Shown: piece by piece, positions 1 through 64,000 of the stretch | Layout: each line of letters starts with the position of its first letter | Position numbering within the stretch: the first letter of the stretch is position 1 | Assembly (NCBI GenBank): GCA_028278405.1 | Contig: JANQEK010000042.1 | Span: 1-64,000 of the forward strand | DNA from: Nitrospinaceae bacterium | GTDB taxonomy: Bacteria > Nitrospinota > Nitrospinia > Nitrospinales > Nitrospinaceae | DNA length: 64,000 nucleotides | Direction of reading: 5' to 3' | Program-made: the position numbers and the translations under genes | Notes under the pieces: model-generated | What the model was told of the DNA's origin: nothing | Seen by the model: the letters and a program-made list of their open reading frames with translations, nothing else | The model's database searches: none

Positions 1-2
1 AA

Positions 3-479
3 TTACTGGCCTCAAAAGAAGATATCGTCCTCGTGCTGGACAACTCCATTCAATACCTGGAATCGGTGGAGGGAAAAGCAACCGATTATGTGATCAGCCG
101 CAACCTGCAGAATCGCACCCGACGGAGCATCAACTTTGTCCACCAGAACACCGTCGCCAAAATCGGTAAAAATATCGATCCCTCGTCAGCCACGCACGAG
201 TTCATCGGCCTCGCCAAATTCTCGAAGACCGGGGCCGAACAGTTTCTGCAGACCTATCACGACGTACTGAAAAATCAGGAAGGCAAAGTCCAGGAAGCGG
301 AGGACGTTTCCCAGTTCCGACTGACCGACCTGATCCAGGAGATGATCGACCGCGGCTTCAACGTCCACTACCTGGAAATCCACAAAGGCTGGCTGGAAAT
401 CCATTTCCCCAAGGACATCGAACTGGCCAACGAATTGTTCATCGCACAGGAACATCCCTCGGAAATTTCCACGCATTGA
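3..479 (+). CDS. Nucleotidyltransferase, C-terminal part (5' end outside window)
   Basis: The frame is open from the left edge of the window, so the gene begins upstream; a GTG at 33 is only an internal codon. The visible 158 residues contain DIVLVLDNSI followed by a HEFIGLAKFS segment and end with a GWLEIHFPKDIELAN motif. This pattern matches the C-terminal half of MobA/NTP_transf_3-type sugar or phosphocholine nucleotidyltransferases, which also occur fused to PEP mutase. The final D/E-rich motif usually helps metal and nucleotide binding. Substrate and any N-terminal fusion cannot be seen here. It is separated by about 60 nt from proS on the same strand. Confidence 0.6.
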   Translation, partial: LLASKEDIVLVLDNSIQYLESVEGKATDYVISRNLQNRTRRSINFVHQNTVAKIGKNIDPSSATHEFIGLAKFSKTGAEQFLQTYHDVLKNQEGKVQEAEDVSQFRLTDLIQEMIDRGFNVHYLEIHKGWLEIHFPKDIELANELFIAQEHPSEISTH

Positions 480-540
480 TTTATGCTTCCGTTTTCTGCA
501 TAATCTCCATTCGCTTGGCCCGTTAACCTGAAAGAGCTCC

Positions 541-2250
541 ATGTACTATTCGAAACTATTCATACCCACACTGAAAGACTCCCCAGCCGATGCTGAAGTG
601 ATCAGCCACAAATTGATGGTGCGCGCCGGGATGATCCGGCAACTGGCCGCAGGAATTTATTCCATCCTGCCCCTCGGCCTGCGCGTACTGAAAAAAGTGG
701 AACAGATCATCCGCGAGGAGATGGACAACATTGGCGGACAAGAAGTATTCATGCCCAGCATCCAGCCTGCCGAGCTGTGGCAGGAAAGCGGACGCTGGGA
801 ACTGTACGGAAAAGAACTCCTGCGGCTCAACGACCGCCACGACCGCGAGTTCTGCTACGGACCCACGCACGAGGAAGTGATTACCGATATCATCCGCGGC
901 GAGATCAAGTCTTATCGGCAACTTCCGTTACTCACCTACCAGATTCAAACCAAATTCCGCGACGAAGTGCGGCCGAGATTTGGCGTCATGCGCGGACGCG
1001 AGTTCATGATGAAGGACGCGTACAGTTTTCATGCCGGGGAAGCCAGCGTTCAGGACATGTACGAAAACATGAAACAAGCCTATTCCAATGTCTTTCGGAG
1101 ATGCGGGTTGGAATTCAAAATGGTGGAAGCGGACAGCGGCACGATTGGCGGCAGCTTTTCACACGAGTTCATGGTGCTGGCCGATTCGGGAGAAGATGCC
1201 GTCGCGTTCTGCGACAGCTGCGACTACGCATCCAACGTGGAAAAAGCCGCCGCACGTATCCCTGAGAAAACCGATCCACCCAAAAAACTGGAAGACTTAA
1301 CAAAAATACCCACTCCCGGGAAAAAATCGGTTGAAGATGTAACAAAATTTCTTAAGGTTTCACCGGAGCAAATCGTCAAAACTATTGTCATGGAAAATGA
1401 AGACGGGTTGGTGGCAGGTCTGGTACGCGGCGACCGGCAACTCAACGCCGTCAAGCTCAAAAACCTGATCGGGTGCGACTGGCTCCACGCAGCACCCGAA
1501 TCACTGATCACTTCCAAAACCAAAATTCCCTGCGGTTTCATCGGCCCTGTAAAACTGGACATGAAAATTTATGCCGACCACGAAGTGGCCGTCATGCATA
1601 ATTTCGTGACCGGCGCCAACAGCAAGGACGCCCATTACACCGGAGTTCAGTTCGAACGGGATATCGAAACCGTGCAGGTGGGCGACCTCCATGAAGTTCA
1701 GGAAGGCGATCCCTGCCCTAAATGTGACAGCGGATGCTATCAGGTAAAACGCGGCATTGAGGTCGGACATATTTTCATTCTGGGCACCAAATACAGCTCC
1801 TCCATGAAGGCTCACTATCTGGACGAGCATGGCAAAGAAAATCCGATGATCATGGGATGTTATGGCATCGGCGTGGGCCGCACTGCCGCTGCGGCCATCG
1901 AACAGAATCACGATGACAAGGGGATCATCTGGCCCGCCCCTCTCGCCCCCTTTCAAGCCGTGGTGATTCCAGTCAAATTTGAGGAGGACAGCCAACGCGC
2001 CGCCTGCGAAGAGGCCTACAAAATCCTTGGAGACCTGGGGGTCGAAACCTTGCTGGACGACCGCCCGGAACGACTGGGGGTTAAATTCAAGGACGCGGAA
2101 CTCCTGGGAATCCCTCTCCAGATCATCATCGGCCCAAAAAATCTTGAAAACAGTCAGGTTGAGGTAAAGTCAAGAAAAACGGGGATTTCCGAGCTTATCG
2201 ACTTCCCTGCCGGTCTCCAGGATATCCCCAATCGGCTCAAAAACTCCTGA
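541..2250 (+). CDS. proS: Prolyl-tRNA synthetase
   Basis: Charges tRNA-Pro with proline in the cytoplasm. The 569-residue length is that of bacterial-type ProRS. Class II motifs are visible: FRDEVRPRFGVMRGREF (motif 2) near residue 140 and MGCYGIGVGRT (motif 3) near residue 440. The stretch between about 225 and 400 is the inserted YbaK-like editing domain that removes mischarged alanine. The C-terminal anticodon-binding domain starts near residue 470 and includes the segment ETLLDDRPERLGVKFKDAEL. A purine-rich GAAAGAG lies upstream of the ATG at 541. A strong terminator follows, separating proS from the rimP-nusA operon. Confidence 0.97.
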   Translation: MYYSKLFIPTLKDSPADAEVISHKLMVRAGMIRQLAAGIYSILPLGLRVLKKVEQIIREEMDNIGGQEVFMPSIQPAELWQESGRWELYGKELLRLNDRHDREFCYGPTHEEVITDIIRGEIKSYRQLPLLTYQIQTKFRDEVRPRFGVMRGREFMMKDAYSFHAGEASVQDMYENMKQAYSNVFRRCGLEFKMVEADSGTIGGSFSHEFMVLADSGEDAVAFCDSCDYASNVEKAAARIPEKTDPPKKLEDLTKIPTPGKKSVEDVTKFLKVSPEQIVKTIVMENEDGLVAGLVRGDRQLNAVKLKNLIGCDWLHAAPESLITSKTKIPCGFIGPVKLDMKIYADHEVAVMHNFVTGANSKDAHYTGVQFERDIETVQVGDLHEVQEGDPCPKCDSGCYQVKRGIEVGHIFILGTKYSSSMKAHYLDEHGKENPMIMGCYGIGVGRTAAAAIEQNHDDKGIIWPAPLAPFQAVVIPVKFEEDSQRAACEEAYKILGDLGVETLLDDRPERLGVKFKDAELLGIPLQIIIGPKNLENSQVEVKSRKTGISELIDFPAGLQDIPNRLKNS

Positions 2251-2330
2251 TACTCCAGCCCCAAAATGACATTTCCCTTGCAGGCTCTGCGGGGATTATG
2301 TAAAATCAATTCAAATTTAAAGGGCTGCTA

Positions 2331-2357
2331 AGCGGGCTCTCTGGCCCGCTTTTTTTG
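2331..2357 (+). terminator. Rho-independent terminator after proS
   Basis: AGCGGGC (2331-2337) pairs with GCCCGCT (2344-2350) around a 6-nt loop and runs straight into a T tract (2350-2357). It closes the proS transcript before rimP. The following stretch 2358-2464 is AT-rich and contains overlapping inverted repeats around 2398-2420, and should hold the rimP operon promoter, which I could not place. Confidence 0.85.
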
Positions 2358-2477
2358 TATGAGCCTTAATAATCAAAAATTTATATCGTTTTTCTGTCTT
2401 CGAACATTTCGAAGAATGTCATTTGAATTATATTGATCATTGGTTCTTGTTCTTTCTCAAATATGGGAGCCTTGAAA

Positions 2478-2939
2478 ATGGGTAAGGGCTCGGTTACGGA
2501 ATCCATCGAAGAGCTGGTGACTCCAATCATCAATGAGAACCGCCTTGAACTGGTCGACGTTGAGTATAAAAAAGAAGGCAAAAACTGGTTTCTGAGAATA
2601 TTTATCGATAAAGAAGGTGGAGTCACGGTTGACGATTGCACACGGGTCAGTCGCCAAATTGAAGATTTGATTGAGGTGGAAGAAGTCATTCCCTCAAGTT
2701 ATGTCCTGGAAGTTTCCTCACCCGGATTAGACCGGCCTCTAAAAAAGGAAAAGGATTTTCTTCGGTTCAAGGGCAAACGCGCCCATGTAACCACCTACAC
2801 TCCCATTCATCAGCAAAGGAACTTTAAGGGAACCATACGGGATTTCCAGAAGGACGTACTGTTTCTGGATATCGATAGTCAGCGTGTGGAAATTCCCAGA
2901 AATCAGATTGCCAAAGCAAAACTGGAAATAGAATTTTAA
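2478..2939 (+). CDS. rimP: Ribosome maturation factor RimP
   Basis: RimP assists late assembly of the 30S subunit. The protein shows the family's N-terminal VTESIEELVTPIINENRLEL helix region, the VSSPGLDRPLKK motif in the middle and a C-terminal SH3-like barrel (GKRAHVTTYTP to the end). In-frame starts exist at 2433, 2463 and 2478. I chose the ATG at 2478 because GGGAG (2465-2469) is well spaced from it and the resulting 153 residues match family length. It is first in the rimP-nusA-infB operon, with nusA starting 6 nt after the stop. Confidence 0.93.
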   Translation: MGKGSVTESIEELVTPIINENRLELVDVEYKKEGKNWFLRIFIDKEGGVTVDDCTRVSRQIEDLIEVEEVIPSSYVLEVSSPGLDRPLKKEKDFLRFKGKRAHVTTYTPIHQQRNFKGTIRDFQKDVLFLDIDSQRVEIPRNQIAKAKLEIEF

Positions 2940-2944
2940 CGATT

Positions 2945-4546
2945 ATGAGCATTGAAGTCATTCACATCATTGAGCAATTGTGCCGGGAAAAAGGCATCGA
3001 CAAGGATTTTCTGGTCGACGCCGTCAAAACCGCGGTGGAAGCCGCTGCGCGCAAAAAGCTTCCGCATGTGGAAAATATCGTAAGCCGGTTCAATGAAGAA
3101 AACGGTGAAGCGGAAATCTGGGCAGAACAAACTGTTGTTGACTCCGTAGAAGATCCGGATAATCAAATCCTGCTGAAAGATGCTGTCAAAATTTCTCCCG
3201 AGGCTCAAGTTGGAGAGATCGTTCTGGTCAAACAGGAAATCAGGGATCTAGGCCGCATTGCGGCTCAACTTGCCAAGCAGGTCATCCTGCAAAAAGTCCG
3301 GGAAGCTGAAATTGAAATCACCTACAACGAATTCCAGGAAAGAAAAGGCGACCTGATCAACGGTATCGTTCAGCGTTTTGAACACGGAGACATCATTGTT
3401 GAGCTGGGAAAGGCCGAAGGCGTCCTCCCTCGGCGGGAACAGGTATTCCGTGAAACCTTTAACCGGGGTGACCGGATTCGTGCGTATGTCGTAGACATTC
3501 GAAAGACATCTAAAAATGCCCTGGTTATTCTTTCGCGAACCCACGTGGGACTCATTCAGTGCCTGTTCGAACTGGAAGTGCCCGAAATCAGCGAAGGCAT
3601 GGTCGAGATCATGGGCATCGTACGCGAACCCAACGGCCGCACAAAAATCGCCGTTCGCAGCAACGACCGGGACATCGATGCGGTCGGCGCCTGTGTCGGT
3701 ATGCGCGGTATGCGTGTTCAAGCCATTGTCCAGGAACTGCGTGGAGAAAAAATCGATATCGTTGAGTACTCCGAAGACCCTGAAGTGTTCATACGGAATG
3801 CGCTGAGCCCGGCCAAAATCACACGGGTGATTTCCGATAAAGAAGAGAACCATATGACGATTATCGTGGCGGACGACCAAATGTCTCTCGCCATAGGGAA
3901 AAAAGGTCAGAATGTTCGACTCGCCGCAAAACTGGTGAAATGGAAGATCGATATCAAAAATGGCTCCGAAGCAGGTGACCTGCTGGAAGCTTCCGGCCTG
4001 AAACCTCTCAAGGAATCCTCGACGGAAGATTTTCTTGAGGTCATCAAGAATGCCAAAGGATTCGGAGAAAAAATTGTTGCCATACTTTTCACGAATAACG
4101 TCGTGAGTTTTGAGGAAGTCCTGGAACGAGGTATCGAAGGGCTGACCCAGATTACCGGCATTGGACCTAAAAAAGCCGAAACCATTTATGAGTTTTCCAA
4201 AGATTATGTGAAACAGATGGCGCAAGCGGCACCTGCTGAGGAAGAAGTCTCTACTGAAGATGAGGATGCTGATACCGCCCTTCAGCCCGAAGAGGAAATC
4301 GAAACAACAGAGGTTTCCTCTGAGATCGAAGAAACGGAAGAAGATCAGGAGTTCCCGGTAAGCGATCTTCCAGAGGTGGATCCGGCCATTATTCAGACTT
4401 TGGAAAGCAATGGGTTTCAAACCATTGCTGAATTATCAGTCACTCCGGCAGACGAATTATTTGCATTGGAAGGAATTGACGAGGAATTGGCAAACAGTCT
4501 GGTCGAACAGGCCCGGCTGCACATGGAAAAATTTGAAAATGTTTAA
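2945..4546 (+). CDS. nusA: Transcription termination/antitermination factor NusA
   Basis: Binds RNA polymerase and nascent RNA to control pausing, termination and antitermination. Domains in order: N-terminal RNAP-binding domain (about 1-125), S1 domain (about 136-200), KH1 (near 248, GMRGMRVQAIVQEL) and KH2 (near 313, AIGKKGQNVRLAAKL). A helix-hairpin-helix (ITGIGPKKAETIYEF, near 403), a strongly acidic linker (about 425-475) and a final helix-hairpin-helix follow. The acidic linker and terminal repeat resemble the extended C terminus of proteobacterial NusA. It lies between rimP and infB, as in many bacteria. Confidence 0.97.
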   Translation: MSIEVIHIIEQLCREKGIDKDFLVDAVKTAVEAAARKKLPHVENIVSRFNEENGEAEIWAEQTVVDSVEDPDNQILLKDAVKISPEAQVGEIVLVKQEIRDLGRIAAQLAKQVILQKVREAEIEITYNEFQERKGDLINGIVQRFEHGDIIVELGKAEGVLPRREQVFRETFNRGDRIRAYVVDIRKTSKNALVILSRTHVGLIQCLFELEVPEISEGMVEIMGIVREPNGRTKIAVRSNDRDIDAVGACVGMRGMRVQAIVQELRGEKIDIVEYSEDPEVFIRNALSPAKITRVISDKEENHMTIIVADDQMSLAIGKKGQNVRLAAKLVKWKIDIKNGSEAGDLLEASGLKPLKESSTEDFLEVIKNAKGFGEKIVAILFTNNVVSFEEVLERGIEGLTQITGIGPKKAETIYEFSKDYVKQMAQAAPAEEEVSTEDEDADTALQPEEEIETTEVSSEIEETEEDQEFPVSDLPEVDPAIIQTLESNGFQTIAELSVTPADELFALEGIDEELANSLVEQARLHMEKFENV

Positions 4547-4559
4547 GAAGGAAATCGCC

Positions 4560-4571
4560 ATGGGTAAATAA
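4560..4571 (+). other. Minimal ORF ATG-GGT-AAA-stop ahead of infB
   Basis: AAGGA (4548-4552) sits 7 nt before an ATG that is followed by GGT AAA TAA, so a ribosome initiating there would make only Met-Gly-Lys. The real infB product also begins Met-Gly-Lys, 54 nt downstream in the same frame with its own AGGAG. The site is directly visible; any role as a regulatory minigene or as the remnant of an older infB start is inference. Confidence 0.4.
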
Positions 4572-4613
4572 CCTGTCGCTTGCTTTTCCCTTACAGCATT
4601 AGGAGAACTTTCA

Positions 4614-6977
4614 TTGGGAAAAATCAGAATCAATAAATTGGCGTTGGAACTCAATATTCCCAACGACAAAATCATCGACGAGCTCAAGAAGAAGGACGTC
4701 CCGGTCAAGAATCACATGAGTTCCATCGATGGCGAGGTGGCGGAGTATGTCCGTGGTTTGTTTACGGATAAGTCGGCTACCAAAAAAAAGAAAAAAGCAA
4801 CGACCAAAAAAGCAGCCGCCAAGAAAAAAGAGTCCACGGTAGCAAAGCCGATCACCGCGAAAACGGCTGCCAAAGCAGCCGCCAAAAAGAAAGCCGACCA
4901 GGAAAAGAAAGCCAAGGAAGAGGCTAAAAAAGCCAAAGCAACCCCTGCCAAACCCAAGGCTAAAACCAAACCCAAGGCCAAAGCAAAAACCGTTGAAGCC
5001 AAAAAGGAAGAAACTGATTCCGACAAGCAAAAGGCATCCCGAAAACTGGGCCTGAAAGTCGTCGTCAAACCGGAAGAAGCGGAAAAGAAAAAGAAGGAAT
5101 CGAAAGCCCCCAAGGAAAAACCGGCAGCCAAAAAGAAAAAAGAAGAACCCAAATCACCTCCTCCCCAAAAGGCCAAGGAAAAGCAACCAGAGGAAATCGC
5201 TCCGATCGAAGAGCCGGTTGAAGAAGGATTTGAAGTCGTCCAATTGATGGACAACATGCCTCTACGCGATGTGGCTGAAAAGTTAAAATGCACGGCTAAC
5301 GACATCATCATGGATTTGATGGCTCTGGGTTCTATGGCCACCATCAACCAAAGCCTGAGCCTGGAAGTTGCCTCCAAAATCGCCGACCAAAGAGGATTCG
5401 AAGTGGAGGTGATCACGCCTGAGTCGGAACTCGGCTTTGAGGAGGAAGAAGAAGAGGATTTGGAAAAAGACCGTATTCCCCGTCCCCCGATCGTTACGAT
5501 TATGGGGCACGTGGATCACGGTAAAACCTCTCTTTTGGATGCCATTAGGAAAACCAATGTTACCGGAGACGAAGCCGGAGGAATCACTCAGCACATTGGC
5601 GCTTATCAAATCAAAATCAAGGATTCCACTATTACTTTTCTCGATACACCGGGCCATGAAGCTTTTACCGCCATGCGGGCCCGCGGGGCGCAGGTCACCG
5701 ATATTGTTGTGCTGGTGGTCGCAGCGGACGATGGTATTAAACCGCAAACTTTGGAAGCCATTCACCACGCCAATGCGGGAGGCGTTCCCCTGCTCGTGGC
5801 CATCAACAAAATCGACAAACCCGACGCCAAGCCCGATGAAGTCAAAAAACAGCTCGCGGACCAGGGACTTCTTCCGGAAGAATGGGGAGGGCAAACAATT
5901 TTCACCTCTGTATCCGCCAAGGAAGGCCAGGGCATCGATCATTTGCTGGAGATGATCCTTCTGCAGGCCGAGGTCATGGAATTGAAAGCGAACCCGAAAC
6001 TCGGAGCACGGGGTGTCATTATCGAATCCCATCTGGACAAAGGACGAGGTCCGGTTGTGACTCTAATGATTCAAAAAGGCAAACTCCGAATTGGGGATCC
6101 GTTTATTGCGGGAAATTACTTCGGAAAAGTACGTGCCATGGTGAACGACCAGGGCAAAGAAATCCCGCAGGCGTCTCTGAGCACACCGGTGGAAGTTATT
6201 GGTCTTCCGGAAGTGCCGTCTCCCGGCGATCCTTTTCTGGTCGTTCGCGACGAGAAACGGGCTCGTCAGCTCAGCAACTTGAAGATTCAAAGGAAACGCG
6301 AATCGGTCCTGTCTCAAAAACCGCGTATCACTATGGAAGACCTGCACCAGCAAATCGTTGAAGGAAAAATTCACGAGTTGAACCTGATTATCAAGGCCGA
6401 TGTCCAGGGCTCCATTCAGGCAGTCCAGGAAGCCTTCAACAAACTGGAGACCGACAAGGTGCGGGTGAAAATCATTCACGATGCTGTGGGGGGTATCACC
6501 GAATCGGATATTCTTTTGGCCAGCGCTTCCAACGCTTTGATTATCGGATTCAATGTACGGCCCACCTTCAAAGCAGAGGCCATGGCCGCCAAAGAAAAAG
6601 TGGACGTGCGGCTGTACAGCATCATTTACGATGCCATCGAAGATATCAAAAAAGCTCTGGAAGGCCTGCTTGAGCCAACATTCCGTGAAAAAATCATGGG
6701 ACGGGCCGAGGTGCGAAAAGTATTTTCAATGCCTAAAATCGGGGTGATTGCCGGGTGCCAGGTTATTTCCGGAACCGTCGAGCGCAACAGCAAAGCCCGG
6801 CTGGTCAGAGACAATGTGGTGGTTTACGAAGGCAAGATCCAATCCCTGAGACGTTTCAAAGACGATGTGAAAGAAGTCGCGTCGGGTTACGAGTGCGGGT
6901 TGGCATTGGACAAATACCAGGATTTGAAACAAGGCGATATCGTCGAGCCGTTTGTTCTGGAGGAAGTAGCCCCTTGA
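4614..6977 (+). CDS. infB: Translation initiation factor IF-2
   Basis: GTPase that brings initiator fMet-tRNA to the 30S subunit and promotes subunit joining. It starts at TTG 4614, preceded by AGGAG (4601-4605). Order of parts: IF2_N helix domain (1-52), a Lys/Ala/Glu-rich low-complexity linker (about 55-215), and a second IF2_N copy (about 218-262). The G domain has GHVDHGKT at about 298-305, DTPGH at about 343-347 and NKID at about 397-400. Domains II, III and the C-terminal fMet-tRNA-binding barrel complete the protein. The linker is repetitive at the DNA level (many AAA/GCC codons). A second, 3-codon ORF precedes the start. Confidence 0.97.
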
Positions 6978-7006
6978 TCGCTGGCTTGGAAGCCAAAGGA
7001 TGCGCT

Positions 7007-7312
7007 ATGAATCTTGGGTACTGTTCATTAAAATTTTTTTTACACGGCAACAATTCGCTAAAAGGCAAACGAAAGGTCATTCGAGCCATCAAAGACCGGC
7101 TGAAGAACAAATTCAATGTATCTGTAGCGGAAGTCGGAGACCAGGACATCTGGCAAAACATTCATCTGGGAATAGCCGCCGTCAATGCGGACCCGCAGTA
7201 TCTGGACGGATTACTTAAACAGGTGGTGAACTTCGTCGACAATATGCACTTGGCGGAAATGACCGACTGCCAGACAGAAATCATTAAAGTCGATAACGGC
7301 TACGCAGATTAA
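7007..7312 (+). CDS. DUF503 family protein (YlxP-like)
   Basis: A 101-residue protein of the DUF503/YlxP family, typically found between infB and rbfA. The family fingerprint is visible as SLKGKRKVIRAIKDRLKNKF near residues 18-37, followed by the VSVAEVGDQD turn. The ATG at 7007 follows AAAGGA (6996-7000) at suitable distance; the longer frame that runs back into infB is discarded. It starts 29 nt after infB stops. Its context suggests a role linked to ribosome assembly; its biochemical function is not established from sequence. Confidence 0.88.
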   Translation: MNLGYCSLKFFLHGNNSLKGKRKVIRAIKDRLKNKFNVSVAEVGDQDIWQNIHLGIAAVNADPQYLDGLLKQVVNFVDNMHLAEMTDCQTEIIKVDNGYAD

Positions 7313-7329
7313 AAGATAAAACAACTTTT

Positions 7330-7677
7330 ATGTTTCGATATAAACGTTCACAACGAGTTCAGGAGTTGCTCCTGGAGGAAATCTCCAAGCTGATTCAGCA
7401 TGGCCTGAAGGATCCCCGTATCGGTTTCGTAACCGTCACCCGCATTGAATTGAGCGACAATCTCAAGAATGCCAAAGTGTATGTCAGCATCATGGGCAGT
7501 GAAGAGGAAAAGGAAAAATCGATCGAGGGGTTGAATAGCGCCAAGGGATTCCTTCGGAGTTCTCTCGGCAAAAATCTATACCTGAAGCACATCCCTGAAC
7601 TGCACTTCAAACTGGATGAAGCGGCGGACCATGTCGAAAAAATCACCAAAATTATCGGTGAATGGAACCATGAATAA
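7330..7677 (+). CDS. rbfA: 30S ribosome-binding factor A
   Basis: RbfA is a small KH-like protein that binds the 30S subunit during maturation of the 16S 5' end and matters most at low temperature. The family pattern is clear: RSQRVQELLLEEISKLI at the N terminus, the LKDPRIGFVTVTRIELS core, VYVSIMG, and the terminal LHFKLDEAADHVEKI. Length 115 residues is normal. The stop overlaps the truB start by 8 nt (ATGAATAA), implying translational coupling. Confidence 0.95.
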   Translation: MFRYKRSQRVQELLLEEISKLIQHGLKDPRIGFVTVTRIELSDNLKNAKVYVSIMGSEEEKEKSIEGLNSAKGFLRSSLGKNLYLKHIPELHFKLDEAADHVEKITKIIGEWNHE

Positions 7678-8599
7678 TATCCTGAACCTGTACAAACCCG
7701 TGGGCCCATCCTCCTTTTTTATGGTGCAATCGGTTAAAAAAGCGCTCAAGGTCAAAAAAGCAGGTCATATCGGCACCCTCGACCCCAAAGCCGAGGGAGT
7801 GCTGCCGATCTGCCTCGACCGGTCCACCCGGCTGATTCAGTTCCTGGTGAGCCTCCCCAAGGTGTATCTGGCCACCATGACCCTTGGCGTTGAAACCGAC
7901 ACTCAGGACGCCACCGGCCAAGTCGTGGCCACCAGAGACGCCAGCCACATCACTGAACAGGCTGTGAAAGAGGTTTTAGCCGGTTTTCAGGGAGAACAGG
8001 AGCAGACGCCTCCGATGTATTCCGCCAAGAAAAAGAACGGGATTCCGCTGTACAAATTGGCGAGAAACGGCCTAAAAACTGAAAGAAAACCCGTAACTTT
8101 GCAGATTTATTTCATAGATTTCCTCAAAAAAGAGGACAATCGGGTCATCTTCAGGGTAAAATGCTCCGCAGGAACGTATATCCGTACCCTGTGCCATGAT
8201 GTCGGCCAGACCCTCGGTTGCGGAGCCCACATGTCCCAACTGGTCCGGGAGCAGGTCGGCCACTTCGATGTACAGTCTTCGTTGACCATTGAGGAGTTGA
8301 GTCAGGCCCGGGATAACGGGACCCTGGCCCAAAAGCTGCTGGAAACGGAAACCGTTCTGGATTTTCTTCCGGAGATCAAAGTCACCCCGGATTACATCGC
8401 CTCCATCGCCCACGGCAAGCCATTGACCAAAATCGCGGTGATGGAAACACCCGAGCACTTCCGGCCTGGAACCAACCTCCGGGTCACTGGAGATGACGGG
8501 CGGGTTGCCGCTATTGTTGAACCGGTGGTGGATGAGGAGGGGTTTCAAAAACTGGATCCCCGGGACACTGCATTTAAATTGAAACGAGTACTGGTTTAG
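7670..8599 (+). CDS. truB: tRNA pseudouridine(55) synthase
   Basis: Makes pseudouridine 55 in the T loop of tRNAs. The active-site motif is HIGTLDPKAEGVLPI, with catalytic Asp38. KVYLATMTLGVETDTQD and the GTYIRTLCHDVG segment follow, and a small PUA-like region ends the 309-residue protein. I start it at ATG 7670, overlapping rbfA, because N-terminal NNILNLYKPVG is the normal TruB beginning; the extra 18 codons upstream lie inside rbfA. It is the last gene before the long rpsO leader. Confidence 0.95.
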   Translation: MNNILNLYKPVGPSSFFMVQSVKKALKVKKAGHIGTLDPKAEGVLPICLDRSTRLIQFLVSLPKVYLATMTLGVETDTQDATGQVVATRDASHITEQAVKEVLAGFQGEQEQTPPMYSAKKKNGIPLYKLARNGLKTERKPVTLQIYFIDFLKKEDNRVIFRVKCSAGTYIRTLCHDVGQTLGCGAHMSQLVREQVGHFDVQSSLTIEELSQARDNGTLAQKLLETETVLDFLPEIKVTPDYIASIAHGKPLTKIAVMETPEHFRPGTNLRVTGDDGRVAAIVEPVVDEEGFQKLDPRDTAFKLKRVLV

Positions 8600-8627
8600 A
8601 GAGAAGCCTATTTATATTTAACAAGAC

Positions 8628-8741
8628 ATGGGAGACATTCCGGTTGGAATGTTTTCGCAGGGAAGATTCCCCTTAAAGAATTTTCTCTACGAAAACATTC
8701 AACAACCCTCCCATCATAGACTGAAAGAGGAGGTTTTTAAA
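8628..8741 (+). promoter_or_regulatory. Structured rpsO leader with mutually exclusive hairpins
   Basis: Three exact pairings are visible. ATGGGAG (8628-8634) pairs with CTCCCAT (8708-8714), closing the leader. An 11-nt arm GAATGTTTTCG (8647-8657) pairs with CGAAAACATTC (8690-8700). ACATTCC (8635-8641) pairs with GGAATGT (8646-8652) around a GGTT loop. The last two share bases 8647-8652 and cannot coexist. A small GGGA/TCCC hairpin (8660-8671) sits inside the 11-bp stem. The AGAGGAGG ribosome-binding site follows at about 8726-8733. S15 autoregulation through leader structure is known in several bacteria; the assignment here is inferred from position and structure. Confidence 0.6.
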
Positions 8742-9011
8742 ATGTCATTCACCAAGGAAGAAAAAACCAACATTATTACCAAGTATCAGATTAATGAGAA
8801 AGATACCGGATCCTCAGAGGTCCAGATCGCGCTATTGACCGAACGATTGAATTATTTAAACGACCATTTCAAAACCCACGGCAAGGATCACCATTCCCGC
8901 CACGGCTTGATTCGTATGGTCAATAGAAGGCGGAAACTTCTGGACTATCTCAAAAGAGAGGATGCCCAACGGTATCAGACTATCATCAAAGAATTGGGCA
9001 TCCGCCGTTAA
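8742..9011 (+). CDS. rpsO: 30S ribosomal protein S15
   Basis: Primary 16S rRNA-binding protein of the 30S platform. The 89-residue product has the standard N-terminal [20 protein letters not shown] segment and the core [20 protein letters not shown] that contacts the 16S three-way junction. The ATG at 8742 has a strong AGAGGAGG; the 38 extra upstream codons belong to the structured leader and are not part of the protein. pnp follows 42 nt later, the usual rpsO-pnp arrangement. Confidence 0.97.
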
Positions 9012-9053
9012 TTAAAATCCTACCTCAAGGATTAAGAAATTGGAGAGTATTTA

Positions 9054-11162
9054 ATGCAACAAAAAGTAGAGATTGACCTAGATGGAAAAACTTTGTCATT
9101 CGAATCCGGTTGGCTGGCAAAACAAGCCAACGGATGTGTTATCGTCCGATACGGAGACACCATGGTCCTGGTCTCGGCGACCATGGCCAAAAGCGTACGA
9201 GAAGGAATCGACTTTTTTCCTCTCACTGTAGATTATCGAGAAAAAACCTATGCCGCGGGACGTATTCCCGGCGGCTATCTCAAACGGGAAGCCCGGCCCG
9301 GCGATCTGGAAACTTTGATCTGCCGATTGATCGACCGGCCCATCCGGCCCATGTTTCCCGACGAGTTCCGCAATGAAACGCAAATCGTCTGTTTTGTTAT
9401 TTCCCACGATCAGGAAAATTCCCCCGATGTAAACGCCATCTCCGGCGCCTCTGCCGCCTTACTGGTATCCGACATTCCTTTTGAGAATCCGGTTGCCGGC
9501 GTACGTGTGGGCCGGAAAGACGGAGCATTTATCATCAATCCGACGTACGAAGAAACCCAGGAAAGTGACCTCAATCTGGTGATGGCCGGTACGGCCGATG
9601 CCATTGTCATGGTTGAAGCCGGAGCCAACGAGCTGAGCGAAGACGTCATGATGAATGCGCTGGAGTTTGGACACGGACACATTAAAAAAATCGTGGAAGG
9701 CCAGATCAAACTTCGGGAAATGATGGGCAAGGAAAAAACCGAAATTGCACCGGTGGAAACCGACGACGCGCTGGTCAGCAAGGTGACCGAAGCCATCCGT
9801 CCGGGTTTGGCCGACGCCATGCGCATCGCAGGTAAACAGGAGCGTATTGATGCCACTGCTGCGGTCAAAGAAAGCATGACATCCCAGTTCAACCCTGATG
9901 CCGATGAGGACCTTCAATCGACATTGGGCGGGATATTTCATGATGTGGAGAAGGAAGCCATGCGCAGCATGATCCTGGGCGAAAAGAAACGTATTGACGG
10001 ACGAGACCTCAATGAAGTCCGCAATATCACCAGCCAGGTCGGCTATTTGCCGAGAGTCCACGGGTCAGCCATTTTCACTCGCGGCGAAACCCAGGCACTG
10101 GTCACCACCACCCTGGGAACCAGCTCGGATGAACAACGGCTGGACAACCTGGAGTTCAAAGGCACCAAAAACTTCATGCTGCATTACAATTTCCCGGCAT
10201 TTTGTACGGGAGAAGTGAAATTCCTGTCGGGTCCCGGACGAAGGGAAATCGGCCACGGGATGCTGGCGGAACGCGCCCTCACTCCGATGCTTCCCGACAA
10301 GGACACCTTTCCTTACACCATCCGAGTAGTGTCTGACATTCTGGAATCGAACGGTTCTTCCTCAATGGCCTCCGTATGCGGCGGTTCCCTGTCGCTGATG
10401 GATGCCGGCGTCCCCATTAAAGCCCCGGTTGCGGGTATTGCGATGGGATTGATCAAAGAAGAAGACCGGGTTGCCATCCTGTCCGACATCCTGGGAACGG
10501 AAGATCATCTGGGAGACATGGACTTTAAAGTGGCCGGTACCCGTAATGGGATCACCGCCTTGCAAATGGACATCAAAATTGCAGGACTGACTCACGAGTT
10601 GATGGAAACCGCGTTGTCTCAGGCTAAAGAAGGCCGGATGCACATTCTGGACGAAATGGCCAAAGCGCTCGATACCTCACGTTCTCAGATGTCCAAATAT
10701 GCACCTCGCATCACCACTATCAAGGTGCCTGTCGATAAAATCCGCGACGTCATTGGACCGGGCGGTAAAGTGATTCGGGACATCATCGACCGCACCGGAG
10801 TCAACATCGATATCAATGACGATGGAAAGGTCAATATCGCTTCGCACGACGAGGAAGCGGCTACCAAGGCCATCCAGATCATTCAGGATTTGGTCCAGGA
10901 TGTCGAAGTCGGGAAAGTTTATATGGGCAAGGTCAAGAAGATCATGGATTTCGGGGCCTTTGTCGAAATTTTACCGGGCACCGACGGCCTTGTGCACATC
11001 TCGCAAATCTGTGACCGCCGCATACAAAAAGTAAGCGACGAGATATCAGAGGGCGACGAGATCATGGTCAAGGTGATCGACGTGGACCGCAACGGTAAAG
11101 TCAAACTCAGCCGCAAAGAGGCAATGCGCGACGAAGCTGCCGCTGCTACCCCGGCAACCTGA
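9054..11162 (+). CDS. pnp: Polyribonucleotide nucleotidyltransferase (PNPase)
   Basis: Phosphorolytic 3'-5' exoribonuclease of the RNA degradation machinery. The 702 residues show two RNase PH-like halves separated by an alpha-helical linker (about 215-310). A KH domain ([13 protein letters not shown], near residue 562) and an S1 domain ([15 protein letters not shown], from about 622) follow. GGAGAG precedes ATG 9054. A 6-bp hairpin AATCCT/AGGATT lies in the rpsO-pnp gap, far smaller than the RNase III-cleaved stem of enterobacterial pnp leaders. A strong terminator follows the stop. Confidence 0.97.
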
Positions 11163-11180
11163 GTCCGAGGCTAATAAATC

Positions 11181-11218
11181 AGCGGATGGCCGGAGCTTTC
11201 CGGTTGTCCGCTTTTTTT
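11181..11218 (+). terminator. Rho-independent terminator after pnp
   Basis: AGCGGATGGCCGGA (11181-11194) pairs imperfectly with TCCGGTTGTCCGCT (11199-11212) and leads into seven T residues. It closes the rimP-pnp block. surE converges from the other side, ending at 11222, so the hairpin may also act on the minus strand, although no T tract is present in that direction. Confidence 0.85.
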
Positions 11219-11221
11219 GTG

Positions 11222-11977
11222 TCAGAAATTGATATTCCAACCCTTCAGGTTGTCCAAGGCCTGGAAATGGGTCAGGTCGAAATGGATGGGAGTCACGGAA
11301 ATGTATCCTTCCTCCACCATTTCGCAGTCGGTGCCTTTTTCCACCTCGTCAAACTTCATCTCCCCCGCCAGCCAGTAATAAGTCTCATTACGCGGATTCA
11401 CCCGTTTATCGAAGGTTTCTATAACGCGCGATTTCCCCTGGCGGGTCACTACCGCCCCTTTAATTTGGTCTCGGGAAACGGCGGGCACATTGACATTCAA
11501 AGACACGCCTTCGGGCAATCCGTTGGAGAGAACCTGAGGATACAGCTTCTTGACAAAATCAACTGCGGGAGAAAAGTCTTGAAACTCAAACGAATTCAGG
11601 GAGACTGCGATAGCGGGTAAACCCATGATCGCCGCTTCTGTCGCGGCCGACACCGTTCCCGAATAAATAGCGCAAGTGCCGAGGTTACCTCCCTGGTTGA
11701 CCCCGGAAATCACCAGTTCCGGAGGCTCGTCCAGAAGTTCGGTGACAGCGATTTTCACGCAATCGGCCGGGGTGCCATTGACGGCATAGCCCCGCAGTTC
11801 ACTGCCCTCTTCCACCTTTTGGACCTTCAAGGGATTGGACAGGGTGATGGCATGCCCAACAGCACTCTGCTCAGACTCCGGAGCCACCACCAGAACATCG
11901 GCAACTTCGGCCAACCCCGACCGTAATGCCTGGATTCCCTTGGCATAAAAACCATCATCATTAGTGATAAGAATCAT
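11222..11977 (-). CDS. surE: 5'/3'-nucleotidase SurE
   Basis: Metal-dependent nucleoside monophosphatase of the SurE family, linked to stationary-phase survival. The N terminus MILITNDDG is the canonical metal-binding start (Asp8-Asp9), and SGVNQGGNLG near residue 95 plus the GTPADCVKIA segment are family signatures. The start at 11977 (251 residues) was chosen because the longer frame (to 12010) would translate a hairpin. No clear Shine-Dalgarno is visible: the start is immediately preceded by the T tract of an upstream terminator hairpin on the same strand, so how surE is transcribed is unclear. Confidence 0.93.
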   Translation of the reverse strand: MILITNDDGFYAKGIQALRSGLAEVADVLVVAPESEQSAVGHAITLSNPLKVQKVEEGSELRGYAVNGTPADCVKIAVTELLDEPPELVISGVNQGGNLGTCAIYSGTVSAATEAAIMGLPAIAVSLNSFEFQDFSPAVDFVKKLYPQVLSNGLPEGVSLNVNVPAVSRDQIKGAVVTRQGKSRVIETFDKRVNPRNETYYWLAGEMKFDEVEKGTDCEMVEEGYISVTPIHFDLTHFQALDNLKGWNINF

Positions 11978-11980
11978 AAG

Positions 11981-12007
11981 AAAAAAAGGCCAGCGTGACG
12001 CTGGACC
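11981..12007 (-). terminator. Terminator between peroxiredoxin and surE
   Basis: On the minus strand GG(T)CCAGCG pairs with CGCTGGCC around a TCA loop (11988-12007, one bulged base) and is followed by a run of T (complement of 11981-11987). It should end transcripts coming from the peroxiredoxin gene only a few bases before the surE start codon. Read-through or a start inside the hairpin would be needed for surE expression. Confidence 0.75.
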
Positions 12008-12150
12008 CAATTTCGACGGTGCTGGTATTACACATGCACCGTTACCTTAGCCAGCCAAGGTTATATATTACCCGCAGAGGAACTCCGCTAGCGCCCAGAG
12101 GGTCTCGGTTGCCGTTACCGGTCAGCCCGTTCCCCCTCCGGGCAGGAGGG
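12008..12150 (-). ncRNA. Candidate structured RNA or 3'UTR between peroxiredoxin and surE
   Basis: This 143-nt, GC-rich stretch has no ORF. On the minus strand it contains successive hairpins: GCCCG/CGGGC just after the peroxiredoxin stop, GCGGAG/CTCTGC (12073-12088 region, one G-U pair), CCTT/AAGG, and ACGGTGC/GCACCGT (12016-12042). It then runs into the terminator at 11981-12007. I compared it by eye with 6S, SRP, tmRNA and common riboswitch signatures and recognised none. It could be a processed 3'UTR-derived small RNA or an uncharacterised RNA. Strand is taken from the terminator. Confidence 0.35.
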
Positions 12151-12738
12151 TTAATTGTGGCTTTTGAAATATTCCTGGGATTCCTTCGGCCCCGGCTTCA
12201 TGGCATCCTCACCTTTTTTCCAGTTGGCCGGACAGACTTCTCCATGCTGCTCGTGGTGCTGAAGGGCGTCCACCATACGGACCGCCTCATCGATGCTGCG
12301 TCCCAGAGGAAGGTTGTTGACTAACGAGTGCTGGACAATACCGTCTTTATCGATCAAAAACAGACCTCGGAAAGCAATTCCGCCGTCTGCCAGCACACCG
12401 TAATCTTCGCTGATTTTTTTATCCAGATCGGCCACCAGAGCATAATCAATCTGGCCCAACCCGCCGACTTTGCGATCCGTGTTACGCCAAGCGAGATGGG
12501 AGAAATGACTGTCGACGGAAACTCCGAGAACTTCCGTGTTGCGTTTTTTGAAATCATCAATTTGAGTGCTGAACGCGATAATCTCCGTCGGGCAGACAAA
12601 TGTAAAATCCAATGGGTAAAAGAACAAAATGACGTATTTCCCTTTATAGTCGGACAACTGAATTTCTTTGAAGCTGCCATCCGGCATTACAGCCTGCGCC
12701 TTGAAATTAGGGGCAGGTTTCGCAACTAATGTCGCCAT
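12151..12738 (-). CDS. 2-Cys peroxiredoxin (AhpC/Prx1 type)
   Basis: Reduces hydrogen peroxide and alkyl hydroperoxides in the cytoplasm. The peroxidatic cysteine lies in FTFVCPTE (near residue 50) and the resolving cysteine in GEVCPANW (near residue 170), so it is a typical 2-Cys enzyme of 195 residues. AGAGGAG is well placed before the ATG at 12738. No dedicated AhpF-like reductase is adjacent, so it probably uses thioredoxin. It is divergent from the CDF exporter gene. A terminator-like hairpin lies about 100 nt upstream on its own strand. Confidence 0.95.
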
Positions 12739-12835
12739 ATTTTCAACTCCTCTTAGGTGATCAATGTTTCAAATGGAAAAGAAGGGGTACAATCTATCAC
12801 AAACCCCTCAGTGCGTTCAAATCCTTGTTTCGGCG

Positions 12836-12855
12836 AAAAAACCCCGTCACCGGGG
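12836..12855 (-). terminator. Terminator-like hairpin upstream of the peroxiredoxin
   Basis: On the minus strand CCCCG GTGA CGGGG (12842-12855) is followed by six T residues (complement of 12836-12841). It could block antisense transcription from the CDF gene or act as an attenuator in the peroxiredoxin leader. No minus-strand gene lies immediately upstream that would need ending. Confidence 0.5.
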
Positions 12856-12857
12856 CA

Positions 12858-12886
12858 TTGACAGCCCCCCAAGGGACACATAAAAT
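12858..12886 (+). promoter_or_regulatory. Sigma-70-type promoter for the CDF exporter
   Basis: TTGACA (12858-12863), a 17-nt spacer and TAAAAT (12881-12886; five of six consensus bases) make a near-consensus promoter. Transcription would begin near 12893, immediately before the AAAGG ribosome-binding site and the start codon, giving a very short leader. Confidence 0.7.
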
Positions 12887-12909
12887 GCTAATCAAAGGTA
12901 TATTGATTG

Positions 12910-13866
12910 ATGGGACCGATATCGCCTCTTTTAGATGTGCTATCCCAGCCAAAGTTGCGAAAAAACATGGAATCTCCAGCTATCCAAAAAAGACTAAAAA
13001 TTGCGCTGATATTAGTGTTTTTCGTAATGGGCGTGGAAGTCGCCGGTGGAATCATGGCTCACAGCCTCGCTCTGTTGAGCGATGCCGCTCATATGTTGAC
13101 GGATGCATTTGCCCTCAGTTTGAGCCTGATCGCCCTTACCATTGCCGCACAACCTTCAACCCGAACCAAAACTTTCGGGTATCACCGGGTGGAGATTCTT
13201 GCCGCCCTGGCCAACGGCATTTTGCTGCTGCTGATGGCCCTGGGAATCCTGTGGGAAGCCTACCACCGTTTCACCCATCCGCAGGAAGTCCAAAGCCTGA
13301 TCGTAATCTCTGTAGCGACGATCGGTCTTATAACCAATCTGTGTGTGCTTTATTTTCTGAAAGATCCGATTCATAACACACACAACCATGACCTGAACCT
13401 GAAGGGAGCTTTTTACCATGTGATCGGAGATTCCCTGGCGTCCGTTGCGGTGATCCTGGGAGGCGTGGCCATGTGGATGACGCAATGGTATGCGTTGGAC
13501 TCAATCATAGCAGCGGTGGTGGCCCTGGTATTGATCTGGGGCGCCCAAACCATCATTCGCGATGCATTCCACGTTCTACTGGAAGGCGTACCTAAAGGAA
13601 TCAGCATTCAGGAAGTGGAAAAAGAATTGACCTCCATTCCCGAAATCAAGGACATTCATGAACTACATGTCTGGTCGATTTGTTCGAACATTTATGCTTT
13701 GAGCACTCATGCACTGGTGAATGACCAGAAGGTCAACCAGGTGGAAACCATATTGAAAGACATTGAAACTCTTTTGAAAGACAAGTTTAACATTACGCAT
13801 TCCACAATCCAGTTTGAGTCCAATCCCTGCTCGGCAGCAGGTGTGGCATGCGATATCAAGCATTGA
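12910..13866 (+). CDS. Cation diffusion facilitator metal exporter (CzcD/ZitB-like)
   Basis: Proton-coupled exporter of Zn, Co or similar divalent cations in the inner membrane. Six hydrophobic segments occupy about residues 25-215, with the family metal-site motif SDAAHMLTDAFAL in TM2 and a matching HVIGDSLASVAV in TM5. A cytoplasmic ferredoxin-like domain with LHVWSI follows. Start is ATG 12910 (a TTG at 12907 is an alternative), just behind a strong promoter. The C terminus carries two Cys residues and a terminal His. It is followed 8 nt later by an MBL-fold gene on the same strand. Confidence 0.9.
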   Translation: MGPISPLLDVLSQPKLRKNMESPAIQKRLKIALILVFFVMGVEVAGGIMAHSLALLSDAAHMLTDAFALSLSLIALTIAAQPSTRTKTFGYHRVEILAALANGILLLLMALGILWEAYHRFTHPQEVQSLIVISVATIGLITNLCVLYFLKDPIHNTHNHDLNLKGAFYHVIGDSLASVAVILGGVAMWMTQWYALDSIIAAVVALVLIWGAQTIIRDAFHVLLEGVPKGISIQEVEKELTSIPEIKDIHELHVWSICSNIYALSTHALVNDQKVNQVETILKDIETLLKDKFNITHSTIQFESNPCSAAGVACDIKH

Positions 13867-13874
13867 TATAAGCC

Positions 13875-14639
13875 ATGCGAATTCTGTTTCTGGGAACCGG
13901 TACTTCGACCGGCATTCCCAGCCTATGCTGTCCCTGTAACGTCTGCAAATCGGACGACCCACGCAACAAGCGTCTCCGGGCTTCCGCACTGATCCAAAAT
14001 AACGGATTCAATGTCCTGATCGACACTTCAACGGATCTCCGGCAGCAATGTTTGAAGCACAATATCACGCAGATCGACGGAGTGCTGTACACCCATCATC
14101 ACGCCGATCATGTGCACGGCATTGATGAATTACGATGCTTCAACTTCTTCAACAAAACCGTTATCCCCTGTTACGGCAACCCCATGACCCTGGCCGCCAT
14201 TCAGAAGAATTTCAGTTATATCTTCAATGGAGAAAAACCGATGGGCGGAGGAGTGCCGAAATTGGACATGATCACGCTGGACGGCCAGCCCTTTTCCCTG
14301 GGCGGTGTTCAAATTACACCCGTCGACATCACTCACGGCAAAATGACGATTCTGGGTTACAAGGTCAATAACGCGGCTTATGTGACTGACTGTAGCGGTC
14401 TGCCGGACAAAACCAAGGAAACGCTATCCGGGCTCGACGTCCTTGCCCTGAATGCTCTGGGTTTTGAACCCCACGCCACGCATTTCTGCCTGAGCGAAGC
14501 ACTAGAGGCTATTGCCGAACTCCAACCCAAACGGGCCATTCTTACCCATATCAATCACAAATTCGATCATGAAGCGGTCAGCCGGGATTTACCGGATAAT
14601 GTGGAGTTGGCCTATGATGGGTTGACCGTGGATCTATAA
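13875..14639 (+). CDS. MBL-fold metal-dependent hydrolase (PhnP-like)
   Basis: Metallo-beta-lactamase-fold phosphodiesterase-type enzyme of 254 residues. The GTGTSTGIP opening, the CCPCNVCKSDDPRNKR segment (the PhnP/Lip-associated zinc-ribbon-like insertion) and the metal motif THHHADHVHGID (near residue 73) are visible. The later DCSGL and LTHINH motifs complete the metal site. No phn operon is present, so the substrate is probably a cyclic phosphate or similar diester rather than a phosphonate intermediate. It is probably cotranscribed with the CDF gene. Confidence 0.85.
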   Translation: MRILFLGTGTSTGIPSLCCPCNVCKSDDPRNKRLRASALIQNNGFNVLIDTSTDLRQQCLKHNITQIDGVLYTHHHADHVHGIDELRCFNFFNKTVIPCYGNPMTLAAIQKNFSYIFNGEKPMGGGVPKLDMITLDGQPFSLGGVQITPVDITHGKMTILGYKVNNAAYVTDCSGLPDKTKETLSGLDVLALNALGFEPHATHFCLSEALEAIAELQPKRAILTHINHKFDHEAVSRDLPDNVELAYDGLTVDL

Positions 14640-14927
14640 TTAATCCAGATCAAAATCGCGGAGGGGTTTGCCGTCGGATTTGTCGACGTTCTTCTGCGCT
14701 TCCTTGAATTTCTCTGCCAGGATGCGGGCTTTATCCTTCTCCAGTTCCTTTTGTTTTTTGAACTTGGACTGGCTCTCTTTCTGATGTTCAGCAAGGTCGT
14801 GGACCATATCAGAAAGAGACGAGAATTCCTTTTTCTTCTCCTCTTTCCAGAGCACCTCACCGGTTTTTTGATCCACCTGCAATTTGGCATCACAACAGGG
14901 GCATGTGATTTCCAGCTTCGAACTCAT
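14640..14927 (-). CDS. Small zinc-ribbon/coiled-coil protein, unknown function
   Basis: A 95-residue protein beginning MSSKLEITCPCCDAKLQVD, a single CxxC knuckle. It is followed by a very charged, probably helical region (residues 25-85) rich in Lys, Glu and Gln. AGGAGAG lies upstream of the ATG at 14927, which is why the much longer frame to 15122 is rejected. It converges on the MBL-fold gene with no gap. Proteins of this shape are common in deltaproteobacteria and Nitrospinota-type genomes, but I cannot name a function. Confidence 0.75.
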   Translation of the reverse strand: MSSKLEITCPCCDAKLQVDQKTGEVLWKEEKKKEFSSLSDMVHDLAEHQKESQSKFKKQKELEKDKARILAEKFKEAQKNVDKSDGKPLRDFDLD

Positions 14928-15099
14928 GATCCGACTCTCCTGAAAAAATCCAAAGACATTTTTCCCAAGCAAAATTATAGCAGAAATTAGATGCCTTCCA
15001 AAATCCCGGAGCTCCGGCCGACAGAAATCACGTGAAAATAAAGGATGGCATCTCTCCCTGTCCTTCCCTACAATAGACCTTTTTGAAACAGGATAAAGC

Positions 15100-15810
15100 A
15101 TGCCAATACAGGGATTATTCATTACCGGGACGGATACTGGAGTCGGAAAAACCGTAATAACAGCAACGATTCTGGCTTGGCTTCGCCATCAGGGACTGAA
15201 AGCGGGAGTCATGAAACCTATCGAAACCGGGGTGGATCGCGAGTGTAGCTCTGCGTCTAACTCCGATGCACTCTTTCTGAGGGAGTGCGGCAGCATAGAG
15301 GACGATTTAACCCAGATATGTCCGATTCGCCTGAAACCCGCCGCCTCTCCTTTTCAGGCCGCCGCGATTGAAAACTACACCATCGACCTGGATACGATTC
15401 TGTCGGCGTACCGAACGCTGGCAGGAAAACACGATTGGATGCTGGTGGAAGGTATTGGCGGCACGCGGGTTCCAATCACCCGTGATTATGGTGTAGTGAA
15501 TTTGATGCGCGATCTGGGTTTGCCTGTGGTGGTGGTAGCGCGTTATCAACTGGGAACCCTTAACCATACACTGTTGACTTTGGACGTTCTAAAGCAAAAC
15601 GATATTCCTGTAAAAGGTGTCATTTTCAATCGAAGCGGACCCGAAGCTCCGGACGCGATCGAGCAAGATCAACCCCGCCTGATTGAGGAATTGTCCGAAG
15701 CTAAAATTCTGGGGGAATTCCCGTATATCAAAAATTTAAATACTCAAAGTTTTACCCCGGAGAAATTGAAGCAATTAGAAGCCTCTATCGATTTCCAGGA
15801 GTTGCTTTAA
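15100..15810 (+). CDS. bioD: ATP-dependent dethiobiotin synthetase
   Basis: Closes the ureido ring of biotin: 7,8-diaminopelargonate + CO2 + ATP to dethiobiotin. The P-loop is GTDTGVGKTVIT (residues 9-20). MKPIETGV, the catalytic VEGIGGTRVPI segment near residue 117 and the nucleotide-binding FNRSGP segment follow. Length 236 is normal. AGGA precedes the ATG. It stands alone here; bioA lies about 12 kb downstream on the other strand, so the biotin genes are scattered. Confidence 0.95.
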   Translation: MPIQGLFITGTDTGVGKTVITATILAWLRHQGLKAGVMKPIETGVDRECSSASNSDALFLRECGSIEDDLTQICPIRLKPAASPFQAAAIENYTIDLDTILSAYRTLAGKHDWMLVEGIGGTRVPITRDYGVVNLMRDLGLPVVVVARYQLGTLNHTLLTLDVLKQNDIPVKGVIFNRSGPEAPDAIEQDQPRLIEELSEAKILGEFPYIKNLNTQSFTPEKLKQLEASIDFQELL

Positions 15811-15907
15811 AACAAGGAAGTCCTGCACGGGAAAATCCCATGACTTGACAATATTTTAAATGGGTGTCATGTTTCTTTAACCTTAAAACTGCCCCAAAAG
15901 GATCTAT

Positions 15908-16432
15908 ATGAAAAAATGGTTCATGCTGACTTTAGTAGGTAAAGACCGCTCCGGCATCGTTGCCCGGATCACCCGTGCGCTGTACGAAGGAGAGTGTAAC
16001 CTGGGAGAAGCCTCGATGGTGCGCTTGGGCGGGAACTTTACCGTCATGCTCATGGTACAGTTCGCCGGAAACGAACAGGCAATGAATGATTTGATTGAAC
16101 CAACCTGCCGGTCCTTCAATTTACACCATCATGTGGATCCCATCGAAGGAGAATTGCTACACCACAAGGATCCGGACGTCCGTATCACTGTTTACGGGGC
16201 AGACCGGTCCGGTATTGTCGCTGAAGCGGCTGGGGCACTCGCCGAAAAAGGATTTAATATTCTGAATCTGGAATCCGATGTCGGAGGCACCGCAGAGCAT
16301 CCCATATATATCATGACCATCGAGGGTATTGCGGAGCAGGGAATCGAGGTTTTAGAAGAAGCGCTTCAAAAATTGGCGCAGGAAAAGGGGTTGGAAACTC
16401 AATTGGAACCTATTGATACGCTGATCGGGTAA
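15908..16432 (+). CDS. Tandem ACT-domain protein (GcvR-like)
   Basis: Two ACT domains of about 80 residues, each opening with the ligand-binding signature: LVGKDRSGIVARIT near residue 9 and VYGADRSGIVAEAAG near residue 96. Total length 174. This matches the GcvR/ACT-repressor group, which binds glycine or other amino acids and modulates regulators by protein contact. No gcv genes are nearby. It is 5 nt upstream of def and probably cotranscribed. Confidence 0.82.
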   Translation: MKKWFMLTLVGKDRSGIVARITRALYEGECNLGEASMVRLGGNFTVMLMVQFAGNEQAMNDLIEPTCRSFNLHHHVDPIEGELLHHKDPDVRITVYGADRSGIVAEAAGALAEKGFNILNLESDVGGTAEHPIYIMTIEGIAEQGIEVLEEALQKLAQEKGLETQLEPIDTLIG

Positions 16433-16437
16433 GGTGC

Positions 16438-16962
16438 ATGGCTGTTCTTGATATACTGGTTTATCCTGATCCGCGGTTAAAACTGGTTTCTAAACCGGTG
16501 ACGCAGTTTGATGAACCCTTGAGAAATTTCATCCTCGACCTGGAAGAAACCATGAGGGCTGGACCCGGAGGCGTCGGCATCGCTGCTCCCCAGGTGGGAC
16601 GCCTTCAACGCATCGTGATTGTGGATGTCTCCTGCAAACCCAAAATCAGACACCACGGCCGGCTGGTTCTAATCAACCCGGAAATTCTCTCGCGGGAGGG
16701 GTCAGCGGTTGGCCGTGAGGGTTGTTTATCTGTTCCCGAGTATACTGGCAACGTGGCTCGCGCCAAATTCATAACGCTCCGGGCTCAAAACGAATTCGGC
16801 GAATCTCAGGAATATCAGATGGAACGCTATGAAGCCCGGGCTGTTCAACATGAATTGGATCACTTGGATGGACTCCTGCTCCTCGACCGGCTGGTCAGCC
16901 GACGGGATTTGTTCCGCCGCCAAACTCAGGAAGCCGCTGCACCCAAGCCCAAAGAATCCTGA
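16438..16962 (+). CDS. def: Peptide deformylase
   Basis: Removes the N-formyl group from nascent proteins; Fe/Zn metalloenzyme. All three family motifs are present: GGVGIAAPQVG (motif 1), EGCLSVPEY with the metal-binding Cys (motif 2) and QHELDHLDG with the metal-binding His pair and catalytic Glu (motif 3, near residue 137). Length 174 is normal. It has GGTGC just before the ATG and sits 5 nt after the ACT-domain gene. Confidence 0.96.
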   Translation: MAVLDILVYPDPRLKLVSKPVTQFDEPLRNFILDLEETMRAGPGGVGIAAPQVGRLQRIVIVDVSCKPKIRHHGRLVLINPEILSREGSAVGREGCLSVPEYTGNVARAKFITLRAQNEFGESQEYQMERYEARAVQHELDHLDGLLLLDRLVSRRDLFRRQTQEAAAPKPKES

Positions 16963-17130
16963 TCAATTCTCAGAGCACCTCTAATTGGCCGACCTTCGAG
17001 GCGTAAGCGCATTTAGCCAAAAGCCATTGTATTTCAATGCCTTACATTCCTTTTTGATTTCTGTGGCAATCTGGAAATGAGCTGTTACATTAATAAGATA
17101 GACTCAATTCACATCCTCAGGACGAAAGCT

Positions 17131-17769
17131 ATGCAAAAATCCAAAGCTATTTTTATGGTCGGCTGTCTTTTGCTTTTAACAGGAACTCTGGGCGGTTGCT
17201 CCAAAAAAAATGCAGACAAAGCTTTTCTGGATCTTCATCCCAGAATACTGGTGCACGAATCCGATTTAGGTGGCGGCAAAAACCTGAGGGTATCTGTAGT
17301 GGATAAAAGAAGGCGCAATATTCTGTTAAAAAAAGATTCCGAACGGAAAATTCGATCCGGCCGGGCTCTGGTTGTCAAGGACTACCATCCTTCACTCAGA
17401 CTGGACAACAATTTTCAGGAGACAGCGACGGAAGCTTTCCAAAAACAGGGCTATGATACAGAGGGCAAAGGAACCGGCAGCTTTCGCGAATTGACTATTT
17501 ACATTACCAAGCTGGACCTTCGGCTACGGAAGGACAAAACCCGTACAGGCACGCTACCCTCTATCCAGGCACGGCTTCGTTCCAAAATAAAAGTATCCGC
17601 CAAGAACCGGGGCATGGCTTATGGAAACGAGTACGAGTTTTTCATCAAAAACTCTTATCCAACGATCCCCGAAAAAATTGAAACCGAAAAAATTATAAAT
17701 TACGGTCTCACTCAGCTTTTACATCAAGTACTGGAAGATCCCAAACTCACCCAATTCCTGACCAGCTAA
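17131..17769 (+). CDS. YajG-like lipoprotein, copy 1
   Basis: A 212-residue predicted lipoprotein. Signal peptide MQKSKAIFMVGCLLLLTG ends in the lipobox TLGGC. The mature part has the organisation of YajG-family lipoproteins: ILVHESDLGGGKNLRVSVVD, then a YDTEGKG segment, then a C-terminal helix ending near TQFL. The start at 17131 follows AGGA (17119-17122); the 18 upstream codons are dropped. The next gene is a diverged paralogue with the same plan (RVSNVGNGEKLVVRVND; final segment DDPELIQFLL versus EDPKLTQFLT). Function unknown; outer membrane location likely. Confidence 0.75.
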   Translation: MQKSKAIFMVGCLLLLTGTLGGCSKKNADKAFLDLHPRILVHESDLGGGKNLRVSVVDKRRRNILLKKDSERKIRSGRALVVKDYHPSLRLDNNFQETATEAFQKQGYDTEGKGTGSFRELTIYITKLDLRLRKDKTRTGTLPSIQARLRSKIKVSAKNRGMAYGNEYEFFIKNSYPTIPEKIETEKIINYGLTQLLHQVLEDPKLTQFLTS

Positions 17770-17961
17770 GATCGGAAGCAATATCAGGAAATATGGCTGA
17801 GAGCTGTTTTTAAACCCATTCCTACCCGCAAAACGCTCAAAAGAGCATATTCGAAAACAACAAATCCGATGATTTGTAGTAGACTACGACCCGACAGGAG
17901 AGTTATGGGATAGTTTTCTATCCGCCCCTGTTTCAGCGTCAAACCTTCCAAAGGGTCGACC

Positions 17962-18642
17962 ATGACAAGAATATCCCCTGTTGTCAAAACCCCGGGTAAT
18001 ACCCGACTTACAGGTTTTTCTTATCCGCTAATGTGGGTATTTCTCGGAATACTCATTTCTCTTTCAGCACTTGGATGCACTCATGATCACAAAGTCAATT
18101 TGAATCCGGAAATCTTCGTCCGCGTCAGCAATGTTGGAAATGGAGAAAAACTGGTGGTTCGGGTCAATGACATTCGTTCGCAAAAAGCCATCTCCAAAAA
18201 AGAATCCGATATCAAAGTGATCTCGGACCGCTCAGTTAACACCGTCAGTATTTATGCATCTTCCGACGTTCGCGATACCGTTTCGGAAAAGGTTATGGAA
18301 GGCTTTGAACGGATGGGCTTTCACGCATCCAAGTATGGCAAGGCTTCCAGCAAAAGAGTCACCGTGGAAATATCCAAACTAAACTTGAATTATCGGAGAG
18401 GGGGGGTCGGTATCAAAATTCCGGAAGTTCACGCCCGGATGGAAACAATACTCCGGGTGCAAGCCTACCATGACAACAAATCCTTCAAAAAAACTTACAG
18501 CTCTCGATTGAGGAAATCTCACCGCATACTGACTGGAAAGTTCAAAAACGAGCGCCTGATAAACAACAGTCTTTCCATGGCTATACAGAAAATATTCGAT
18601 GATCCCGAACTGATCCAATTCCTTTTACCGGCCAATCCCTGA
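17962..18642 (+). CDS. YajG-like lipoprotein, copy 2
   Basis: A 226-residue predicted lipoprotein with a long hydrophobic signal segment (about residues 20-38) and lipobox LSALGC. The mature domain is paralogous to the preceding gene: the same EIFVRVSNVGNGEKL opening, a middle GFHASKYG turn and the C-terminal DDPELIQFLLP end. A gap of 192 nt without a terminator separates the copies. Twin lipoproteins of this type suggest a duplicated envelope component; no partner could be identified. Confidence 0.72.
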   Translation: MTRISPVVKTPGNTRLTGFSYPLMWVFLGILISLSALGCTHDHKVNLNPEIFVRVSNVGNGEKLVVRVNDIRSQKAISKKESDIKVISDRSVNTVSIYASSDVRDTVSEKVMEGFERMGFHASKYGKASSKRVTVEISKLNLNYRRGGVGIKIPEVHARMETILRVQAYHDNKSFKKTYSSRLRKSHRILTGKFKNERLINNSLSMAIQKIFDDPELIQFLLPANP

Positions 18643-18941
18643 TCTGTCTTCAAACTGTTTTCTAGACAAAGGAAGTCGACTCCAAATACAAATTTTTTGG
18701 CGGCAAAGGCTCTAAGCATCCAAAAGTACTGAAATAAAGCCATTTAAATCAGATGCTTATTGCCAACCCCAGGGCATCGTGATAATCTTAAAATACAAAT
18801 AATGAATTGTTTCGCAATTATTTTTGGTTAGAAAATTGTCCCCAAGCTTCTGATAGACTCCTGTTACGCCCTGGACGTTTGGCTCACGTGAGAAAAGAGT
18901 TTTAGAACTATTTGCCTGCAGAATTTTAGAGGAAAAAACTC

Positions 18942-20273
18942 GTGAAGTATTCTCAACTGACCTTTGAAAATCCCAATTGCAAGCCTGCCCCTCCCCACCT
19001 CCGTAGGGATCAGATTATTGCTAAGCTGAAAGAAAATTTCGATTTCGAAAACGCCCATCTCCGCTCATCATCCAACAATGAGGGTGAAGGCGTCCTGTCA
19101 AAATGCTACGGGTATGAGGCCCCGGACCAGGCCAAGGACCTCGGCATTTATCCTTATTTTCGTGAAATTGAGGCCATGAATGGCGCCCATGTCACTATTG
19201 GAGGACGCGATGTTATCACGGTATCCTCCAACAACTACCTCGGCCTGACCAACGATCCCCGAGTTGTCGAAGCGGGAAAAACCGCTTTGGAGAAGTTCGG
19301 TACCGGTTGCACCGGCAGCCGGTTTCTCAACGGGACGCTGAGTCTTCACAAAAAACTTGAGAAAGACATTTCCCACTTCCTGAAACGGGATGACACCATC
19401 GTGATGTCCACCGGTTACCAGGCCAATCAGGGGACCATATCCTGCCTCCTGGGCAGGAAAGACATTGCATTCTCCGACCGGGAGAACCATGCCAGCATCT
19501 ATGAAGGGTGCGCGGTGGCTGCCGGCAAAACGGTACGTTTTCGTCACAACGACATGGATCATCTGGAGTACTGCCTGAAGAAATACAGAGGAGTGGAAGG
19601 CAAACTAATCATAACAGACAGTGTCTTCAGCATGAGCGGCGACATAGCGAACCTCCCGGGAATCGTCAAACTGGCGCGGGATTACAAGGCCAGCATTCTA
19701 GTGGACGAAGCCCACGGTATGGGTGTCATGGGTGAAGCGGGCCGGGGCGTCACAAGCTATTACAATCTGGAGAAAGAAATCGATATCTATGTCGGCACAT
19801 TTTCCAAAAGCATGGGATCTATTGGCGGATTCGTTTCAGCACACCCTAAAATTACCGAATACATCCGGCATAAGGCTTCGGCGTTTATCTTTACGGCGGC
19901 ATTACCTCCGGCCTCGGTTGCGGGAGTGAACACCGCTTTAAATATCATGATTCAGGAACCGGAGCGGATACGGCAGCTTCATAACAACGCCGCCTACATG
20001 AAAAAAGGGTTGTTCGACATGGGATTTCAAATCAACAACAACCCGATACCGATCATTCCCATCAAGATCGGAGACGAAGCCTTGACACTTTATTTTAATC
20101 AACTCCTGTTTGACAACGGCGTTTTTGCGGGCGTTGCCGTGTCACCCGTGGTTCCGGCCTTCCATGCAATGATACGAACCAGCTATACTTCGGCACACAC
20201 TCAGGAGGACTTGGACCATGTTCTCCACACTTTCAAAATAATCGGAACAGATTTGGGCATTATCTCTCAATAA
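18942..20273 (+). CDS. Serine palmitoyltransferase-like alpha-oxoamine synthase
   Basis: PLP enzyme of the KBL/BioF/SPT family. GIYPYFREIE followed by SSNNYLGLTNDP is the SPT-type opening. The cofactor-stacking His is in SDRENHASIYEG and the PLP-contact Asp in VDEAHGMGVMG. The Schiff-base lysine is K289 in TFSKSMGSIGGF. The about 40 extra N-terminal residues also match bacterial SPT rather than BioF. It starts at GTG 18942 behind a GAGGA motif. It heads a compact five-gene operon whose other members fit ceramide formation, head-group addition and export, so serine plus acyl thioester to 3-ketosphinganine is the likely reaction. BioF activity is a less likely alternative, since bioD and bioA lie elsewhere. 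Confidence 0.85.
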   Translation: MKYSQLTFENPNCKPAPPHLRRDQIIAKLKENFDFENAHLRSSSNNEGEGVLSKCYGYEAPDQAKDLGIYPYFREIEAMNGAHVTIGGRDVITVSSNNYLGLTNDPRVVEAGKTALEKFGTGCTGSRFLNGTLSLHKKLEKDISHFLKRDDTIVMSTGYQANQGTISCLLGRKDIAFSDRENHASIYEGCAVAAGKTVRFRHNDMDHLEYCLKKYRGVEGKLIITDSVFSMSGDIANLPGIVKLARDYKASILVDEAHGMGVMGEAGRGVTSYYNLEKEIDIYVGTFSKSMGSIGGFVSAHPKITEYIRHKASAFIFTAALPPASVAGVNTALNIMIQEPERIRQLHNNAAYMKKGLFDMGFQINNNPIPIIPIKIGDEALTLYFNQLLFDNGVFAGVAVSPVVPAFHAMIRTSYTSAHTQEDLDHVLHTFKIIGTDLGIISQ

Positions 20274-21394
20274 TGGCCATCGTTTTAAAAAGGGTCGAAT
20301 CCTCCAAAGACACCGACGCTTTTATCCTTTTCCCACACAAACTCTACACCGGTAACACCCCTTGGGTAGCACCCCTGAACCACGAAAGAAAAAAATTTCT
20401 TTCACCCGAAACAAATCCTTTTTTCGATCATGCTGAAGCCCAGTATTTTCTCGCTCTATCTAATGAAGGGAAAGTTCTAGGACGTATCGCCGCCATTGTC
20501 GACCACGACCACAATCGATTTCATAAGGAAAATACCGGCTTCTTCGGGATGTTTGAATGTATTGACAATCTCGAAGTATCCACCCTGCTATTAAACGCGG
20601 CAAGGCAATGGTGCGAAAACAGAAAAATGGACCGGATACAGGGTCCTCTAAACTTGTCCACCAATCACGAATGCGGTCTCTTGGTGGAAAATTTTGACGA
20701 TCCCCCTGTATTGGGGATGCCCTACAATCCACCTTACTATTCAAATCTGTTCCTCCATTGGGGTCTGAAAAAACTCAAAGACCTGATCTCTTTTGACCTT
20801 CGGATCACCCAGGTTCCGGAGTATCTGGACAGGGCGGTTTCATTGATTCGAAAAAGGAATCGATTCAGCATACGGTGCCTGCAAATGGATCGGTTCGATG
20901 AGGAACTGGATTTGATCTGGGAAATCTATAATTCCGCCTGGGAGACCAACTGGGGCTTCGTCCCGATGAGCCATCGCGAATTCGTCTATGCGGCCCAGGA
21001 TATGAAGCGTGTGGTGGACCCCCGATTATGCTACATCGCCGATGTGAACGGCGAACCTGCCGGGTTTTCCCTGACCCTGTCGGATATCAATCAGGCACTC
21101 AAACCCATGAAGGGAAAACTGTTTCCTTTCGGATGGCTGAAGTTTATCCTAGGAAAGAGAGAAATTAATCGCTCTCGTGTCATCACCCTGGGAGTCAAAA
21201 AGAAATACCAACGATTGGGAATCGACGCCTTTTTCTACCACGCCACTTACAAACAATTGATAGAAATGAATATCCATCGGGTAGACATGTCGTGGGTTCT
21301 CGAAGACAACCAGGCGATAATCGGCCCCATTGAAAAAATCGGCGGAGTTCCCTACAAACGACATCGGATTTATGAACGAAGCTTCTCCCATTAA
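20273..21394 (+). CDS. YghO/GNAT-like acyltransferase, candidate bacterial ceramide synthase
   Basis: A 373-residue protein with the YghO-type pattern: YTGNTPWVAPL and NPFFDHAEAQYFLA near the N terminus, RIQGPLNLSTNHECGLLV near residue 123, and MPYNPPYYSNLF. A GNAT-like C-terminal fold follows (LGVKKKYQRLGIDAFFYHAT, near residue 300, resembling the acyl-CoA loop). This family contains the bacterial ceramide synthase described in Caulobacter. The start overlaps the SPT stop by one base (TAATGG), indicating translational coupling. Assignment as ceramide synthase rests on family and operon context; substrate is not proven. Confidence 0.72.
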   Translation: MAIVLKRVESSKDTDAFILFPHKLYTGNTPWVAPLNHERKKFLSPETNPFFDHAEAQYFLALSNEGKVLGRIAAIVDHDHNRFHKENTGFFGMFECIDNLEVSTLLLNAARQWCENRKMDRIQGPLNLSTNHECGLLVENFDDPPVLGMPYNPPYYSNLFLHWGLKKLKDLISFDLRITQVPEYLDRAVSLIRKRNRFSIRCLQMDRFDEELDLIWEIYNSAWETNWGFVPMSHREFVYAAQDMKRVVDPRLCYIADVNGEPAGFSLTLSDINQALKPMKGKLFPFGWLKFILGKREINRSRVITLGVKKKYQRLGIDAFFYHATYKQLIEMNIHRVDMSWVLEDNQAIIGPIEKIGGVPYKRHRIYERSFSH

Positions 21395-22379
21395 CGGATC
21401 ATCGACACTGGTCACCGGCGCCACCGGGTTTATCGGGAGTCACCTGGTAGACTCTCTACTGGAACGTGGATGCAAAGTGCATTGCGTGGTCCGCAAAACC
21501 AGCAATCTGCAATGGCTCGACACTTCCCGCGTCATTGTACATACAGGAGATCTCCACCAGCCTGAGACCTACCAAGAATCTCTTGCCGAAGTGGATTATG
21601 TATTTCATTGTGCCGGCATCACACGTGCCAACAACAGGCACGAATATCTCCACCAGAATGCACGTGCTTGTGTTCCTTTTTACCGGAGCTGTGTCGAGCA
21701 TGGCAAACAGATCAAGGGTGTGGTGCACCTCAGCAGCCTTGCAGCGGTCGGCCCCACACCCCCCCAACAGAAAGTTGATGAAGAGACTCCCTGCCATCCT
21801 TTGACTTATTATGGCAAATCCAAGTTAACCGGCGAGGAGATTGCCCTGGGGTACGCTTCTGAGCTTCCGATGGTTATTCTGCGTCCGCCGGTTGTGTACG
21901 GAGAACGGGATATAAATTTCTTTACCTACCTGAGAACCGTTAGTTGGAGAATGGCCATCAAAATCGGAACCACGCCTCGAACTCTTTCCCTGATCCATGT
22001 CAAGGATCTGGTCGATGCCATGATACGGGCCGCAGCGGCACCCGATCCGAATCAAAATGTTTTGTTTATTACTGACGGTAAAATCTATTCCTGGGAGGAT
22101 GTGGCCAACGCCGCAATGGACGCACTGGAAGTTCGGGCACAAACCATCATCATTCCGGTTTGGTTGATGGGCTTTGCAGCCATGGTATCCGAATTTCTGT
22201 CAAAAATGAGAAACCGGACCCCGCTGATCGACCGGCAACGGATGATTGATCTCCGCCAAAGTTCATGGACCGCTTCCTCGGAGCGGTTTTTCGGTCATTA
22301 CTCATTCCAGCCCCGGATCGACCTCATCCAGGGTTTAAAGCAAACATGCGCCTGGTACAAACGACAGGGGTGGCTCTAA
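21372..22379 (+). CDS. NAD(P)-dependent epimerase/reductase, candidate ceramide reductase
   Basis: Extended SDR protein of 335 residues. Rossmann motif GATGFIGSHL near residue 16, active-site YYGKSK (Tyr147, Lys151), and a C-terminal substrate domain ending with RIDLIQGLKQTCAWYKRQGW. It overlaps the acyltransferase gene by 23 nt and is followed by the next gene after 1 nt. In bacteria that make sphingolipids an epimerase-like reductase (CerR) reduces the 3-keto group; the position here between the acyltransferase and a lipid head-group enzyme fits this. A sugar epimerase role is possible but no other sugar-nucleotide genes are nearby. Confidence 0.72.
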   Translation: MNEASPINGSSTLVTGATGFIGSHLVDSLLERGCKVHCVVRKTSNLQWLDTSRVIVHTGDLHQPETYQESLAEVDYVFHCAGITRANNRHEYLHQNARACVPFYRSCVEHGKQIKGVVHLSSLAAVGPTPPQQKVDEETPCHPLTYYGKSKLTGEEIALGYASELPMVILRPPVVYGERDINFFTYLRTVSWRMAIKIGTTPRTLSLIHVKDLVDAMIRAAAAPDPNQNVLFITDGKIYSWEDVANAAMDALEVRAQTIIIPVWLMGFAAMVSEFLSKMRNRTPLIDRQRMIDLRQSSWTASSERFFGHYSFQPRIDLIQGLKQTCAWYKRQGWL

Positions 22380-22380
22380 A

Positions 22381-23241
22381 ATGTCTTTGAATGCGCAGAT
22401 GAGCCAAATTCGGAAAAATCTATCAGAACCGGTAGTCCGCTTTATCCAGGAACCGGCCGCGCGGCCCATCGTCTATGCATTTAAGGAAACGCCCGTCACC
22501 CCCAACCAAGTGACGGGCCTTTCCGCCCTGCTGAGTATTGGCGCAGCCTATTTTTTTAGCCTGGGAGATGCCCGTTCCATGATTCAGGGGGGGATTATTT
22601 TTGAAATATCCCGTATTCTGGATAGTGTGGACGGGGAACTCGCGCGGGCCAAAGGGATGACCAGCGATTGGGGGCGCATCGTGGACGGCATCGGCGATTA
22701 CGTCTCCAGCATCGCTATTTTGATTGGATTGATGATTGGGCTTCCCAATTCTCGTGGAGAACTGCTCATTCTGGCTTTTCTCATTTTCTTAAGAGGGCTG
22801 ACTTATGACTACTTCAAAGAAAACATGATGAGCCGGATAAATCACGGTTATGACGGGTCCCAGCGCGATATCCAAAAAACTTATGAAAGACTATCCAAAT
22901 CCCATTCTTTGATGCTCAAAATCTATTTTTATTATCTACAGTTTCAGCAGTTGCTGTTTAAAGGACATTGGACAACTTTGAAAAGTTATTCTTCCAAACA
23001 GACTGCGGCCCACCCGGTCTGGCCGGAGGAACAAAGACTTCGCTACTACCAGAACAAACAACCTTTGATCTTTCTTTGGAAATGGAACGGGCCAGATTTG
23101 ATGTTTTTTCTCATCATCCTGTTTTCCTGTTTCTCCATTCTGGAAAATTGCTTGCCGTGGCTCTCAGCGATTATGGCTATACAGTTGATCGTTACTTTCA
23201 TTTTTCACCATTATTTGATTCGCAATGAAAAATCTTCTTAG
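22381..23241 (+). CDS. CDP-alcohol phosphatidyltransferase family membrane protein
   Basis: Integral membrane enzyme that transfers a phospho-alcohol between CDP-activated and free alcohol. The complete family signature is present: Asp81 and Asp84-Gly in DSVDGELARAKG, then GRIVDGIGD with the two catalytic Asp residues. Several hydrophobic segments surround it. Two substrates are plausible: a CDP-activated head group transferred to ceramide, or a phosphatidylinositol-type reaction. A soluble-looking insert (about 165-230, charged and aromatic) distinguishes it from PgsA/PssA. It starts 1 nt after the epimerase stop and overlaps the exporter gene by 17 nt. Confidence 0.85.
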   Translation: MSLNAQMSQIRKNLSEPVVRFIQEPAARPIVYAFKETPVTPNQVTGLSALLSIGAAYFFSLGDARSMIQGGIIFEISRILDSVDGELARAKGMTSDWGRIVDGIGDYVSSIAILIGLMIGLPNSRGELLILAFLIFLRGLTYDYFKENMMSRINHGYDGSQRDIQKTYERLSKSHSLMLKIYFYYLQFQQLLFKGHWTTLKSYSSKQTAAHPVWPEEQRLRYYQNKQPLIFLWKWNGPDLMFFLIILFSCFSILENCLPWLSAIMAIQLIVTFIFHHYLIRNEKSS

Positions 23242-25636
23242 GTGGTGCTACCTTAATATAACCGCAAAAAGCCCCTGGCTGATCGTGGCATGCGGCGCCC
23301 TGATTACACTCGGAGCCCTTTGGGTCGCCTCGGGATTGACCTATAGCCCTCGACTGGACAACCTCCTCCCTCAGGATCTCGAACTGGTTCAGGAGTTCAA
23401 CGAGGTGGTCGATAAAACCGGAGGAACCGGTCCTCTGGTGGTCGTTTTGGAAGGCTTGACACCCAAGCAAGCCCCGGAAGTAATTGATGGGCTGACCGGA
23501 AGATTCCAACGGGTTCCTGATGTTTATTTTGTCGATTCCCGGATACCGGTTCGGTTTCTAAAAAACCGCCAATTGTTGTTCGCAACGCAAAGCGATTTAC
23601 AGGAACTCGATAAAGTGATTGAGGGGGCCATCGAACACGCCCGCAGCTCGTTAACCGGCTTTTTTGGAGCTTCTCAGGACTCCTACAATCCTTCCGAACT
23701 CCAGGGCCTCTCGGATCATTATAGAATTTTTGAAAATATCCAACCCTTCTATAGAGGCAAAAGCGGAAACCGATACTATATCTTCATACAATCCCGCGGC
23801 ACCGCATCCAATACAGGCTTCACACGAAATTTCGTTCAATCGATTCAGCATCAGATCGACCAGTTCCGTTTGAACCATCATTACCCGAATTTAAAAATTC
23901 AGTTTTCCGGAGGCATGATCACCCGTCTCGAGGAAAACCATGTGGTTCAAACCGATTTAAAGAACTCGGTGATTGTCGCCGTGGTACTGGTCACCATCAT
24001 ATTGGCTCTATACAACCGGTCGATCCTTTCGATCATCCTGCTCTTCATACCCCTGATCACCTCCCTGAGCCTGACTTTCGCGCTCACTCGCCTCTTGATC
24101 GGCCATGTCAATATTGTTTCCGGGTTTTTGGTCGCGATACTGACAGGGCTGGGAATCAATTATGGGATTCATTTATACATTCGATTCAAGCAGGAATTAC
24201 GCAAGGGTCAGACCATCCCTGCTGCTGCGGAGTTGGTTGCCACCCAGGTAGGGAGGTCCGGGGTCATTGCCATGGCCACAACCATCAGCGTTTTTTCCCT
24301 GTTGATGCTTTCTGACTTCCGGGGATTTTCCGAATTTGGCGCCATTGCAGCTATCGGAATCATGTGCTCCTTCACCAGCTACTTTTTCCTGTTGCCTGCC
24401 CTTGTTCTTTGCGCCGACAGAATTCATGGATTGAGAAAACCCCGGCCCCGAATGTTCTCTCTGAGAATTTCCGCCATTTATTCCAAAACTCCCATCTTTC
24501 TGGTGGCCATGTTTCTCATTCTCCTGGCTTCCAGTCTGTTTCTCATCCCTGACATTCAGTTTGAGCATGATTTTCGAAAGTTACGCGGAGAATCACCCGC
24601 GGCTGACTTTGAAGCGGAAACAACGGAAGATTTTGGATTCGCTTTTTCACCTACTGTCATCATGACGCCCAACAAAGGAGATCTTTTCAGAATTCATCAG
24701 GCTCTCCAATCCATCAAGGAAAAATACGGTGACGACTCCACCATAGGAATCCATCACTCGTTGGACCTTTTCAGCCTCAAACAATATGAAAGCAAAAAGC
24801 CAATTCTGAAACGTATCCGCGATAAATTGATCAAAGACAGGGACATCATAGAAATATCCATGGGAACACATCGCTACCGCAAGCTCAAACGGCTGGTAGA
24901 AGCCAAGCCCTTCGACGCAAAAAACACCCCTCCAAATTTATTGAAGCGCTTCATGGCAAAAGACCAGTACCTACTCCTGATCTTTTCTCCTGCCGATAAG
25001 AATTTTTTCGATGTAAGAAACATCTATCAACTTGAGAAGGAAATCAAAGAGCTTAAAACAACCCTCGCCAAGGAAAATATCCGTTTTGCTGTGCTGAACG
25101 AAAATCTCCTGGCAGCCGCAATTCTGGATTGGGTGAAGCAGAAAGGCCCTCAAACCCTGGCTTGGGCCATGGGGCTGGTGTTTTTGATCCTGCTCTGGGA
25201 TTTCCGGAGTCCCCGGCTGGCCTTCAAAACCTTCCTTCCCCTGTTTACAGGTCTGGCTCTGACAGGAGCACTTATGTCCGTCTTCCATATCAAATTGAAT
25301 TTCATCAATATGGTGATGCTTCCCTCTATTGTCGGTATAATGATCGATCATTGCGTCTATCTGGGGCATCATATTTTGGACTATTCACGGCATGAAACGA
25401 CAAAGTCCGTCAAGGAAACCGGAAGCGCCATTATTCTATCTGCTCTGGCGAGCCTGGCAGGATACGCCAGCCTCAACAGCGCGCATCATGCCGGTGTGCG
25501 GTCCATTGCTCACGTGGTGGAGGTGGGGATTATCGTCTGCACCGCATGTGCATTGTTCATGCTCCCTGTTTTGTTTCAAATGGGTGCCCACAAGTCTCCT
25601 TCATACCGGGCGCCTCAACCGGACCAGAAGGATTAG
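23225..25636 (+). CDS. MMPL/RND-family lipid transporter
   Basis: An 803-residue RND superfamily protein with two repeats of the SSD/patched-like membrane domain. The N-terminal membrane helix (about 15-35) precedes a large periplasmic loop. TM clusters follow at about 240-400 and 640-800, each with a glycine/acidic core (LTGLGINYGIHLYIRF; SIVGIMIDHCVYLGHH). MMPL and HpnN-type proteins move lipids from inner to outer membrane. As last gene of the SPT operon it is the obvious candidate exporter for the lipid made by the upstream genes. The 17-nt overlap with the preceding gene implies coupling. Confidence 0.85.
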   Translation: MKNLLRWCYLNITAKSPWLIVACGALITLGALWVASGLTYSPRLDNLLPQDLELVQEFNEVVDKTGGTGPLVVVLEGLTPKQAPEVIDGLTGRFQRVPDVYFVDSRIPVRFLKNRQLLFATQSDLQELDKVIEGAIEHARSSLTGFFGASQDSYNPSELQGLSDHYRIFENIQPFYRGKSGNRYYIFIQSRGTASNTGFTRNFVQSIQHQIDQFRLNHHYPNLKIQFSGGMITRLEENHVVQTDLKNSVIVAVVLVTIILALYNRSILSIILLFIPLITSLSLTFALTRLLIGHVNIVSGFLVAILTGLGINYGIHLYIRFKQELRKGQTIPAAAELVATQVGRSGVIAMATTISVFSLLMLSDFRGFSEFGAIAAIGIMCSFTSYFFLLPALVLCADRIHGLRKPRPRMFSLRISAIYSKTPIFLVAMFLILLASSLFLIPDIQFEHDFRKLRGESPAADFEAETTEDFGFAFSPTVIMTPNKGDLFRIHQALQSIKEKYGDDSTIGIHHSLDLFSLKQYESKKPILKRIRDKLIKDRDIIEISMGTHRYRKLKRLVEAKPFDAKNTPPNLLKRFMAKDQYLLLIFSPADKNFFDVRNIYQLEKEIKELKTTLAKENIRFAVLNENLLAAAILDWVKQKGPQTLAWAMGLVFLILLWDFRSPRLAFKTFLPLFTGLALTGALMSVFHIKLNFINMVMLPSIVGIMIDHCVYLGHHILDYSRHETTKSVKETGSAIILSALASLAGYASLNSAHHAGVRSIAHVVEVGIIVCTACALFMLPVLFQMGAHKSPSYRAPQPDQKD

Positions 25637-25683
25637 ATCGGGTCCGCGTTTAAGTTTTCGGGTTTGAGCAGTGAGGTTTCTTC

Positions 25684-27336
25684 ATGAATGATTCGACACC
25701 CTTTAAAGGAAAACCCATCTCCAACATTGCTTCCCGGTTAGGGCTCAAGGAAGAAGATTGGATCCCCTACGGAACGACTAAAGCAAAGGTTCACCTCGAC
25801 GTTCTAAAAAAATATCCGTCTCGCGGCAAACTCATTCTGGTTTCCGCTATCACTCCCACACCGGCGGGTGAGGGTAAAACCACCACGACGATCGGATTGG
25901 GGCAGGCGCTGGCGCATCAAGATCAATCGGTCAGCATCGCCTTGCGCGAACCCTCGCTCGGACCCTGCCTGGGCATGAAAGGCGGCGCCACCGGCGGGGG
26001 ACTGAGCCAGGTGCATCCTGCGGAGGAAATTAATCTGCACTTTACGGGTGATTTCCACGCCATCACCTCCGCCAACAATCTGCTGGCCGCTCTTCTTGAT
26101 AATCGGATTTACCGGGAAGAAGCCGTGGCCATCGACCCGCGCCGAATCACTTGGAAACGGGTCGTGGACATGAACGATCGCGCCTTGCGAAATATCATCA
26201 TCGGTTTGGGTGGAGTCCTGCAGGGAATACCGCGTGAATCAGGATTCGATATCACTGCCGCGTCCGAAATCATGGCCATCCTCTGTCTGGCCAAAGACTA
26301 CGACGATCTCAAAACCCGCCTAGGTCGTATCCTCGTGGCCTTCACCTACAACGGGGAACCGGTCACCGCTGACTCGCTCAACGCCACCGGGGCGTTGGCT
26401 GCCCTATTGAAAGACGCGCTTATGCCGAACCTCGTCCAGACCACCGAAGGCGTTCCGGCATTCATCCACGGCGGACCGTTCGCCAACATTGCTCACGGAT
26501 GCAACTCGGTGATCGCCACCAAAATGGCTCTGGGTCTGACTGATTGGGTCATCACCGAAGCCGGATTTGGATTCGACCTCGGAGCGGAAAAGTTTTTCGA
26601 CATCAAATGTCAAAGCGCAGGGCTCGACACCGCCGCCGTCGTGCTCGTAGCCACATGCCGGGCACTCAAAATGCACGGAGGAGTCGCCAAAAACCAACTC
26701 ACCGAAAAAAACCTGGAAGCCTTACAAAAGGGCTTAGCCAACCTCGACAAACACGTCGAGAATATCGACAAGTTCTGCGAACCACCGGTGGTATGTCTTA
26801 ACCGATTTGCGACCGATCATGATGAAGAAATCGAACTGATTCGCAAGCACTGCGTAAATACTTTAAACGTGCCCTTCGCCGTCAGCAATCATTTTGAAGA
26901 AGGAGGAAAAGGAGGAGTCGAACTGGCGCAGGCGGTAATCCAACATTCCGAGAAAACATCCAGTCCCTTTTGCCCGCTTTACGACTGGAAAGAGGACGTC
27001 AAAACCAAAATCTGGAAAGTCGCGAACGGTATGTATGGTGCGGAAAATATCGTGTACACCAAAAAGGCGGAACGCGACCTGAAATCCATTAATCAGCTTG
27101 GGTATGACAAGCTTCCGGTATGTATCGCCAAAACACCGCAATCGCTGTCCGACGACCCCAAACTTATTGGCCGGCCTACGGGATTCACCGTGACCGTACG
27201 GGAAATTATCATATCGGCGGGCGCCGGATTTCTTGTTCCCATTACCGGTGACATCATGCGCATGCCCGGTCTTCCCAAGACTCCGCAAGCGGAGCACATT
27301 GACGTAATCGACGGCAATATCACCGGCGTAAAATAA
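25684..27336 (+). CDS. fhs: Formate--tetrahydrofolate ligase
   Basis: ATP-dependent formation of 10-formyl-THF from formate, feeding one-carbon metabolism. The 550 residues include the nucleotide motif TPTPAGEGKTTTTIGLGQAL near residue 59. REPSLGPCLGMKGGATGGG (near 100) and the FTGDFHAITSANNLL segment follow. Length and all conserved blocks match the bacterial monofunctional enzyme. It begins 47 nt after the exporter gene. It converges with a PTPS gene that may itself belong to folate synthesis. Confidence 0.97.
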   Translation: MNDSTPFKGKPISNIASRLGLKEEDWIPYGTTKAKVHLDVLKKYPSRGKLILVSAITPTPAGEGKTTTTIGLGQALAHQDQSVSIALREPSLGPCLGMKGGATGGGLSQVHPAEEINLHFTGDFHAITSANNLLAALLDNRIYREEAVAIDPRRITWKRVVDMNDRALRNIIIGLGGVLQGIPRESGFDITAASEIMAILCLAKDYDDLKTRLGRILVAFTYNGEPVTADSLNATGALAALLKDALMPNLVQTTEGVPAFIHGGPFANIAHGCNSVIATKMALGLTDWVITEAGFGFDLGAEKFFDIKCQSAGLDTAAVVLVATCRALKMHGGVAKNQLTEKNLEALQKGLANLDKHVENIDKFCEPPVVCLNRFATDHDEEIELIRKHCVNTLNVPFAVSNHFEEGGKGGVELAQAVIQHSEKTSSPFCPLYDWKEDVKTKIWKVANGMYGAENIVYTKKAERDLKSINQLGYDKLPVCIAKTPQSLSDDPKLIGRPTGFTVTVREIIISAGAGFLVPITGDIMRMPGLPKTPQAEHIDVIDGNITGVK

Positions 27337-27350
27337 ACCCGCGATAGCCT

Positions 27351-27719
27351 CTATTCATAATAGGAAGCGCCGCAATTAGGCATTTCGTAGATTTCCACTT
27401 TTTTGATCCGGACGCCATCATTGTTAATATCCGCGCCGAGTTTTTTATATAGCCAACGCGCGATATTCTCGGCCGACGGGTTGTCCTTGTCAAACGGGGG
27501 GATTTCGTTGATGTTCTTATAATCGAGAAGAGACAGACAAGACTCGACTTTTTCCCTGAGCTTGACGAAATCAATGCCGACACCAATCGAGTCCAGCTCT
27601 TTCGCCTCGGCGGTTACGGATGCCGTCCAGTTGTGACCGTGCAGGTTTTCAAACTGTCCGTCATAGCCTTTCAATCGGTGGGCTGCTGAAAATTGCGTGG
27701 TCACATAAATTTCATACAT
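27351..27719 (-). CDS. 6-pyruvoyltetrahydropterin synthase family, PTPS-III-like
   Basis: A 122-residue T-fold pterin enzyme. The zinc ligands are His14 (AAHRL) and His30/His32 in ENLHGHNW. QueD enzymes place the catalytic Cys in CxxxHGH; here that position is Phe and a Glu forms ExxHGH instead. That is the mark of PTPS-III, which is reported to cleave dihydroneopterin triphosphate to 6-hydroxymethyl-dihydropterin and so bypass FolB. The usual LDH motif reads LDY (near residue 66). EIYEMPNCGASYY supplies the conserved pterin-anchoring Glu. It is the last gene of the thiO-bioA-PTPS operon, 2 nt after bioA. Confidence 0.8.
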   Translation of the reverse strand: MYEIYVTTQFSAAHRLKGYDGQFENLHGHNWTASVTAEAKELDSIGVGIDFVKLREKVESCLSLLDYKNINEIPPFDKDNPSAENIARWLYKKLGADINNDGVRIKKVEIYEMPNCGASYYE

Positions 27720-27721
27720 GG

Positions 27722-29104
27722 TCAGATACCTTTCAGCACGGCAGAAATGCTCTCGTAAGCCGCGTTCATCATGGTTTTAATCTGGTCAGGCTCGATCACC
27801 AGAGGCGGAATAAAGTAAACAACGTTTCCCAGGGGACGCAGATACATTTCCCGCTTCAGGCCTTCGAGAAAAACCTGATACCCCACCCTCTGTTCGATGG
27901 GAAACGGTTCCAGTGTTTTCTGATTTTGCACCAGTTCCACTGCCGCGATCATTCCGCTTTGACGAAATTCTCCGCACCAGGGTAAATCGCGCAGGATATC
28001 GCCCTGCTCACGCATCGATTCAATTTTCGGTTTCAGGTTTTCCATGAACCCGGCTTCGGCCAGCAGGTCGAGCGTTACATTACCGGCGGCACAGGCCAGG
28101 GGGTTGGCTGAATAGCTATGGCTATGGATGAACAGTTTGAATGACTCATATTCGTCATAAAATGCCTGATAAATTTCTTCAGTGGTCAAGGTCGCCGCCA
28201 ACGGCAAATATCCGGATGTGATCCCCTTGGACAAACACACAAAAGTAGGATTCAGTCCGTGATGCTCGGATACGAATACCGAGCCGGTGCGCCCGAAACC
28301 CACCGCCACTTCGTCATAGATAACGTGCGTCTCCGTTGCTTTACAGGCTTCCTCCAACTTCTTCAGGTATACGGGAGGATACATTTTCATCCCTGCCGCG
28401 CCCTGCACCAACGGTTCGAGAATCACCGCGGCAACCGTATTCCGGTTTGTAACAAGAGCCTGCTCCATCGGCTCAAAACACTCCGCCTGGCAGGACTCGC
28501 GTTTTAACCCGAATGGACAGCGCATGCAATCCGGACCCTGCACCTCCAGGTTTTGCGGAAGCACTTGTTCAAATTTTTCTCGAAACAGATTTATCCCGCA
28601 TACCGAAAGTGCCCCCAGTGTTTCGCCGTGGTAGCTGTCTTTCAAATAAATAAACTTTGTTTTCTTCGGTTTTTCCGTCTGTAACCAGTATTGCAAGCTC
28701 ATCTTCAACGCGACTTCTACGGCGGTGGAGCCATTGTCGGAAAAAAATACTTTAGTCAATTGAGGGGAAGAGGCGTTCACCAGTTTTTCCGCGAGGTCGA
28801 TGGCAGGCTGATGCGTCACACCGGCAAACATGACATGCGCCATTTTATCCAGTTGATCTTTGATTGATTGATTAATACGGGGATGGTTGTGTCCAAACAG
28901 ATTGACCCACCAGGAGGAGATGACATCCAGGTATCGGTTGTCCTCCCGGTCATACAGATAAACACCCTCGGCCCGGTCAACGAGAAGTGGCGGCACCTCT
29001 GCATGATCCTTCATCTGGGTGCAGGGGTGCCAGATATGATGAAAATCCCGGATCAGGTCCTCATCCTGTTTGTGGTTCATTACTGCCTGGGGTGCATTCG
29101 CCAT
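27722..29104 (-). CDS. bioA: Adenosylmethionine-8-amino-7-oxononanoate aminotransferase
   Basis: PLP-dependent step of biotin synthesis: converts KAPA to DAPA with S-adenosylmethionine as amino donor. HIWHPCTQMKDH at the N terminus is the BioA signature. The WWVNLFGHNHP segment, DEVAVGFGRTG (PLP contact) and CLSKGITSGYLPLA (Schiff-base lysine) follow. 460 residues is normal. AAGGAAA lies upstream of ATG 29104; a second ATG eight codons in is possible. It partners with bioD at 15100. Confidence 0.95.
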   Translation of the reverse strand: MANAPQAVMNHKQDEDLIRDFHHIWHPCTQMKDHAEVPPLLVDRAEGVYLYDREDNRYLDVISSWWVNLFGHNHPRINQSIKDQLDKMAHVMFAGVTHQPAIDLAEKLVNASSPQLTKVFFSDNGSTAVEVALKMSLQYWLQTEKPKKTKFIYLKDSYHGETLGALSVCGINLFREKFEQVLPQNLEVQGPDCMRCPFGLKRESCQAECFEPMEQALVTNRNTVAAVILEPLVQGAAGMKMYPPVYLKKLEEACKATETHVIYDEVAVGFGRTGSVFVSEHHGLNPTFVCLSKGITSGYLPLAATLTTEEIYQAFYDEYESFKLFIHSHSYSANPLACAAGNVTLDLLAEAGFMENLKPKIESMREQGDILRDLPWCGEFRQSGMIAAVELVQNQKTLEPFPIEQRVGYQVFLEGLKREMYLRPLGNVVYFIPPLVIEPDQIKTMMNAAYESISAVLKGI

Positions 29105-29131
29105 GGAATTCAGTATTTCCTTTTGGATTTA

Positions 29132-30244
29132 TTAAAGATCGTAGCGACTTGGAGAGAACTCCGTAATCGGGTCTTTCAAAGTTCCCAACAGGGTAGCCGT
29201 CATATAATCCGCCTGATGGGGAGTTTGCAAAATGCCGTTGCGGTAATGACCCGTCGAATAAAACAAATTCTCGTATCTCCCGCTGGGTCCCATGATGGGC
29301 ATCAGATCCTCCGCCGCCGGCCTCAACCCGGTCCACGATTCGATCAACGGAGCGTCCTTCAAACACGGCAGTATTCCTGCGGCACGGTTGATGAGACCCT
29401 GAATCACGTCGGCTTCCACAAGGTCATTGTATCCCCGGTCCTCCATGGTCGACCCCACCACGAATCCGTTGCCCTCCCGCCAGGGAGCAATATAGGTGTT
29501 CATCCCATGGATTGTAAAATCCAGTCGCCCATCCTCCACGGCAACACGGCACATTTGACCCTTGATAGGTTTGAGCGGCATGGATACTTCCAGGACCTTA
29601 CCGATCTGCTGGGACCAGCTTCCCGCCGCAACCACAAACTGCTTTCCGCAAATTTCACCTGAATCCGTAACCGCCGCATGAATGCGGTTGGAGTAACGTT
29701 GAAATCCCGTCGCATTTTTGTTGAAAATCTGGACACCGCGACGTTTGGACCCCGCCACGAGAGCATCGTGCAACTGCCGGTTATTGACCTGTCCCTCCCC
29801 CACCCAGATGGCTTCCCCACAATCAGGGGCCAGATCAGGCAGTTGGGAGCGCACCCGATTCACCGGCCATACCTCGTGGGGAATGTTTTCTTCGTCAAAA
29901 AACCTGAGGCGCTCTTCCCATTGCTCCCCCACCGAAGATGCGGGCATGATAGACCCGGCCATGGACAGGCAAACATCCACACCGCTGACCTTGCTGAGTT
30001 CCGCAACAAAGAGCGGAAATTTATCGAGGGATTCCCGGCAAAAGCGGAAAAAACGGTCTCCTCTTCGACATTCACAGTAAGGAGCCAACATCCCAGCCGC
30101 TGCCCGGGATGCCATCACCGAATTCATCGGATCTCCCAGCACAGCAACATTTAACGAGGGCTCTGCCCCTTTTAATTGATAGGCGATGCTGTGGCCGATA
30201 ACCCCGGCCCCAACGACCACTACATCAAACACATCCGTTCGCAT
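29132..30244 (-). CDS. thiO: FAD-dependent glycine oxidase (ThiO-like)
   Basis: DAO-family flavoenzyme of 370 residues. The FAD-binding VVVVGAGVIGHSIAYQL starts at residue 8. ASRAAAGMLAPY is the ThiO-type second FAD contact, and the C terminus reads YSTGHYRNGILQTP, the family's substrate and FAD-binding end. ThiO supplies dehydroglycine for the thiazole part of thiamine. AGGAG precedes the ATG at 30244, so the 27 codons upstream are dropped. It is first in the operon with bioA and PTPS. No thiG/thiS genes are visible nearby, so another amine oxidase role remains possible. Confidence 0.82.
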   Translation of the reverse strand: MRTDVFDVVVVGAGVIGHSIAYQLKGAEPSLNVAVLGDPMNSVMASRAAAGMLAPYCECRRGDRFFRFCRESLDKFPLFVAELSKVSGVDVCLSMAGSIMPASSVGEQWEERLRFFDEENIPHEVWPVNRVRSQLPDLAPDCGEAIWVGEGQVNNRQLHDALVAGSKRRGVQIFNKNATGFQRYSNRIHAAVTDSGEICGKQFVVAAGSWSQQIGKVLEVSMPLKPIKGQMCRVAVEDGRLDFTIHGMNTYIAPWREGNGFVVGSTMEDRGYNDLVEADVIQGLINRAAGILPCLKDAPLIESWTGLRPAAEDLMPIMGPSGRYENLFYSTGHYRNGILQTPHQADYMTATLLGTLKDPITEFSPSRYDL

Positions 30245-30482
30245 AAACAATGTCTCCTGTACGAGTCCCGGCATTGTAACTAAATTTGCCGTAGCCCACC
30301 ACCGAAAGGGCTTTTCCCGGCCCACTATTCACTCATAAGAACACCTGCAATAGTTGATAAAAGGCCGGGAATTATGCTATTTTGAACCATCTCATTAAAT
30401 ACAGAGCCTTATCCGATAGATGCTGTGGACATCTGGAAGGATATGCATAACTTATTGAAAATTTAGAATTTAAGGACTTACC

Positions 30483-31112
30483 ATGACAGAAGAAAGCGGA
30501 CAGGAAGCGGTTCAAAGGGCTTGTGAACGGATTGAACCGATTCTGGCCCACCTCAAGGTGGTGGAGGCGGAAGTCGATCTGGATAAAATCCGCACTCATT
30601 TCGACCAATTGTGGGAATTCGAAAAGGGTGACGAATTAAGCCCCGAAGAACAATATTTAACCACGATCGCGCTATTCATCTACACCACCCATGGTGCACT
30701 GGATGATTACAATATCAATGTCAAACGGGCTCGTGAGTATACCACCGAGGCTTTTCGAGGCTGGTTGAAACCGGAGCTGGATAAAATGGTTGCCGAAGAA
30801 AAGGCATCGGATAATCCATTCAAGGCTTTTGTCGAGAAAAACCTTCCAAAAGTCGATGACGTTTACACCTGGCGGCATTTTCAGTTGGAGCACAAAAATA
30901 ATGATGAAACCAACTGGACCTACAAGATGAAGGAATGCTGGTTCGCGACATTTTTCATTCGATACGGGCGTACCGACATCATTCAGACCGCCTGCAACTT
31001 CGATTCGATTCCTTCAGAAGCCCGGGAGGATTATGTAAATCTGAAGTTGACCAACACGTTTGCCAAGCTGGGATCGTTCTGCCAGTTCAAATACACTCCA
31101 AAGAAGGACTGA
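30483..31112 (+). CDS. Uncharacterised helical protein, possibly ATC-hydrolase-like
   Basis: A 209-residue soluble protein without signal peptide. The C-terminal half has MKECWFATFFIRYGRTDIIQTAC followed by a NFDSIPSEAREDY segment, an arrangement of Cys, acidic and aromatic residues. This is reminiscent of the L-2-amino-thiazoline-4-carboxylate hydrolase-like family, but the match is by eye and weak. The N-terminal half is acidic and helical. It is a single gene between thiO (divergent) and slp (convergent). Function unknown. Confidence 0.6.
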   Translation: MTEESGQEAVQRACERIEPILAHLKVVEAEVDLDKIRTHFDQLWEFEKGDELSPEEQYLTTIALFIYTTHGALDDYNINVKRAREYTTEAFRGWLKPELDKMVAEEKASDNPFKAFVEKNLPKVDDVYTWRHFQLEHKNNDETNWTYKMKECWFATFFIRYGRTDIIQTACNFDSIPSEAREDYVNLKLTNTFAKLGSFCQFKYTPKKD

Positions 31113-31216
31113 AGGCAATTCCCCATCCGATGAAGGGTTACTTCACTCTATCTTTGTAGATGACCTGAAACTCGGTCACGGCGTTATTGGCCCCCGAGTC
31201 AAGCAGCGTCAAGAAA

Positions 31217-31816
31217 TCAATAGGGGTAATATCCCAGGCCAAAATTACGGAACCTGCCAAAACCATAACCGTAAAAATAATAAGGCCGGTAATACGGGCC
31301 GTAGTATGAGCCATAATTGGGGGAATAATTATAATTTTCCCAAAGTTTTAATTCGGCCACTTTAATCAGGGGATATCGATAATTCTTTTCATTAATTTTT
31401 CCTGTTCGGGTTCCCTTAGCGACGCCAGCCCCGGTAACATAACGACCTTTCGACCAGATTTCCGGCTCAAGAAAACCCTCCTTAACAAAAATAAATCTTC
31501 CCTCGGTTTTATCCTCCCGGCTTGGATAACCGAAAGAATCCAAATCCTTTTGAATTACTTCAATCTCAGCTCGGTCCTCAAAGTTTTTGGTCTGCACAAT
31601 GATTCCACCGAACATTACATTTTTTTCCACATAATCATCTGCGCGCTCAAAAATTTGCTGAAATTTAAGATCGGGATCGATCCGGCTTCTCATTTCACCA
31701 GAAATAGGATGCGCACAGGCAGCCAAACCTAAACAAAAAATAACTGCGAATAGCATGACCATTTTTTGTGATAGATAATTCAAATTTAAAGGTAATTTAT
31801 TTTGAAAAATATGCAT
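31217..31816 (-). CDS. Slp-family outer-membrane lipoprotein
   Basis: A 199-residue lipoprotein: signal peptide about residues 15-33 with lipobox LGLAAC. A Slp/YeaY domain follows (VMFGGIIVQTKN, EIEVIQKDLDSFGYP, GRFIFVKEGFLEPEIWSKGR). The last 30 residues are very rich in Tyr, Gly, Pro and Phe, an unusual tail for the family. GAGGTG lies just before ATG 31816. The gene starts 26 nt after the OM-barrel gene ends, so the two are probably cotranscribed. Confidence 0.8.
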   Translation of the reverse strand: MHIFQNKLPLNLNYLSQKMVMLFAVIFCLGLAACAHPISGEMRSRIDPDLKFQQIFERADDYVEKNVMFGGIIVQTKNFEDRAEIEVIQKDLDSFGYPSREDKTEGRFIFVKEGFLEPEIWSKGRYVTGAGVAKGTRTGKINEKNYRYPLIKVAELKLWENYNYSPNYGSYYGPYYRPYYFYGYGFGRFRNFGLGYYPY

Positions 31817-31842
31817 GGTGTCACCTCTAATAAATAGCCTAT

Positions 31843-32694
31843 CTATAATTCATCTAGCTCAAACTCCCACATCAAATAGCCCACAATGCGATAGGAATCA
31901 GACGAGGGGGTCAGGCCAACCGGAACGGCCACCCCTATTTCCCATTCCCTAGATAATTTATATATCACGCCAGGAGTCAAGAATACATCATCATTTTCTC
32001 CCCCGTCCCATTGATTGTTCCTGCCGTTGATTTCAAGTGTCCCCCGCCAAGGGCCTATGGGAAAAAATCCACCCACATTCCAAAACAAGTCATGAGCCGT
32101 CGGTGACGCACCCCCAGAAGGTGTGCGAACACGATCCACCCAATTAAAGCCGAACTCCACGAACAATTGACTTTGGTTCCATTGGGGAAAATCCCGTGCC
32201 AAAATGGCAAACTGACTCCATTCAAGGGAACCTTCGGTCAATCCATTATCAACCGGGCCTGTTGGAATTTCCACGAGAGTTCCAAGAGAGAAATGCGTGT
32301 TTCCATCCCCGAGAGCCATCCAACTGTATTGCGCTCCCAGTTCCAGGTTCCCTGGTCCGGAAACTGTCGGTCCATTGTCCGGCTCCTTGTATAATAGCCC
32401 GTCCCACTCGAAGATCAATTGAAAAGCGTCGGTGATGCCATATTCGATTTCAAGCAATGTGCGTGCTCTTTTGGCGCTATCCCCCTGCCGAAAAGAGGGA
32501 AAGAAAGTGAATTGAATTTCATCTTCTTCCTGGGGATATACCAGATTGGACTGAAACATCTCTTGAATAGGTTGGGGAACCTCTCGAGCATTTTCACCGG
32601 CTTCCAGTCTTAAGGAGTAAAACAAGCTTAATCCCGTAAAGAACAACAAAAAAAAATAACATCGAATGTTAAATAATTGAAGCATCCCATGCAT
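31843..32694 (-). CDS. Outer-membrane beta-barrel protein (transporter-like)
   Basis: About 283 residues from the start chosen at 32694, which follows GGAAA; the frame is open to 32757. After a hydrophobic signal (FFLLFFTGLSLFYSLRLEAG) the protein alternates polar and aromatic residues, as in barrel strands. Segments such as LELGAQYSWMALGDGNTHFSLGT and the terminal RIVGYLMWEFELDEL resemble the MetA-pathway/transporter group of OM proteins. The C-terminal alternation ending in a hydrophobic residue suits BAM recognition. A perfect 16-bp palindrome lies 8 nt upstream of the start. Confidence 0.6.
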   Translation of the reverse strand: MHGMLQLFNIRCYFFLLFFTGLSLFYSLRLEAGENAREVPQPIQEMFQSNLVYPQEEDEIQFTFFPSFRQGDSAKRARTLLEIEYGITDAFQLIFEWDGLLYKEPDNGPTVSGPGNLELGAQYSWMALGDGNTHFSLGTLVEIPTGPVDNGLTEGSLEWSQFAILARDFPQWNQSQLFVEFGFNWVDRVRTPSGGASPTAHDLFWNVGGFFPIGPWRGTLEINGRNNQWDGGENDDVFLTPGVIYKLSREWEIGVAVPVGLTPSSDSYRIVGYLMWEFELDEL

Positions 32695-32702
32695 GATTTT
32701 CC

Positions 32703-32718
32703 GGTGAATTAATTCACC
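32703..32718. promoter_or_regulatory. Perfect 16-bp palindrome between divergent genes
   Basis: GGTGAATTAATTCACC is its own reverse complement. It lies between the divergent OM-barrel gene (start 32694) and the SHOCT lipoprotein gene (start 32749), where an operator for a dimeric regulator would be expected. As RNA it would form an 8-bp stem with no loop, so a DNA-binding role is more plausible than a terminator. Confidence 0.45.
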
Positions 32719-32748
32719 ATCTAAGATAAAATAAAGCTTCAATAAACT

Positions 32749-33552
32749 GTGAAGCAATCCAATTTCAACGATTCGTACATCATTATGTCACCACATCAAT
32801 TCTCAGCCCGAAGCGCTTTATTCATTTTATTTATTGTCCTCTTTAGCGCTTGTGGAACATTTAAAGAGGAGAAAACCTATTCCAAAAACGGTTTAACGAT
32901 AACCTACCGTAGTTTAAGCCGATTCGGCAGTGAAATTCAGAACTACCGTGTTCAACACCCCATCAATGTTTCTGTTGAGTTGGTGAACACCCACTTGTTA
33001 TCCCTCTGGCATCGTCAAATTGATCCTCCCGGAAGGCCCAAACCGGTATTTTCGCAAAAGGACGCTGAGGATCTGAGTCCTCTGCTCACTAAGGCTTTTC
33101 AAAAAATTAAATCCAACAAATATCTTCACTTTGAATACAAATCGCCGAAAGGATGGACGGAAGGTGATGTTTTTTCTTCCACAGATAAAATCCACTGGCG
33201 TCTTTTAAAAATAAATGGCGAAGTCTATTCGAATGATCCGTTAAAACTCCGGAAACGCACCTGGAAGCTGGTTCGAACACCAGGACAAAAATTCCAAATA
33301 ATAAAAACGGACATCGACCAAAAACCTCTGGAGAATTGGGTCGTCAGCGATTTCCAGTTACCAGAGCCAAACTTGAAGGATCGATTTAATTCTTCTTCTG
33401 ATTCACCCCCTAAACCATCTCGAGAAGATATTTCCCGAAAACCCGAATTGAGGAATAAGCTCAAGATTCTCAGAGAACTGTTTGAAGACGGGTTGATAAA
33501 CGAAAAAGATTACCAGAACAAGAAAGAACGACTGTTGAACCAGCACTTATAA
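32749..33552 (+). CDS. Lipoprotein with C-terminal SHOCT domain
   Basis: Up to 267 residues from GTG 32749; ATG 32785 is an alternative and keeps the signal peptide. The signal ends in LFSAC, a lipobox. The middle part (SVELVNTHLLSLWHRQID, then a WRLLKINGEVYS segment) is unrecognised and reads like a beta-rich domain. The last 35 residues (KLKILRELFEDGLINEKDYQ) form a SHOCT-type short C-terminal domain, often a protein-interaction or oligomerisation module. No Shine-Dalgarno is obvious. Function unknown. Confidence 0.65.
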   Translation: MKQSNFNDSYIIMSPHQFSARSALFILFIVLFSACGTFKEEKTYSKNGLTITYRSLSRFGSEIQNYRVQHPINVSVELVNTHLLSLWHRQIDPPGRPKPVFSQKDAEDLSPLLTKAFQKIKSNKYLHFEYKSPKGWTEGDVFSSTDKIHWRLLKINGEVYSNDPLKLRKRTWKLVRTPGQKFQIIKTDIDQKPLENWVVSDFQLPEPNLKDRFNSSSDSPPKPSREDISRKPELRNKLKILRELFEDGLINEKDYQNKKERLLNQHL

Positions 33553-33575
33553 AATTCCTTCCCAACATAATCCCC

Positions 33576-33630
33576 AAAAAAACAAGGCAACCTTGGGCTT
33601 GGAGGAGGTGAAGCGCCCGAGGTTGCCTTG
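33576..33630 (-). terminator. Terminator of the TonB-dependent receptor gene
   Basis: Arms CAAGGCAACCTTGGGC (33583-33598) and GCCCGAGGTTGCCTTG (33615-33630) form a 16-bp stem with one mismatch and a 16-nt loop. On the minus strand it is followed by T residues (complement of 33576-33582). It ends the receptor transcript 22 nt after its stop and also separates it from the convergent lipoprotein gene. Confidence 0.9.
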
Positions 33631-33652
33631 GTAAAACTTCCTTACTTAATAC

Positions 33653-35938
33653 TTAGAAACTGATCTCCACACCGCCAAACATCTGGAATGGAGCACCCGC
33701 CCGAGGTCCATGAGGCAACCGGCTGGCAAGATATACTTCATCTGTCAGGTTTCTAAGATTCAAGAACAGGTTCACATTGGAGTTGGCCTTATAGGCGAAC
33801 GAGGCGTCCAGCAGGAAAACACTGTCGGTTTTTCCAAACCGGACATCCGGGATTCCCGGGAGACCTCCGGTCGTATCCAGGAGGTTGGTCGCATTATCAC
33901 CCGTAGTGAACGTGCTATCGATATACTGTCCATCGATATTTACGGTGAACTTCTTATAGACAATCGATGTTCCAACTGCAAACTGGATTTCCGGAATATT
34001 CGGTACATCGTTGCCTTTCACAGCCCCGGTGAAGATATTATCTTCACTGATGCCGGTCGAAGCCACTGCATTTCTGAATTCTGCGTTGGTGTAAGTCATC
34101 GTAAAATACCAGGGATTTCGGAAACTCCAACCCTGTCGAACACTGGGATCATAGGTTGTTTTGAACTCGATGCCGCGCGACCGGACTTCACCAATATTGA
34201 TGTCTCTGCCATCAAGCGCTCCTCCAGCGCCGGTGACGTCCGTGACGATCATGTCATCGAAATCAGTCCAGAATCCGATCAATTCAACGCTGAAACCGCT
34301 GTCAGGTCGATTGTAACGGGTACCCACCTCATAAGCGATGCTGGTTTCCTCGTTAACCTGATCCGCTCCTCTTTTGGTCGAGCCGCTTGGGCTCGGAATC
34401 GAGATTCCTCGATTGATTCCAAAAAATACGTTGGTCGCTTCGTTGATTCGATAATCAGCCGAGCCGCCTGCGGCCCAAACCCCGTAAGTTCGGGAGCGTT
34501 CCGCCTCGCTGCCAGCTTGAAAATTCTGAAATCTCTGCCTGACTATTTCATAACGGGCGCCAGGTTTTACCGTCCATCGCCCATACTTGATCTGATCCTC
34601 GGCATTTAACGCAAGCGCTTTAGTGCGCTGGCGGCGGTCGCCCGCGCTGCCGGGAGCAGAATCCGCACGGGCGATGATCGTGCCGGTAGCACCCTGCGTA
34701 TAGGTCTCGTTAAACTGGAAACGCCGGATTTGGTCATAATGGTAACGAGCACCGAAATTGACCTTATGTTCCGTCGCGCCCGCACTGAATTCGTGCGTCA
34801 AACTGGCTTGGATACCATACAAATAATACTTTCTGTTGTTATTACGCAGCCGCCAATCGCCTGCTGCTGTTCCATTCAAGATAGCCGACCCGACGGGATC
34901 CAATAAACACTTACTCAACGCTCGGTTCGCGGCCGGAACCGGGGCTCGGCAATCGTGAAGTTTTTGCCAGTTTCTGAAAAAGTGGTTTCCGTAAGCCGTG
35001 GTCACCAGATTCGTCTTGTCGCTCAATTCTATAAAATGGCGCAAATAGGTCCTGAAGTGTTCCGTATCAATGTTGTCAAACCGGCTGGCAGGCAAACGCC
35101 GGAAAGGGTTGTTACGGAAGTCAACGTCCGTTTGTCCCAAGTAACTTTCATTGGCATCCCGGTCCGTATAGCCGAACTTGAACTCAAACCGCTGGTACAT
35201 GGCGGTATTGGGTTCGAATGATAATTTAAGCATCGGCTCGGTATTTTCCAGACCGGTGTCGTCACCATTTCGAAAATCGGCCGTGGCTTGAATTTCACGA
35301 AAGCCATTATTGCGACGGGAGTAATTCTCGATCAAAAACCCAAAGCGGCCGCTGCCTGTTTCAATGGTATTTCCGAAATAGGTATGGTTTCGTACTTCTC
35401 CGTACGTTCCAAACACAACTTTTGAATAAAACTGCTCAGAATCGGGAATGGGTGTAGACAGATAGTTGATGACACCACCCGTGGTGTGCGGTCCGTACCG
35501 AACCTGGCTGGATCCCTTCAGTACCTCAATGGCACTCATTCGTCCAGCTGTGGGAGAATAATATGCCGCAGGAGCGGAATAAGGAGCGGGAGCGGTGAGA
35601 ATACCATCTTCCATAATGGTTACCTTGGAGCTCCGCCCGGGATCAACACCGCGAATACTGATATTGGGAAAAAGCCCGAACCCATCTTCTTCACGGGTAT
35701 AAACACCGGGAATCTTTCTCAAAATCCGGTCGATGTTGTCATAGCTATGCTTTCGAATGTCTTGAACATCTACGTATGCAGCTGATGCAGCGATGTCCTT
35801 CACACTTTCCTTTGATCCAACGACTTTAACCTCATCCAAAATCTGCTTTTTCCCGTCATCCGCGGCAAAACCCGCTTGAGGAAAAAGCAACAAACTTAAA
35901 ACCACACCTCCTGATAACAACTTTTGAAAATAACTCAC
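33653..35938 (-). CDS. TonB-dependent receptor (FecA-like)
   Basis: Outer-membrane iron-chelate or metal uptake channel powered by TonB. From GTG 35938, which follows AAGGAGG closely, the product is 761 residues. Signal peptide ends at GFAADDG. The plug domain runs from about DEVKVVGSKESVKD (TonB box region) through IPGVYTREEDGFGLFPNISIR-type and VLKGSSQVRYGPHTTGGVIN segments. A 22-strand barrel follows, ending in MFGGVEISF with the terminal Phe. The DGFG and GPHTTGG features resemble FecA. The longer frame to 35977 uses TTG without a ribosome-binding site. A Fur-like box lies about 60 nt upstream. Confidence 0.92.
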   Translation of the reverse strand: MSYFQKLLSGGVVLSLLLFPQAGFAADDGKKQILDEVKVVGSKESVKDIAASAAYVDVQDIRKHSYDNIDRILRKIPGVYTREEDGFGLFPNISIRGVDPGRSSKVTIMEDGILTAPAPYSAPAAYYSPTAGRMSAIEVLKGSSQVRYGPHTTGGVINYLSTPIPDSEQFYSKVVFGTYGEVRNHTYFGNTIETGSGRFGFLIENYSRRNNGFREIQATADFRNGDDTGLENTEPMLKLSFEPNTAMYQRFEFKFGYTDRDANESYLGQTDVDFRNNPFRRLPASRFDNIDTEHFRTYLRHFIELSDKTNLVTTAYGNHFFRNWQKLHDCRAPVPAANRALSKCLLDPVGSAILNGTAAGDWRLRNNNRKYYLYGIQASLTHEFSAGATEHKVNFGARYHYDQIRRFQFNETYTQGATGTIIARADSAPGSAGDRRQRTKALALNAEDQIKYGRWTVKPGARYEIVRQRFQNFQAGSEAERSRTYGVWAAGGSADYRINEATNVFFGINRGISIPSPSGSTKRGADQVNEETSIAYEVGTRYNRPDSGFSVELIGFWTDFDDMIVTDVTGAGGALDGRDINIGEVRSRGIEFKTTYDPSVRQGWSFRNPWYFTMTYTNAEFRNAVASTGISEDNIFTGAVKGNDVPNIPEIQFAVGTSIVYKKFTVNIDGQYIDSTFTTGDNATNLLDTTGGLPGIPDVRFGKTDSVFLLDASFAYKANSNVNLFLNLRNLTDEVYLASRLPHGPRAGAPFQMFGGVEISF

Positions 35939-35999
35939 TGCCCCCTCCTTTAGTAAAGAAATAATTAAGTCTTGCAAGAAAGAGATTTGGGTTTTTAAA

Positions 36000-36018
36000 A
36001 ATGATTACTATTATCATT
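36000..36018 (-). promoter_or_regulatory. Fur-box-like site upstream of the TonB-dependent receptor
   Basis: AATGATTACTATTATCATT has two near-perfect inverted halves (ATGATTA and TTATCAT) and matches the classical Fur 19-mer pattern well. It sits about 60 nt upstream of the receptor start, where a promoter would lie. Repression under iron-replete conditions is inferred. Confidence 0.7.
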
Positions 36019-36020
36019 TA

Positions 36021-36362
36021 AAAAAACACAAAAAATTTTTTAAGCAATTTTCATATTAAGAAAAAACCATTTGCTCTCGAAAAACAAAACCAAGAGTTAC
36101 TCCATGAACTCTCAATTTAAAAACGTTTCTGCATGAGGTAAAACCTAAACCAACTCCACTTCAATAATGATTCATGTATTTGGTCATAAAAATCTCACGC
36201 TATACTTCATGGTTGTTCTCTTATCGCTTCTTTTTCTTTAGCAACCTCTTCAGCGGACTACGCGGAAGATCCCGCTCCAGCACTAATATTATTGAAAATG
36301 AAAATCACTATAAATAAATCGAGGGCTCACTATAATCAAATTAAAGGCTCATTGTCAATAAG
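36021..36362. other. Gene-poor AT-rich spacer
   Basis: No supported gene. The plus strand can be read as a short hydrophobic peptide around 36168-36240 that stops early, and another frame continues as a signal-peptide-like stretch to about 36290. This might be the decayed start of a secreted protein, but nothing recognisable remains. Confidence 0.4.
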
Positions 36363-36381
36363 AATGATAACCATTTTCATT
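36363..36381 (+). promoter_or_regulatory. Fur-box-like site ahead of the 63-nt tandem repeat
   Basis: AATGATAACCATTTTCATT has inverted halves ATGATAA and TTTTCAT, a good Fur-like pattern. TTGTCA (36352-36357) lies just before it and TATAAA (36382-36387) just after. Nothing recognisable as a gene follows on the plus strand except the short repeat-containing frame. Confidence 0.5.
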
Positions 36382-36399
36382 TATAAAAAGGAATTTGCC

Positions 36400-36510
36400 C
36401 TTTTAAAGTTAATAGGTTATATGACTTGTACGGGCAAAAAGGAGGGAAAAAGAAGATTTACTCTTTTAAAATCAATAGGTTATATGACTCGTACGGGTAA
36501 AAAGGAGGGA
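36400..36510 (+). repeat. Two-copy tandem repeat, 63-nt period
   Basis: The 48-nt block at 36400-36447 recurs at 36463-36510 with four mismatches. The period of 63 nt preserves reading frame: a frame from 36292 (or ATG 36421) to 36519 encodes two similar 21-residue units containing IGYMT, TGKKEG. Each unit contains AAAAAGGAGGG, a strong Shine-Dalgarno, but no downstream start follows the second one on this strand. It could be a tiny repeat protein or a duplicated leader. Evidence for translation is weak. Confidence 0.6.
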
Positions 36511-36521
36511 ATAAGGTAAGT

Positions 36522-37253
36522 TTACTTTTTCTGAGTCATATCGACTTTTCCATCAAAATTACGGTCCAGCTCAATTTTACTGAGTTTGCCTCCACTAAAA
36601 CGCTCCCAGCGGTCTGCCTTGCCGTCCCCATTGGTGTCATACTCTACTTTTTTAATTACTTCACCGCCCTTTTCATAATATTGCCACTGGTCGGGCTTTC
36701 CGTTTCCATCGGTGTCAAAGGCAGTACGGTCAATTTGGCCACTCCCGCCAAAATAACTCCAGCGGTCGGTTTTTCCATCGCTGTTCGCATCAGATTCCAA
36801 ACGAATCAGTTTTTCCTGGTCATTATAAAATTGGACGGTCTCAAACGCACCATCGCCGTTATCATCAAATTCCACTTTTTTTAACTTTTTGCTGGCCCCA
36901 AAGAATTCTCGTGAGTCGATTTTTCCATTCATTTTAGACGATTTTTCAATTCGCCCCACATTTCCCTTGGCATTGTAATACTGAAAGTGATCCATAGCAC
37001 CATCCTGGTTTATGTCAAATTCCACACGAATCAGCTTTTTATCGCCTTTAAAATACTCAACCTGGTCCACTTTGCCGTTGAAATCTCCATCATATTCAAT
37101 TTTAACTACTTTTCCATCAGCAGACATATGTTGCCATTGGTCCACCTTACCGTCAAAATTGGAATCCATTTCATTAACTTCGGCGAAACACGGTGGAGCC
37201 CAGGCCAATCCTGCGGCTAAAAAAAAGGTCCAAAATAATTTTTTTTCAAACAT
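36522..37253 (-). CDS. Secreted DxDxDG-repeat (calcium-binding-like) protein
   Basis: A 243-residue protein from ATG 37253 (AGGGA upstream) with signal peptide MFEKKLFWTFFLAAGLAWAPPCFA. The mature part is eight to nine copies of a 23-25-residue unit of the form xFDxNxDGxxDxxxYY...G. Acidic loops such as DTNGDGKADRW and DTDGNGKPDQW resemble EF-hand or thrombospondin-3 calcium loops. One copy (SSKMNGKIDSREF) has lost acidic ligands. The gene lies downstream of tonB on the same strand, 43 nt after its stop, so it is probably part of the Fur-controlled exbB-exbD-exbD-tonB operon. Function unknown; metal binding in the periplasm or at the surface is likely. Confidence 0.75.
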   Translation of the reverse strand: MFEKKLFWTFFLAAGLAWAPPCFAEVNEMDSNFDGKVDQWQHMSADGKVVKIEYDGDFNGKVDQVEYFKGDKKLIRVEFDINQDGAMDHFQYYNAKGNVGRIEKSSKMNGKIDSREFFGASKKLKKVEFDDNGDGAFETVQFYNDQEKLIRLESDANSDGKTDRWSYFGGSGQIDRTAFDTDGNGKPDQWQYYEKGGEVIKKVEYDTNGDGKADRWERFSGGKLSKIELDRNFDGKVDMTQKK

Positions 37254-37296
37254 AGTGATTTCCCTAATTGTGTTAACTGGATTGCACAGCCTATGG

Positions 37297-38436
37297 TTAT
37301 TTTTTGATTTCAAATCTAAACGGTAACTCGAGTTCCAAAAATTCCTCCCCTATTTCATCAGGAAAACTCGAAAAAGGCGCTGCCCGCCTAACGGCTTCCA
37401 GCGCAGCTTCGTTTAATTCAGCATATGGTGTTGCAGAAACCAACGAAAGATTCTTTATTCTTCCAGATTTCAACAAAATAAATTGAACTATTACTTGTCC
37501 TTCCTCACCTCTCCGTTTTGCTTTTCTTGGATATTTTTTCCTTGCAGCAATTTTGCGTTGGATTGAACGACTGTATCCTCGTAGAGCGCCCTGATCAACA
37601 ATTTTGGGAACGGATCTGGGTCCAAATATAGAAGAAATCCTAACCGCAGACGTTTCCACTTTAGAAGCCCCGCCTTTTTTGTGAACTTCTTGAGAAATTC
37701 CATCAGATTGAATCATTCTGGCTTGAAAGGATGGAGCTGCAATTCTTTGGGAACTGCTTTGGATCAGACTTCCTCCCTTAGATGCAAAGGATGCGGTAAC
37801 CGTGGTTTGCGTCATTTTCCGCACCGGGGCCGAATGCGCCCTGGGCATGGGGTTCGTGCTTACGGCCACGGATTTTCCCGTTTTAGATTGATTTGAAACC
37901 ATGACAGACTGAGCACTTCGTGGCGAAACCGATGCCGTACGAAACGAAGACGAAGCAGCGGAACTTTTGACAAAAGACTGCTTTGAAACGGTTGAACTGT
38001 TATGAAGTGGGGTGCTTTTGAGCTGAACGTTGGTCGAACGAACTGAAGATGAAGCAGCGGAACTTTTGACAAAAGACTGCTTTGAAACGGTTGAACTGTT
38101 ATGAAGTGGTGCGCTTTTAACCGGCTTCTTTGGGACGTCGCGTGCAACTTGTGCAACTGTCAAAACCCGGGTCGGCGTATGCGCCTGAGGCAGGGCCTTC
38201 GGCTTCACTGGAACGGCTTGATTGACCCTTTTCCCTACCGTCTTCTTGATCGGCTTCTTTTTAACAAGTGGCGGCTTGCTCTTTTTGACCACTTCGAGCT
38301 TGTAGGTTTTGTTGGGCGGGGGAATCAGTCGATCCTGAAGCAAAATATAATTCCCGGCAAACACAACAACGATCAAGTGAACACCCAAAGAACTTATCGC
38401 CGAATAACTCGTGGGATTATTAAAAGAAATACTCAT
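37297..38436 (-). CDS. tonB: Energy transducer TonB
   Basis: 379 residues. A single N-terminal membrane helix (SSLGVHLIVVVFAGNYILL) has the conserved His needed for ExbB/ExbD coupling. A long Lys/Pro/Ser-rich periplasmic linker (about 40-290) follows, then a C-terminal TonB domain (YPRKAKRRGEEGQVIVQFIL; ELNEAALEAVRRAAPFSSFP) that contacts receptor TonB boxes. The linker includes a perfect DNA duplication (see repeat). It is longer than the usual 240-300 residues. The gene follows the second exbD after 17 nt on the minus strand. Confidence 0.92.
   Translation of the reverse strand: MSISFNNPTSYSAISSLGVHLIVVVFAGNYILLQDRLIPPPNKTYKLEVVKKSKPPLVKKKPIKKTVGKRVNQAVPVKPKALPQAHTPTRVLTVAQVARDVPKKPVKSAPLHNSSTVSKQSFVKSSAASSSVRSTNVQLKSTPLHNSSTVSKQSFVKSSAASSSFRTASVSPRSAQSVMVSNQSKTGKSVAVSTNPMPRAHSAPVRKMTQTTVTASFASKGGSLIQSSSQRIAAPSFQARMIQSDGISQEVHKKGGASKVETSAVRISSIFGPRSVPKIVDQGALRGYSRSIQRKIAARKKYPRKAKRRGEEGQVIVQFILLKSGRIKNLSLVSATPYAELNEAALEAVRRAAPFSSFPDEIGEEFLELELPFRFEIKK
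37952..38109 (-). repeat. Exact 59-bp direct duplication inside tonB
   Basis: Bases 37952-38010 and 38051-38109 are identical over 59 bp, with a 99-bp period (33 codons), so the duplication stays in frame and doubles the linker segment NSSTVSKQSFVKSSAAS. Perfect identity including synonymous sites implies a recent event or ongoing gene conversion. Confidence 0.9.
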
Positions 38437-38453
38437 TTCTAATCAAATGGGAT

Positions 38454-38867
38454 CTATTTTTTAGAAGATTTACGGTTAACCGTCGCTAAAATAAAATCCA
38501 CCGCACCAGCCTGTTTGGCAACATCAATGACATCCCCGAAATGCTCAAACTCAACCGCTTTATCCGCCTGAATCTCAACAATCTTTTTTTCCCGTTTCAA
38601 AAGCTCTCCTTCCAACACAGGAACCAAAGCCTCCAAAGACATGGATACGCCCTCATATTCAATTTGACCTGTTGAAGTAATCAAAATGATTATATTACGT
38701 TCGGTTTTGAGTTCCGAGGTCACCGCTTCGGGTAATTCAACCTCTTTTGTGCTTTTGATCGCGGTAGATGTCAACATAAAAAAAATCAACAGCAAAAATA
38801 CAATGTTGATCATGGGAACCAAATCAAGTCGAAACGGCTCTCTTCGAGGTGATGGACTATTAATCAT
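38454..38867 (-). CDS. exbD: ExbD/TolR-family biopolymer transport protein, copy 1
   Basis: 137 residues: short cytoplasmic N terminus (RREPFRLDLVPMINIVFLL) with the essential membrane Asp/proton-path region. One TM helix (about 18-36) and a periplasmic domain end the protein. It is the distal of two exbD copies between exbB and tonB. Dual ExbD proteins are common in such TonB operons and may form heteromers. Product anchors ExbB in the proton-motive-force motor. Confidence 0.92.
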   Translation of the reverse strand: MINSPSPRREPFRLDLVPMINIVFLLLIFFMLTSTAIKSTKEVELPEAVTSELKTERNIIILITSTGQIEYEGVSMSLEALVPVLEGELLKREKKIVEIQADKAVEFEHFGDVIDVAKQAGAVDFILATVNRKSSKK

Positions 38868-38876
38868 TTGATAAAC

Positions 38877-39263
38877 TCATTTTATGACAGAAAAACCTTC
38901 GGCTCCTGCTAATCGTGAAACATCCATTACTTTGACAAATAACTCGTAACGGGTTGTCTGTTGCGCTTCAATCGCCACAGTTTTATCTGATCGCCCATTT
39001 AATTTCTGCTCTAATATTTTCTGAAGATTATCAATCGGAATCAATTTGTGATTTAATTCAATCGAGGAATCCTTGCGGATGGTAATTGTCAGGCTTTCCT
39101 CATTCTGGGTTTCTTCAGATTGACCTTGAGGAAGGCTTATTTCCATCCCCTCCCCCTGAATTGCAAAGGTCAACATAAAAAAGATCAACAGAAGAAAAAC
39201 GACATCGATCAAAGGAGCCATATCCAGTTTCGACAATTTTCTTTGTCGTTGTAATTCGATCAT
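38877..39263 (-). CDS. exbD: ExbD/TolR-family biopolymer transport protein, copy 2
   Basis: 128 residues with KLDMAPLIDVVFLLLIFFML, the classical ExbD membrane helix carrying the proton-binding Asp, and a periplasmic domain with TTRYELFVKVMDVSRLAGAEG near the end. It is only 13 nt from exbB and 9 nt from the other exbD gene, so the three are one transcript. Confidence 0.93.
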   Translation of the reverse strand: MIELQRQRKLSKLDMAPLIDVVFLLLIFFMLTFAIQGEGMEISLPQGQSEETQNEESLTITIRKDSSIELNHKLIPIDNLQKILEQKLNGRSDKTVAIEAQQTTRYELFVKVMDVSRLAGAEGFSVIK

Positions 39264-39276
39264 TCAGATAAACCCC

Positions 39277-39972
39277 TTATCTCTGCACCCTTGCAATCCT
39301 GGCTTTTTCCTGTGCTCTTTTGAATTCGGTACTGCCCCGATGTTGATATTCTTCATCGAAATGATGTATGAGCAATTGACTGAATTTAGAAAGAAGGAAG
39401 GAAATCTTTTCAATTTTCCGATCGAAATAATGCAACATAACAACCGCGGGTATGGCTACCGACAAACCTGCGGCAGTTGTCAGCAACGCTTCCCAAATAC
39501 CCCCCGCTAAAATACTGGGGTCCACCTGCCCCGAATATTCCGCAACCTTGTTGAATGCCCGGACCATACCGATTACGGTACCCAACAACCCCATTAACGG
39601 AGAAATGGTAGCAATCACCTCCAAAGCCCTAATATTTTTGCTTACCTTGTTTACTTCCTCCTGCGCTGTTACGGATAATTTTTCCTCCAGTTTCCAGGTC
39701 GGAGTTTTTTTATTGTGAATCCCAGCCTCCATCAGGCGTCCTATAGGGCCTGTTGAGTTTTTTACAAGCTTTAAAGCTTTTGGGTGCTCCCCATCCTGCA
39801 ACAATTGTTTCAGATTCCCAAACATCGTTTCAGGATTTTCCTGGATTCTTTTAAAATAATAAAGCCGTTCGATGATTATGGTCAGCGCAATAATGGAACA
39901 TACAAGGATGGGGAACATAAGAAAACCCCCTTTACCGATCATACTTACAGCTGATTGAATTGCATCTAACAT
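39277..39972 (-). CDS. exbB: ExbB/TolQ-family proton channel protein
   Basis: 231 residues with three membrane helices: about 14-36, 120-145 and 160-182. The conserved region PLMGLLGTVIGMVRAFNKVA and ALLTTAAGLSVAIPAVVMLHYFD are ExbB/MotA signatures. Forms the pentameric channel that energises TonB. It is first in the exbB-exbD-exbD-tonB operon, with a Fur-like box 120 nt upstream of its start. Confidence 0.94.
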   Translation of the reverse strand: MLDAIQSAVSMIGKGGFLMFPILVCSIIALTIIIERLYYFKRIQENPETMFGNLKQLLQDGEHPKALKLVKNSTGPIGRLMEAGIHNKKTPTWKLEEKLSVTAQEEVNKVSKNIRALEVIATISPLMGLLGTVIGMVRAFNKVAEYSGQVDPSILAGGIWEALLTTAAGLSVAIPAVVMLHYFDRKIEKISFLLSKFSQLLIHHFDEEYQHRGSTEFKRAQEKARIARVQR

Positions 39973-40518
39973 AAGCGCCTTCCCATAAAATTATTTATAA
40001 TTTTTTACTCCGCTTGGCCATAAAATGAACGACCGCCAGCATGAGAACCCAGCAAGCGAGTAATTTGTGACATTTAGCAAAAGCAAAAGAAAATGAAAAC
40101 GATTATCATTGATATTAAATTATTGAAAAATTGTCAACTATGAAAAATTGGACCTTTCTATTTCAGGATCATGATATAAATTACGGCTTAATTTACAATA
40201 AGTTAAGGAATCTTTCCGATTCTGAGAAAAAAGCGTAAAAGAGCTTTCCTGCTTGCGCCTTTTACTGCCTGGTAAAGCCAGTTTGTTACCCTCCCCTCAA
40301 CAAGCGGAATAATTATCCACAACGCCCCCCTCCCAGGAGCTCGGTCTGGAATCGATATCGGCTCAAAGGAATACCCCGACACCTGTATTTCATACCAACC
40401 TTGACCTATTCAGGATGCAGGCTTTTTCACTTGCTCAGTGAGGTGGAATGCATTTAATTATTAGATGCGCTGTTATTGACTGTTGCCTTGTCCGGAAAAG
40501 GTTTTCAAGGAGTGGTTG
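39973..40518. other. Long intergenic region upstream of exbB
   Basis: Contains the exbB promoter region and the Fur-like box at 40092-40110. Several small inverted repeats are present, for example GTAAAAG/CTTTTAC around 40234-40264 and CTGG/CCAG around 40270-40282. No larger gene is supported. The stretch 40300-40500 is of ordinary composition and may be decayed coding sequence, but I recognise nothing in it. Confidence 0.5.
40092..40110 (-). promoter_or_regulatory. Fur-box-like site upstream of exbB
   Basis: AATGAAAACGATTATCATT resembles the Fur 19-mer, and GATTATCATTGATATT extends it into a possible second overlapping site. It lies 120 nt upstream of the exbB start, suggesting iron control of the whole TonB operon. 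Confidence 0.65.
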
Positions 40519-40590
40519 ATGAATACGAAAAAACCAGTTCCATGGGAAAACAAAAAACTACGTGTTTACCGATTCCAACTGGTGTGCTGA
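40519..40590 (+). CDS. Possible 23-residue small protein
   Basis: A clear AAGGAG (40507-40512) lies 6 nt before ATG 40519, and the frame runs 23 codons to TGA. The peptide is basic (starts MNTKKPVPWENKK and ends with Cys). It has no recognisable relative. It could be a real small protein, a leader peptide or the remnant of a longer gene. Only the good ribosome-binding site supports it. Confidence 0.3.
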   Translation: MNTKKPVPWENKKLRVYRFQLVC

Positions 40591-40647
40591 AAAAGGGGAT
40601 ATTAAAAGCAGTTTATCCAGTACGGCAAGGTAGGTGAAGGAAGTTGT

Positions 40648-40914
40648 TCAGGGTAAAGCCGGCTGGGTACAGAGCACGTTATGCAATGGTTCCGGGGAGT
40701 TCTTGATTTTTACGAAGGTCTGCTGTGAAACGACTTCCACCGAGGTTCCCCCGCCACATCGATTCATACAGGACGAAGAACAAACTTTTAGCTTTTCCGG
40801 AGTATCTTCAATCAAATCCTTGATGCGGTGGACGAGGCCTTGAGCTCCCCAAGCACGGCATCCGGGTCCTTGGCAGACTTTAATGACATTCGCGGTCTTG
40901 ATTGATTCAGCCAT
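40648..40914 (-). CDS. Thioredoxin-like [2Fe-2S] ferredoxin
   Basis: 88 residues with the cluster-binding arrangement CQGPGCRAWG then VCSSSCMNRCGGG, i.e. a C-x4-C pair and a C-x3-C pair, as in thioredoxin-fold [2Fe-2S] ferredoxins and NuoE-like domains. Probably an electron or Fe-S carrier in the cytoplasm. Two Fur-like elements lie upstream, and bacterioferritin follows on the same strand further upstream, so an iron-related role is likely. Confidence 0.85.
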   Translation of the reverse strand: MAESIKTANVIKVCQGPGCRAWGAQGLVHRIKDLIEDTPEKLKVCSSSCMNRCGGGTSVEVVSQQTFVKIKNSPEPLHNVLCTQPALP

Positions 40915-40970
40915 AATCGTTATAGACTTTGAAAATCGTTCTCAATATTAATAATACTTATTTTATCTAT

Positions 40971-40989
40971 TTGAGAATGGTTGTCAATA
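40971..40989 (-). promoter_or_regulatory. Fur-like operator upstream of the ferredoxin
   Basis: TTGAGAATGGTTGTCAATA contains imperfect inverted halves, and 35 nt away CGTTCTCAATATT (40937-40949) carries the complementary TTCTCAA element. The pair lies 35-75 nt upstream of the ferredoxin start, consistent with a promoter covered by a Fur-type regulator. Confidence 0.5.
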
Positions 40990-41158
40990 ATAAAAGTTGG
41001 ATTTTTTGAGAAAAATTTAACTGAATATAATCATCTATTTATCAATGAGTTATAAGGGGCGAGGGAAAGCCGTTTGGAGTGCTTTTCGGACCAGGGGGGA
41101 ACTTTAAAATCATGCCGGTACGGAATCGCGATAAACCGGAGTATGGGGTGAAAAAACC

Positions 41159-41188
41159 AAAAAGCCCTCCCCCGTGAGAGGAAGGGCG
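41159..41188 (-). terminator. Terminator after bacterioferritin
   Basis: On the minus strand GCCCTTCC (41180-41187) pairs with GGGGGAGGGC (41164-41173) and is followed by five T residues. It lies about 35 nt after the bacterioferritin stop. Confidence 0.75.
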
Positions 41189-41221
41189 GGTTTGAAATCT
41201 CGACCTGCTTTAGCCGAATTT

Positions 41222-41692
41222 TTATGAATGCATATGTTCGGTGAGATAATTTTCGATACCGATGTCCTTGATACGTTGGAACTGGGTCTCCAACCAATCA
41301 CAGGCATCCTCTGTTTCTTTCAGAATGCTATCCAGCAATTCCTTGGTTCCAAAATCTTTCTTGTCGTGGCAAAGCTGGATACACCTTTTCAGTCGCTCAA
41401 CGTGAGCGGTCTCAATCTTGTACTGGTTTTTGAGCTGATCTTCACAGTTATCTCCTACCAACACCTCATCATAACGAGCGAGGTTGGGTACTCCATCAAA
41501 ATACAGGATCCTTTCGATCACTTTATCGGCGTGCTTCATCTCGCACATGGATTCTTCTCTGGCATGATGCGCAAGTTTGTCGTATCCCCAGTTTTCCTGC
41601 ATTCTATAATGTAAAAAATAAATATTGATTGCGGTCAACTCAGCCGTCAAGACTTCGTTCAACGCTTCGATTATACTTTTATCACCTTCCAT
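41222..41692 (-). CDS. bfr: Bacterioferritin
   Basis: Iron-storage cage protein, 156 residues, four-helix bundle. Ferroxidase-centre residues are visible as NEVLTAELTAINIYFLHYR (Glu18 region), EESMCEMKHADKVIERIL (Glu51, His54, with Met52 as inter-subunit haem ligand) and the later ETEDACDWLETQ (Glu127/His130 region, here without the His). A near-consensus Fur box lies about 100 nt upstream. Bacterioferritin under a Fur box could be repressed or activated by Fur depending on the species. Confidence 0.94.
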   Translation of the reverse strand: MEGDKSIIEALNEVLTAELTAINIYFLHYRMQENWGYDKLAHHAREESMCEMKHADKVIERILYFDGVPNLARYDEVLVGDNCEDQLKNQYKIETAHVERLKRCIQLCHDKKDFGTKELLDSILKETEDACDWLETQFQRIKDIGIENYLTEHMHS

Positions 41693-41789
41693 GGTTAGCC
41701 TCCTTAGGTGTCACTATCAACAATATCCCAAAACGTGCCTCAGTATATCAAAGGCTGGTATCGTGTAAAGCTTTATTTTACAATGGTTT

Positions 41790-41808
41790 GATAATGATTA
41801 TGATTCTC
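41790..41808 (-). promoter_or_regulatory. Fur-box-like site upstream of bfr
   Basis: GATAATGATTATGATTCTC matches the Fur consensus GATAATGATAATCATTATC at 16 of 19 positions. It is about 100 nt upstream of bfr and is the best Fur-box match in the window. Confidence 0.75.
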
Positions 41809-41874
41809 TTTACATCTTCAAAATTGAGCGAAGCACCTTGATCAAAATGGGCATAAAACCGTAAGCAAAAACAA

Positions 41875-42639
41875 TCAGAAAGAGGTTTTGCCTTCTATGC
41901 GGGTGAGGACTTCATGGCCATCATCGGTGACCAGTACGGTGTGCTCGTATTGAGCGGACAGGTTGCCGTCCTGTGTGACAGCAGTCCAGTTGTCTTCCAG
42001 AATTCTAAGGTCGGGTTTTCCGAGGTTGATCATGGGTTCGATCGTGAAGGTCATCCCCTTTTCCAACACCATGCCCTGACCGAAATTGCCGAAATGCAAA
42101 ACCTGTGGGTCTTCATGAAAATTGCGGCCGATACCGTGTCCGCAAAACTCGCGCACGACGGAATATCCCTTGGGTTCCACATGCTGTTGAATCGTCGCAC
42201 CGATATCCCCCAGCCGCGCTCCCGGCCGGACAACGGCGATAGCTTTATGAAGGGCTTCCCGTGTGGTATCCACCAGCTTCTTGGCCTGTTTGCGGGGCGA
42301 ACCGACAAAAAAAGATTGGTTGGTATCACCGTGGAATCCGTCGACTATGGTGGTGATATCGAGATTGACCACGTCGCCGTTGCGCAGTTTGCGCTCCGAG
42401 GGAATCCCGTGACAAATCTCATCATTCACCGAGGTACAGATACTCTTCGGAAATCCGCGATAATTCAGGGGCGCAGGAATGGCGCCATTCTCAACGATAA
42501 AGTCATGACACCGGTCATTGAGCTCGTTAGTTGTCACGCCCGGTTTGATGTACGGGGCGATCATCAACAGGACCTCCGCCGCCAGCTTTCCGGAACGGCG
42601 CATGAGCTCAATCTCGTCGTCTTTCTTAATGGTGACCAT
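41875..42639 (-). CDS. map: Methionine aminopeptidase, type I
   Basis: Removes N-terminal Met from nascent proteins. 254 residues with the catalytic SVNDEICHGIPSE (His79 region), the dinuclear metal ligands in VNLDITTIVDGFHGDTNQSF, and FCGHGIGRNFHEDP with the second active-site His. TIEPMI carries the final ligand Glu. Type Ia length, no zinc-finger extension. The start overlaps the end of era by 14 nt. Confidence 0.97.
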   Translation of the reverse strand: MVTIKKDDEIELMRRSGKLAAEVLLMIAPYIKPGVTTNELNDRCHDFIVENGAIPAPLNYRGFPKSICTSVNDEICHGIPSERKLRNGDVVNLDITTIVDGFHGDTNQSFFVGSPRKQAKKLVDTTREALHKAIAVVRPGARLGDIGATIQQHVEPKGYSVVREFCGHGIGRNFHEDPQVLHFGNFGQGMVLEKGMTFTIEPMINLGKPDLRILEDNWTAVTQDGNLSAQYEHTVLVTDDGHEVLTRIEGKTSF

Positions 42640-43540
42640 GGGTATATCCGAATTCCTTCAAAAAGCGGGCATTTTCCCGCCAACGTTCTTTCACCTTCAC
42701 GAAACTATTTAGATACACTTTACTGCCCAAACGTTTCTCAATTTCTGTCCGTGCCTGGCTCCCGATCTTTTTAAGCAAAGCCCCCTTCTCGCCAATGATG
42801 ATTTTCTTTTGTGACGTTTTTTCAACATAAATCGCAGCATCGATCACGATCACCCCTTTCTGCCCCTCACGCATGCTCTCCACCACCACCGCCACCGCAT
42901 ACGGCACTTCAAGATGGGTCAGCCGAATAATTTTTTCGCGAATGATCTCACCTACCAGAAATTCCTCCGGGCAATCGGTGATCATGTCCTCGGGAAAATA
43001 CTGTGGTCCTTCCGGCAGATGTGTGAGCAAAGCTTCTTTCAGGATATCGAGTCCGTCTTCCTTCAATGCGGAGATTGGAATGATATCGGTAAATGCCGCG
43101 CGGCTTTTCAACTCGTCGATCAGTTGCAGCAGCTCCGGTTTGGGAACCAGATCGATCTTGTTGATCACCAGAAAAACCGGGATCTTCAGTTCTTTCAACG
43201 ATTCCAGTACAAACTCATCTTCCGGCTGGAATTTCTGCTTCGCGTCGATCATGAATACGATCACATCGACGTCCCCATAGGTGCTCATCGAAGTATGCAC
43301 CATCGCCTGGTTGAGTTTGCTGGTCGACTGGTGAATTCCGGGCGTGTCCATCAAAATGATCTGGCCGGCGGGCAAATGACAGATGCCGGTGATCTTGTTG
43401 CGCGTGGTCTGGGGCCGCCGGGAAATTGCCGCCAGCTTGCGCGACACCAGATGGTTGAGCAGGGTCGATTTCCCCACATTGGGCTTGCCGATGAGGCTCG
43501 CGTAACCCGATTTGAATCCTTTACTCTCAGAGGCTAAAAT
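42626..43540 (-). CDS. era: GTPase Era, apparently with an ATT start codon
   Basis: Binds 16S rRNA 3' end during 30S assembly. The P-loop reads GKPNVGKSTLLN, followed by MDTPGIHQ (G3) and VINKIDLV (G4), and a C-terminal KH domain (KKIIIGEKGALLKKIGSQAR). The nearest GTG (43477) would delete part of the P-loop, so the gene must start upstream. The open frame back to the stop contains no ATG, GTG or TTG. ATT at 43540, 11 nt behind GGGAG, gives 304 residues, the usual Era length. An alternative is a sequence error at the start. Confidence 0.9.
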   Translation of the reverse strand: MLASESKGFKSGYASLIGKPNVGKSTLLNHLVSRKLAAISRRPQTTRNKITGICHLPAGQIILMDTPGIHQSTSKLNQAMVHTSMSTYGDVDVIVFMIDAKQKFQPEDEFVLESLKELKIPVFLVINKIDLVPKPELLQLIDELKSRAAFTDIIPISALKEDGLDILKEALLTHLPEGPQYFPEDMITDCPEEFLVGEIIREKIIRLTHLEVPYAVAVVVESMREGQKGVIVIDAAIYVEKTSQKKIIIGEKGALLKKIGSQARTEIEKRLGSKVYLNSFVKVKERWRENARFLKEFGYTHGHH

Positions 43541-43625
43541 GCTGACGTTCTCTCCCTTTAATTGATTACGTTTTAATTAATAAATTGTAGTATAGGAGAG
43601 GCCATAAACCAAGCACGGATCGCCC

Positions 43626-44819
43626 ATGAAGCCCATCGGTCTCTACCTTCACATTCCTTACTGCCTGCACAAATGCGGCTACTGTGATTTCAACTCTCAC
43701 AACATCAATAAAGCGGAGATGGCGTCCTATGTCGAGGCCCTACTCTTGGAAATGGAGCAAACTGCGCAGGAAGCTCAGGACCGCAGGGTGGATACGATCT
43801 TCTTCGGCGGCGGCACCCCCACCACCCTACCTTTCGCCGATCTGGCCCATATTTTGGAGGCTTGCCGCCGGCATTTTCAGGTGGACCCGGAAGCGGAGAT
43901 CACCTGCGAGGCCAATCCGGCCACGATTCCACAGACAGATCTGTCTCAATTAAGGGAGGCCGGATTCAACCGTCTCAGTATCGGTGTGCAGTCGTTTGAC
44001 CCGAACGAGTTGAAACGGCTGGAACGGGTGCATACGGTTGACGAAGCCTATCTGACTGTCGAGCGGGCGCGGCAGGCAGGATTCGACAACCTGTCACTCG
44101 ACCTGATGTTTGCTCTGCCCGGCCAAACGATTGAACGCTGGCAGGATAATTTGCAAAAGGCGATCGACTTAACGCCTGACCATATTTCAGCGTACAACCT
44201 GACGATCGAACCGGACACGACTTTTTACAAGCAACAATCGCAGGGAAAGCTGACGATGCCCCCGGACGATTTTCAACGGGAACTGTTCGAGATCGCCATC
44301 GACACATTGACGGAAGCCGGGTACGAACACTACGAAATTTCCAACTACGCCAAACCCGGAAAACAATGCCGTCATAATCTCAATTATTGGACCTATGGGG
44401 AATATCTTGGGCTTGGCGCCGGGGCCTCATCAACTTTTAAAAGAGACCGTATTAAAAATGTAAATCTTCCAGCAGAGTACATTTTATTGACAAAAGAGCT
44501 CCCGTCGGCAGTGAAGGACCGTTCAACGATGACCCCCCGGCAACGCATGAGCGAAACAATTATGCTTGGACTCCGTCTAAGAAAAGGACTTAATCTTTCC
44601 AGACTTGAAAATCAATTTGGCATTAACTTTCAAGAAGAGTTTGGCGAAACCATCAAGCACTTTAAACGATTAGAACTCCTGGAAATAATCAATAAACAAA
44701 TGATCCTGACACGGGAAGGTCTATTTCTGGCCGATACGGTGATTCTCGAATTCTTTCTTAATCCAGGAGGAGAAGGTGGCGACAACCCAGAATTAATTGA
44801 AGATATGATATCTATGTAA
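43626..44819 (+). CDS. hemW: Radical SAM protein HemW
   Basis: 397 residues. The [4Fe-4S]/SAM motif CLHKCGYCDF is near residue 17, and FFGGGTPTTLP with the GGGTP SAM motif near 59. The NHISAYNLT-type segment DHISAYNLTIEPDT and the HemW C-terminal domain follow. HemW is a haem chaperone, often misannotated as coproporphyrinogen oxidase HemN. It is divergent from era with an 85-nt AT-rich gap. Confidence 0.93.
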   Translation: MKPIGLYLHIPYCLHKCGYCDFNSHNINKAEMASYVEALLLEMEQTAQEAQDRRVDTIFFGGGTPTTLPFADLAHILEACRRHFQVDPEAEITCEANPATIPQTDLSQLREAGFNRLSIGVQSFDPNELKRLERVHTVDEAYLTVERARQAGFDNLSLDLMFALPGQTIERWQDNLQKAIDLTPDHISAYNLTIEPDTTFYKQQSQGKLTMPPDDFQRELFEIAIDTLTEAGYEHYEISNYAKPGKQCRHNLNYWTYGEYLGLGAGASSTFKRDRIKNVNLPAEYILLTKELPSAVKDRSTMTPRQRMSETIMLGLRLRKGLNLSRLENQFGINFQEEFGETIKHFKRLELLEIINKQMILTREGLFLADTVILEFFLNPGGEGGDNPELIEDMISM

Positions 44820-44837
44820 TTCAGAAAGAAACCTGAT

Positions 44838-45623
44838 ATGAGCAAAACCCCTGACGCGGCATTCAAAAAACTGATCGATATTATCAATACCCTGATGGGT
44901 GAGAACGGGTGTCCCTGGGATGTCGTGCAGACGCGCGAGTCGTTGAAGCCCTACCTGGTGGAAGAAGTCTACGAAACACTGGAAGCGCTCGACGGAAACA
45001 ATCCGGAGGAGATCAAGGACGAGCTAGGCGACCTGCTGTATCAAATCCTGTTTCACTCCAAGATTTCCGAAAATCGGAAAGAATTCGACATCACCCAGGT
45101 GATCGACAACCTCGCTGAAAAGATGGTGCGGCGTCACCCGCACGTATTTGAAGAAGCTTCAGCCGATACACCCGACGCGGTGATCGATCAATGGGAACAC
45201 ATCAAAATCAGCGAGAAGGCAAACAAAGATCACAAGTCGGTACTCGACAGTGTCCCGAAGCATCTGCCGTCACTCGCCCGCGCCCAGAAACTCACCAAGA
45301 AAGCCGCCAAGCACGGCTTCGACTGGCAGGAAATCCAGGACGTGTTCGCCAAACTGGACGAAGAGATCGCCGAGTTTAAGGAAGCGGTACTGAGTGACAA
45401 AGACGGAAACATCGCCGATGAATTGGGAGACATCCTGTTCGTACTGGTGAATATCGCACGTCACAAAAAAATCGACGCCGAAGAAGCGTTACGCGGCACC
45501 AATAACAAATTCATCGAGCGCTTTCAATACATTGAGACGAAAGTCGAAAAATCCGGCAAAACTCTGAAAGATACCTCCCTCGAAGAAATGGAACGCTACT
45601 GGCAGGAAGCCAAGACCAAGTAA
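44838..45623 (+). CDS. mazG: Nucleoside triphosphate pyrophosphohydrolase MazG
   Basis: Hydrolyses (d)NTPs to monophosphate and PPi and lowers ppGpp under starvation in E. coli. Two MazG repeats are visible. The first opens with LMGENGCPWDVVQTRESLKPYLVEE-type sequence and contains EIKDELGDLLYQILFHS. The second contains ELGDILFVLVNIARH with the metal-binding Glu/Asp residues. The final EMERYWQEAK is the typical C terminus. Located 18 nt after hemW. Confidence 0.95.
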   Translation: MSKTPDAAFKKLIDIINTLMGENGCPWDVVQTRESLKPYLVEEVYETLEALDGNNPEEIKDELGDLLYQILFHSKISENRKEFDITQVIDNLAEKMVRRHPHVFEEASADTPDAVIDQWEHIKISEKANKDHKSVLDSVPKHLPSLARAQKLTKKAAKHGFDWQEIQDVFAKLDEEIAEFKEAVLSDKDGNIADELGDILFVLVNIARHKKIDAEEALRGTNNKFIERFQYIETKVEKSGKTLKDTSLEEMERYWQEAKTK

Positions 45624-45656
45624 ACCAGAGCGAATTATCACAGTTTTCCTCTTCCC

Positions 45657-45684
45657 TTGCCTAGAAACACAAATACCTTATACT
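45657..45684 (+). promoter_or_regulatory. Sigma-70-type promoter for the 90-residue protein
   Basis: TTGCCT (45657-45662), a 16-nt spacer and TATACT (45679-45684). Transcription would start near 45691, giving a leader of about 50 nt that contains the hairpin described below. Confidence 0.5.
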
Positions 45685-45716
45685 GAAAGCACCTTATAAA
45701 TACTTACAGAAGTTGT

Positions 45717-45736
45717 ATACCTTTACCTTGAGGTAT
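45717..45736 (+). promoter_or_regulatory. Hairpin that pairs the ribosome-binding site
   Basis: ATACCT (45717-45722) pairs with AGGTAT (45731-45736) around an 8-nt loop. The right arm includes the GAGGT Shine-Dalgarno for the ATG at 45742, so the hairpin would partly hide the ribosome-binding site. Six base pairs are modest, so it is a candidate temperature-sensitive or factor-dependent switch only. Confidence 0.4.
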
Positions 45737-45741
45737 TAAGT

Positions 45742-46014
45742 ATGAGCTTTACGAAAAAACTGAAACAGTTTTTTATGACTGGAGATACTAGAGGAGAACC
45801 CCTGGCCATAGTAAAAGGGGAAAAAGTTGGAGGAATGGTAAGCGTCTCTCTCAAGGTTTTTCTCCTCCGAAAAGAACAGGAGCCTCAATACAGGGAAATC
45901 GAAATTGATCTGGTTGCCAAATCTCTTCTAAGCTATCAAAAAATGCCTATCAAGCTCTCAGCTCCTGAAGCTCGGAAATTAATATCAGCCTTAGAGAATG
46001 CTTTAAAAAAATAG
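45742..46014 (+). CDS. Small uncharacterised protein
   Basis: A 90-residue soluble protein with GAGGT ahead of the ATG. It opens MSFTKKLKQFFMTGDTRGEP and ends with an amphipathic helix (APEARKLISALENALKK). The middle (EPQYREIEIDLVAKSLL) has alternating beta-like sequence. I do not recognise the family. It has its own promoter between mazG and the convergent cold-shock gene, suggesting an independent unit. Confidence 0.6.
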   Translation: MSFTKKLKQFFMTGDTRGEPLAIVKGEKVGGMVSVSLKVFLLRKEQEPQYREIEIDLVAKSLLSYQKMPIKLSAPEARKLISALENALKK

Positions 46015-46052
46015 CTTCTAAAATAAAACATTTACTGAATCTATTTTCTAAC

Positions 46053-46090
46053 AAAAAAACCCCGGCGGGGCGGGTGCCCGGCCGGGGTTT
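46053..46090 (-). terminator. Terminator of the first cold-shock gene
   Basis: AAACCCCGGC (46057-46066) pairs with GCCGGGGTTT (46081-46090), a perfect 10-bp stem. On the minus strand it is followed by T residues (complement of 46053-46059). Because the stem is symmetrical it may also affect the convergent small gene ending at 46014. Confidence 0.9.
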
Positions 46091-46103
46091 CGTGATTCGC
46101 AGT

Positions 46104-46304
46104 TTACTTGGGAATGACGTTTGAGGCCTGCGGGCCTTTCTTGCCGTCGGTCTTTTCGAACTCGACCGTCTGGCCTTCCGTCAGGGTTTTGAATCCTTCG
46201 GCTTGAATCTCCGAGAAGTGAACGAAAACATCTTCGCCATCTTCACCTTCAATAAATCCGTAACCTTTGCTGTCGTTGAACCACTTTACTTTTCCTACTG
46301 ACAT
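46104..46304 (-). CDS. Cold-shock protein, copy 1
   Basis: 66-residue CSD protein with RNP1-like SKGYGFIEG and RNP2-like VFVHFSEIQ motifs. It binds single-stranded RNA/DNA and melts structure. AAGGAGC precedes the ATG at 46304; the longer frame reaches into its leader and is not used. It is 88 percent or so identical by eye to the neighbouring copy, with a matching leader, so the two arose by tandem duplication. Confidence 0.96.
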
Positions 46305-46390
46305 ACTAATCGTGCTCCTTAAATGAGCGGGAAGCCGCTCGAGACGAACCCAAAACCGCATTCCCAGATTTTTCGTAAGACGGTCTTTCA
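46305..46390 (-). promoter_or_regulatory. Conserved leader of cold-shock gene 1
   Basis: Shares blocks with the leader of the second csp gene: TGAAAGAC at the 5' end, CTGGGAA followed by GCG and TTTTGGGT, TTCCCGCTCA, and AGGAGC-CGATT-GT before the ATG. Conservation outside the coding region in paralogues suggests a regulatory 5'UTR like that of cspA. The rest of the gap up to 46597 has no gene. Confidence 0.55.
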
Positions 46391-46597
46391 AACCTCCGCC
46401 ACGGCAGTGTTTCCCAACAAAAAAACCATCCCAGAGGATGGTCGGTTCATATCGAATCGAATGTTCCAATCACCGCTGTCGAGAAAACCCGTTGATCCGG
46501 GCAGACGGATTCAAAACCCATCTCATTTTACGGCTTCTTTGTATCACAGCTGGTTCGATTTTCCCAACTTTTTTTAATACCGGGGTAAAATGGGCAC

Positions 46598-46631
46598 AAA
46601 AAACCCGGCGAAGGTGGGGGCTCCGCCGGGT
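46598..46631 (-). terminator. Terminator of the second cold-shock gene
   Basis: ACCCGGCG (46603-46610) pairs with CGCCGGGT (46624-46631). On the minus strand the stem is followed by six T residues (complement of 46598-46603). Confidence 0.85.
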
Positions 46632-46647
46632 GATTGTAAGCGTGAGG

Positions 46648-46848
46648 TTATTTGGGAATGACGTTGGATGCTTGCGGACCTTTTTTCCCCTGGGTCTTTT
46701 CGAATTCGACCTCTTGGCCCTCTTTCAGCGTTTTGAATCCTTCAGATTGAATTTCCGAGAAGTGAACAAAAACGTCCTCCCCTTCCTCAGATTCTATAAA
46801 ACCGTAACCCTTGCTTTCGTTGAACCACTTCACTTTACCTAGAGACAT
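46648..46848 (-). CDS. Cold-shock protein, copy 2
   Basis: 66-residue CSD protein, closely similar to the first copy ([20 protein letters not shown] opening; same [10 protein letters not shown] end). RNP motifs KGYGFI and VFVHFSEI are intact. GAGGAGC precedes the ATG at 46848. Each copy has its own leader and terminator, so they can be expressed separately. Confidence 0.96.
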
Positions 46849-46923
46849 ACCAATCGCGCTCCTCAGATTGAGCGGGAAGGCGTTCCAGATGGTACCCAAA
46901 GCGCGTTCCCCAGTTGTCTTTCA
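46849..46923 (-). promoter_or_regulatory. Conserved leader of cold-shock gene 2
   Basis: Contains the same blocks in the same order as leader 1 (TGAAAGAC, CTGGGGAACGCG, TTTGGGT, CCTTCCCGCTCA, GAGGAGCGCGATTGGT), about 11 nt shorter overall. The remaining 46924-47179 contains no gene I can support. Confidence 0.55.
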
Positions 46924-47179
46924 GGCGATTACTGGCCCCATCCCCGCAAAGACCCTGCCCGGGCCCCACTTTTCGGATTGCCGTGACCACTACCACCCCT
47001 GTTTTGGCAAGCGTATCCTACCATAACTCAGATAAAGCCGACCATAGTTTTATGGCTCGAGCACTGTGAAATACCCCATAATACCCTACCCTAATTGAGG
47101 TAAAACCTGGCCGCCCTTTTTCAGCAAATCCATCCCGTCCAATCGGACTCTACGACCGGCCTGTGGTCACTTCGACCGC

Positions 47180-47473
47180 CTAGCGGGCCCAGAAAACAAG
47201 GTCCTCCTCACTTTCAAGGATGTCTGGCGGAACTTCGTAATAGTTTTTGAGAGTTTGTTTGTCCGAGGGGCGAAACGGCTTCATGCCGTATTCTTCATAG
47301 GCGGGACGGGATTGATCATCCGTTTTAAAATACAGTCGGCCTTTATGCAAAATGCCGAAAAATATTTCATGGTGGTACAACCCGAATCCTCCGAACATGG
47401 CCCGGCACGTTACAGGATTCATCTCCGCCAGTTGATCCAGCACAAATTCCTTAAAAGTGTCCTGTTTCATCAC
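47180..47473 (-). CDS. TfoX N-terminal domain protein
   Basis: 97 residues with the TfoX_N pattern: FVLDQLAEMNPVTCRAMFGGFGLYHH, then a GRLYFKTDD segment and YYEVPPDILE. TfoX/Sxy regulates competence in gammaproteobacteria, but stand-alone N-terminal-domain proteins are widespread and of unknown role. It starts 3 nt after the mini-oxidase gene ends, so the three genes 47180-49036 form a minus-strand operon. Confidence 0.88.
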   Translation of the reverse strand: MMKQDTFKEFVLDQLAEMNPVTCRAMFGGFGLYHHEIFFGILHKGRLYFKTDDQSRPAYEEYGMKPFRPSDKQTLKNYYEVPPDILESEEDLVFWAR

Positions 47474-47476
47474 TGT

Positions 47477-47893
47477 TCATTGATCTTCTTTAACCGGGGT
47501 CAACACGAAATACAGGTTGTAAGCCATGATCAACAAGCCAATGCCGGTCGTCACGGCGAACAAAACGAAAGCGGCGTGCAGCATACCGCCGGACCAAAGA
47601 CCCCCTGCAAGGTGAGTGACAGCCATGCCCAGCAAGCCGACATTATGCAGAATGAAATGGTACTTCACGCCTCCCGGCCACGGAACAGGACGCGCGTTGA
47701 AACGGGGGAGCACATGATACGCCACTCCGGAAATGAACATGGTCATGAATCCGAGAAGATTGAGGTGGATGTGAACGAAGCGCAGACGCTGGCTCCATTG
47801 CGGCTGCGAGCCTATCACCATACCCATCACCACCCCCAGGACCAGATAAATCAGCGCCATCTTGGTAAACCGCTTTGCATAAATTTCCATCAA
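47477..47893 (-). CDS. Mini haem-copper-oxidase-like membrane protein
   Basis: 138 residues, four predicted membrane helices. HIHLNLLGFMTMFISGVAYH and KYHFILHNVGLLGMAVTH place several His residues at regular helix positions, as in the CcoN/NorB subunit I fold, but the catalytic copper-site histidines and most of the 12 helices are absent. Such single-module proteins probably bind haem b and act in electron transfer or nitric-oxide sensing. The gene starts immediately after the GT2 stop. Confidence 0.72.
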   Translation of the reverse strand: MMEIYAKRFTKMALIYLVLGVVMGMVIGSQPQWSQRLRFVHIHLNLLGFMTMFISGVAYHVLPRFNARPVPWPGGVKYHFILHNVGLLGMAVTHLAGGLWSGGMLHAAFVLFAVTTGIGLLIMAYNLYFVLTPVKEDQ

Positions 47894-49036
47894 TCACCTC
47901 TCCGGTTGTGAGTATGTTCGTCCGCGCCATTCGGCTTTCCCCCGAAATAACACATGGATCATGGAGTTGATCATAATGGCCGTCATGACCAGAGCCCCCA
48001 GAGGAAATAGAAACGCGTAATGTTTTTCAAGTTTTATTTCGTGACATAGAACCCATTTCGTAATCAATACCATTGCCAGCCCGGCCCAGGCCATCGCCTG
48101 CCACACCAGACCCGACCCCGCCCATAGGTGAACCGCAACCAGGACCCACGGCGTCACTACAAACCCCAACAGGCAAAGGATAGTATAAAATGTTTTGAAA
48201 ATGGATTTTTTCATCGCCAGGAAAACGTTTTTGCGCCAACCGATCCATATTTCCCGGAGAGAGTGATACATGCGGATAGAATAAATTTTCATGCCGTCGA
48301 TAATCATGATCTTTGCGCCGGATTGCTTCACCAGCCGCGCCATGCCGATATCCTCCAGGATCGCCTGCCTGAGGGTTTCGTGCCCACCCACCTGTTCATA
48401 CACTTCCCGTCGCAACAGGATAAAGGCCCCGACAGCCATCGCGGACCTGGATTTCGAATCATTCACTTTGCGAAATCGTGTGAGAGCTGCGATGAATGCA
48501 AAGATGACCGGTTGCACCGCCCGTTCCCAGAACGAGCCAAATTCCGCTCCCGGCAACAGGGTGACCATATCCAACCAGTAATTTTGCATCAGGCGAACTG
48601 CGGACTTTAAAGCATACGGCTGAAATACAGGGTCGGCATCGGTGAACAGAAGGAGCTCCCCCCGGGCCTTTTGTGCCGCCTGATGCAAAGCAAAGGGTTT
48701 GCCGTACCAGTCCGGTGGCAGCTCTTCTCCCTGAATCGCGACCAAGTTGGGATATCGCTCACGCAAGGATTCAATAATTGCCGGTGTCTTGTCGGTCGAG
48801 TTATCATCGACCACAATCACTTCAAAATTCGGGTAGTCCTGTTTCAGTAAAGAAGTGAGACAGGCTTCGATATCCCGTTCCTCGTCGCGTGCCGGGACGC
48901 AAACCGAGACGAAAGGATAGGTCGAAAGAGGGCCAACGGCGGGTTCGGCCTTGATCAACAAATAAACATTGTTTGCCAGGTAAGCCACGATCGTAACAAT
49001 CAAGGCAAACTGTAGAATGGAAAGAAAGATCAGCAC
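47894..49036 (-). CDS. Family 2 glycosyltransferase, HpnB/CrtQ-like
   Basis: 380 residues. An N-terminal membrane helix, then a GT-A domain: SVCVPARDEERDIE, VIVVDDNSTDKTP, TDADPVFQP (metal-binding DxD) and ILEDIGMARLVKQSGAK. Three C-terminal membrane helices follow. This layout matches membrane glycosyltransferases acting on polyisoprenoid or hopanoid-like lipids (HpnB, CrtQ). Substrate unknown. It is the first gene of a three-gene operon with the mini-oxidase-like protein and TfoX_N. Confidence 0.85.
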   Translation of the reverse strand: MLIFLSILQFALIVTIVAYLANNVYLLIKAEPAVGPLSTYPFVSVCVPARDEERDIEACLTSLLKQDYPNFEVIVVDDNSTDKTPAIIESLRERYPNLVAIQGEELPPDWYGKPFALHQAAQKARGELLLFTDADPVFQPYALKSAVRLMQNYWLDMVTLLPGAEFGSFWERAVQPVIFAFIAALTRFRKVNDSKSRSAMAVGAFILLRREVYEQVGGHETLRQAILEDIGMARLVKQSGAKIMIIDGMKIYSIRMYHSLREIWIGWRKNVFLAMKKSIFKTFYTILCLLGFVVTPWVLVAVHLWAGSGLVWQAMAWAGLAMVLITKWVLCHEIKLEKHYAFLFPLGALVMTAIMINSMIHVLFRGKAEWRGRTYSQPER

Positions 49037-49268
49037 TTTGATTTTTTACCGCTGTAGAATTTCCCCTCATTTGAAATCAGGAAATTTCCATGTTACCCTT
49101 CAATGGTCGTTTTTGATCTTTTAGGAGCTGACAGACCAGCACTTAAAGAGAATAGTTTCAATATTATAGGTTCCCTTGAGCGAATCAAAATCCGGTCATG
49201 CGGCACACTATAACAAGCCCCTTGCCTATCAAACAGTTATAAATTTATCCCAACCTAAAGCTATATCC

Positions 49269-49745
49269 ATGAGTCCTTTTCAATCCAAGTTTCAGGATAA
49301 ATTCTTTCATTTTTTGATTTTGTTCTGCTTCGCCTTAACCGTGTCGTGGACGTCCACGGCCGAGGCCCTGTGCATCAAAAACCGCCAGGCCAATCTACGC
49401 CAGGGACCGGGACTACACTACGAAAAAATCTGGGAAGTGTTCCGGTATATGCCATTCCAGCAGTTGGGCAAAAAAGGCGAGTGGCTACGGGTGAAGGATC
49501 TGGATGGCGACATTTACTGGGTACATAAAAAACTCACCACCAAGTCATTCAAATGCGCGGTCATCAAAAAAGACGCGACCAATTTAAGAAAAGGCCCGGG
49601 TACCCACTACAAAAAGGTGAAAGGAATGCCCGGAGAAAAATATTTTTCCATGAAGGTCCTCAAGATCAAGGACAACTGGGTACAGGTGGTGGATGCCTGG
49701 GGAGACAAGGCGTGGATCTACCGGCCTCTGGTCTGGATCAAATAA
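49269..49745 (+). CDS. Secreted protein with two bacterial SH3 domains
   Basis: 158 residues from ATG 49269; upstream codons to 49176 are open but lack a ribosome-binding site. The signal peptide (FHFLILFCFALTVSWTSTAEA) is followed by two SH3b repeats, each with the family motif: NLRQGPGLHYEKIWEVFR and NLRKGPGTHYKKVKGMP. It probably binds cell-wall peptides or acts as a periplasmic scaffold. It converges with the sucrose synthase gene. Confidence 0.8.
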   Translation: MSPFQSKFQDKFFHFLILFCFALTVSWTSTAEALCIKNRQANLRQGPGLHYEKIWEVFRYMPFQQLGKKGEWLRVKDLDGDIYWVHKKLTTKSFKCAVIKKDATNLRKGPGTHYKKVKGMPGEKYFSMKVLKIKDNWVQVVDAWGDKAWIYRPLVWIK

Positions 49746-49771
49746 AAACTCCGGGGACCCTAATCCCCGAG
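49741..49771 (-). terminator. Terminator overlapping the sucrose synthase stop
   Basis: On the minus strand CTCGGGGA (49764-49771) pairs with TCCCCGGAG (49749-49757) with one bulged base and is followed by TTTTTA. The left arm is made of the last codons of the sucrose synthase gene, so stop codon and terminator overlap. Confidence 0.75.
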
Positions 49772-52171
49772 AAGCTGCCGTGCCCGGTTTTTGAAAACCA
49801 TGTGGAACAGTAGATTGCAGTAGCGGTCCACTTCCTTTTTTTCGTCCCCGAGAACCGAATGATTCCAAAATCCGTATAGCTTAGCGGCTTTGATTAATTT
49901 CTCCGAGTACAAACTCCAGGAGAAACGCTCCTTGACGCGAATGATGGCCTGCCCGCCCAGCGTTTCCCAACACGAAGGATTCTTTTCACAACGAAGCAGA
50001 AAATCCAATATGGGCTGGCTGATCAACTCCGGTTGAGTGGGATTGATCAAATACCCGTTTTTGCCGTCCTCAATAATTTCCTGTGGTCCCCCAAATTGAG
50101 TTGCGAATACCGGCAAACCGCTGGCCATCCCTTCCAGGACTGTCAACCCAAACGCCTCGAACAGAGCGGGTTGCACAAACACTCCTCTTCGGTCGGCAAT
50201 AATCCGATATGACTCTGCACCGTCCTGCCGTGAGGAGTTTTCAACCCAGCGGATTTTGTCTTGAAGTTCATAGTCTTCAATCAATTGATACATTTTTTTT
50301 AACTCGGACATCTCATCCGCGTCCGTCACCTTCTCTTCGCGAACGGTGTGGGTCACGATGATCAAATTGGTTCTTTCCTGAAGTTCCTTGCTCTGCCCGA
50401 AACTTTCCACCAGTCCGGTCAGGTTTTTGATTTTATCCAGCCTCGCAATGCTGAAAATGGGGATTTTGTCCGGATCTGCCAATTCCCCAAATATATCCTC
50501 ACCTTTGTTGAAAAATAACCGCTGGTTCAGTTCTTCCGTCTGATTTTTCAGCCGTCGGGATGTGTCGGTATAAGGGAAGTAAATGGATTCATCCACTCCG
50601 GGGGAGACGACATTAAATTTGGGGTGGAGCAGGTTGACACCATCGGTCACCTTGTACAACTCCGGCATGGAGAACAGGCAGTAGGACTCGTATTGCCCCA
50701 TAGTGGTCTCCGTACCCGCAATTTCCTGGGCGGTACTTGAAATAATAACGTCCGCTTTGTTCATGGAAATCAAGTCGGCGGTAAATTGGAGCGAAAAGTT
50801 GAAATCTTTTTCCATATCCTTCCAGTACAAGGCGGAAAAAAGATACTTGGGTTTCTCCAATGCGTGGGCGATGTTGCACTGAACCACCTGCAACCAAGGG
50901 GCCAGCAGGGACGCCACCAGATTGCCATCCGAATAATTTCCGATGATCATGTCCGGCTTGCCGCCGAATTCCGTGAGCAATTCATTTTTCGCATCCAGTG
51001 CAAACTGCTCCAAGAACGGCCATACCTGGAACCGTGACAGCCATTGAGGAACGGTATTCAGATTCTCATCCTTGAACGGAACACGCAGAATCCAGCAATG
51101 GTCGGTGCCATTGATTTTTTCGAGACGTTGGTTGCTGGTGGTGCCTTCGTTATCGGGAATAAGTCGGCTCACCACCACGATTTTAGGCGGTATTGAAATT
51201 CCAGCGTCAGCAAGCGAGTTTTTCAGATGAGCCTCCAGAGCTTTCACCTGATCGAGGATATAAACCACCTGGCCGCCGGTATCGGGCCGACCCAGCACAT
51301 GGTCCTGTCCGAACCAACCATGCGGGGAAATCACGGCAACACGTGTGATCAATGGAACGGCAGCTAAAAACTCATCAAGGTAATCGGCGCTGGGCGATTC
51401 AAAAAGATTGGAGAGCAATTGCAGGTTGGTCAGGGTCCGCCCGACGGTATTTCCGAAACCTTCCCTTATTCCGAGACTGTTTAAAGTGGCACGGGCTTCA
51501 TGGATCGGCGCATCTTCATCCAACTGCTCCAGAGAGGCAATCGCTTTTTGAAGCGCTTCCACCAATGCGGATGAGTCTTCGATAATTTCCCCGTCCACCA
51601 GTATCTGATCGTTGTTGATGCTGTGAATTTTTAAAAACTCGCACAGAAAAGACTGCCAATCCTCCGGTTCTTCACGCAATTTGCCGGCCATGTAGCTGTT
51701 CAAATATCTGAGACCGGAGCCGATCTTTTGAGGTCCTGGAACTTCAGGTCCAACGCTGTAAAACGGCTGGAAATTGATCAGCAGTTTCTTTTCAGGAGGA
51801 ACATGAGCGCGATCCGCTACAACCTCCCGGTAATCCAGGAATTCCTCCGCCGTCAGCTCGTCTACGCGGTCTTCAACATTATGGATCATATAAAAACGGT
51901 ATTCTGCCGCCTGGTTTCGATGAAGCAATACCACATCCTCTTCCAACAGCAACATTTCCTGAGTCTTGAAAAAGAAATCTTTCAGCTCGGAAAGATCATC
52001 CGGATCACGATTCCCGGCATTTCGCTTGTCCAGGAATTGGTTGAACCGCAGGACAATTTCGTTGCGAAGCAGGTGCCTGGACGGTTGGAGATTCAACTCA
52101 TAAACAAATTCCCTGAGACAACGGATCTCCTCTTCCGCCATCATAGATGATAATGTTTGTTGGTTATCCAA
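49760..52171 (-). CDS. Sucrose synthase
   Basis: GT4 enzyme of 803 residues that reversibly converts sucrose + UDP/ADP to fructose + NDP-glucose. Recognised by the N-terminal regulatory domain and the GT-B core: HGWFGQDHVLGRPDTGGQVVYILDQ-type motif near residue 280, NYSDGNLVASLLA near 420, HALEKPKYLFS, and ALFEAFGLTVLEGMASGLP with the E-x7-E motif near 680. TTG start at 52171 behind GGAGG. It follows a histidine kinase gene by 36 nt on the same strand. No sucrose-phosphate synthase or phosphatase is in the window. Confidence 0.93.
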   Translation of the reverse strand: MDNQQTLSSMMAEEEIRCLREFVYELNLQPSRHLLRNEIVLRFNQFLDKRNAGNRDPDDLSELKDFFFKTQEMLLLEEDVVLLHRNQAAEYRFYMIHNVEDRVDELTAEEFLDYREVVADRAHVPPEKKLLINFQPFYSVGPEVPGPQKIGSGLRYLNSYMAGKLREEPEDWQSFLCEFLKIHSINNDQILVDGEIIEDSSALVEALQKAIASLEQLDEDAPIHEARATLNSLGIREGFGNTVGRTLTNLQLLSNLFESPSADYLDEFLAAVPLITRVAVISPHGWFGQDHVLGRPDTGGQVVYILDQVKALEAHLKNSLADAGISIPPKIVVVSRLIPDNEGTTSNQRLEKINGTDHCWILRVPFKDENLNTVPQWLSRFQVWPFLEQFALDAKNELLTEFGGKPDMIIGNYSDGNLVASLLAPWLQVVQCNIAHALEKPKYLFSALYWKDMEKDFNFSLQFTADLISMNKADVIISSTAQEIAGTETTMGQYESYCLFSMPELYKVTDGVNLLHPKFNVVSPGVDESIYFPYTDTSRRLKNQTEELNQRLFFNKGEDIFGELADPDKIPIFSIARLDKIKNLTGLVESFGQSKELQERTNLIIVTHTVREEKVTDADEMSELKKMYQLIEDYELQDKIRWVENSSRQDGAESYRIIADRRGVFVQPALFEAFGLTVLEGMASGLPVFATQFGGPQEIIEDGKNGYLINPTQPELISQPILDFLLRCEKNPSCWETLGGQAIIRVKERFSWSLYSEKLIKAAKLYGFWNHSVLGDEKKEVDRYCNLLFHMVFKNRARQLLGD

Positions 52172-52207
52172 TCGAATCCTCCGGAAATTTAATTAAGCAA
52201 ACAATAA

Positions 52208-53638
52208 CTACGCAATTTTTCGTTCGGCCACTTCATGCTTGGGAAACCGGATTTTAAACTTCGTCCCCTCTCCCAGCTTGCTCTCGACATCGATGGTTCC
52301 CTGATGACGCTCCACAATAAATTTGCAGATGGCCAGCCCAAGACCGCTTCCGCCCTCTTTTCGGGAACGGGCCTTGTCGACACGGTAAAACCGGTCGAAA
52401 ATTTTGGGAAGGTCCTGTTCGGGAATGCCGATTCCGGTATCCTTGATGGTGAAGTAAACCGTGTCATCCAGATCCTGAAGCGTGATTTTGATCTCCCCTC
52501 CCCCGGGGGTGAACTTGATGGCGTTGTGGATCAAGATCCACACCATTTGCTTGAGGCGATGCGCATCGCCCAATATCGTTACGGGTTCCAGATAGGCCAC
52601 GACAATTTTAACGTCCTTTTCGCCGGCCAGAATTTCTCCCTGCCGACTGACTTCCTCAATAATATTTCCCAATTCAACCGGCTCTTTTTCCAGCGTGATC
52701 TCACCTTCATCTCCCTTCGACAGGATCAACAAGTCTTCAAGAATACGAGACATGTAATTGATCTCTTCCAGATTGCTGGACAAGACTTCCTGATACTCCA
52801 CTTTGGAACGGGGTTTGCCCAACACCAGCTCGCTTTGCCCCTTCAAAACGGTCAACGGGGTGCGGAGCTCGTGCGAAGCGTCACTGCTGAACTGGCGTAC
52901 CTGGGCAAACGACTTTTCCAAACGGTCCATCATTTCATTGAACGTGTTGGCGAGATTGCCGATTTCATCCTGAACTTCCGGCATCGGGATGCGTTGGCTG
53001 AGGTTGGCCCCGTGCGCAATATTCTGGGCCGTCTTGGTAATATCCGCCACGGGTTTCAAGGCGCGGGTGGCCATAAAGCGTCCTCCCAGAGTGCTCAGAA
53101 TCAAAACTCCCGGAATGGCGGCAAACAAGAAAATCCGCAGATTCTTCAACGTGTCCTCCACTCCTTTCAGAGAGGTGCCGACCTGGATGAGATTGACCAG
53201 GTTGTCGTTGCGAATGACCGGCATCGTGATAACACGAATATGATGCCGGGGAGCCAGGGTAAACGTCTCGTAAGTGATCTCACCTTTCGTGGCACGTGAA
53301 TAGGAATCCTGCGTCAGTGGAAACTTGGAAGCGTCGATGCCCTTCGACCGGGAATCCACGTTTCCCGAACCGTCATAAATCCGATAAAACTTGTTGATGT
53401 TGCTGTACCCCAGGAACTGATCGAAGAACAAATCCAGCCCCGGCAAAGGGGTCCTCGAATAATCAAGCAGCGCCGCTTTTTTTACCACACTGGCGGACAC
53501 CTTCAACGAGTTATCAATACTTTCATGCAGTCGTTTGGAAAGAAATGCGTAGAGCAAAATACTGAACAGGATCAGAAAAAAACCAAGAACCGCAACATGC
53601 CAGGCGGTTAATCTGGAACGGATGGAATTGAAGATCAT
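52208..53638 (-). CDS. Sensor histidine kinase
   Basis: 476 residues: TM1 (about 14-34), periplasmic sensor region, TM2 (about 165-185), HAMP, HisKA with phospho-acceptor in SSDASHELRTPLTVLKG, then HATPase with N box (WILIHNAIKFTP), G1 (DTGIGIPEQDLP), F (IFDRFYRVDKARS) and G2 (GGSGLGLAI). It forms a pair with the response regulator whose gene ends 6 nt upstream. Sensor domain is not identifiable. Confidence 0.95.
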   Translation of the reverse strand: MIFNSIRSRLTAWHVAVLGFFLILFSILLYAFLSKRLHESIDNSLKVSASVVKKAALLDYSRTPLPGLDLFFDQFLGYSNINKFYRIYDGSGNVDSRSKGIDASKFPLTQDSYSRATKGEITYETFTLAPRHHIRVITMPVIRNDNLVNLIQVGTSLKGVEDTLKNLRIFLFAAIPGVLILSTLGGRFMATRALKPVADITKTAQNIAHGANLSQRIPMPEVQDEIGNLANTFNEMMDRLEKSFAQVRQFSSDASHELRTPLTVLKGQSELVLGKPRSKVEYQEVLSSNLEEINYMSRILEDLLILSKGDEGEITLEKEPVELGNIIEEVSRQGEILAGEKDVKIVVAYLEPVTILGDAHRLKQMVWILIHNAIKFTPGGGEIKITLQDLDDTVYFTIKDTGIGIPEQDLPKIFDRFYRVDKARSRKEGGSGLGLAICKFIVERHQGTIDVESKLGEGTKFKIRFPKHEVAERKIA

Positions 53639-53644
53639 AACTTC

Positions 53645-54313
53645 TTAAACCCTCATAACATAGCCGACGCCCCTCAAGGTATGGAGAAGCTTGGCTGGAT
53701 ATTTTTTATCGATTTTTTTCCTCAAATGATTGACATAAACGTCAATGACATTAGTGAAGGTATCGAAATTGTAATCCCAAACATGTTCAGCAATCATGGT
53801 GCGCGTCAACACCTTTCCCTCGTTACGCATAAAATATTCCAGGAGACTGTATTCTTTTCCGGTGAGTTCGATCTCCTCTCCATTGCGGCTCACCTTGTGG
53901 CTGACCATATCCAAAACCAGATCGCCCACTTTCAACTCGGTTTGGGTTTCCGCCTGACCCCGCCGCAACAAGGAACGTATCCGGGCCAGCAATTCCGAAA
54001 ATGCAAAAGGTTTGGTCAGGTAATCGTCGGCACCCTTGTTGAGACCTGTGACCTTGTCATCCACGGCGTCTTTTGCAGTCAGCAACAGAATCGGGGTGCT
54101 CACCTTTTTATCCCGGAGGCGAGTCAACACTTCCAACCCGTCCATTTTCGGAAGCATGACGTCCAGGATAATCATGTCGTACTGGTTCATGTCCGCGAGA
54201 TGGAACCCCTCTTCACCGTCGTGCGCCACATCAACGGCATAGGTCTCTTCCTCCAGGCCTTTTTTGATGAACCCGGCTACTTTTTTTTCGTCCTCGACAA
54301 TCAATATCCTCAT
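53645..54313 (-). CDS. OmpR-family response regulator
   Basis: 222 residues: receiver domain with phospho-acceptor Asp in MIILDVMLPKMDG, conserved LTAKDAVDD and Lys in LTKPFAFSEL, and a winged-helix DNA-binding domain ending HTLRGVGYVMRV. Typical partner of the adjacent kinase. By position it may control the downstream sucrose synthase gene as well as itself. Confidence 0.96.
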   Translation of the reverse strand: MRILIVEDEKKVAGFIKKGLEEETYAVDVAHDGEEGFHLADMNQYDMIILDVMLPKMDGLEVLTRLRDKKVSTPILLLTAKDAVDDKVTGLNKGADDYLTKPFAFSELLARIRSLLRRGQAETQTELKVGDLVLDMVSHKVSRNGEEIELTGKEYSLLEYFMRNEGKVLTRTMIAEHVWDYNFDTFTNVIDVYVNHLRKKIDKKYPAKLLHTLRGVGYVMRV

Positions 54314-54317
54314 ACCC

Positions 54318-54521
54318 TCAATTCCATTTTTTCTGAACCTTGTGGAGGTCGATCTCCCCTTTCAGCATCTTCACATGCTTTTCACAATCCTTGATGATGG
54401 CAGAGTACATGGCGCGGCAGGTTTCATCATTAGCATCTTCCATTGCCTGCTTGCAGATTTTGAGAGCGTCCTGGGAATTCTCTAAAGCTTTCAGTATATT
54501 TTCGTTAAATTTATGGTTCAT
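54318..54521 (-). CDS. Small helical protein, unknown
   Basis: 67 residues, fully helical in appearance, with two Cys (ALKICKQAM, DETCRAMYS) and a third in KDCEKHVKML. Could be a four-helix-bundle fragment or an adaptor. It lies 4 nt upstream of the response regulator start and is almost certainly translated with it. Spacing and strand suggest co-function with the two-component system. The family is not recognised. Confidence 0.65.
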   Translation of the reverse strand: MNHKFNENILKALENSQDALKICKQAMEDANDETCRAMYSAIIKDCEKHVKMLKGEIDLHKVQKKWN

Positions 54522-54609
54522 TGAGGGCCTTTTTTATTGAGTCGACCAATGTGTTCTTATTTTACATCATTTTTTAATGAATGCACCCGGACCGGGCGGG
54601 AGAAACCCC

Positions 54610-54900
54610 TCATTCGCGGTCGTTAGAGCCGGAATTTCCTTCATCAGGTCCTTCATTTTCAATCTCTTTCCGGAACATCAGCCGGACCAGGATCACACCC
54701 AGCACGATTCCCATATAGGGAAGCCCCTCGTAGAGAACGAGTAATCCCTTGCCGATCACCCCGTAATCGCCCCGGCCCGCTTCAGTCAAAATGCGGTTCC
54801 CGGACCGCTCCACCGCATAAAATATGAGTTGGATGACAATGCCGCATACGAATCCGATGAACCCGCCGAATCCGTAATAGAAGTATTTCATGTTGCCCAT
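54610..54900 (-). CDS. Small two-helix membrane protein
   Basis: 96 residues with two hydrophobic segments (GFGGFIGFVCGIVIQLIFYA and YMGIVLGVILVRLMF) and an acidic, polar C terminus rich in Glu, Asp, Asn and Ser. Not recognised. It is upstream of, and on the same strand as, the small helical protein and the two-component genes; a sensing accessory is possible but unproven. Confidence 0.6.
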   Translation of the reverse strand: MGNMKYFYYGFGGFIGFVCGIVIQLIFYAVERSGNRILTEAGRGDYGVIGKGLLVLYEGLPYMGIVLGVILVRLMFRKEIENEGPDEGNSGSNDRE

Positions 54901-55019
54901 AGATTTCCCCTCTTGGCTCCCCCGCGGGAACTGCTATGTTGGGGGGAATTTGTGCTGGCATTTATTGGCTCCCGTATTATATACATAGGGCTTAACACTT
55001 ATCCAGAGAAAGGCTGACT

Positions 55020-55763
55020 ATGAGATTGAAAAATAAAACCGCCATCATTACTGGAGGAGGAACAGGCATCGGGCTGGCCTGCGCCCGCCTGTTCGCCCAA
55101 GAGGGAGCGCGGATCGCGATCTTCGGCAGACGACAGGACCGCCTCGACCAGGCGCAAAAGGAAATTGGCGACGCGGTGGTGACCATTCAGGGAGACATCA
55201 CGAAAGAGAAGGATACCTCCCGTCTGGTAGAAACTGCAGTGAAGCAACTGGGTAAAGTGGATATCCTTATCAACAATGCCGGGATTTTTGGCGGCGGCCC
55301 GATTCACGAAACCGAAGACGCGGCCTGGGATCAGACCTTCGACATCAACATGCGCGGTGTGTTTCAGCTAACGCGTAAGGTCCTGTCGCAAATGATCACA
55401 CAGGGTTCCGGAAACATCATTCATATCAGCTCGGTTTTGGGAATGCGGAGCATACCCGGGGCAGCAGCCTATAATGCCACCAAGGGAGCGCTCAACCAGT
55501 TCAGCCGATCCATCGCCGTGGAATATGGAGGACAGGGTATTCGGTCGAACTCGATCTGCCCCGGAATGATCGAAACCGAAATGACCGAAGACATGCGCCA
55601 GGATACCGCCCTGATGGAAGAATTTTTAAAGCGGTATCCGCTGGGCCGCTTTGGCAAACCGGATGAGGTGGCACAAGCCTGCCTGTTTCTGGCCAGCGAG
55701 GAGTCGGCCTTCATCACCGGCGCCACTTTACCCGTTGACGGCGGTTGCACCGCATTATTATGA
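55020..55763 (+). CDS. SDR-family oxidoreductase
   Basis: 247 residues, classical short-chain dehydrogenase: cofactor loop GGGTGIGLACA (residues 11-21), NNAGIFG, catalytic Ser in HISSVLG and YNATKGAL (Tyr and Lys). The C terminus reads LPVDGGCTALL, typical of FabG-like enzymes. Substrate cannot be told. The last 20 codons are duplicated in diverged form about 900 nt downstream (56652-56714). Confidence 0.93.
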   Translation: MRLKNKTAIITGGGTGIGLACARLFAQEGARIAIFGRRQDRLDQAQKEIGDAVVTIQGDITKEKDTSRLVETAVKQLGKVDILINNAGIFGGGPIHETEDAAWDQTFDINMRGVFQLTRKVLSQMITQGSGNIIHISSVLGMRSIPGAAAYNATKGALNQFSRSIAVEYGGQGIRSNSICPGMIETEMTEDMRQDTALMEEFLKRYPLGRFGKPDEVAQACLFLASEESAFITGATLPVDGGCTALL

Positions 55764-55795
55764 GAGGACTCATAAAAATAACAGTTTAAATTTCT

Positions 55796-55891
55796 ATGAA
55801 GCTCGTAATCGCCTTAATCCAAATAATGTCATTTGTCCTTATTTTTGGATGCTATTTCAGAGAAGCTATGATCCATACTGAATTAGATTAG
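55796..55891 (+). CDS. Possible 31-residue small lipoprotein
   Basis: MKLVIALIQIMSFVLIFGC reads as a signal peptide with lipobox IFGC, followed by 12 residues (YFREAMIHTELD). No Shine-Dalgarno precedes ATG 55796. Such entericidin-sized lipoproteins exist in many bacteria, but only the lipobox supports this one. Confidence 0.3.
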   Translation: MKLVIALIQIMSFVLIFGCYFREAMIHTELD

Positions 55892-55918
55892 TATGGTTAA
55901 AAATTGAAAGTACTGCGC

Positions 55919-55945
55919 TTGACAAACCTGGCTAATCGATATACT
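55919..55945 (+). promoter_or_regulatory. Sigma-70-type promoter for the lipoprotein gene
   Basis: TTGACA (55919-55924) and TATACT (55940-55945) with a 15-nt spacer, just upstream of the lipoprotein gene at 55980. The spacer is shorter than the usual 16-18 nt. Confidence 0.45.
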
Positions 55946-55979
55946 TTTTGGAAAATCGAAAATACAGGAAAATTGAATC

Positions 55980-56597
55980 ATGAAAAAATCAATATTCATA
56001 ATTGCCACAGTGCTGGTTCTTACAGGCTGTGGACCAAGTCAGTTTTCGGTCAAGCAGTTAGATACTCGGTTTAGCAAGGACAAAAGCCCGGTTTATGTAG
56101 CGGAAAATAATAGAATTTCCAGCAAGTCCATCGCTGGAGGATTCCATATCGACAACCAGGGCGTCTATATAAATCCTTTTGTCGTCAAAGACTCATCGTC
56201 TGGCAAGATTACACTTCTTGGCTTTAACATCATAAATAAGACTAGCTTCGATTCAGCAACGGGTGGCGTTAATATGCTCGGTATTATTCGGGAGGTTGTC
56301 TTTGAACTTCCGAGCGGAGAAATTATACCGCTGCGTGTTACGAGCCAAAAAAACCGCTCATCGGACATAATTTATTTTAATAAAGTTTCGCGCACGGCAG
56401 GATATGACAAGTTAGAAACAGGAACTGCGACCATCTCTAAAGAAGATTTTTCAAAAATTGCTTCAGCGAATAGTCTATCCGCGAAAATCTCAGGGACTCG
56501 ACAATCAATGATCTATGAGCAAGGAGATATTGCACCAGAGTTTATTGTAAATCTCAAACAGTTTTATCAAACCTACGCCAACCAATCTGCCAGGTAA
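55980..56597 (+). CDS. Putative lipoprotein, unknown family
   Basis: 205 residues, signal peptide MKKSIFIIATVLVLTGCG with lipobox LTGC. The mature region is beta-rich (GGFHIDNQGVYINPFVV, KITLLGFNIINKTSFDS) and unlike its neighbours. Local base composition is AT-richer than flanking genes. It lies between the SDR gene and a diverged copy of the SDR gene's end, suggesting it entered or replaced something here. Function unknown. Confidence 0.62.
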   Translation: MKKSIFIIATVLVLTGCGPSQFSVKQLDTRFSKDKSPVYVAENNRISSKSIAGGFHIDNQGVYINPFVVKDSSSGKITLLGFNIINKTSFDSATGGVNMLGIIREVVFELPSGEIIPLRVTSQKNRSSDIIYFNKVSRTAGYDKLETGTATISKEDFSKIASANSLSAKISGTRQSMIYEQGDIAPEFIVNLKQFYQTYANQSAR

Positions 56598-56651
56598 AAA
56601 ACTTTATTCCTTTAATATTATTCTTGCCCGCAAAGTATATGCTTTATTTTC

Positions 56652-56714
56652 AAGTCGGCACTCATCACCAGTGCCGCACTCCCCGTCGACGGCGGTTGCA
56701 CCGCCCTTCTATAA
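56652..56714 (+). pseudogene. Orphan 3' end of a second SDR gene
   Basis: Twenty codons plus stop whose translation matches the SDR C terminus at 16 of 20 positions (ITSAALPVDGGCTALL versus ITGATLPVDGGCTALL). Most DNA differences are at synonymous positions. No start or upstream homology remains. It looks like the tail of a lost or truncated tandem SDR copy. Confidence 0.7.
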
Positions 56715-56763
56715 AACAAACTACGATTTTATGAAGCCAATACTTATAAAATGATTGGGGCTT

Positions 56764-57576
56764 TTATTTTTTTGGCTGAAACATTTTCATCAGTTCTTTG
56801 ATTTGATCGGGCATTTCTTCCATGTTAGGCGGAGCCTGACCTCGATCCTTTTGGGAAGCTGAAGGCATTTTCCGCCCCGACGCATTTCCACTCAGCGATT
56901 TTCGTGGAGCCTGGTTTAATCCCCTCATGGAATTCAAACCCTGACTCAAGTTGGGACCTTGACGGATTTCGACGCTTTTCGGAAAAGTAAACGCTTTGGG
57001 ATCCGCATAACCGATCCGAACTTCAGTCGCTTCTTCAATAAACTGCATGCCGAAACTATTGACTTCACTCCTCAAGGCAAACCCATGCCCGCTGATGCAT
57101 ATCTTGGAATTCACTTCCTTCATCACCATTTCCCGGCAAGGCTGTTTGCCCACAACGCGTTTGACACCGTTCCATTCCCCATGCATGGATTTGGCAATTC
57201 TTTCACCAAACTCCAAACCTTTGTCAGCATCCATATTTCGAACCATTCCATCATACAGCGGGTTTTCTGTTTGAATGGCGAAAGGCTTGTTGTTTTGCTG
57301 AGTGGTTATCATTTTGCCATGGCGAACGATTTTTTTATTTTCCCTAATCTTCATACCCATCATATTCATGACCGTTTTTTCCACTTCAGACTGCTTGTGA
57401 CCGTATTCGTCGTATTGACGAATAATCTCACCCGAACGGTTTCCTGTGACCTTAAAGCGAATCCATGCCTTCTCTACAGTAACCCACTTGATCTTTTTAC
57501 CCGTGTCTGCCATTGAGTTCGTCGAGAACAACAACCCGACGGCCAAAAGAATCCCTATCCAACCCATTTTTTTCAT
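56764..57576 (-). CDS. Secreted protein of unknown function
   Basis: 270 residues. The N terminus MKKMGWIGILLAVGLLFSTNSMADTG is a signal peptide. The middle has a beta-rich part (WIRFKVTGNRSGEIIRQYDEYG) and one Cys pair in KQPCREMVMKEVNSKIC that could form a disulfide. The C-terminal 70 residues are low-complexity, rich in Ser, Pro, Gln, Met and Lys. It resembles DUF4412-type periplasmic proteins only loosely. Preceded by GGAGG (complement of 57587-57596 region). Confidence 0.6.
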   Translation of the reverse strand: MKKMGWIGILLAVGLLFSTNSMADTGKKIKWVTVEKAWIRFKVTGNRSGEIIRQYDEYGHKQSEVEKTVMNMMGMKIRENKKIVRHGKMITTQQNNKPFAIQTENPLYDGMVRNMDADKGLEFGERIAKSMHGEWNGVKRVVGKQPCREMVMKEVNSKICISGHGFALRSEVNSFGMQFIEEATEVRIGYADPKAFTFPKSVEIRQGPNLSQGLNSMRGLNQAPRKSLSGNASGRKMPSASQKDRGQAPPNMEEMPDQIKELMKMFQPKK

Positions 57577-57853
57577 GTTTCCTCCAAAGGACTTCGGTCA
57601 AAAAACAGGAATTGTCTTATACAATGAGAAAGACATTCTGCAATCAAACCAGCAAACAACCTGCCTCAATACTTAGTTGCCCTCACTCTATTTCAGCCTG
57701 CTTAAAATGTCAATTATCTGGCTACCTTGCGCAAGTCTTGCCAGTTCCTGCATTTCCTCCCAAAAGAAGCAAAATCAATTAATCTAAAACTCCCTTGCGT
57801 GTTTCCATCCACTGAAATAGAATAGTCTTATTATTACTTGGTCCAATAAAAAC

Positions 57854-58201
57854 TTGTCCACAACCATCTATCACAATCCGAAATGCAGTAAATCGCGTCA
57901 AACGCTGGAACTGCTCCGGCAAAACGGCGTTACGCCGACCATCGTCGAATACCTCCAAACTCCGCCGACGGCTGAAGAGCTTAAAGAGATTCTGGCTCAA
58001 CTCGGGATGACGCCCCGTGAGCTGATGCGCAAGAAAGAAGCGGTCTATGCCGGAAACAACCTCGGTGACCCGTCCCTGTCGGATGACGACCTGATCGATT
58101 TCATGGTTAAGCATCCGATTCTGATTGAGCGTCCCATCGTCCTGGCCAACGGCCAAGCCGCCCTTGGCCGCCCACCGGAGCAAGTATTGGAAATACTTTA
58201 G
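57854..58201 (+). CDS. ArsC/Spx-family thioredoxin-fold protein
   Basis: 115 residues of the glutaredoxin-dependent arsenate reductase family: NPKCSKSRQTLELL with the redox Cys11, and the anion-binding Arg in IERPIVLANGQAALGRP. ArsC activity is the usual prediction. No ars operon genes are next to it, so a YffB- or Spx-like role is also possible. TTG start at 57854, without a clear Shine-Dalgarno. Confidence 0.85.
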   Translation: MSTTIYHNPKCSKSRQTLELLRQNGVTPTIVEYLQTPPTAEELKEILAQLGMTPRELMRKKEAVYAGNNLGDPSLSDDDLIDFMVKHPILIERPIVLANGQAALGRPPEQVLEIL

Positions 58202-58208
58202 ACGGAAG

Positions 58209-58607
58209 TTAAAATTTAAACTCAAAAACCTTTGCGGGTCGGGTCAGCGTATCGGGATGACCCATAGGGGAATAGGGATCCCAATTGTCCTGATTCATGG
58301 AGGGGTTATAGAGGGAGGAAGTATTTTTCTTGATTCGGCTTTTTTGAAGATTCAATCGTTCTTCCTTAGACTCCCGCCATTTATTTTTTGGTTTTTTGGG
58401 AGCTCGCCATTCACCTGCCGAATCAAAAGCCCTTTTGGATAATGGCACTCTGGAATCGTCTTCAAAAAAACCTTCCGAAGAGGGACTCGCAAAAACAATC
58501 AGGTTTCCCCAGAGCATCAACCCAAGCGCCAGGAGAAAAATCAAAGAAGATTGAGAGTAAAACCGTTCCCGATCATCCAGTCTGCATGCAGAGCATTCTA
58601 TTTCCAT
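58209..58607 (-). CDS. Uncharacterised protein with one membrane segment
   Basis: 132 residues: a hydrophobic segment (SSLIFLLALGLMLWGNLIVFA, about 20-40) then a basic, disordered-looking region with many Arg, Lys, Ser and Pro. It overlaps the downstream end of the solute-binding protein gene by 10 nt (58598-58607), which suggests translational coupling on the minus strand. Not recognised. Confidence 0.5.
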   Translation of the reverse strand: MEIECSACRLDDRERFYSQSSLIFLLALGLMLWGNLIVFASPSSEGFFEDDSRVPLSKRAFDSAGEWRAPKKPKNKWRESKEERLNLQKSRIKKNTSSLYNPSMNQDNWDPYSPMGHPDTLTRPAKVFEFKF

Positions 58608-59413
58608 TTCAGCGATTTAAACCAGTAGTCGTGAGTGGAAGGCAGCCAGGTATCCGCTTCTCGGGCAACAATCCAGGAATTTAAAAAGTTGAGAAAATCC
58701 GGATCGCCTTTGTTGATGGCAAACCCGGCCTTGGTCGCCAGAAGCGGCTCGGATAAAGGAACGTCCACTTTCTTCGGATGATCCAATGCAATAAACCGGG
58801 GAATCGGCTTGGCCTCCATATAAGCGTGGATTTTCCCGGTTACAATCGCGTCTTCGGCGGTATCGCTCTTTTTGAAAGCCATGACCGAAGCCCTGCTGAA
58901 GATTCGCTTGGCGAGACCCTCCGATACCGTTGCCGATATCACGCCAATCTTAATGCCTTTACTATTGAGCTCTTCTAAACTTTTGATATGTTTCGTGCGC
59001 TCAATATTGGTCGCCAGGCTGATTCCCGATGTGGCATACGGCAAACTGAAGTTCACTTTCAAGGCGCGTTGGGGGGTGATCGCCATGCCTGCGATGATAA
59101 TATCGATTTGACCTCCTTGCAGCGCAGGTATCAGTTGTTCCCAGTCATAGGAAATGAATTTGGGAGTCACCCCCATATCTTTGGATAGTTTCCGGGCAAC
59201 ATCCATTTCAAAGCCCACCCATTGCCCGCCTTTACCTTTAAAAACCCAGGGAGTGAAGGGAGAGATGCCGACACGAAGGATCCCTTTTTCCCTTATTTTA
59301 TTAAAGGAGGCGGATTCATCAGCCAGGACCGGATGAATTATCAGAACCAGGAAGAAGAAAACGAAAATTCCGGCAAGAATACGATAGGCTTTAAAAGGTC
59401 GTGTTGAAGTCAT
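58598..59413 (-). CDS. Periplasmic amino-acid-type solute-binding protein
   Basis: 271 residues with signal peptide (FVFFFLVLIIHPVLADE) and an SBP_bac_3 fold: ILRVGISPFTPWVFKGKGG, then PALQGGQIDIIIAGMAITPQR and AGFAINKGDPDFLNFLNSW. Such proteins bind amino acids for ABC importers. No permease or ATPase gene is adjacent, so it may serve a distant transporter or a sensor. Confidence 0.88.
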   Translation of the reverse strand: MTSTRPFKAYRILAGIFVFFFLVLIIHPVLADESASFNKIREKGILRVGISPFTPWVFKGKGGQWVGFEMDVARKLSKDMGVTPKFISYDWEQLIPALQGGQIDIIIAGMAITPQRALKVNFSLPYATSGISLATNIERTKHIKSLEELNSKGIKIGVISATVSEGLAKRIFSRASVMAFKKSDTAEDAIVTGKIHAYMEAKPIPRFIALDHPKKVDVPLSEPLLATKAGFAINKGDPDFLNFLNSWIVAREADTWLPSTHDYWFKSLKWK

Positions 59414-59624
59414 AAAGTATGATTATCCTCAAGTGATCGGGAAGAAATGGAATATTGGAAAAAGGTATTTCACGGGTCATTATACGTGAACAGCCCCTCA
59501 ATTGAACCTCCAATTAGGGCCGATACGGTCCTGAAACGTGGTATTGACTGGCCCCTCCCCGACGTTTAGAATCCTGATATACTTCAGATACCTCGCCTGC
59601 GGGCTGTTTTTCGAGTGAAAACCT

Positions 59625-61064
59625 ATGAAATATGAAGTTGTGATTGGGCTGGAAGTACACGCCCAGCTGAAAACCCAGTCCAAGATTTTTTGCTCCTGTT
59701 CGACGGAATTCGGCAGACCGCCCAACGATAACACCTGCCCGATCTGCCTCGGCATGCCGGGAGTTCTGCCGGTGCTGAACAAAAAAGTGGTGGAGTTCGC
59801 CATAAAAGCCTGTCTGGCGACCCATTGCGAAGTCCAGCCGATGAGCCGGTTCGCCCGCAAAAACTATTTTTACCCCGACCTGCCCAAGGGCTATCAAATC
59901 TCCCAATACGAGTTGCCCATCGGCCTCAACGGGTATATCAACATTCAGACCAATGGCACCCCGAAGAAAATCGGACTGACCCGCATCCATCTTGAAGAGG
60001 ACGCCGGCAAATCGATTCATGGCGAAAACCTGGGGATGCCCGGCAGGAGTTATGTAGATTACAACCGCACCGGTGTCCCTTTAATCGAAATCGTCAGCGA
60101 ACCGGATTTACGATCCCCGGCGGAAGCGCGGGAATATCTCGTCCAGCTCAAGGCCATCCTCGATTACGCCGAGGTCAGCGACGTCAACATGGAAGAAGGC
60201 AGCCTGCGCTGCGACGCCAACGTGTCCCTGCGTCCTGTCGGACAAAAGGAATTCGGCACACGCACCGAATTGAAAAATATCAACTCCTTCAAATTCGTGC
60301 AGAAAGCTCTGGAATACGAGATTGAACGGCAAGCTAAAGTACTGGATCAGGGCGAGGCGGTGGTGCAGGAAACCCGTTTGTATGATTCCGACAAAGGGAT
60401 CACGTTTTCCATGCGCTCCAAGGAGGAAGCGCACGACTACCGGTATTTTCCGGAACCGGACCTGGTTCCCATCGCCTGCGACAAAGTCTGGATCGATGAA
60501 GTCCAACAATCACTTCCCGAAATGCCGGAGCAGAAACGGGACCGGTTTGTCAGTGACTACAAAATTCCCGAATATGATGCGGGCGTGTTGACCACCTCAA
60601 AAGCCCTGGCCGATTATTTCGAGACCTGCGTGAAGCAGTTCAACCAGCCCAAAATCATTAGCAACTGGATTATGGGCGACCTCCTGCGGGAATTAAAGAA
60701 TGACAACAAGGAAATCGATGATTGCCCGGTTGCTCCCGGGCAATTGACCGACCTCCTGAAGCTGATTGACGATGGCACGATCAGCGGTAAAATGGCCAAA
60801 ACGGTGTTTGAGGATATGTACCGCTCCGGTAAACCCCCGGCGGAGATCGTCAAGGAAAAGGGGTTAACGCAGATTACGGATGAGTCCGCCCTGACGAAGA
60901 TGGTGGAGGACGTCATCGCCGCCAATCCCGGACAGGCTGCGGACTTTAAAAACGGCAAGGACAAGCTGATGGGCTTTTTTGTCGGACAGGTGATGAAAGC
61001 CAGCAAAGGACAGGCCAACCCGGCTCTGGTCAACAAACTGATAAAGGAAAAACTGAGCTCATGA
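59625..61064 (+). CDS. gatB: Aspartyl/glutamyl-tRNA amidotransferase subunit B
   Basis: 479 residues. Part of GatCAB, which makes Gln-tRNA(Gln) and/or Asn-tRNA(Asn) by transamidation. The catalytic kinase-like domain opens [20 protein letters not shown] and includes [10 protein letters not shown] and [17 protein letters not shown]; the C-terminal YqeY-like tail contains [18 protein letters not shown]. No gatA or gatC is adjacent. Its stop overlaps the DUF1566 start (ATGA). Confidence 0.96.
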
Positions 61065-61609
61065 AGACTTTTTTAAAAAGCTCTCTTGTGATGGTGTCGA
61101 TGCTCTTTTGGGTTTTGACATGGAGCTCCTCATCACTTGCGGATCTGGCTCAAAAGCCGTCAGCAGAAAAAATCTGGTCGCAGGACAAACGATTCGTCGA
61201 CAACGGAGACGGCACCATCACCGACACAAAGACCAATCTGATGTGGATGAAACAGGAATCTTACCAGCAGACCGGTCATTGGCTTACCTGGTTCGAATCC
61301 TTTGATTTCATCAAGAAAACTAACGAAAATGGTTTCGCCAATTATTTTGACTGGCAGATGCCGACTCTTAAGGATTTAGAGACCCTGCACGAACCTCATA
61401 AAACCAACAGTAAGCAGGTCGGGCGGGAGATGATCATTCATATCGACCCGATTTTCGAAAAAGAAGGCTCGGGGGCCTGGTGGGCATTGGAAGCCAACGG
61501 ACATTTCAATGCCTTTGGTATTGAATTTAACAATGGCAACAGATTTTCGGCGCCCAAAAAATCAAAAGCCCGAAAAGCGGTACGACCCATGCGGGTGGTC
61601 AAGCCCTGA
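61061..61609 (+). CDS. Secreted DUF1566 (Lcl C-terminal) protein
   Basis: 182 residues. Signal peptide up to SSSSLADLA, then the DUF1566 signature [19 protein letters not shown], followed by [12 protein letters not shown] and a C-terminal conserved WWALEANG...GNRFSAPK region. Members are envelope-associated proteins of unknown function with a C-type-lectin-like fold. It is coupled to gatB by the 4-nt ATGA overlap, though the two have no evident functional link. Confidence 0.85.
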
Positions 61610-61637
61610 CAACCGTCAAACAGAAAAGGAGTTTACT

Positions 61638-63260
61638 TTGAAGCAACGCGATTGGAAGTTTTTAGTCTTAAGCGCCGGAGCACTGGCGGCTTTCCTAATG
61701 TTCTCGCAACCGGCGGAGGCCCGGTTTCCGGGAATGGACATCACCTTGTGGGATGAACATCAGGCCAAGGAAGATCGAAAAAACCCTATTTATCTTGAAA
61801 TCCACAAACTGGTCGAGGAAAAGAAATATGACGAAGCCATGACATTGATCGACCGCGCCCATCAGCAAAACCCGCAAAAAGGCACACCTCTGATATTGAA
61901 ATCCCTGCTTCTTTATGAATTGAAGCGCTACAAGGAATCTTACACGGTTCTACAAAAGGGGCGAAACATCCAGCGTCGGCACCCTGCCATTCCCTTCGCG
62001 CATTGCCGGCTCTATCGGGTGATGGGAAATGTGGAGCTTTCGAACCAGGCCTGTAAAATCGCGGTGCACCAGCACACCAACAATGAAGCATCGCACTACC
62101 AGTTCGCGCAAACCCTCACTGGAATGGGATATATGGAGCTGGCCAATAAAGAGCTGGCCCGCGCCGCCAAATTGGACCCGGCCAACTCGATTTATCATTT
62201 CGAACGTGGGATGAATTTCTTTTACCTTAATGACTTGGATCAGGCCGAGGCTTCGTTTCTCAAGTCTTTGTCTCTCAATCCCAACGACCTGGAATCCGGT
62301 TATCAGTTGGGATACTTGTATGCCTTGAAAAAGAATTTTAAAGAAGCTGAGATCCACCTCAATCGCATCTGGCAAACACGGAAGGATCACCCAAAAGTGG
62401 ATGCAGCCCGCGCTTTGATCGAACTCATCAAAAAAGGCAACACGAATAAGCTTCCCGCCCAGGTGGATCCCCATAGCCATCACCTCAACCGGTCACGCTC
62501 GCTTTACCAATCAGGAGAATACGGTCTTGCGCTGTTTGAAATTCAAACCGCCGCCCGCCTCAAGCCGAACGATAAAGCCACGCACCAGATACTGATCGCC
62601 ATCTCCAGCCTGTTGTTACGGTTGGACCTGACCGAGAAATCCGTTAAGCAATTGATCGACGCTCATCCCAACGACAAAAAATTACAGGCCAAGGGATTCC
62701 AGGAACTGGGGGATATGAGAGTGATGCGGGGCCTGCTGGATCAGGCGAAGGATTATTACAAGAAATCCGAAGCAATGGGAGATCCGGGCGGATTGGCCAA
62801 AATCAGCCTGGCGGAAATACCTGCCCAAACACCGGATACCCGGCCGGCGCTGGACCCCAGCGAACCGTTTTTCGATCCCGCGAAAGCGCTGAATCGGAAA
62901 GGGGAAGTGTTCGCTCATTTTAAGATGTATCAGCGTGCCCTGGCCTTGTACTCCTTAGCACTTCGGATCCATCCGGGACATCTGATGAGCAAACTCAATA
63001 TGGCTGCCGCCTACTACAATATGGGAACACCGCACAAAGCCATCACCCTTCTCGAACGCACCCTGATTTCTCATCCCGACCACAAGCATATCCTTTCTCA
63101 CCGGGTGCTGCTCGCACGGGCTTACGCACGTAAGGGCAATCAAGAAGGAGCGCTCGAAAACTTGAAATTGATTCAAAAAATAAAGCCCTCGCTTCTTAGA
63201 GTTTTGAGAACCGACCCCGCATTCAAGGACTTAAAAGATCACGAGCTGTTCAAGCAATGA
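61638..63260 (+). CDS. Large periplasmic TPR-repeat protein
   Basis: 540 residues from TTG 61638 behind AAGGAG; the frame open to 61509 overlaps the upstream gene. Signal peptide MKQRDWKFLVLSAGALAAFL to QPAEA. Then about ten TPR-like helix pairs, for example YDEAMTLIDRAHQQNPQKG, ANKELARAAKLDPANS and AHFKMYQRALALYSLALRI. Acts as a protein-protein scaffold in the periplasm or envelope. Partners unknown; the DUF1566 gene just upstream is the nearest candidate. Confidence 0.8.
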   Translation: MKQRDWKFLVLSAGALAAFLMFSQPAEARFPGMDITLWDEHQAKEDRKNPIYLEIHKLVEEKKYDEAMTLIDRAHQQNPQKGTPLILKSLLLYELKRYKESYTVLQKGRNIQRRHPAIPFAHCRLYRVMGNVELSNQACKIAVHQHTNNEASHYQFAQTLTGMGYMELANKELARAAKLDPANSIYHFERGMNFFYLNDLDQAEASFLKSLSLNPNDLESGYQLGYLYALKKNFKEAEIHLNRIWQTRKDHPKVDAARALIELIKKGNTNKLPAQVDPHSHHLNRSRSLYQSGEYGLALFEIQTAARLKPNDKATHQILIAISSLLLRLDLTEKSVKQLIDAHPNDKKLQAKGFQELGDMRVMRGLLDQAKDYYKKSEAMGDPGGLAKISLAEIPAQTPDTRPALDPSEPFFDPAKALNRKGEVFAHFKMYQRALALYSLALRIHPGHLMSKLNMAAAYYNMGTPHKAITLLERTLISHPDHKHILSHRVLLARAYARKGNQEGALENLKLIQKIKPSLLRVLRTDPAFKDLKDHELFKQ

Positions 63261-63322
63261 TCTTGAAATTCCAGCCCTTAGTATCAATGGCAGCCGGCAG
63301 AACCGAAGCGGGAATATTAAGT

Positions 63323-63351
63323 TTGACAACCCTTGCTTTTCTTGGTTACAT
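63323..63351 (+). promoter_or_regulatory. Candidate promoter for the secreted 150-residue protein
   Basis: TTGACA (63323-63328), 17-nt spacer, TTACAT (63346-63351; three of six consensus bases). It is about 80 nt upstream of the gene at 63429. The -35 element is perfect, the -10 element weak. Confidence 0.4.
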
Positions 63352-63428
63352 GGGGGCATACGGGCAATCCAACGCAATATTTTCAAGCTGATTGTTCACT
63401 TTAGCCAACCCAAAATTGGGGTGATGCC

Positions 63429-63881
63429 ATGAATTTCTTTCAAGGCGATAAAGCATGCGTGAACATTCGCTTGCAAATTATCCTTGCAACTTTGCTTTTC
63501 TTAATACTATTTCCCTTTAATCTGGTTTTCGCTGATGCCTGCAATGACGCATCCCGAAGCCTTCGCGCCAGTTTTCAAGTCACCCAGGGACGGGGGGGTA
63601 TCTGGGGATATATGGAACAGAATCCCTCTCTTAGAAAAGATTCTGTGATCGGGTTTCAGGTGGATGGGAAATTGCAGCGTGTTATTGTTATCTTCGAAGC
63701 CCAATGTGTTAAAGCAAAAAAACCTTCTAAAGAAAATTACCAAAAAATTGAGAGTATCCTGGGTGATGCACGGATGATCTTCAATTTGCGGCCGGGAAGG
63801 GATCCTGTCAAGAAAATCATCGGAAGAATCAATGGACTGAATTCCAACTTGAACAAACTTATTAAAGAGTTGGAAGCTTAA
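63429..63881 (+). CDS. Secreted helical protein, unknown
   Basis: 150 residues. A hydrophobic segment (LQIILATLLFLILFPFNLVFA, about 15-35) looks like a signal peptide after a polar start. The mature part has two Cys (DACNDASRS, EAQCVKAKK) and a helical C terminus with KIIGRINGLNSNLNKLIKEL. GGGGTGAT precedes the ATG. Not recognised. It is followed closely by a peroxiredoxin gene. Confidence 0.55.
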   Translation: MNFFQGDKACVNIRLQIILATLLFLILFPFNLVFADACNDASRSLRASFQVTQGRGGIWGYMEQNPSLRKDSVIGFQVDGKLQRVIVIFEAQCVKAKKPSKENYQKIESILGDARMIFNLRPGRDPVKKIIGRINGLNSNLNKLIKELEA

Positions 63882-63901
63882 AGCACACCTTTTCGCCCTT
63901 T

Positions 63902-64000
63902 ATGATCAAAGAAGGAAAGAAAGCGCCCGATTTTTCCGCCACGGATCAAGACGGAAACAAAATCAAGCTGAGCTCTTTCAAGGGCAAGAAAAATGTTGTC
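63902..64000 (+). CDS. Peroxiredoxin (Bcp/AhpC family), 5' part only
   Basis: The window ends after 33 codons: MIKEGKKAPDFSATDQDGN then IKLSSFKGKKNVV. This is the standard N terminus of thioredoxin-dependent peroxiredoxins, just before the peroxidatic-Cys motif. The catalytic part lies outside. No clear Shine-Dalgarno precedes the ATG at 63902, 20 nt after the preceding stop. Confidence 0.8.
   Translation, partial: MIKEGKKAPDFSATDQDGNKIKLSSFKGKKNVV

Follow-up and report, generated by a model that had tools for sequence, protein, structure and literature searches.

A five-gene block in Nitrospinota with a conserved, probable ceramide-synthesis core and a phylum-specific tail

Nitrospina have been described as the most abundant marine nitrite oxidisers (PMC5516240), and our literature search found no report on Nitrospina sphingolipids. 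Spt-like enzymes are spread over 38 phyla (PMC11334938), so that their presence in one more phylum would be unsurprising. The question raised by the locus described here is not only whether a Nitrospinaceae bacterium is equipped to make ceramides, but what becomes of them, since the genes for the putative core pathway are followed by two that have the look of a head-group transferase and a lipid exporter. The window, i.e. the whole stretch of 64 000 nt that was analysed (positions 1 to 64 000 of contig JANQEK010000042.1), belongs to a 3.16 Mb assembly of 47 contigs from the phylum Nitrospinota.

Five ORFs, overlapping or 1 nt apart, can be read on the plus strand between positions 18942 and 25636 (Table 1). 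The spt/cerS junction is a TAATG with a 1-nt overlap; cerS and cerR overlap by 23 nt, a 1-nt gap separates cerR from the CDP-alcohol phosphotransferase (CDP-AP) gene, and the latter overlaps the MMPL gene by 17 nt. The Pfam domains are, from gene 1 to gene 5, Aminotran_1_2, Acetyltransf_1, Epimerase, CDP-OH_P_transf and MMPL. A previous sequence-only reading had described five packed same-strand genes of these families, with no gene for an acyl carrier protein (ACP) or acyl-ACP synthetase among them; coordinates, frames and Pfam domains agree with that description, and the lack of both genes is correct for the window. The next gene on the same strand, encoding a formate-tetrahydrofolate ligase, starts at 25684, 47 nt past the MMPL gene; it was left out of the operon because this neighbour is not retained outside the genus of the window. 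Upstream lie tandem Lipoprotein_16 (YajG-like) genes (17077-17769 and 17962-18642), of which the genus retains one or both and its sister genus one. A promoter/terminator scan gave no plus-strand promoter, its promoter count being at chance level.

Table 1. Features of the putative ceramide operon (positions in the window)
Feature	Position	Strand	Length	Remarks
RBS-like AGAGGA	18928..18933	+		Ahead of the spt GTG start; read directly, role inferred
spt (gene 1)	18942..20273	+	443 aa	SPT-type alpha-oxoamine synthase; GTG start
cerS candidate (gene 2)	20273..21394	+	373 aa	YghO-family tandem-GNAT N-acyltransferase
cerR candidate (gene 3)	21372..22379	+	335 aa	Epimerase-type SDR reductase
CDP-AP (gene 4)	22381..23241	+	286 aa	CDP-alcohol phosphotransferase
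MMPL (gene 5)	23225..25636	+	803 aa	MMPL/RND lipid transporter (role inferred), partly HpnN-like

Among solved structures, the closest to the gene 1 product is the SPT of Sphingobacterium multivorum (347 bits), and BioF reaches about 195 bits or less. The GIYPYFREIE motif and K289, both pointed out beforehand, are present, and K289 corresponds in the alignment to the PLP lysine (K244) in the S. multivorum enzyme. When the sites described for that enzyme in PMC10196870 were mapped on gene 1, the residues were the same (N97, Y99, G125, S126, H183, S230, D255, A257, H258, T286 and K289). The protein also carries, with the PLP lysine, the GTFSKS motif termed 'SPT-characteristic' (PMC10196870). KBLs differ at these sites (S-V for G-S, S for A, and GKA), as do BioFs (GKA, GKG or SKA, with T replacing A319). 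In a maximum-likelihood tree sampling SPTs of known producers, KBL, BioF, ALAS and 11 Nitrospinota sequences, the latter formed one clade within the SPT group (support 99/93); with better sampled outgroups the placement was the same (100/99), KBL and BioF falling outside. Grouping of gene 1 with BioF or KBL had been named as one result that would overturn the sphingolipid interpretation. It was not seen in the trees; in AU tests union with KBL was rejected (P = 0.0007) and union with BioF, whose branches are very long, was not (P = 0.07). None of the NCBIfam SPT equivalog cut-offs was reached (best NF047600, 452 of 640 bits), but these models, Bacteroidetes or proteobacterial, are lineage-specific rather than definitional, and gene 1 was therefore filed as a member of the SPT clade and not as that equivalog. 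On these grounds gene 1 is an SPT-type enzyme, with predicted activity on serine and a long-chain acyl thioester. The Nitrospinota SPTs fall outside the long Rhodobacteria SPT branch, whose members rely on AcpR (PMC9386255). This position fits the missing ACP and acyl-ACP synthetase genes, and acyl-CoA would then be the probable substrate.

Gene 2 shares 34-36% identity, across 98-99% of its length, with E. coli YghO and with the cerS product of a Sphingomonas, a genus known for sphingolipids; these orthologues served for comparison in place of the Caulobacter proteins themselves. yghO (ECD_02850) and CC_1154, the N-acyltransferase required for dihydroceramide in Caulobacter, are listed as the same gene (PMC9386255). 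The predicted fold of the gene 2 product (pLDDT 91) has tandem GNATs as its best structure matches. Gene 2 is thus placed in the YghO/bCerS family, and N-acylation of a long-chain base is predicted as its function. Two to three tandem YghO/bCerS-like genes with no adjacent spt occur at three Cloacimonadota loci (L131, L137 and L156).

Gene 3 encodes an extended SDR with a Rossmann motif (GATGFIGSHL) and a YxxxK motif (YYGKSK). It gives weak matches to NDUFA9-type 39-kDa subunits, and CerR has been called NDUFA9-like (PMC11087976). In a tree it clusters with the spt-linked reductases found in other phyla and with the CerR proteins of E. coli, Sphingomonas and Roseomonas, with modest support (80/91). 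No obvious signal peptide was seen by eye in its N-terminus (MNEASPINGSSTLVTGATG); Caulobacter CerR has a periplasmic location. The best functional hint comes from two Nitrospinota genera (g11 and g16) in which cerS, CDP-AP and MMPL are gone from the locus and spt and cerR are still adjacent (71-74% and 50-53% identity). A distant cerS paralogue (34-42%) is found in these genera, whose spt locus lacks cerS (L063-L068), and in L046; it adjoins a large polyketide synthase gene in L065 (Pfam-confirmed) and L066.

The distribution of the genes was then analysed among 61 Nitrospinota-order genomes: spt is present in 45 (24 of the 28 good ones) and a gene 2 match in 47. In all 27 complete loci read from other Nitrospinota genomes, with protein identities of 36-90%, the order and strand of spt, cerS, cerR and CDP-AP are intact; the grouping is therefore not due to chance. 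Conservation of the order of all five genes, proposed as a check by the sequence-only reading, thus holds for the first four, and MMPL directly follows CDP-AP in 13 of the 27 loci, being upstream of spt in 3 and absent from the examined stretch in the rest. Of 55 cerS loci from outside Nitrospinota, 40 show an alpha-oxoamine synthase gene as a neighbour of cerS, in nearly all cases immediately upstream; these loci span about ten phyla, often with cerR as the third gene. No orthologue of the window CDP-AP was found within 10 kb of any of the 55. In one Nitrospinota branch (L042, L044, L056 and L061) the gene immediately before spt belongs to the fatty-acid desaturase family, and its product might desaturate or hydroxylate the long-chain base or the acyl chain; Sphingomonas has a similar gene in the vicinity of cerS. 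A Roseomonas marmotae plasmid record (L037) holds a sphingolipid cluster with spt, ACP, CDP-AP, a lipid kinase, cytidylyltransferases and two LptF/LptG-type permeases.

Genes 4 and 5 are where the interpretation is less firm. The CDP-AP signature D1xxD2GxxAR...GxxxD3xxxD4 is complete in the window protein (residues 81-106: D81, D84, G85, A88, R89, G98, D102 and D106). Structure comparison shows a CDP-AP fold (TM-scores of about 0.4), although the match does not give the substrate. The fourth Asp of this family is the likely catalytic base, and its replacement by Asn nearly abolishes the activity of a PIP synthase (PMC4634129, PMC6506517). At this position (D106, codon 22696-22698) Asp is found in the genus of the window only (10 rows); the other 42 of the 52 rows, which comprise all other Nitrospinota orthologues examined and include some duplicates between collections, have Gly. 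In the gene tree, the root of which is unsure, a single clean division separates the two forms. Invariant residues of the CDP-AP include D143 and K146. Since Asp is kept in a single genus, the case for a head-group step can be made in the host organism, but it does not simply carry over to the rest of the phylum. As to the kind of head group, a Bacteroides phosphoinositol route and a Caulobacter kinase-first route have been described (PMC12275187). No inositol-phosphate synthase (MIPS) was found in the host genome, and no ceramide kinase of the DAGK family (CpgB), the sole weak match being an NAD kinase, which argues against both: phosphoinositol-ceramide as in Bacteroides is unlikely, and the ceramide-kinase (CPG) route was rejected. 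Direct transfer from a CDP-activated alcohol to ceramide is the head-group route that remains. From operon membership and family, gene 4 is somewhat more probably than otherwise the enzyme that adds the head group. On contig C16 (1-2800; L190, 123-2772), a PEP mutase/NTP-transferase fusion of 585 aa is followed by a CDP-AP, a layout suggestive of phosphonate activation on the way to a phosphonolipid or phosphonoglycan; that it provides the donor for the operon CDP-AP is speculation.

The MMPL protein scores 233 bits against the HpnN family (TIGR03480), a partial match. A role as hopanoid transporter was rejected, as the cut-off of 752 bits is not reached and the host genome encodes a separate, near full-length HpnN-like protein (C39:7373-9589). 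With this transporter and a squalene-hopene cyclase gene (C27:19623-21476) both encoded, the organism probably also makes hopanoids. For export of the operon's lipid by MMPL, suggested by operon membership and family, we consider the chances evenly balanced. In Myxococcota an MMPL protein encoded near spt is 27-29% identical to that of the window.

The strongest competing explanation accepts that the first three genes lead to ceramide and holds that CDP-AP and MMPL are merely co-transcribed, acting on an ordinary phospholipid or some other lipid of the envelope. We regard it as a real but minority possibility: genera g11 and g16 retain spt and cerR without the other two genes, about half of the Nitrospinota loci lack MMPL or have it elsewhere, most CDP-AP orthologues have lost the fourth Asp and four further CDP-APs are encoded in the host genome, whereas CDP-AP directly follows cerR in every complete locus with cerS and is near none of the non-Nitrospinota ones, and the genome's hopanoids have the HpnN-like protein on C39 at their disposal. 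It is rather improbable that the synthase takes another amino acid (Ala or Gly, leading to 1-deoxyceramides, or cysteate, leading to a sulfonolipid), so that the final lipid would be no classical ceramide. Sequence does not reveal with certainty which amino acid Spt chooses, Ala and Gly are also accepted by SPT at low efficiency (PMC10196870), and 1-deoxy- and sulfono-1-deoxyceramides are among the sphingolipids of the Black Sea that were found together with bacteria carrying Spt-like enzymes (PMC11334938); but the serine-contacting residues (N97, G125, S126, H183 and S230) are those of S. multivorum SPT, the match to cysteate C-fatty acyltransferase (213 bits) is far below that to SPT, and a 1-deoxy product would leave no C1-OH for CDP-AP. 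That gene 1 is BioF or KBL, the nearest other families, and the block unrelated to sphingolipids is very improbable in spite of bioD and bioA lying in the same window, since the trees and active-site residues oppose it and neither role is vacant, KBL being encoded beside a Tdh-like dehydrogenase and BioF at another site of the same genome; a role in biotin synthesis was rejected likewise.

We therefore return to the reading of the block as a ceramide operon, which, judged from sequence, we hold with considerable confidence, ceramide synthesis being likely. Spt would condense L-serine with a long-chain acyl-CoA from the general acyl supply into 3-keto-sphinganine, the YghO/bCerS-type GNAT would N-acylate the long-chain base and the CerR-type SDR, acting either ahead of that acylation or following it, would reduce the 3-keto group to give dihydroceramide. 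CDP-AP would then, most likely, place a phospho-head group from a CDP-activated alcohol on the C1-OH of ceramide, and MMPL would carry the resulting lipid in the direction of the outer membrane. The first three steps are based on homology to characterised systems and the last two on operon membership and family. The sequence-only reading had the organism make and export a phospho-ceramide. Its ceramide backbone is borne out by the SPT clade, the YghO/CC_1154-family GNAT and the gene order, but its phospho-head group and export are weakened by the Gly at the fourth position in most orthologues, the lack of a ceramide kinase and an inositol-phosphate synthase, an MMPL that is HpnN-like without being HpnN, and a facultative linkage. 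A kinase-free Nitrospinota route, in which a phylum-specific CDP-AP, mostly lacking the fourth Asp, acts directly on ceramide and a dedicated HpnN-like MMPL exports the product, can be put forward only tentatively; to our knowledge, neither activity is known from any characterised sphingolipid system of bacteria.

Should nearly all members of the Nitrospina group have a ceramide operon, ceramides would become a membrane constituent of the group that can be tested for, and possibly a biomarker. With the one-operon layout, stepwise expression could easily show whether acylation or reduction comes first, a point in dispute. The operon also supplies candidates for two steps, head-group attachment and export, and the mechanism of the CDP-AP family can be probed with a member that lacks the presumed catalytic base.

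Compared with known systems, the locus shares SPT, an epimerase-type CerR and a YghO-type acyltransferase with Caulobacter and other Rhodobacteria (spt, acpR, cerR, aasR and cerS; CC_1162-1165 and CC_1154; PMC9386255, PMC11324152), but it lacks AcpR, AasR, the LptF/LptG copies and the ceramide kinase, has CDP-AP and MMPL instead, and carries cerS inside the spt operon, between spt and cerR. The statement that cerS always sits in a different operon (PMC11324152) is contradicted by this layout. The yghO cluster of E. coli BL21-type strains (ECD_02850-02854; L034) has the same three core families but differs in having an ACP and an acyl-AMP ligase, in its divergent yghO and in the absence of CDP-AP and MMPL. 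S. multivorum SPT (PDB 8guh/3a2b) has an active site identical to that of gene 1, whereas the enzymes from Nitrospinota branch as a deep clade of their own and have about 45 extra N-terminal residues. The same spt-cerS(-cerR) adjacency, without an orthologue of the window CDP-AP within 10 kb, is seen in Acidobacteriota, Verrucomicrobiota, Gemmatimonadota, Zixibacteria and Myxococcota; at one Verrucomicrobiota locus (L126) an ORF judged by eye to be lipid/sphingosine-kinase-like lies ahead of spt. With the CDP-AP family (AF2299, AfDIPPS and PIP synthases) the window protein has the fold and the full signature in common, its orthologues outside the genus differing by Gly in place of the fourth Asp. 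The homology of the operon MMPL to the HpnN hopanoid transporter is partial and far under the family cut-off. Thus, the core ceramide pathway is known, and what is new is its arrangement in one operon with CDP-AP and MMPL, with no ACP system and no kinase; the novelty lies in the tail specific to the phylum and in the loss of the aspartate.
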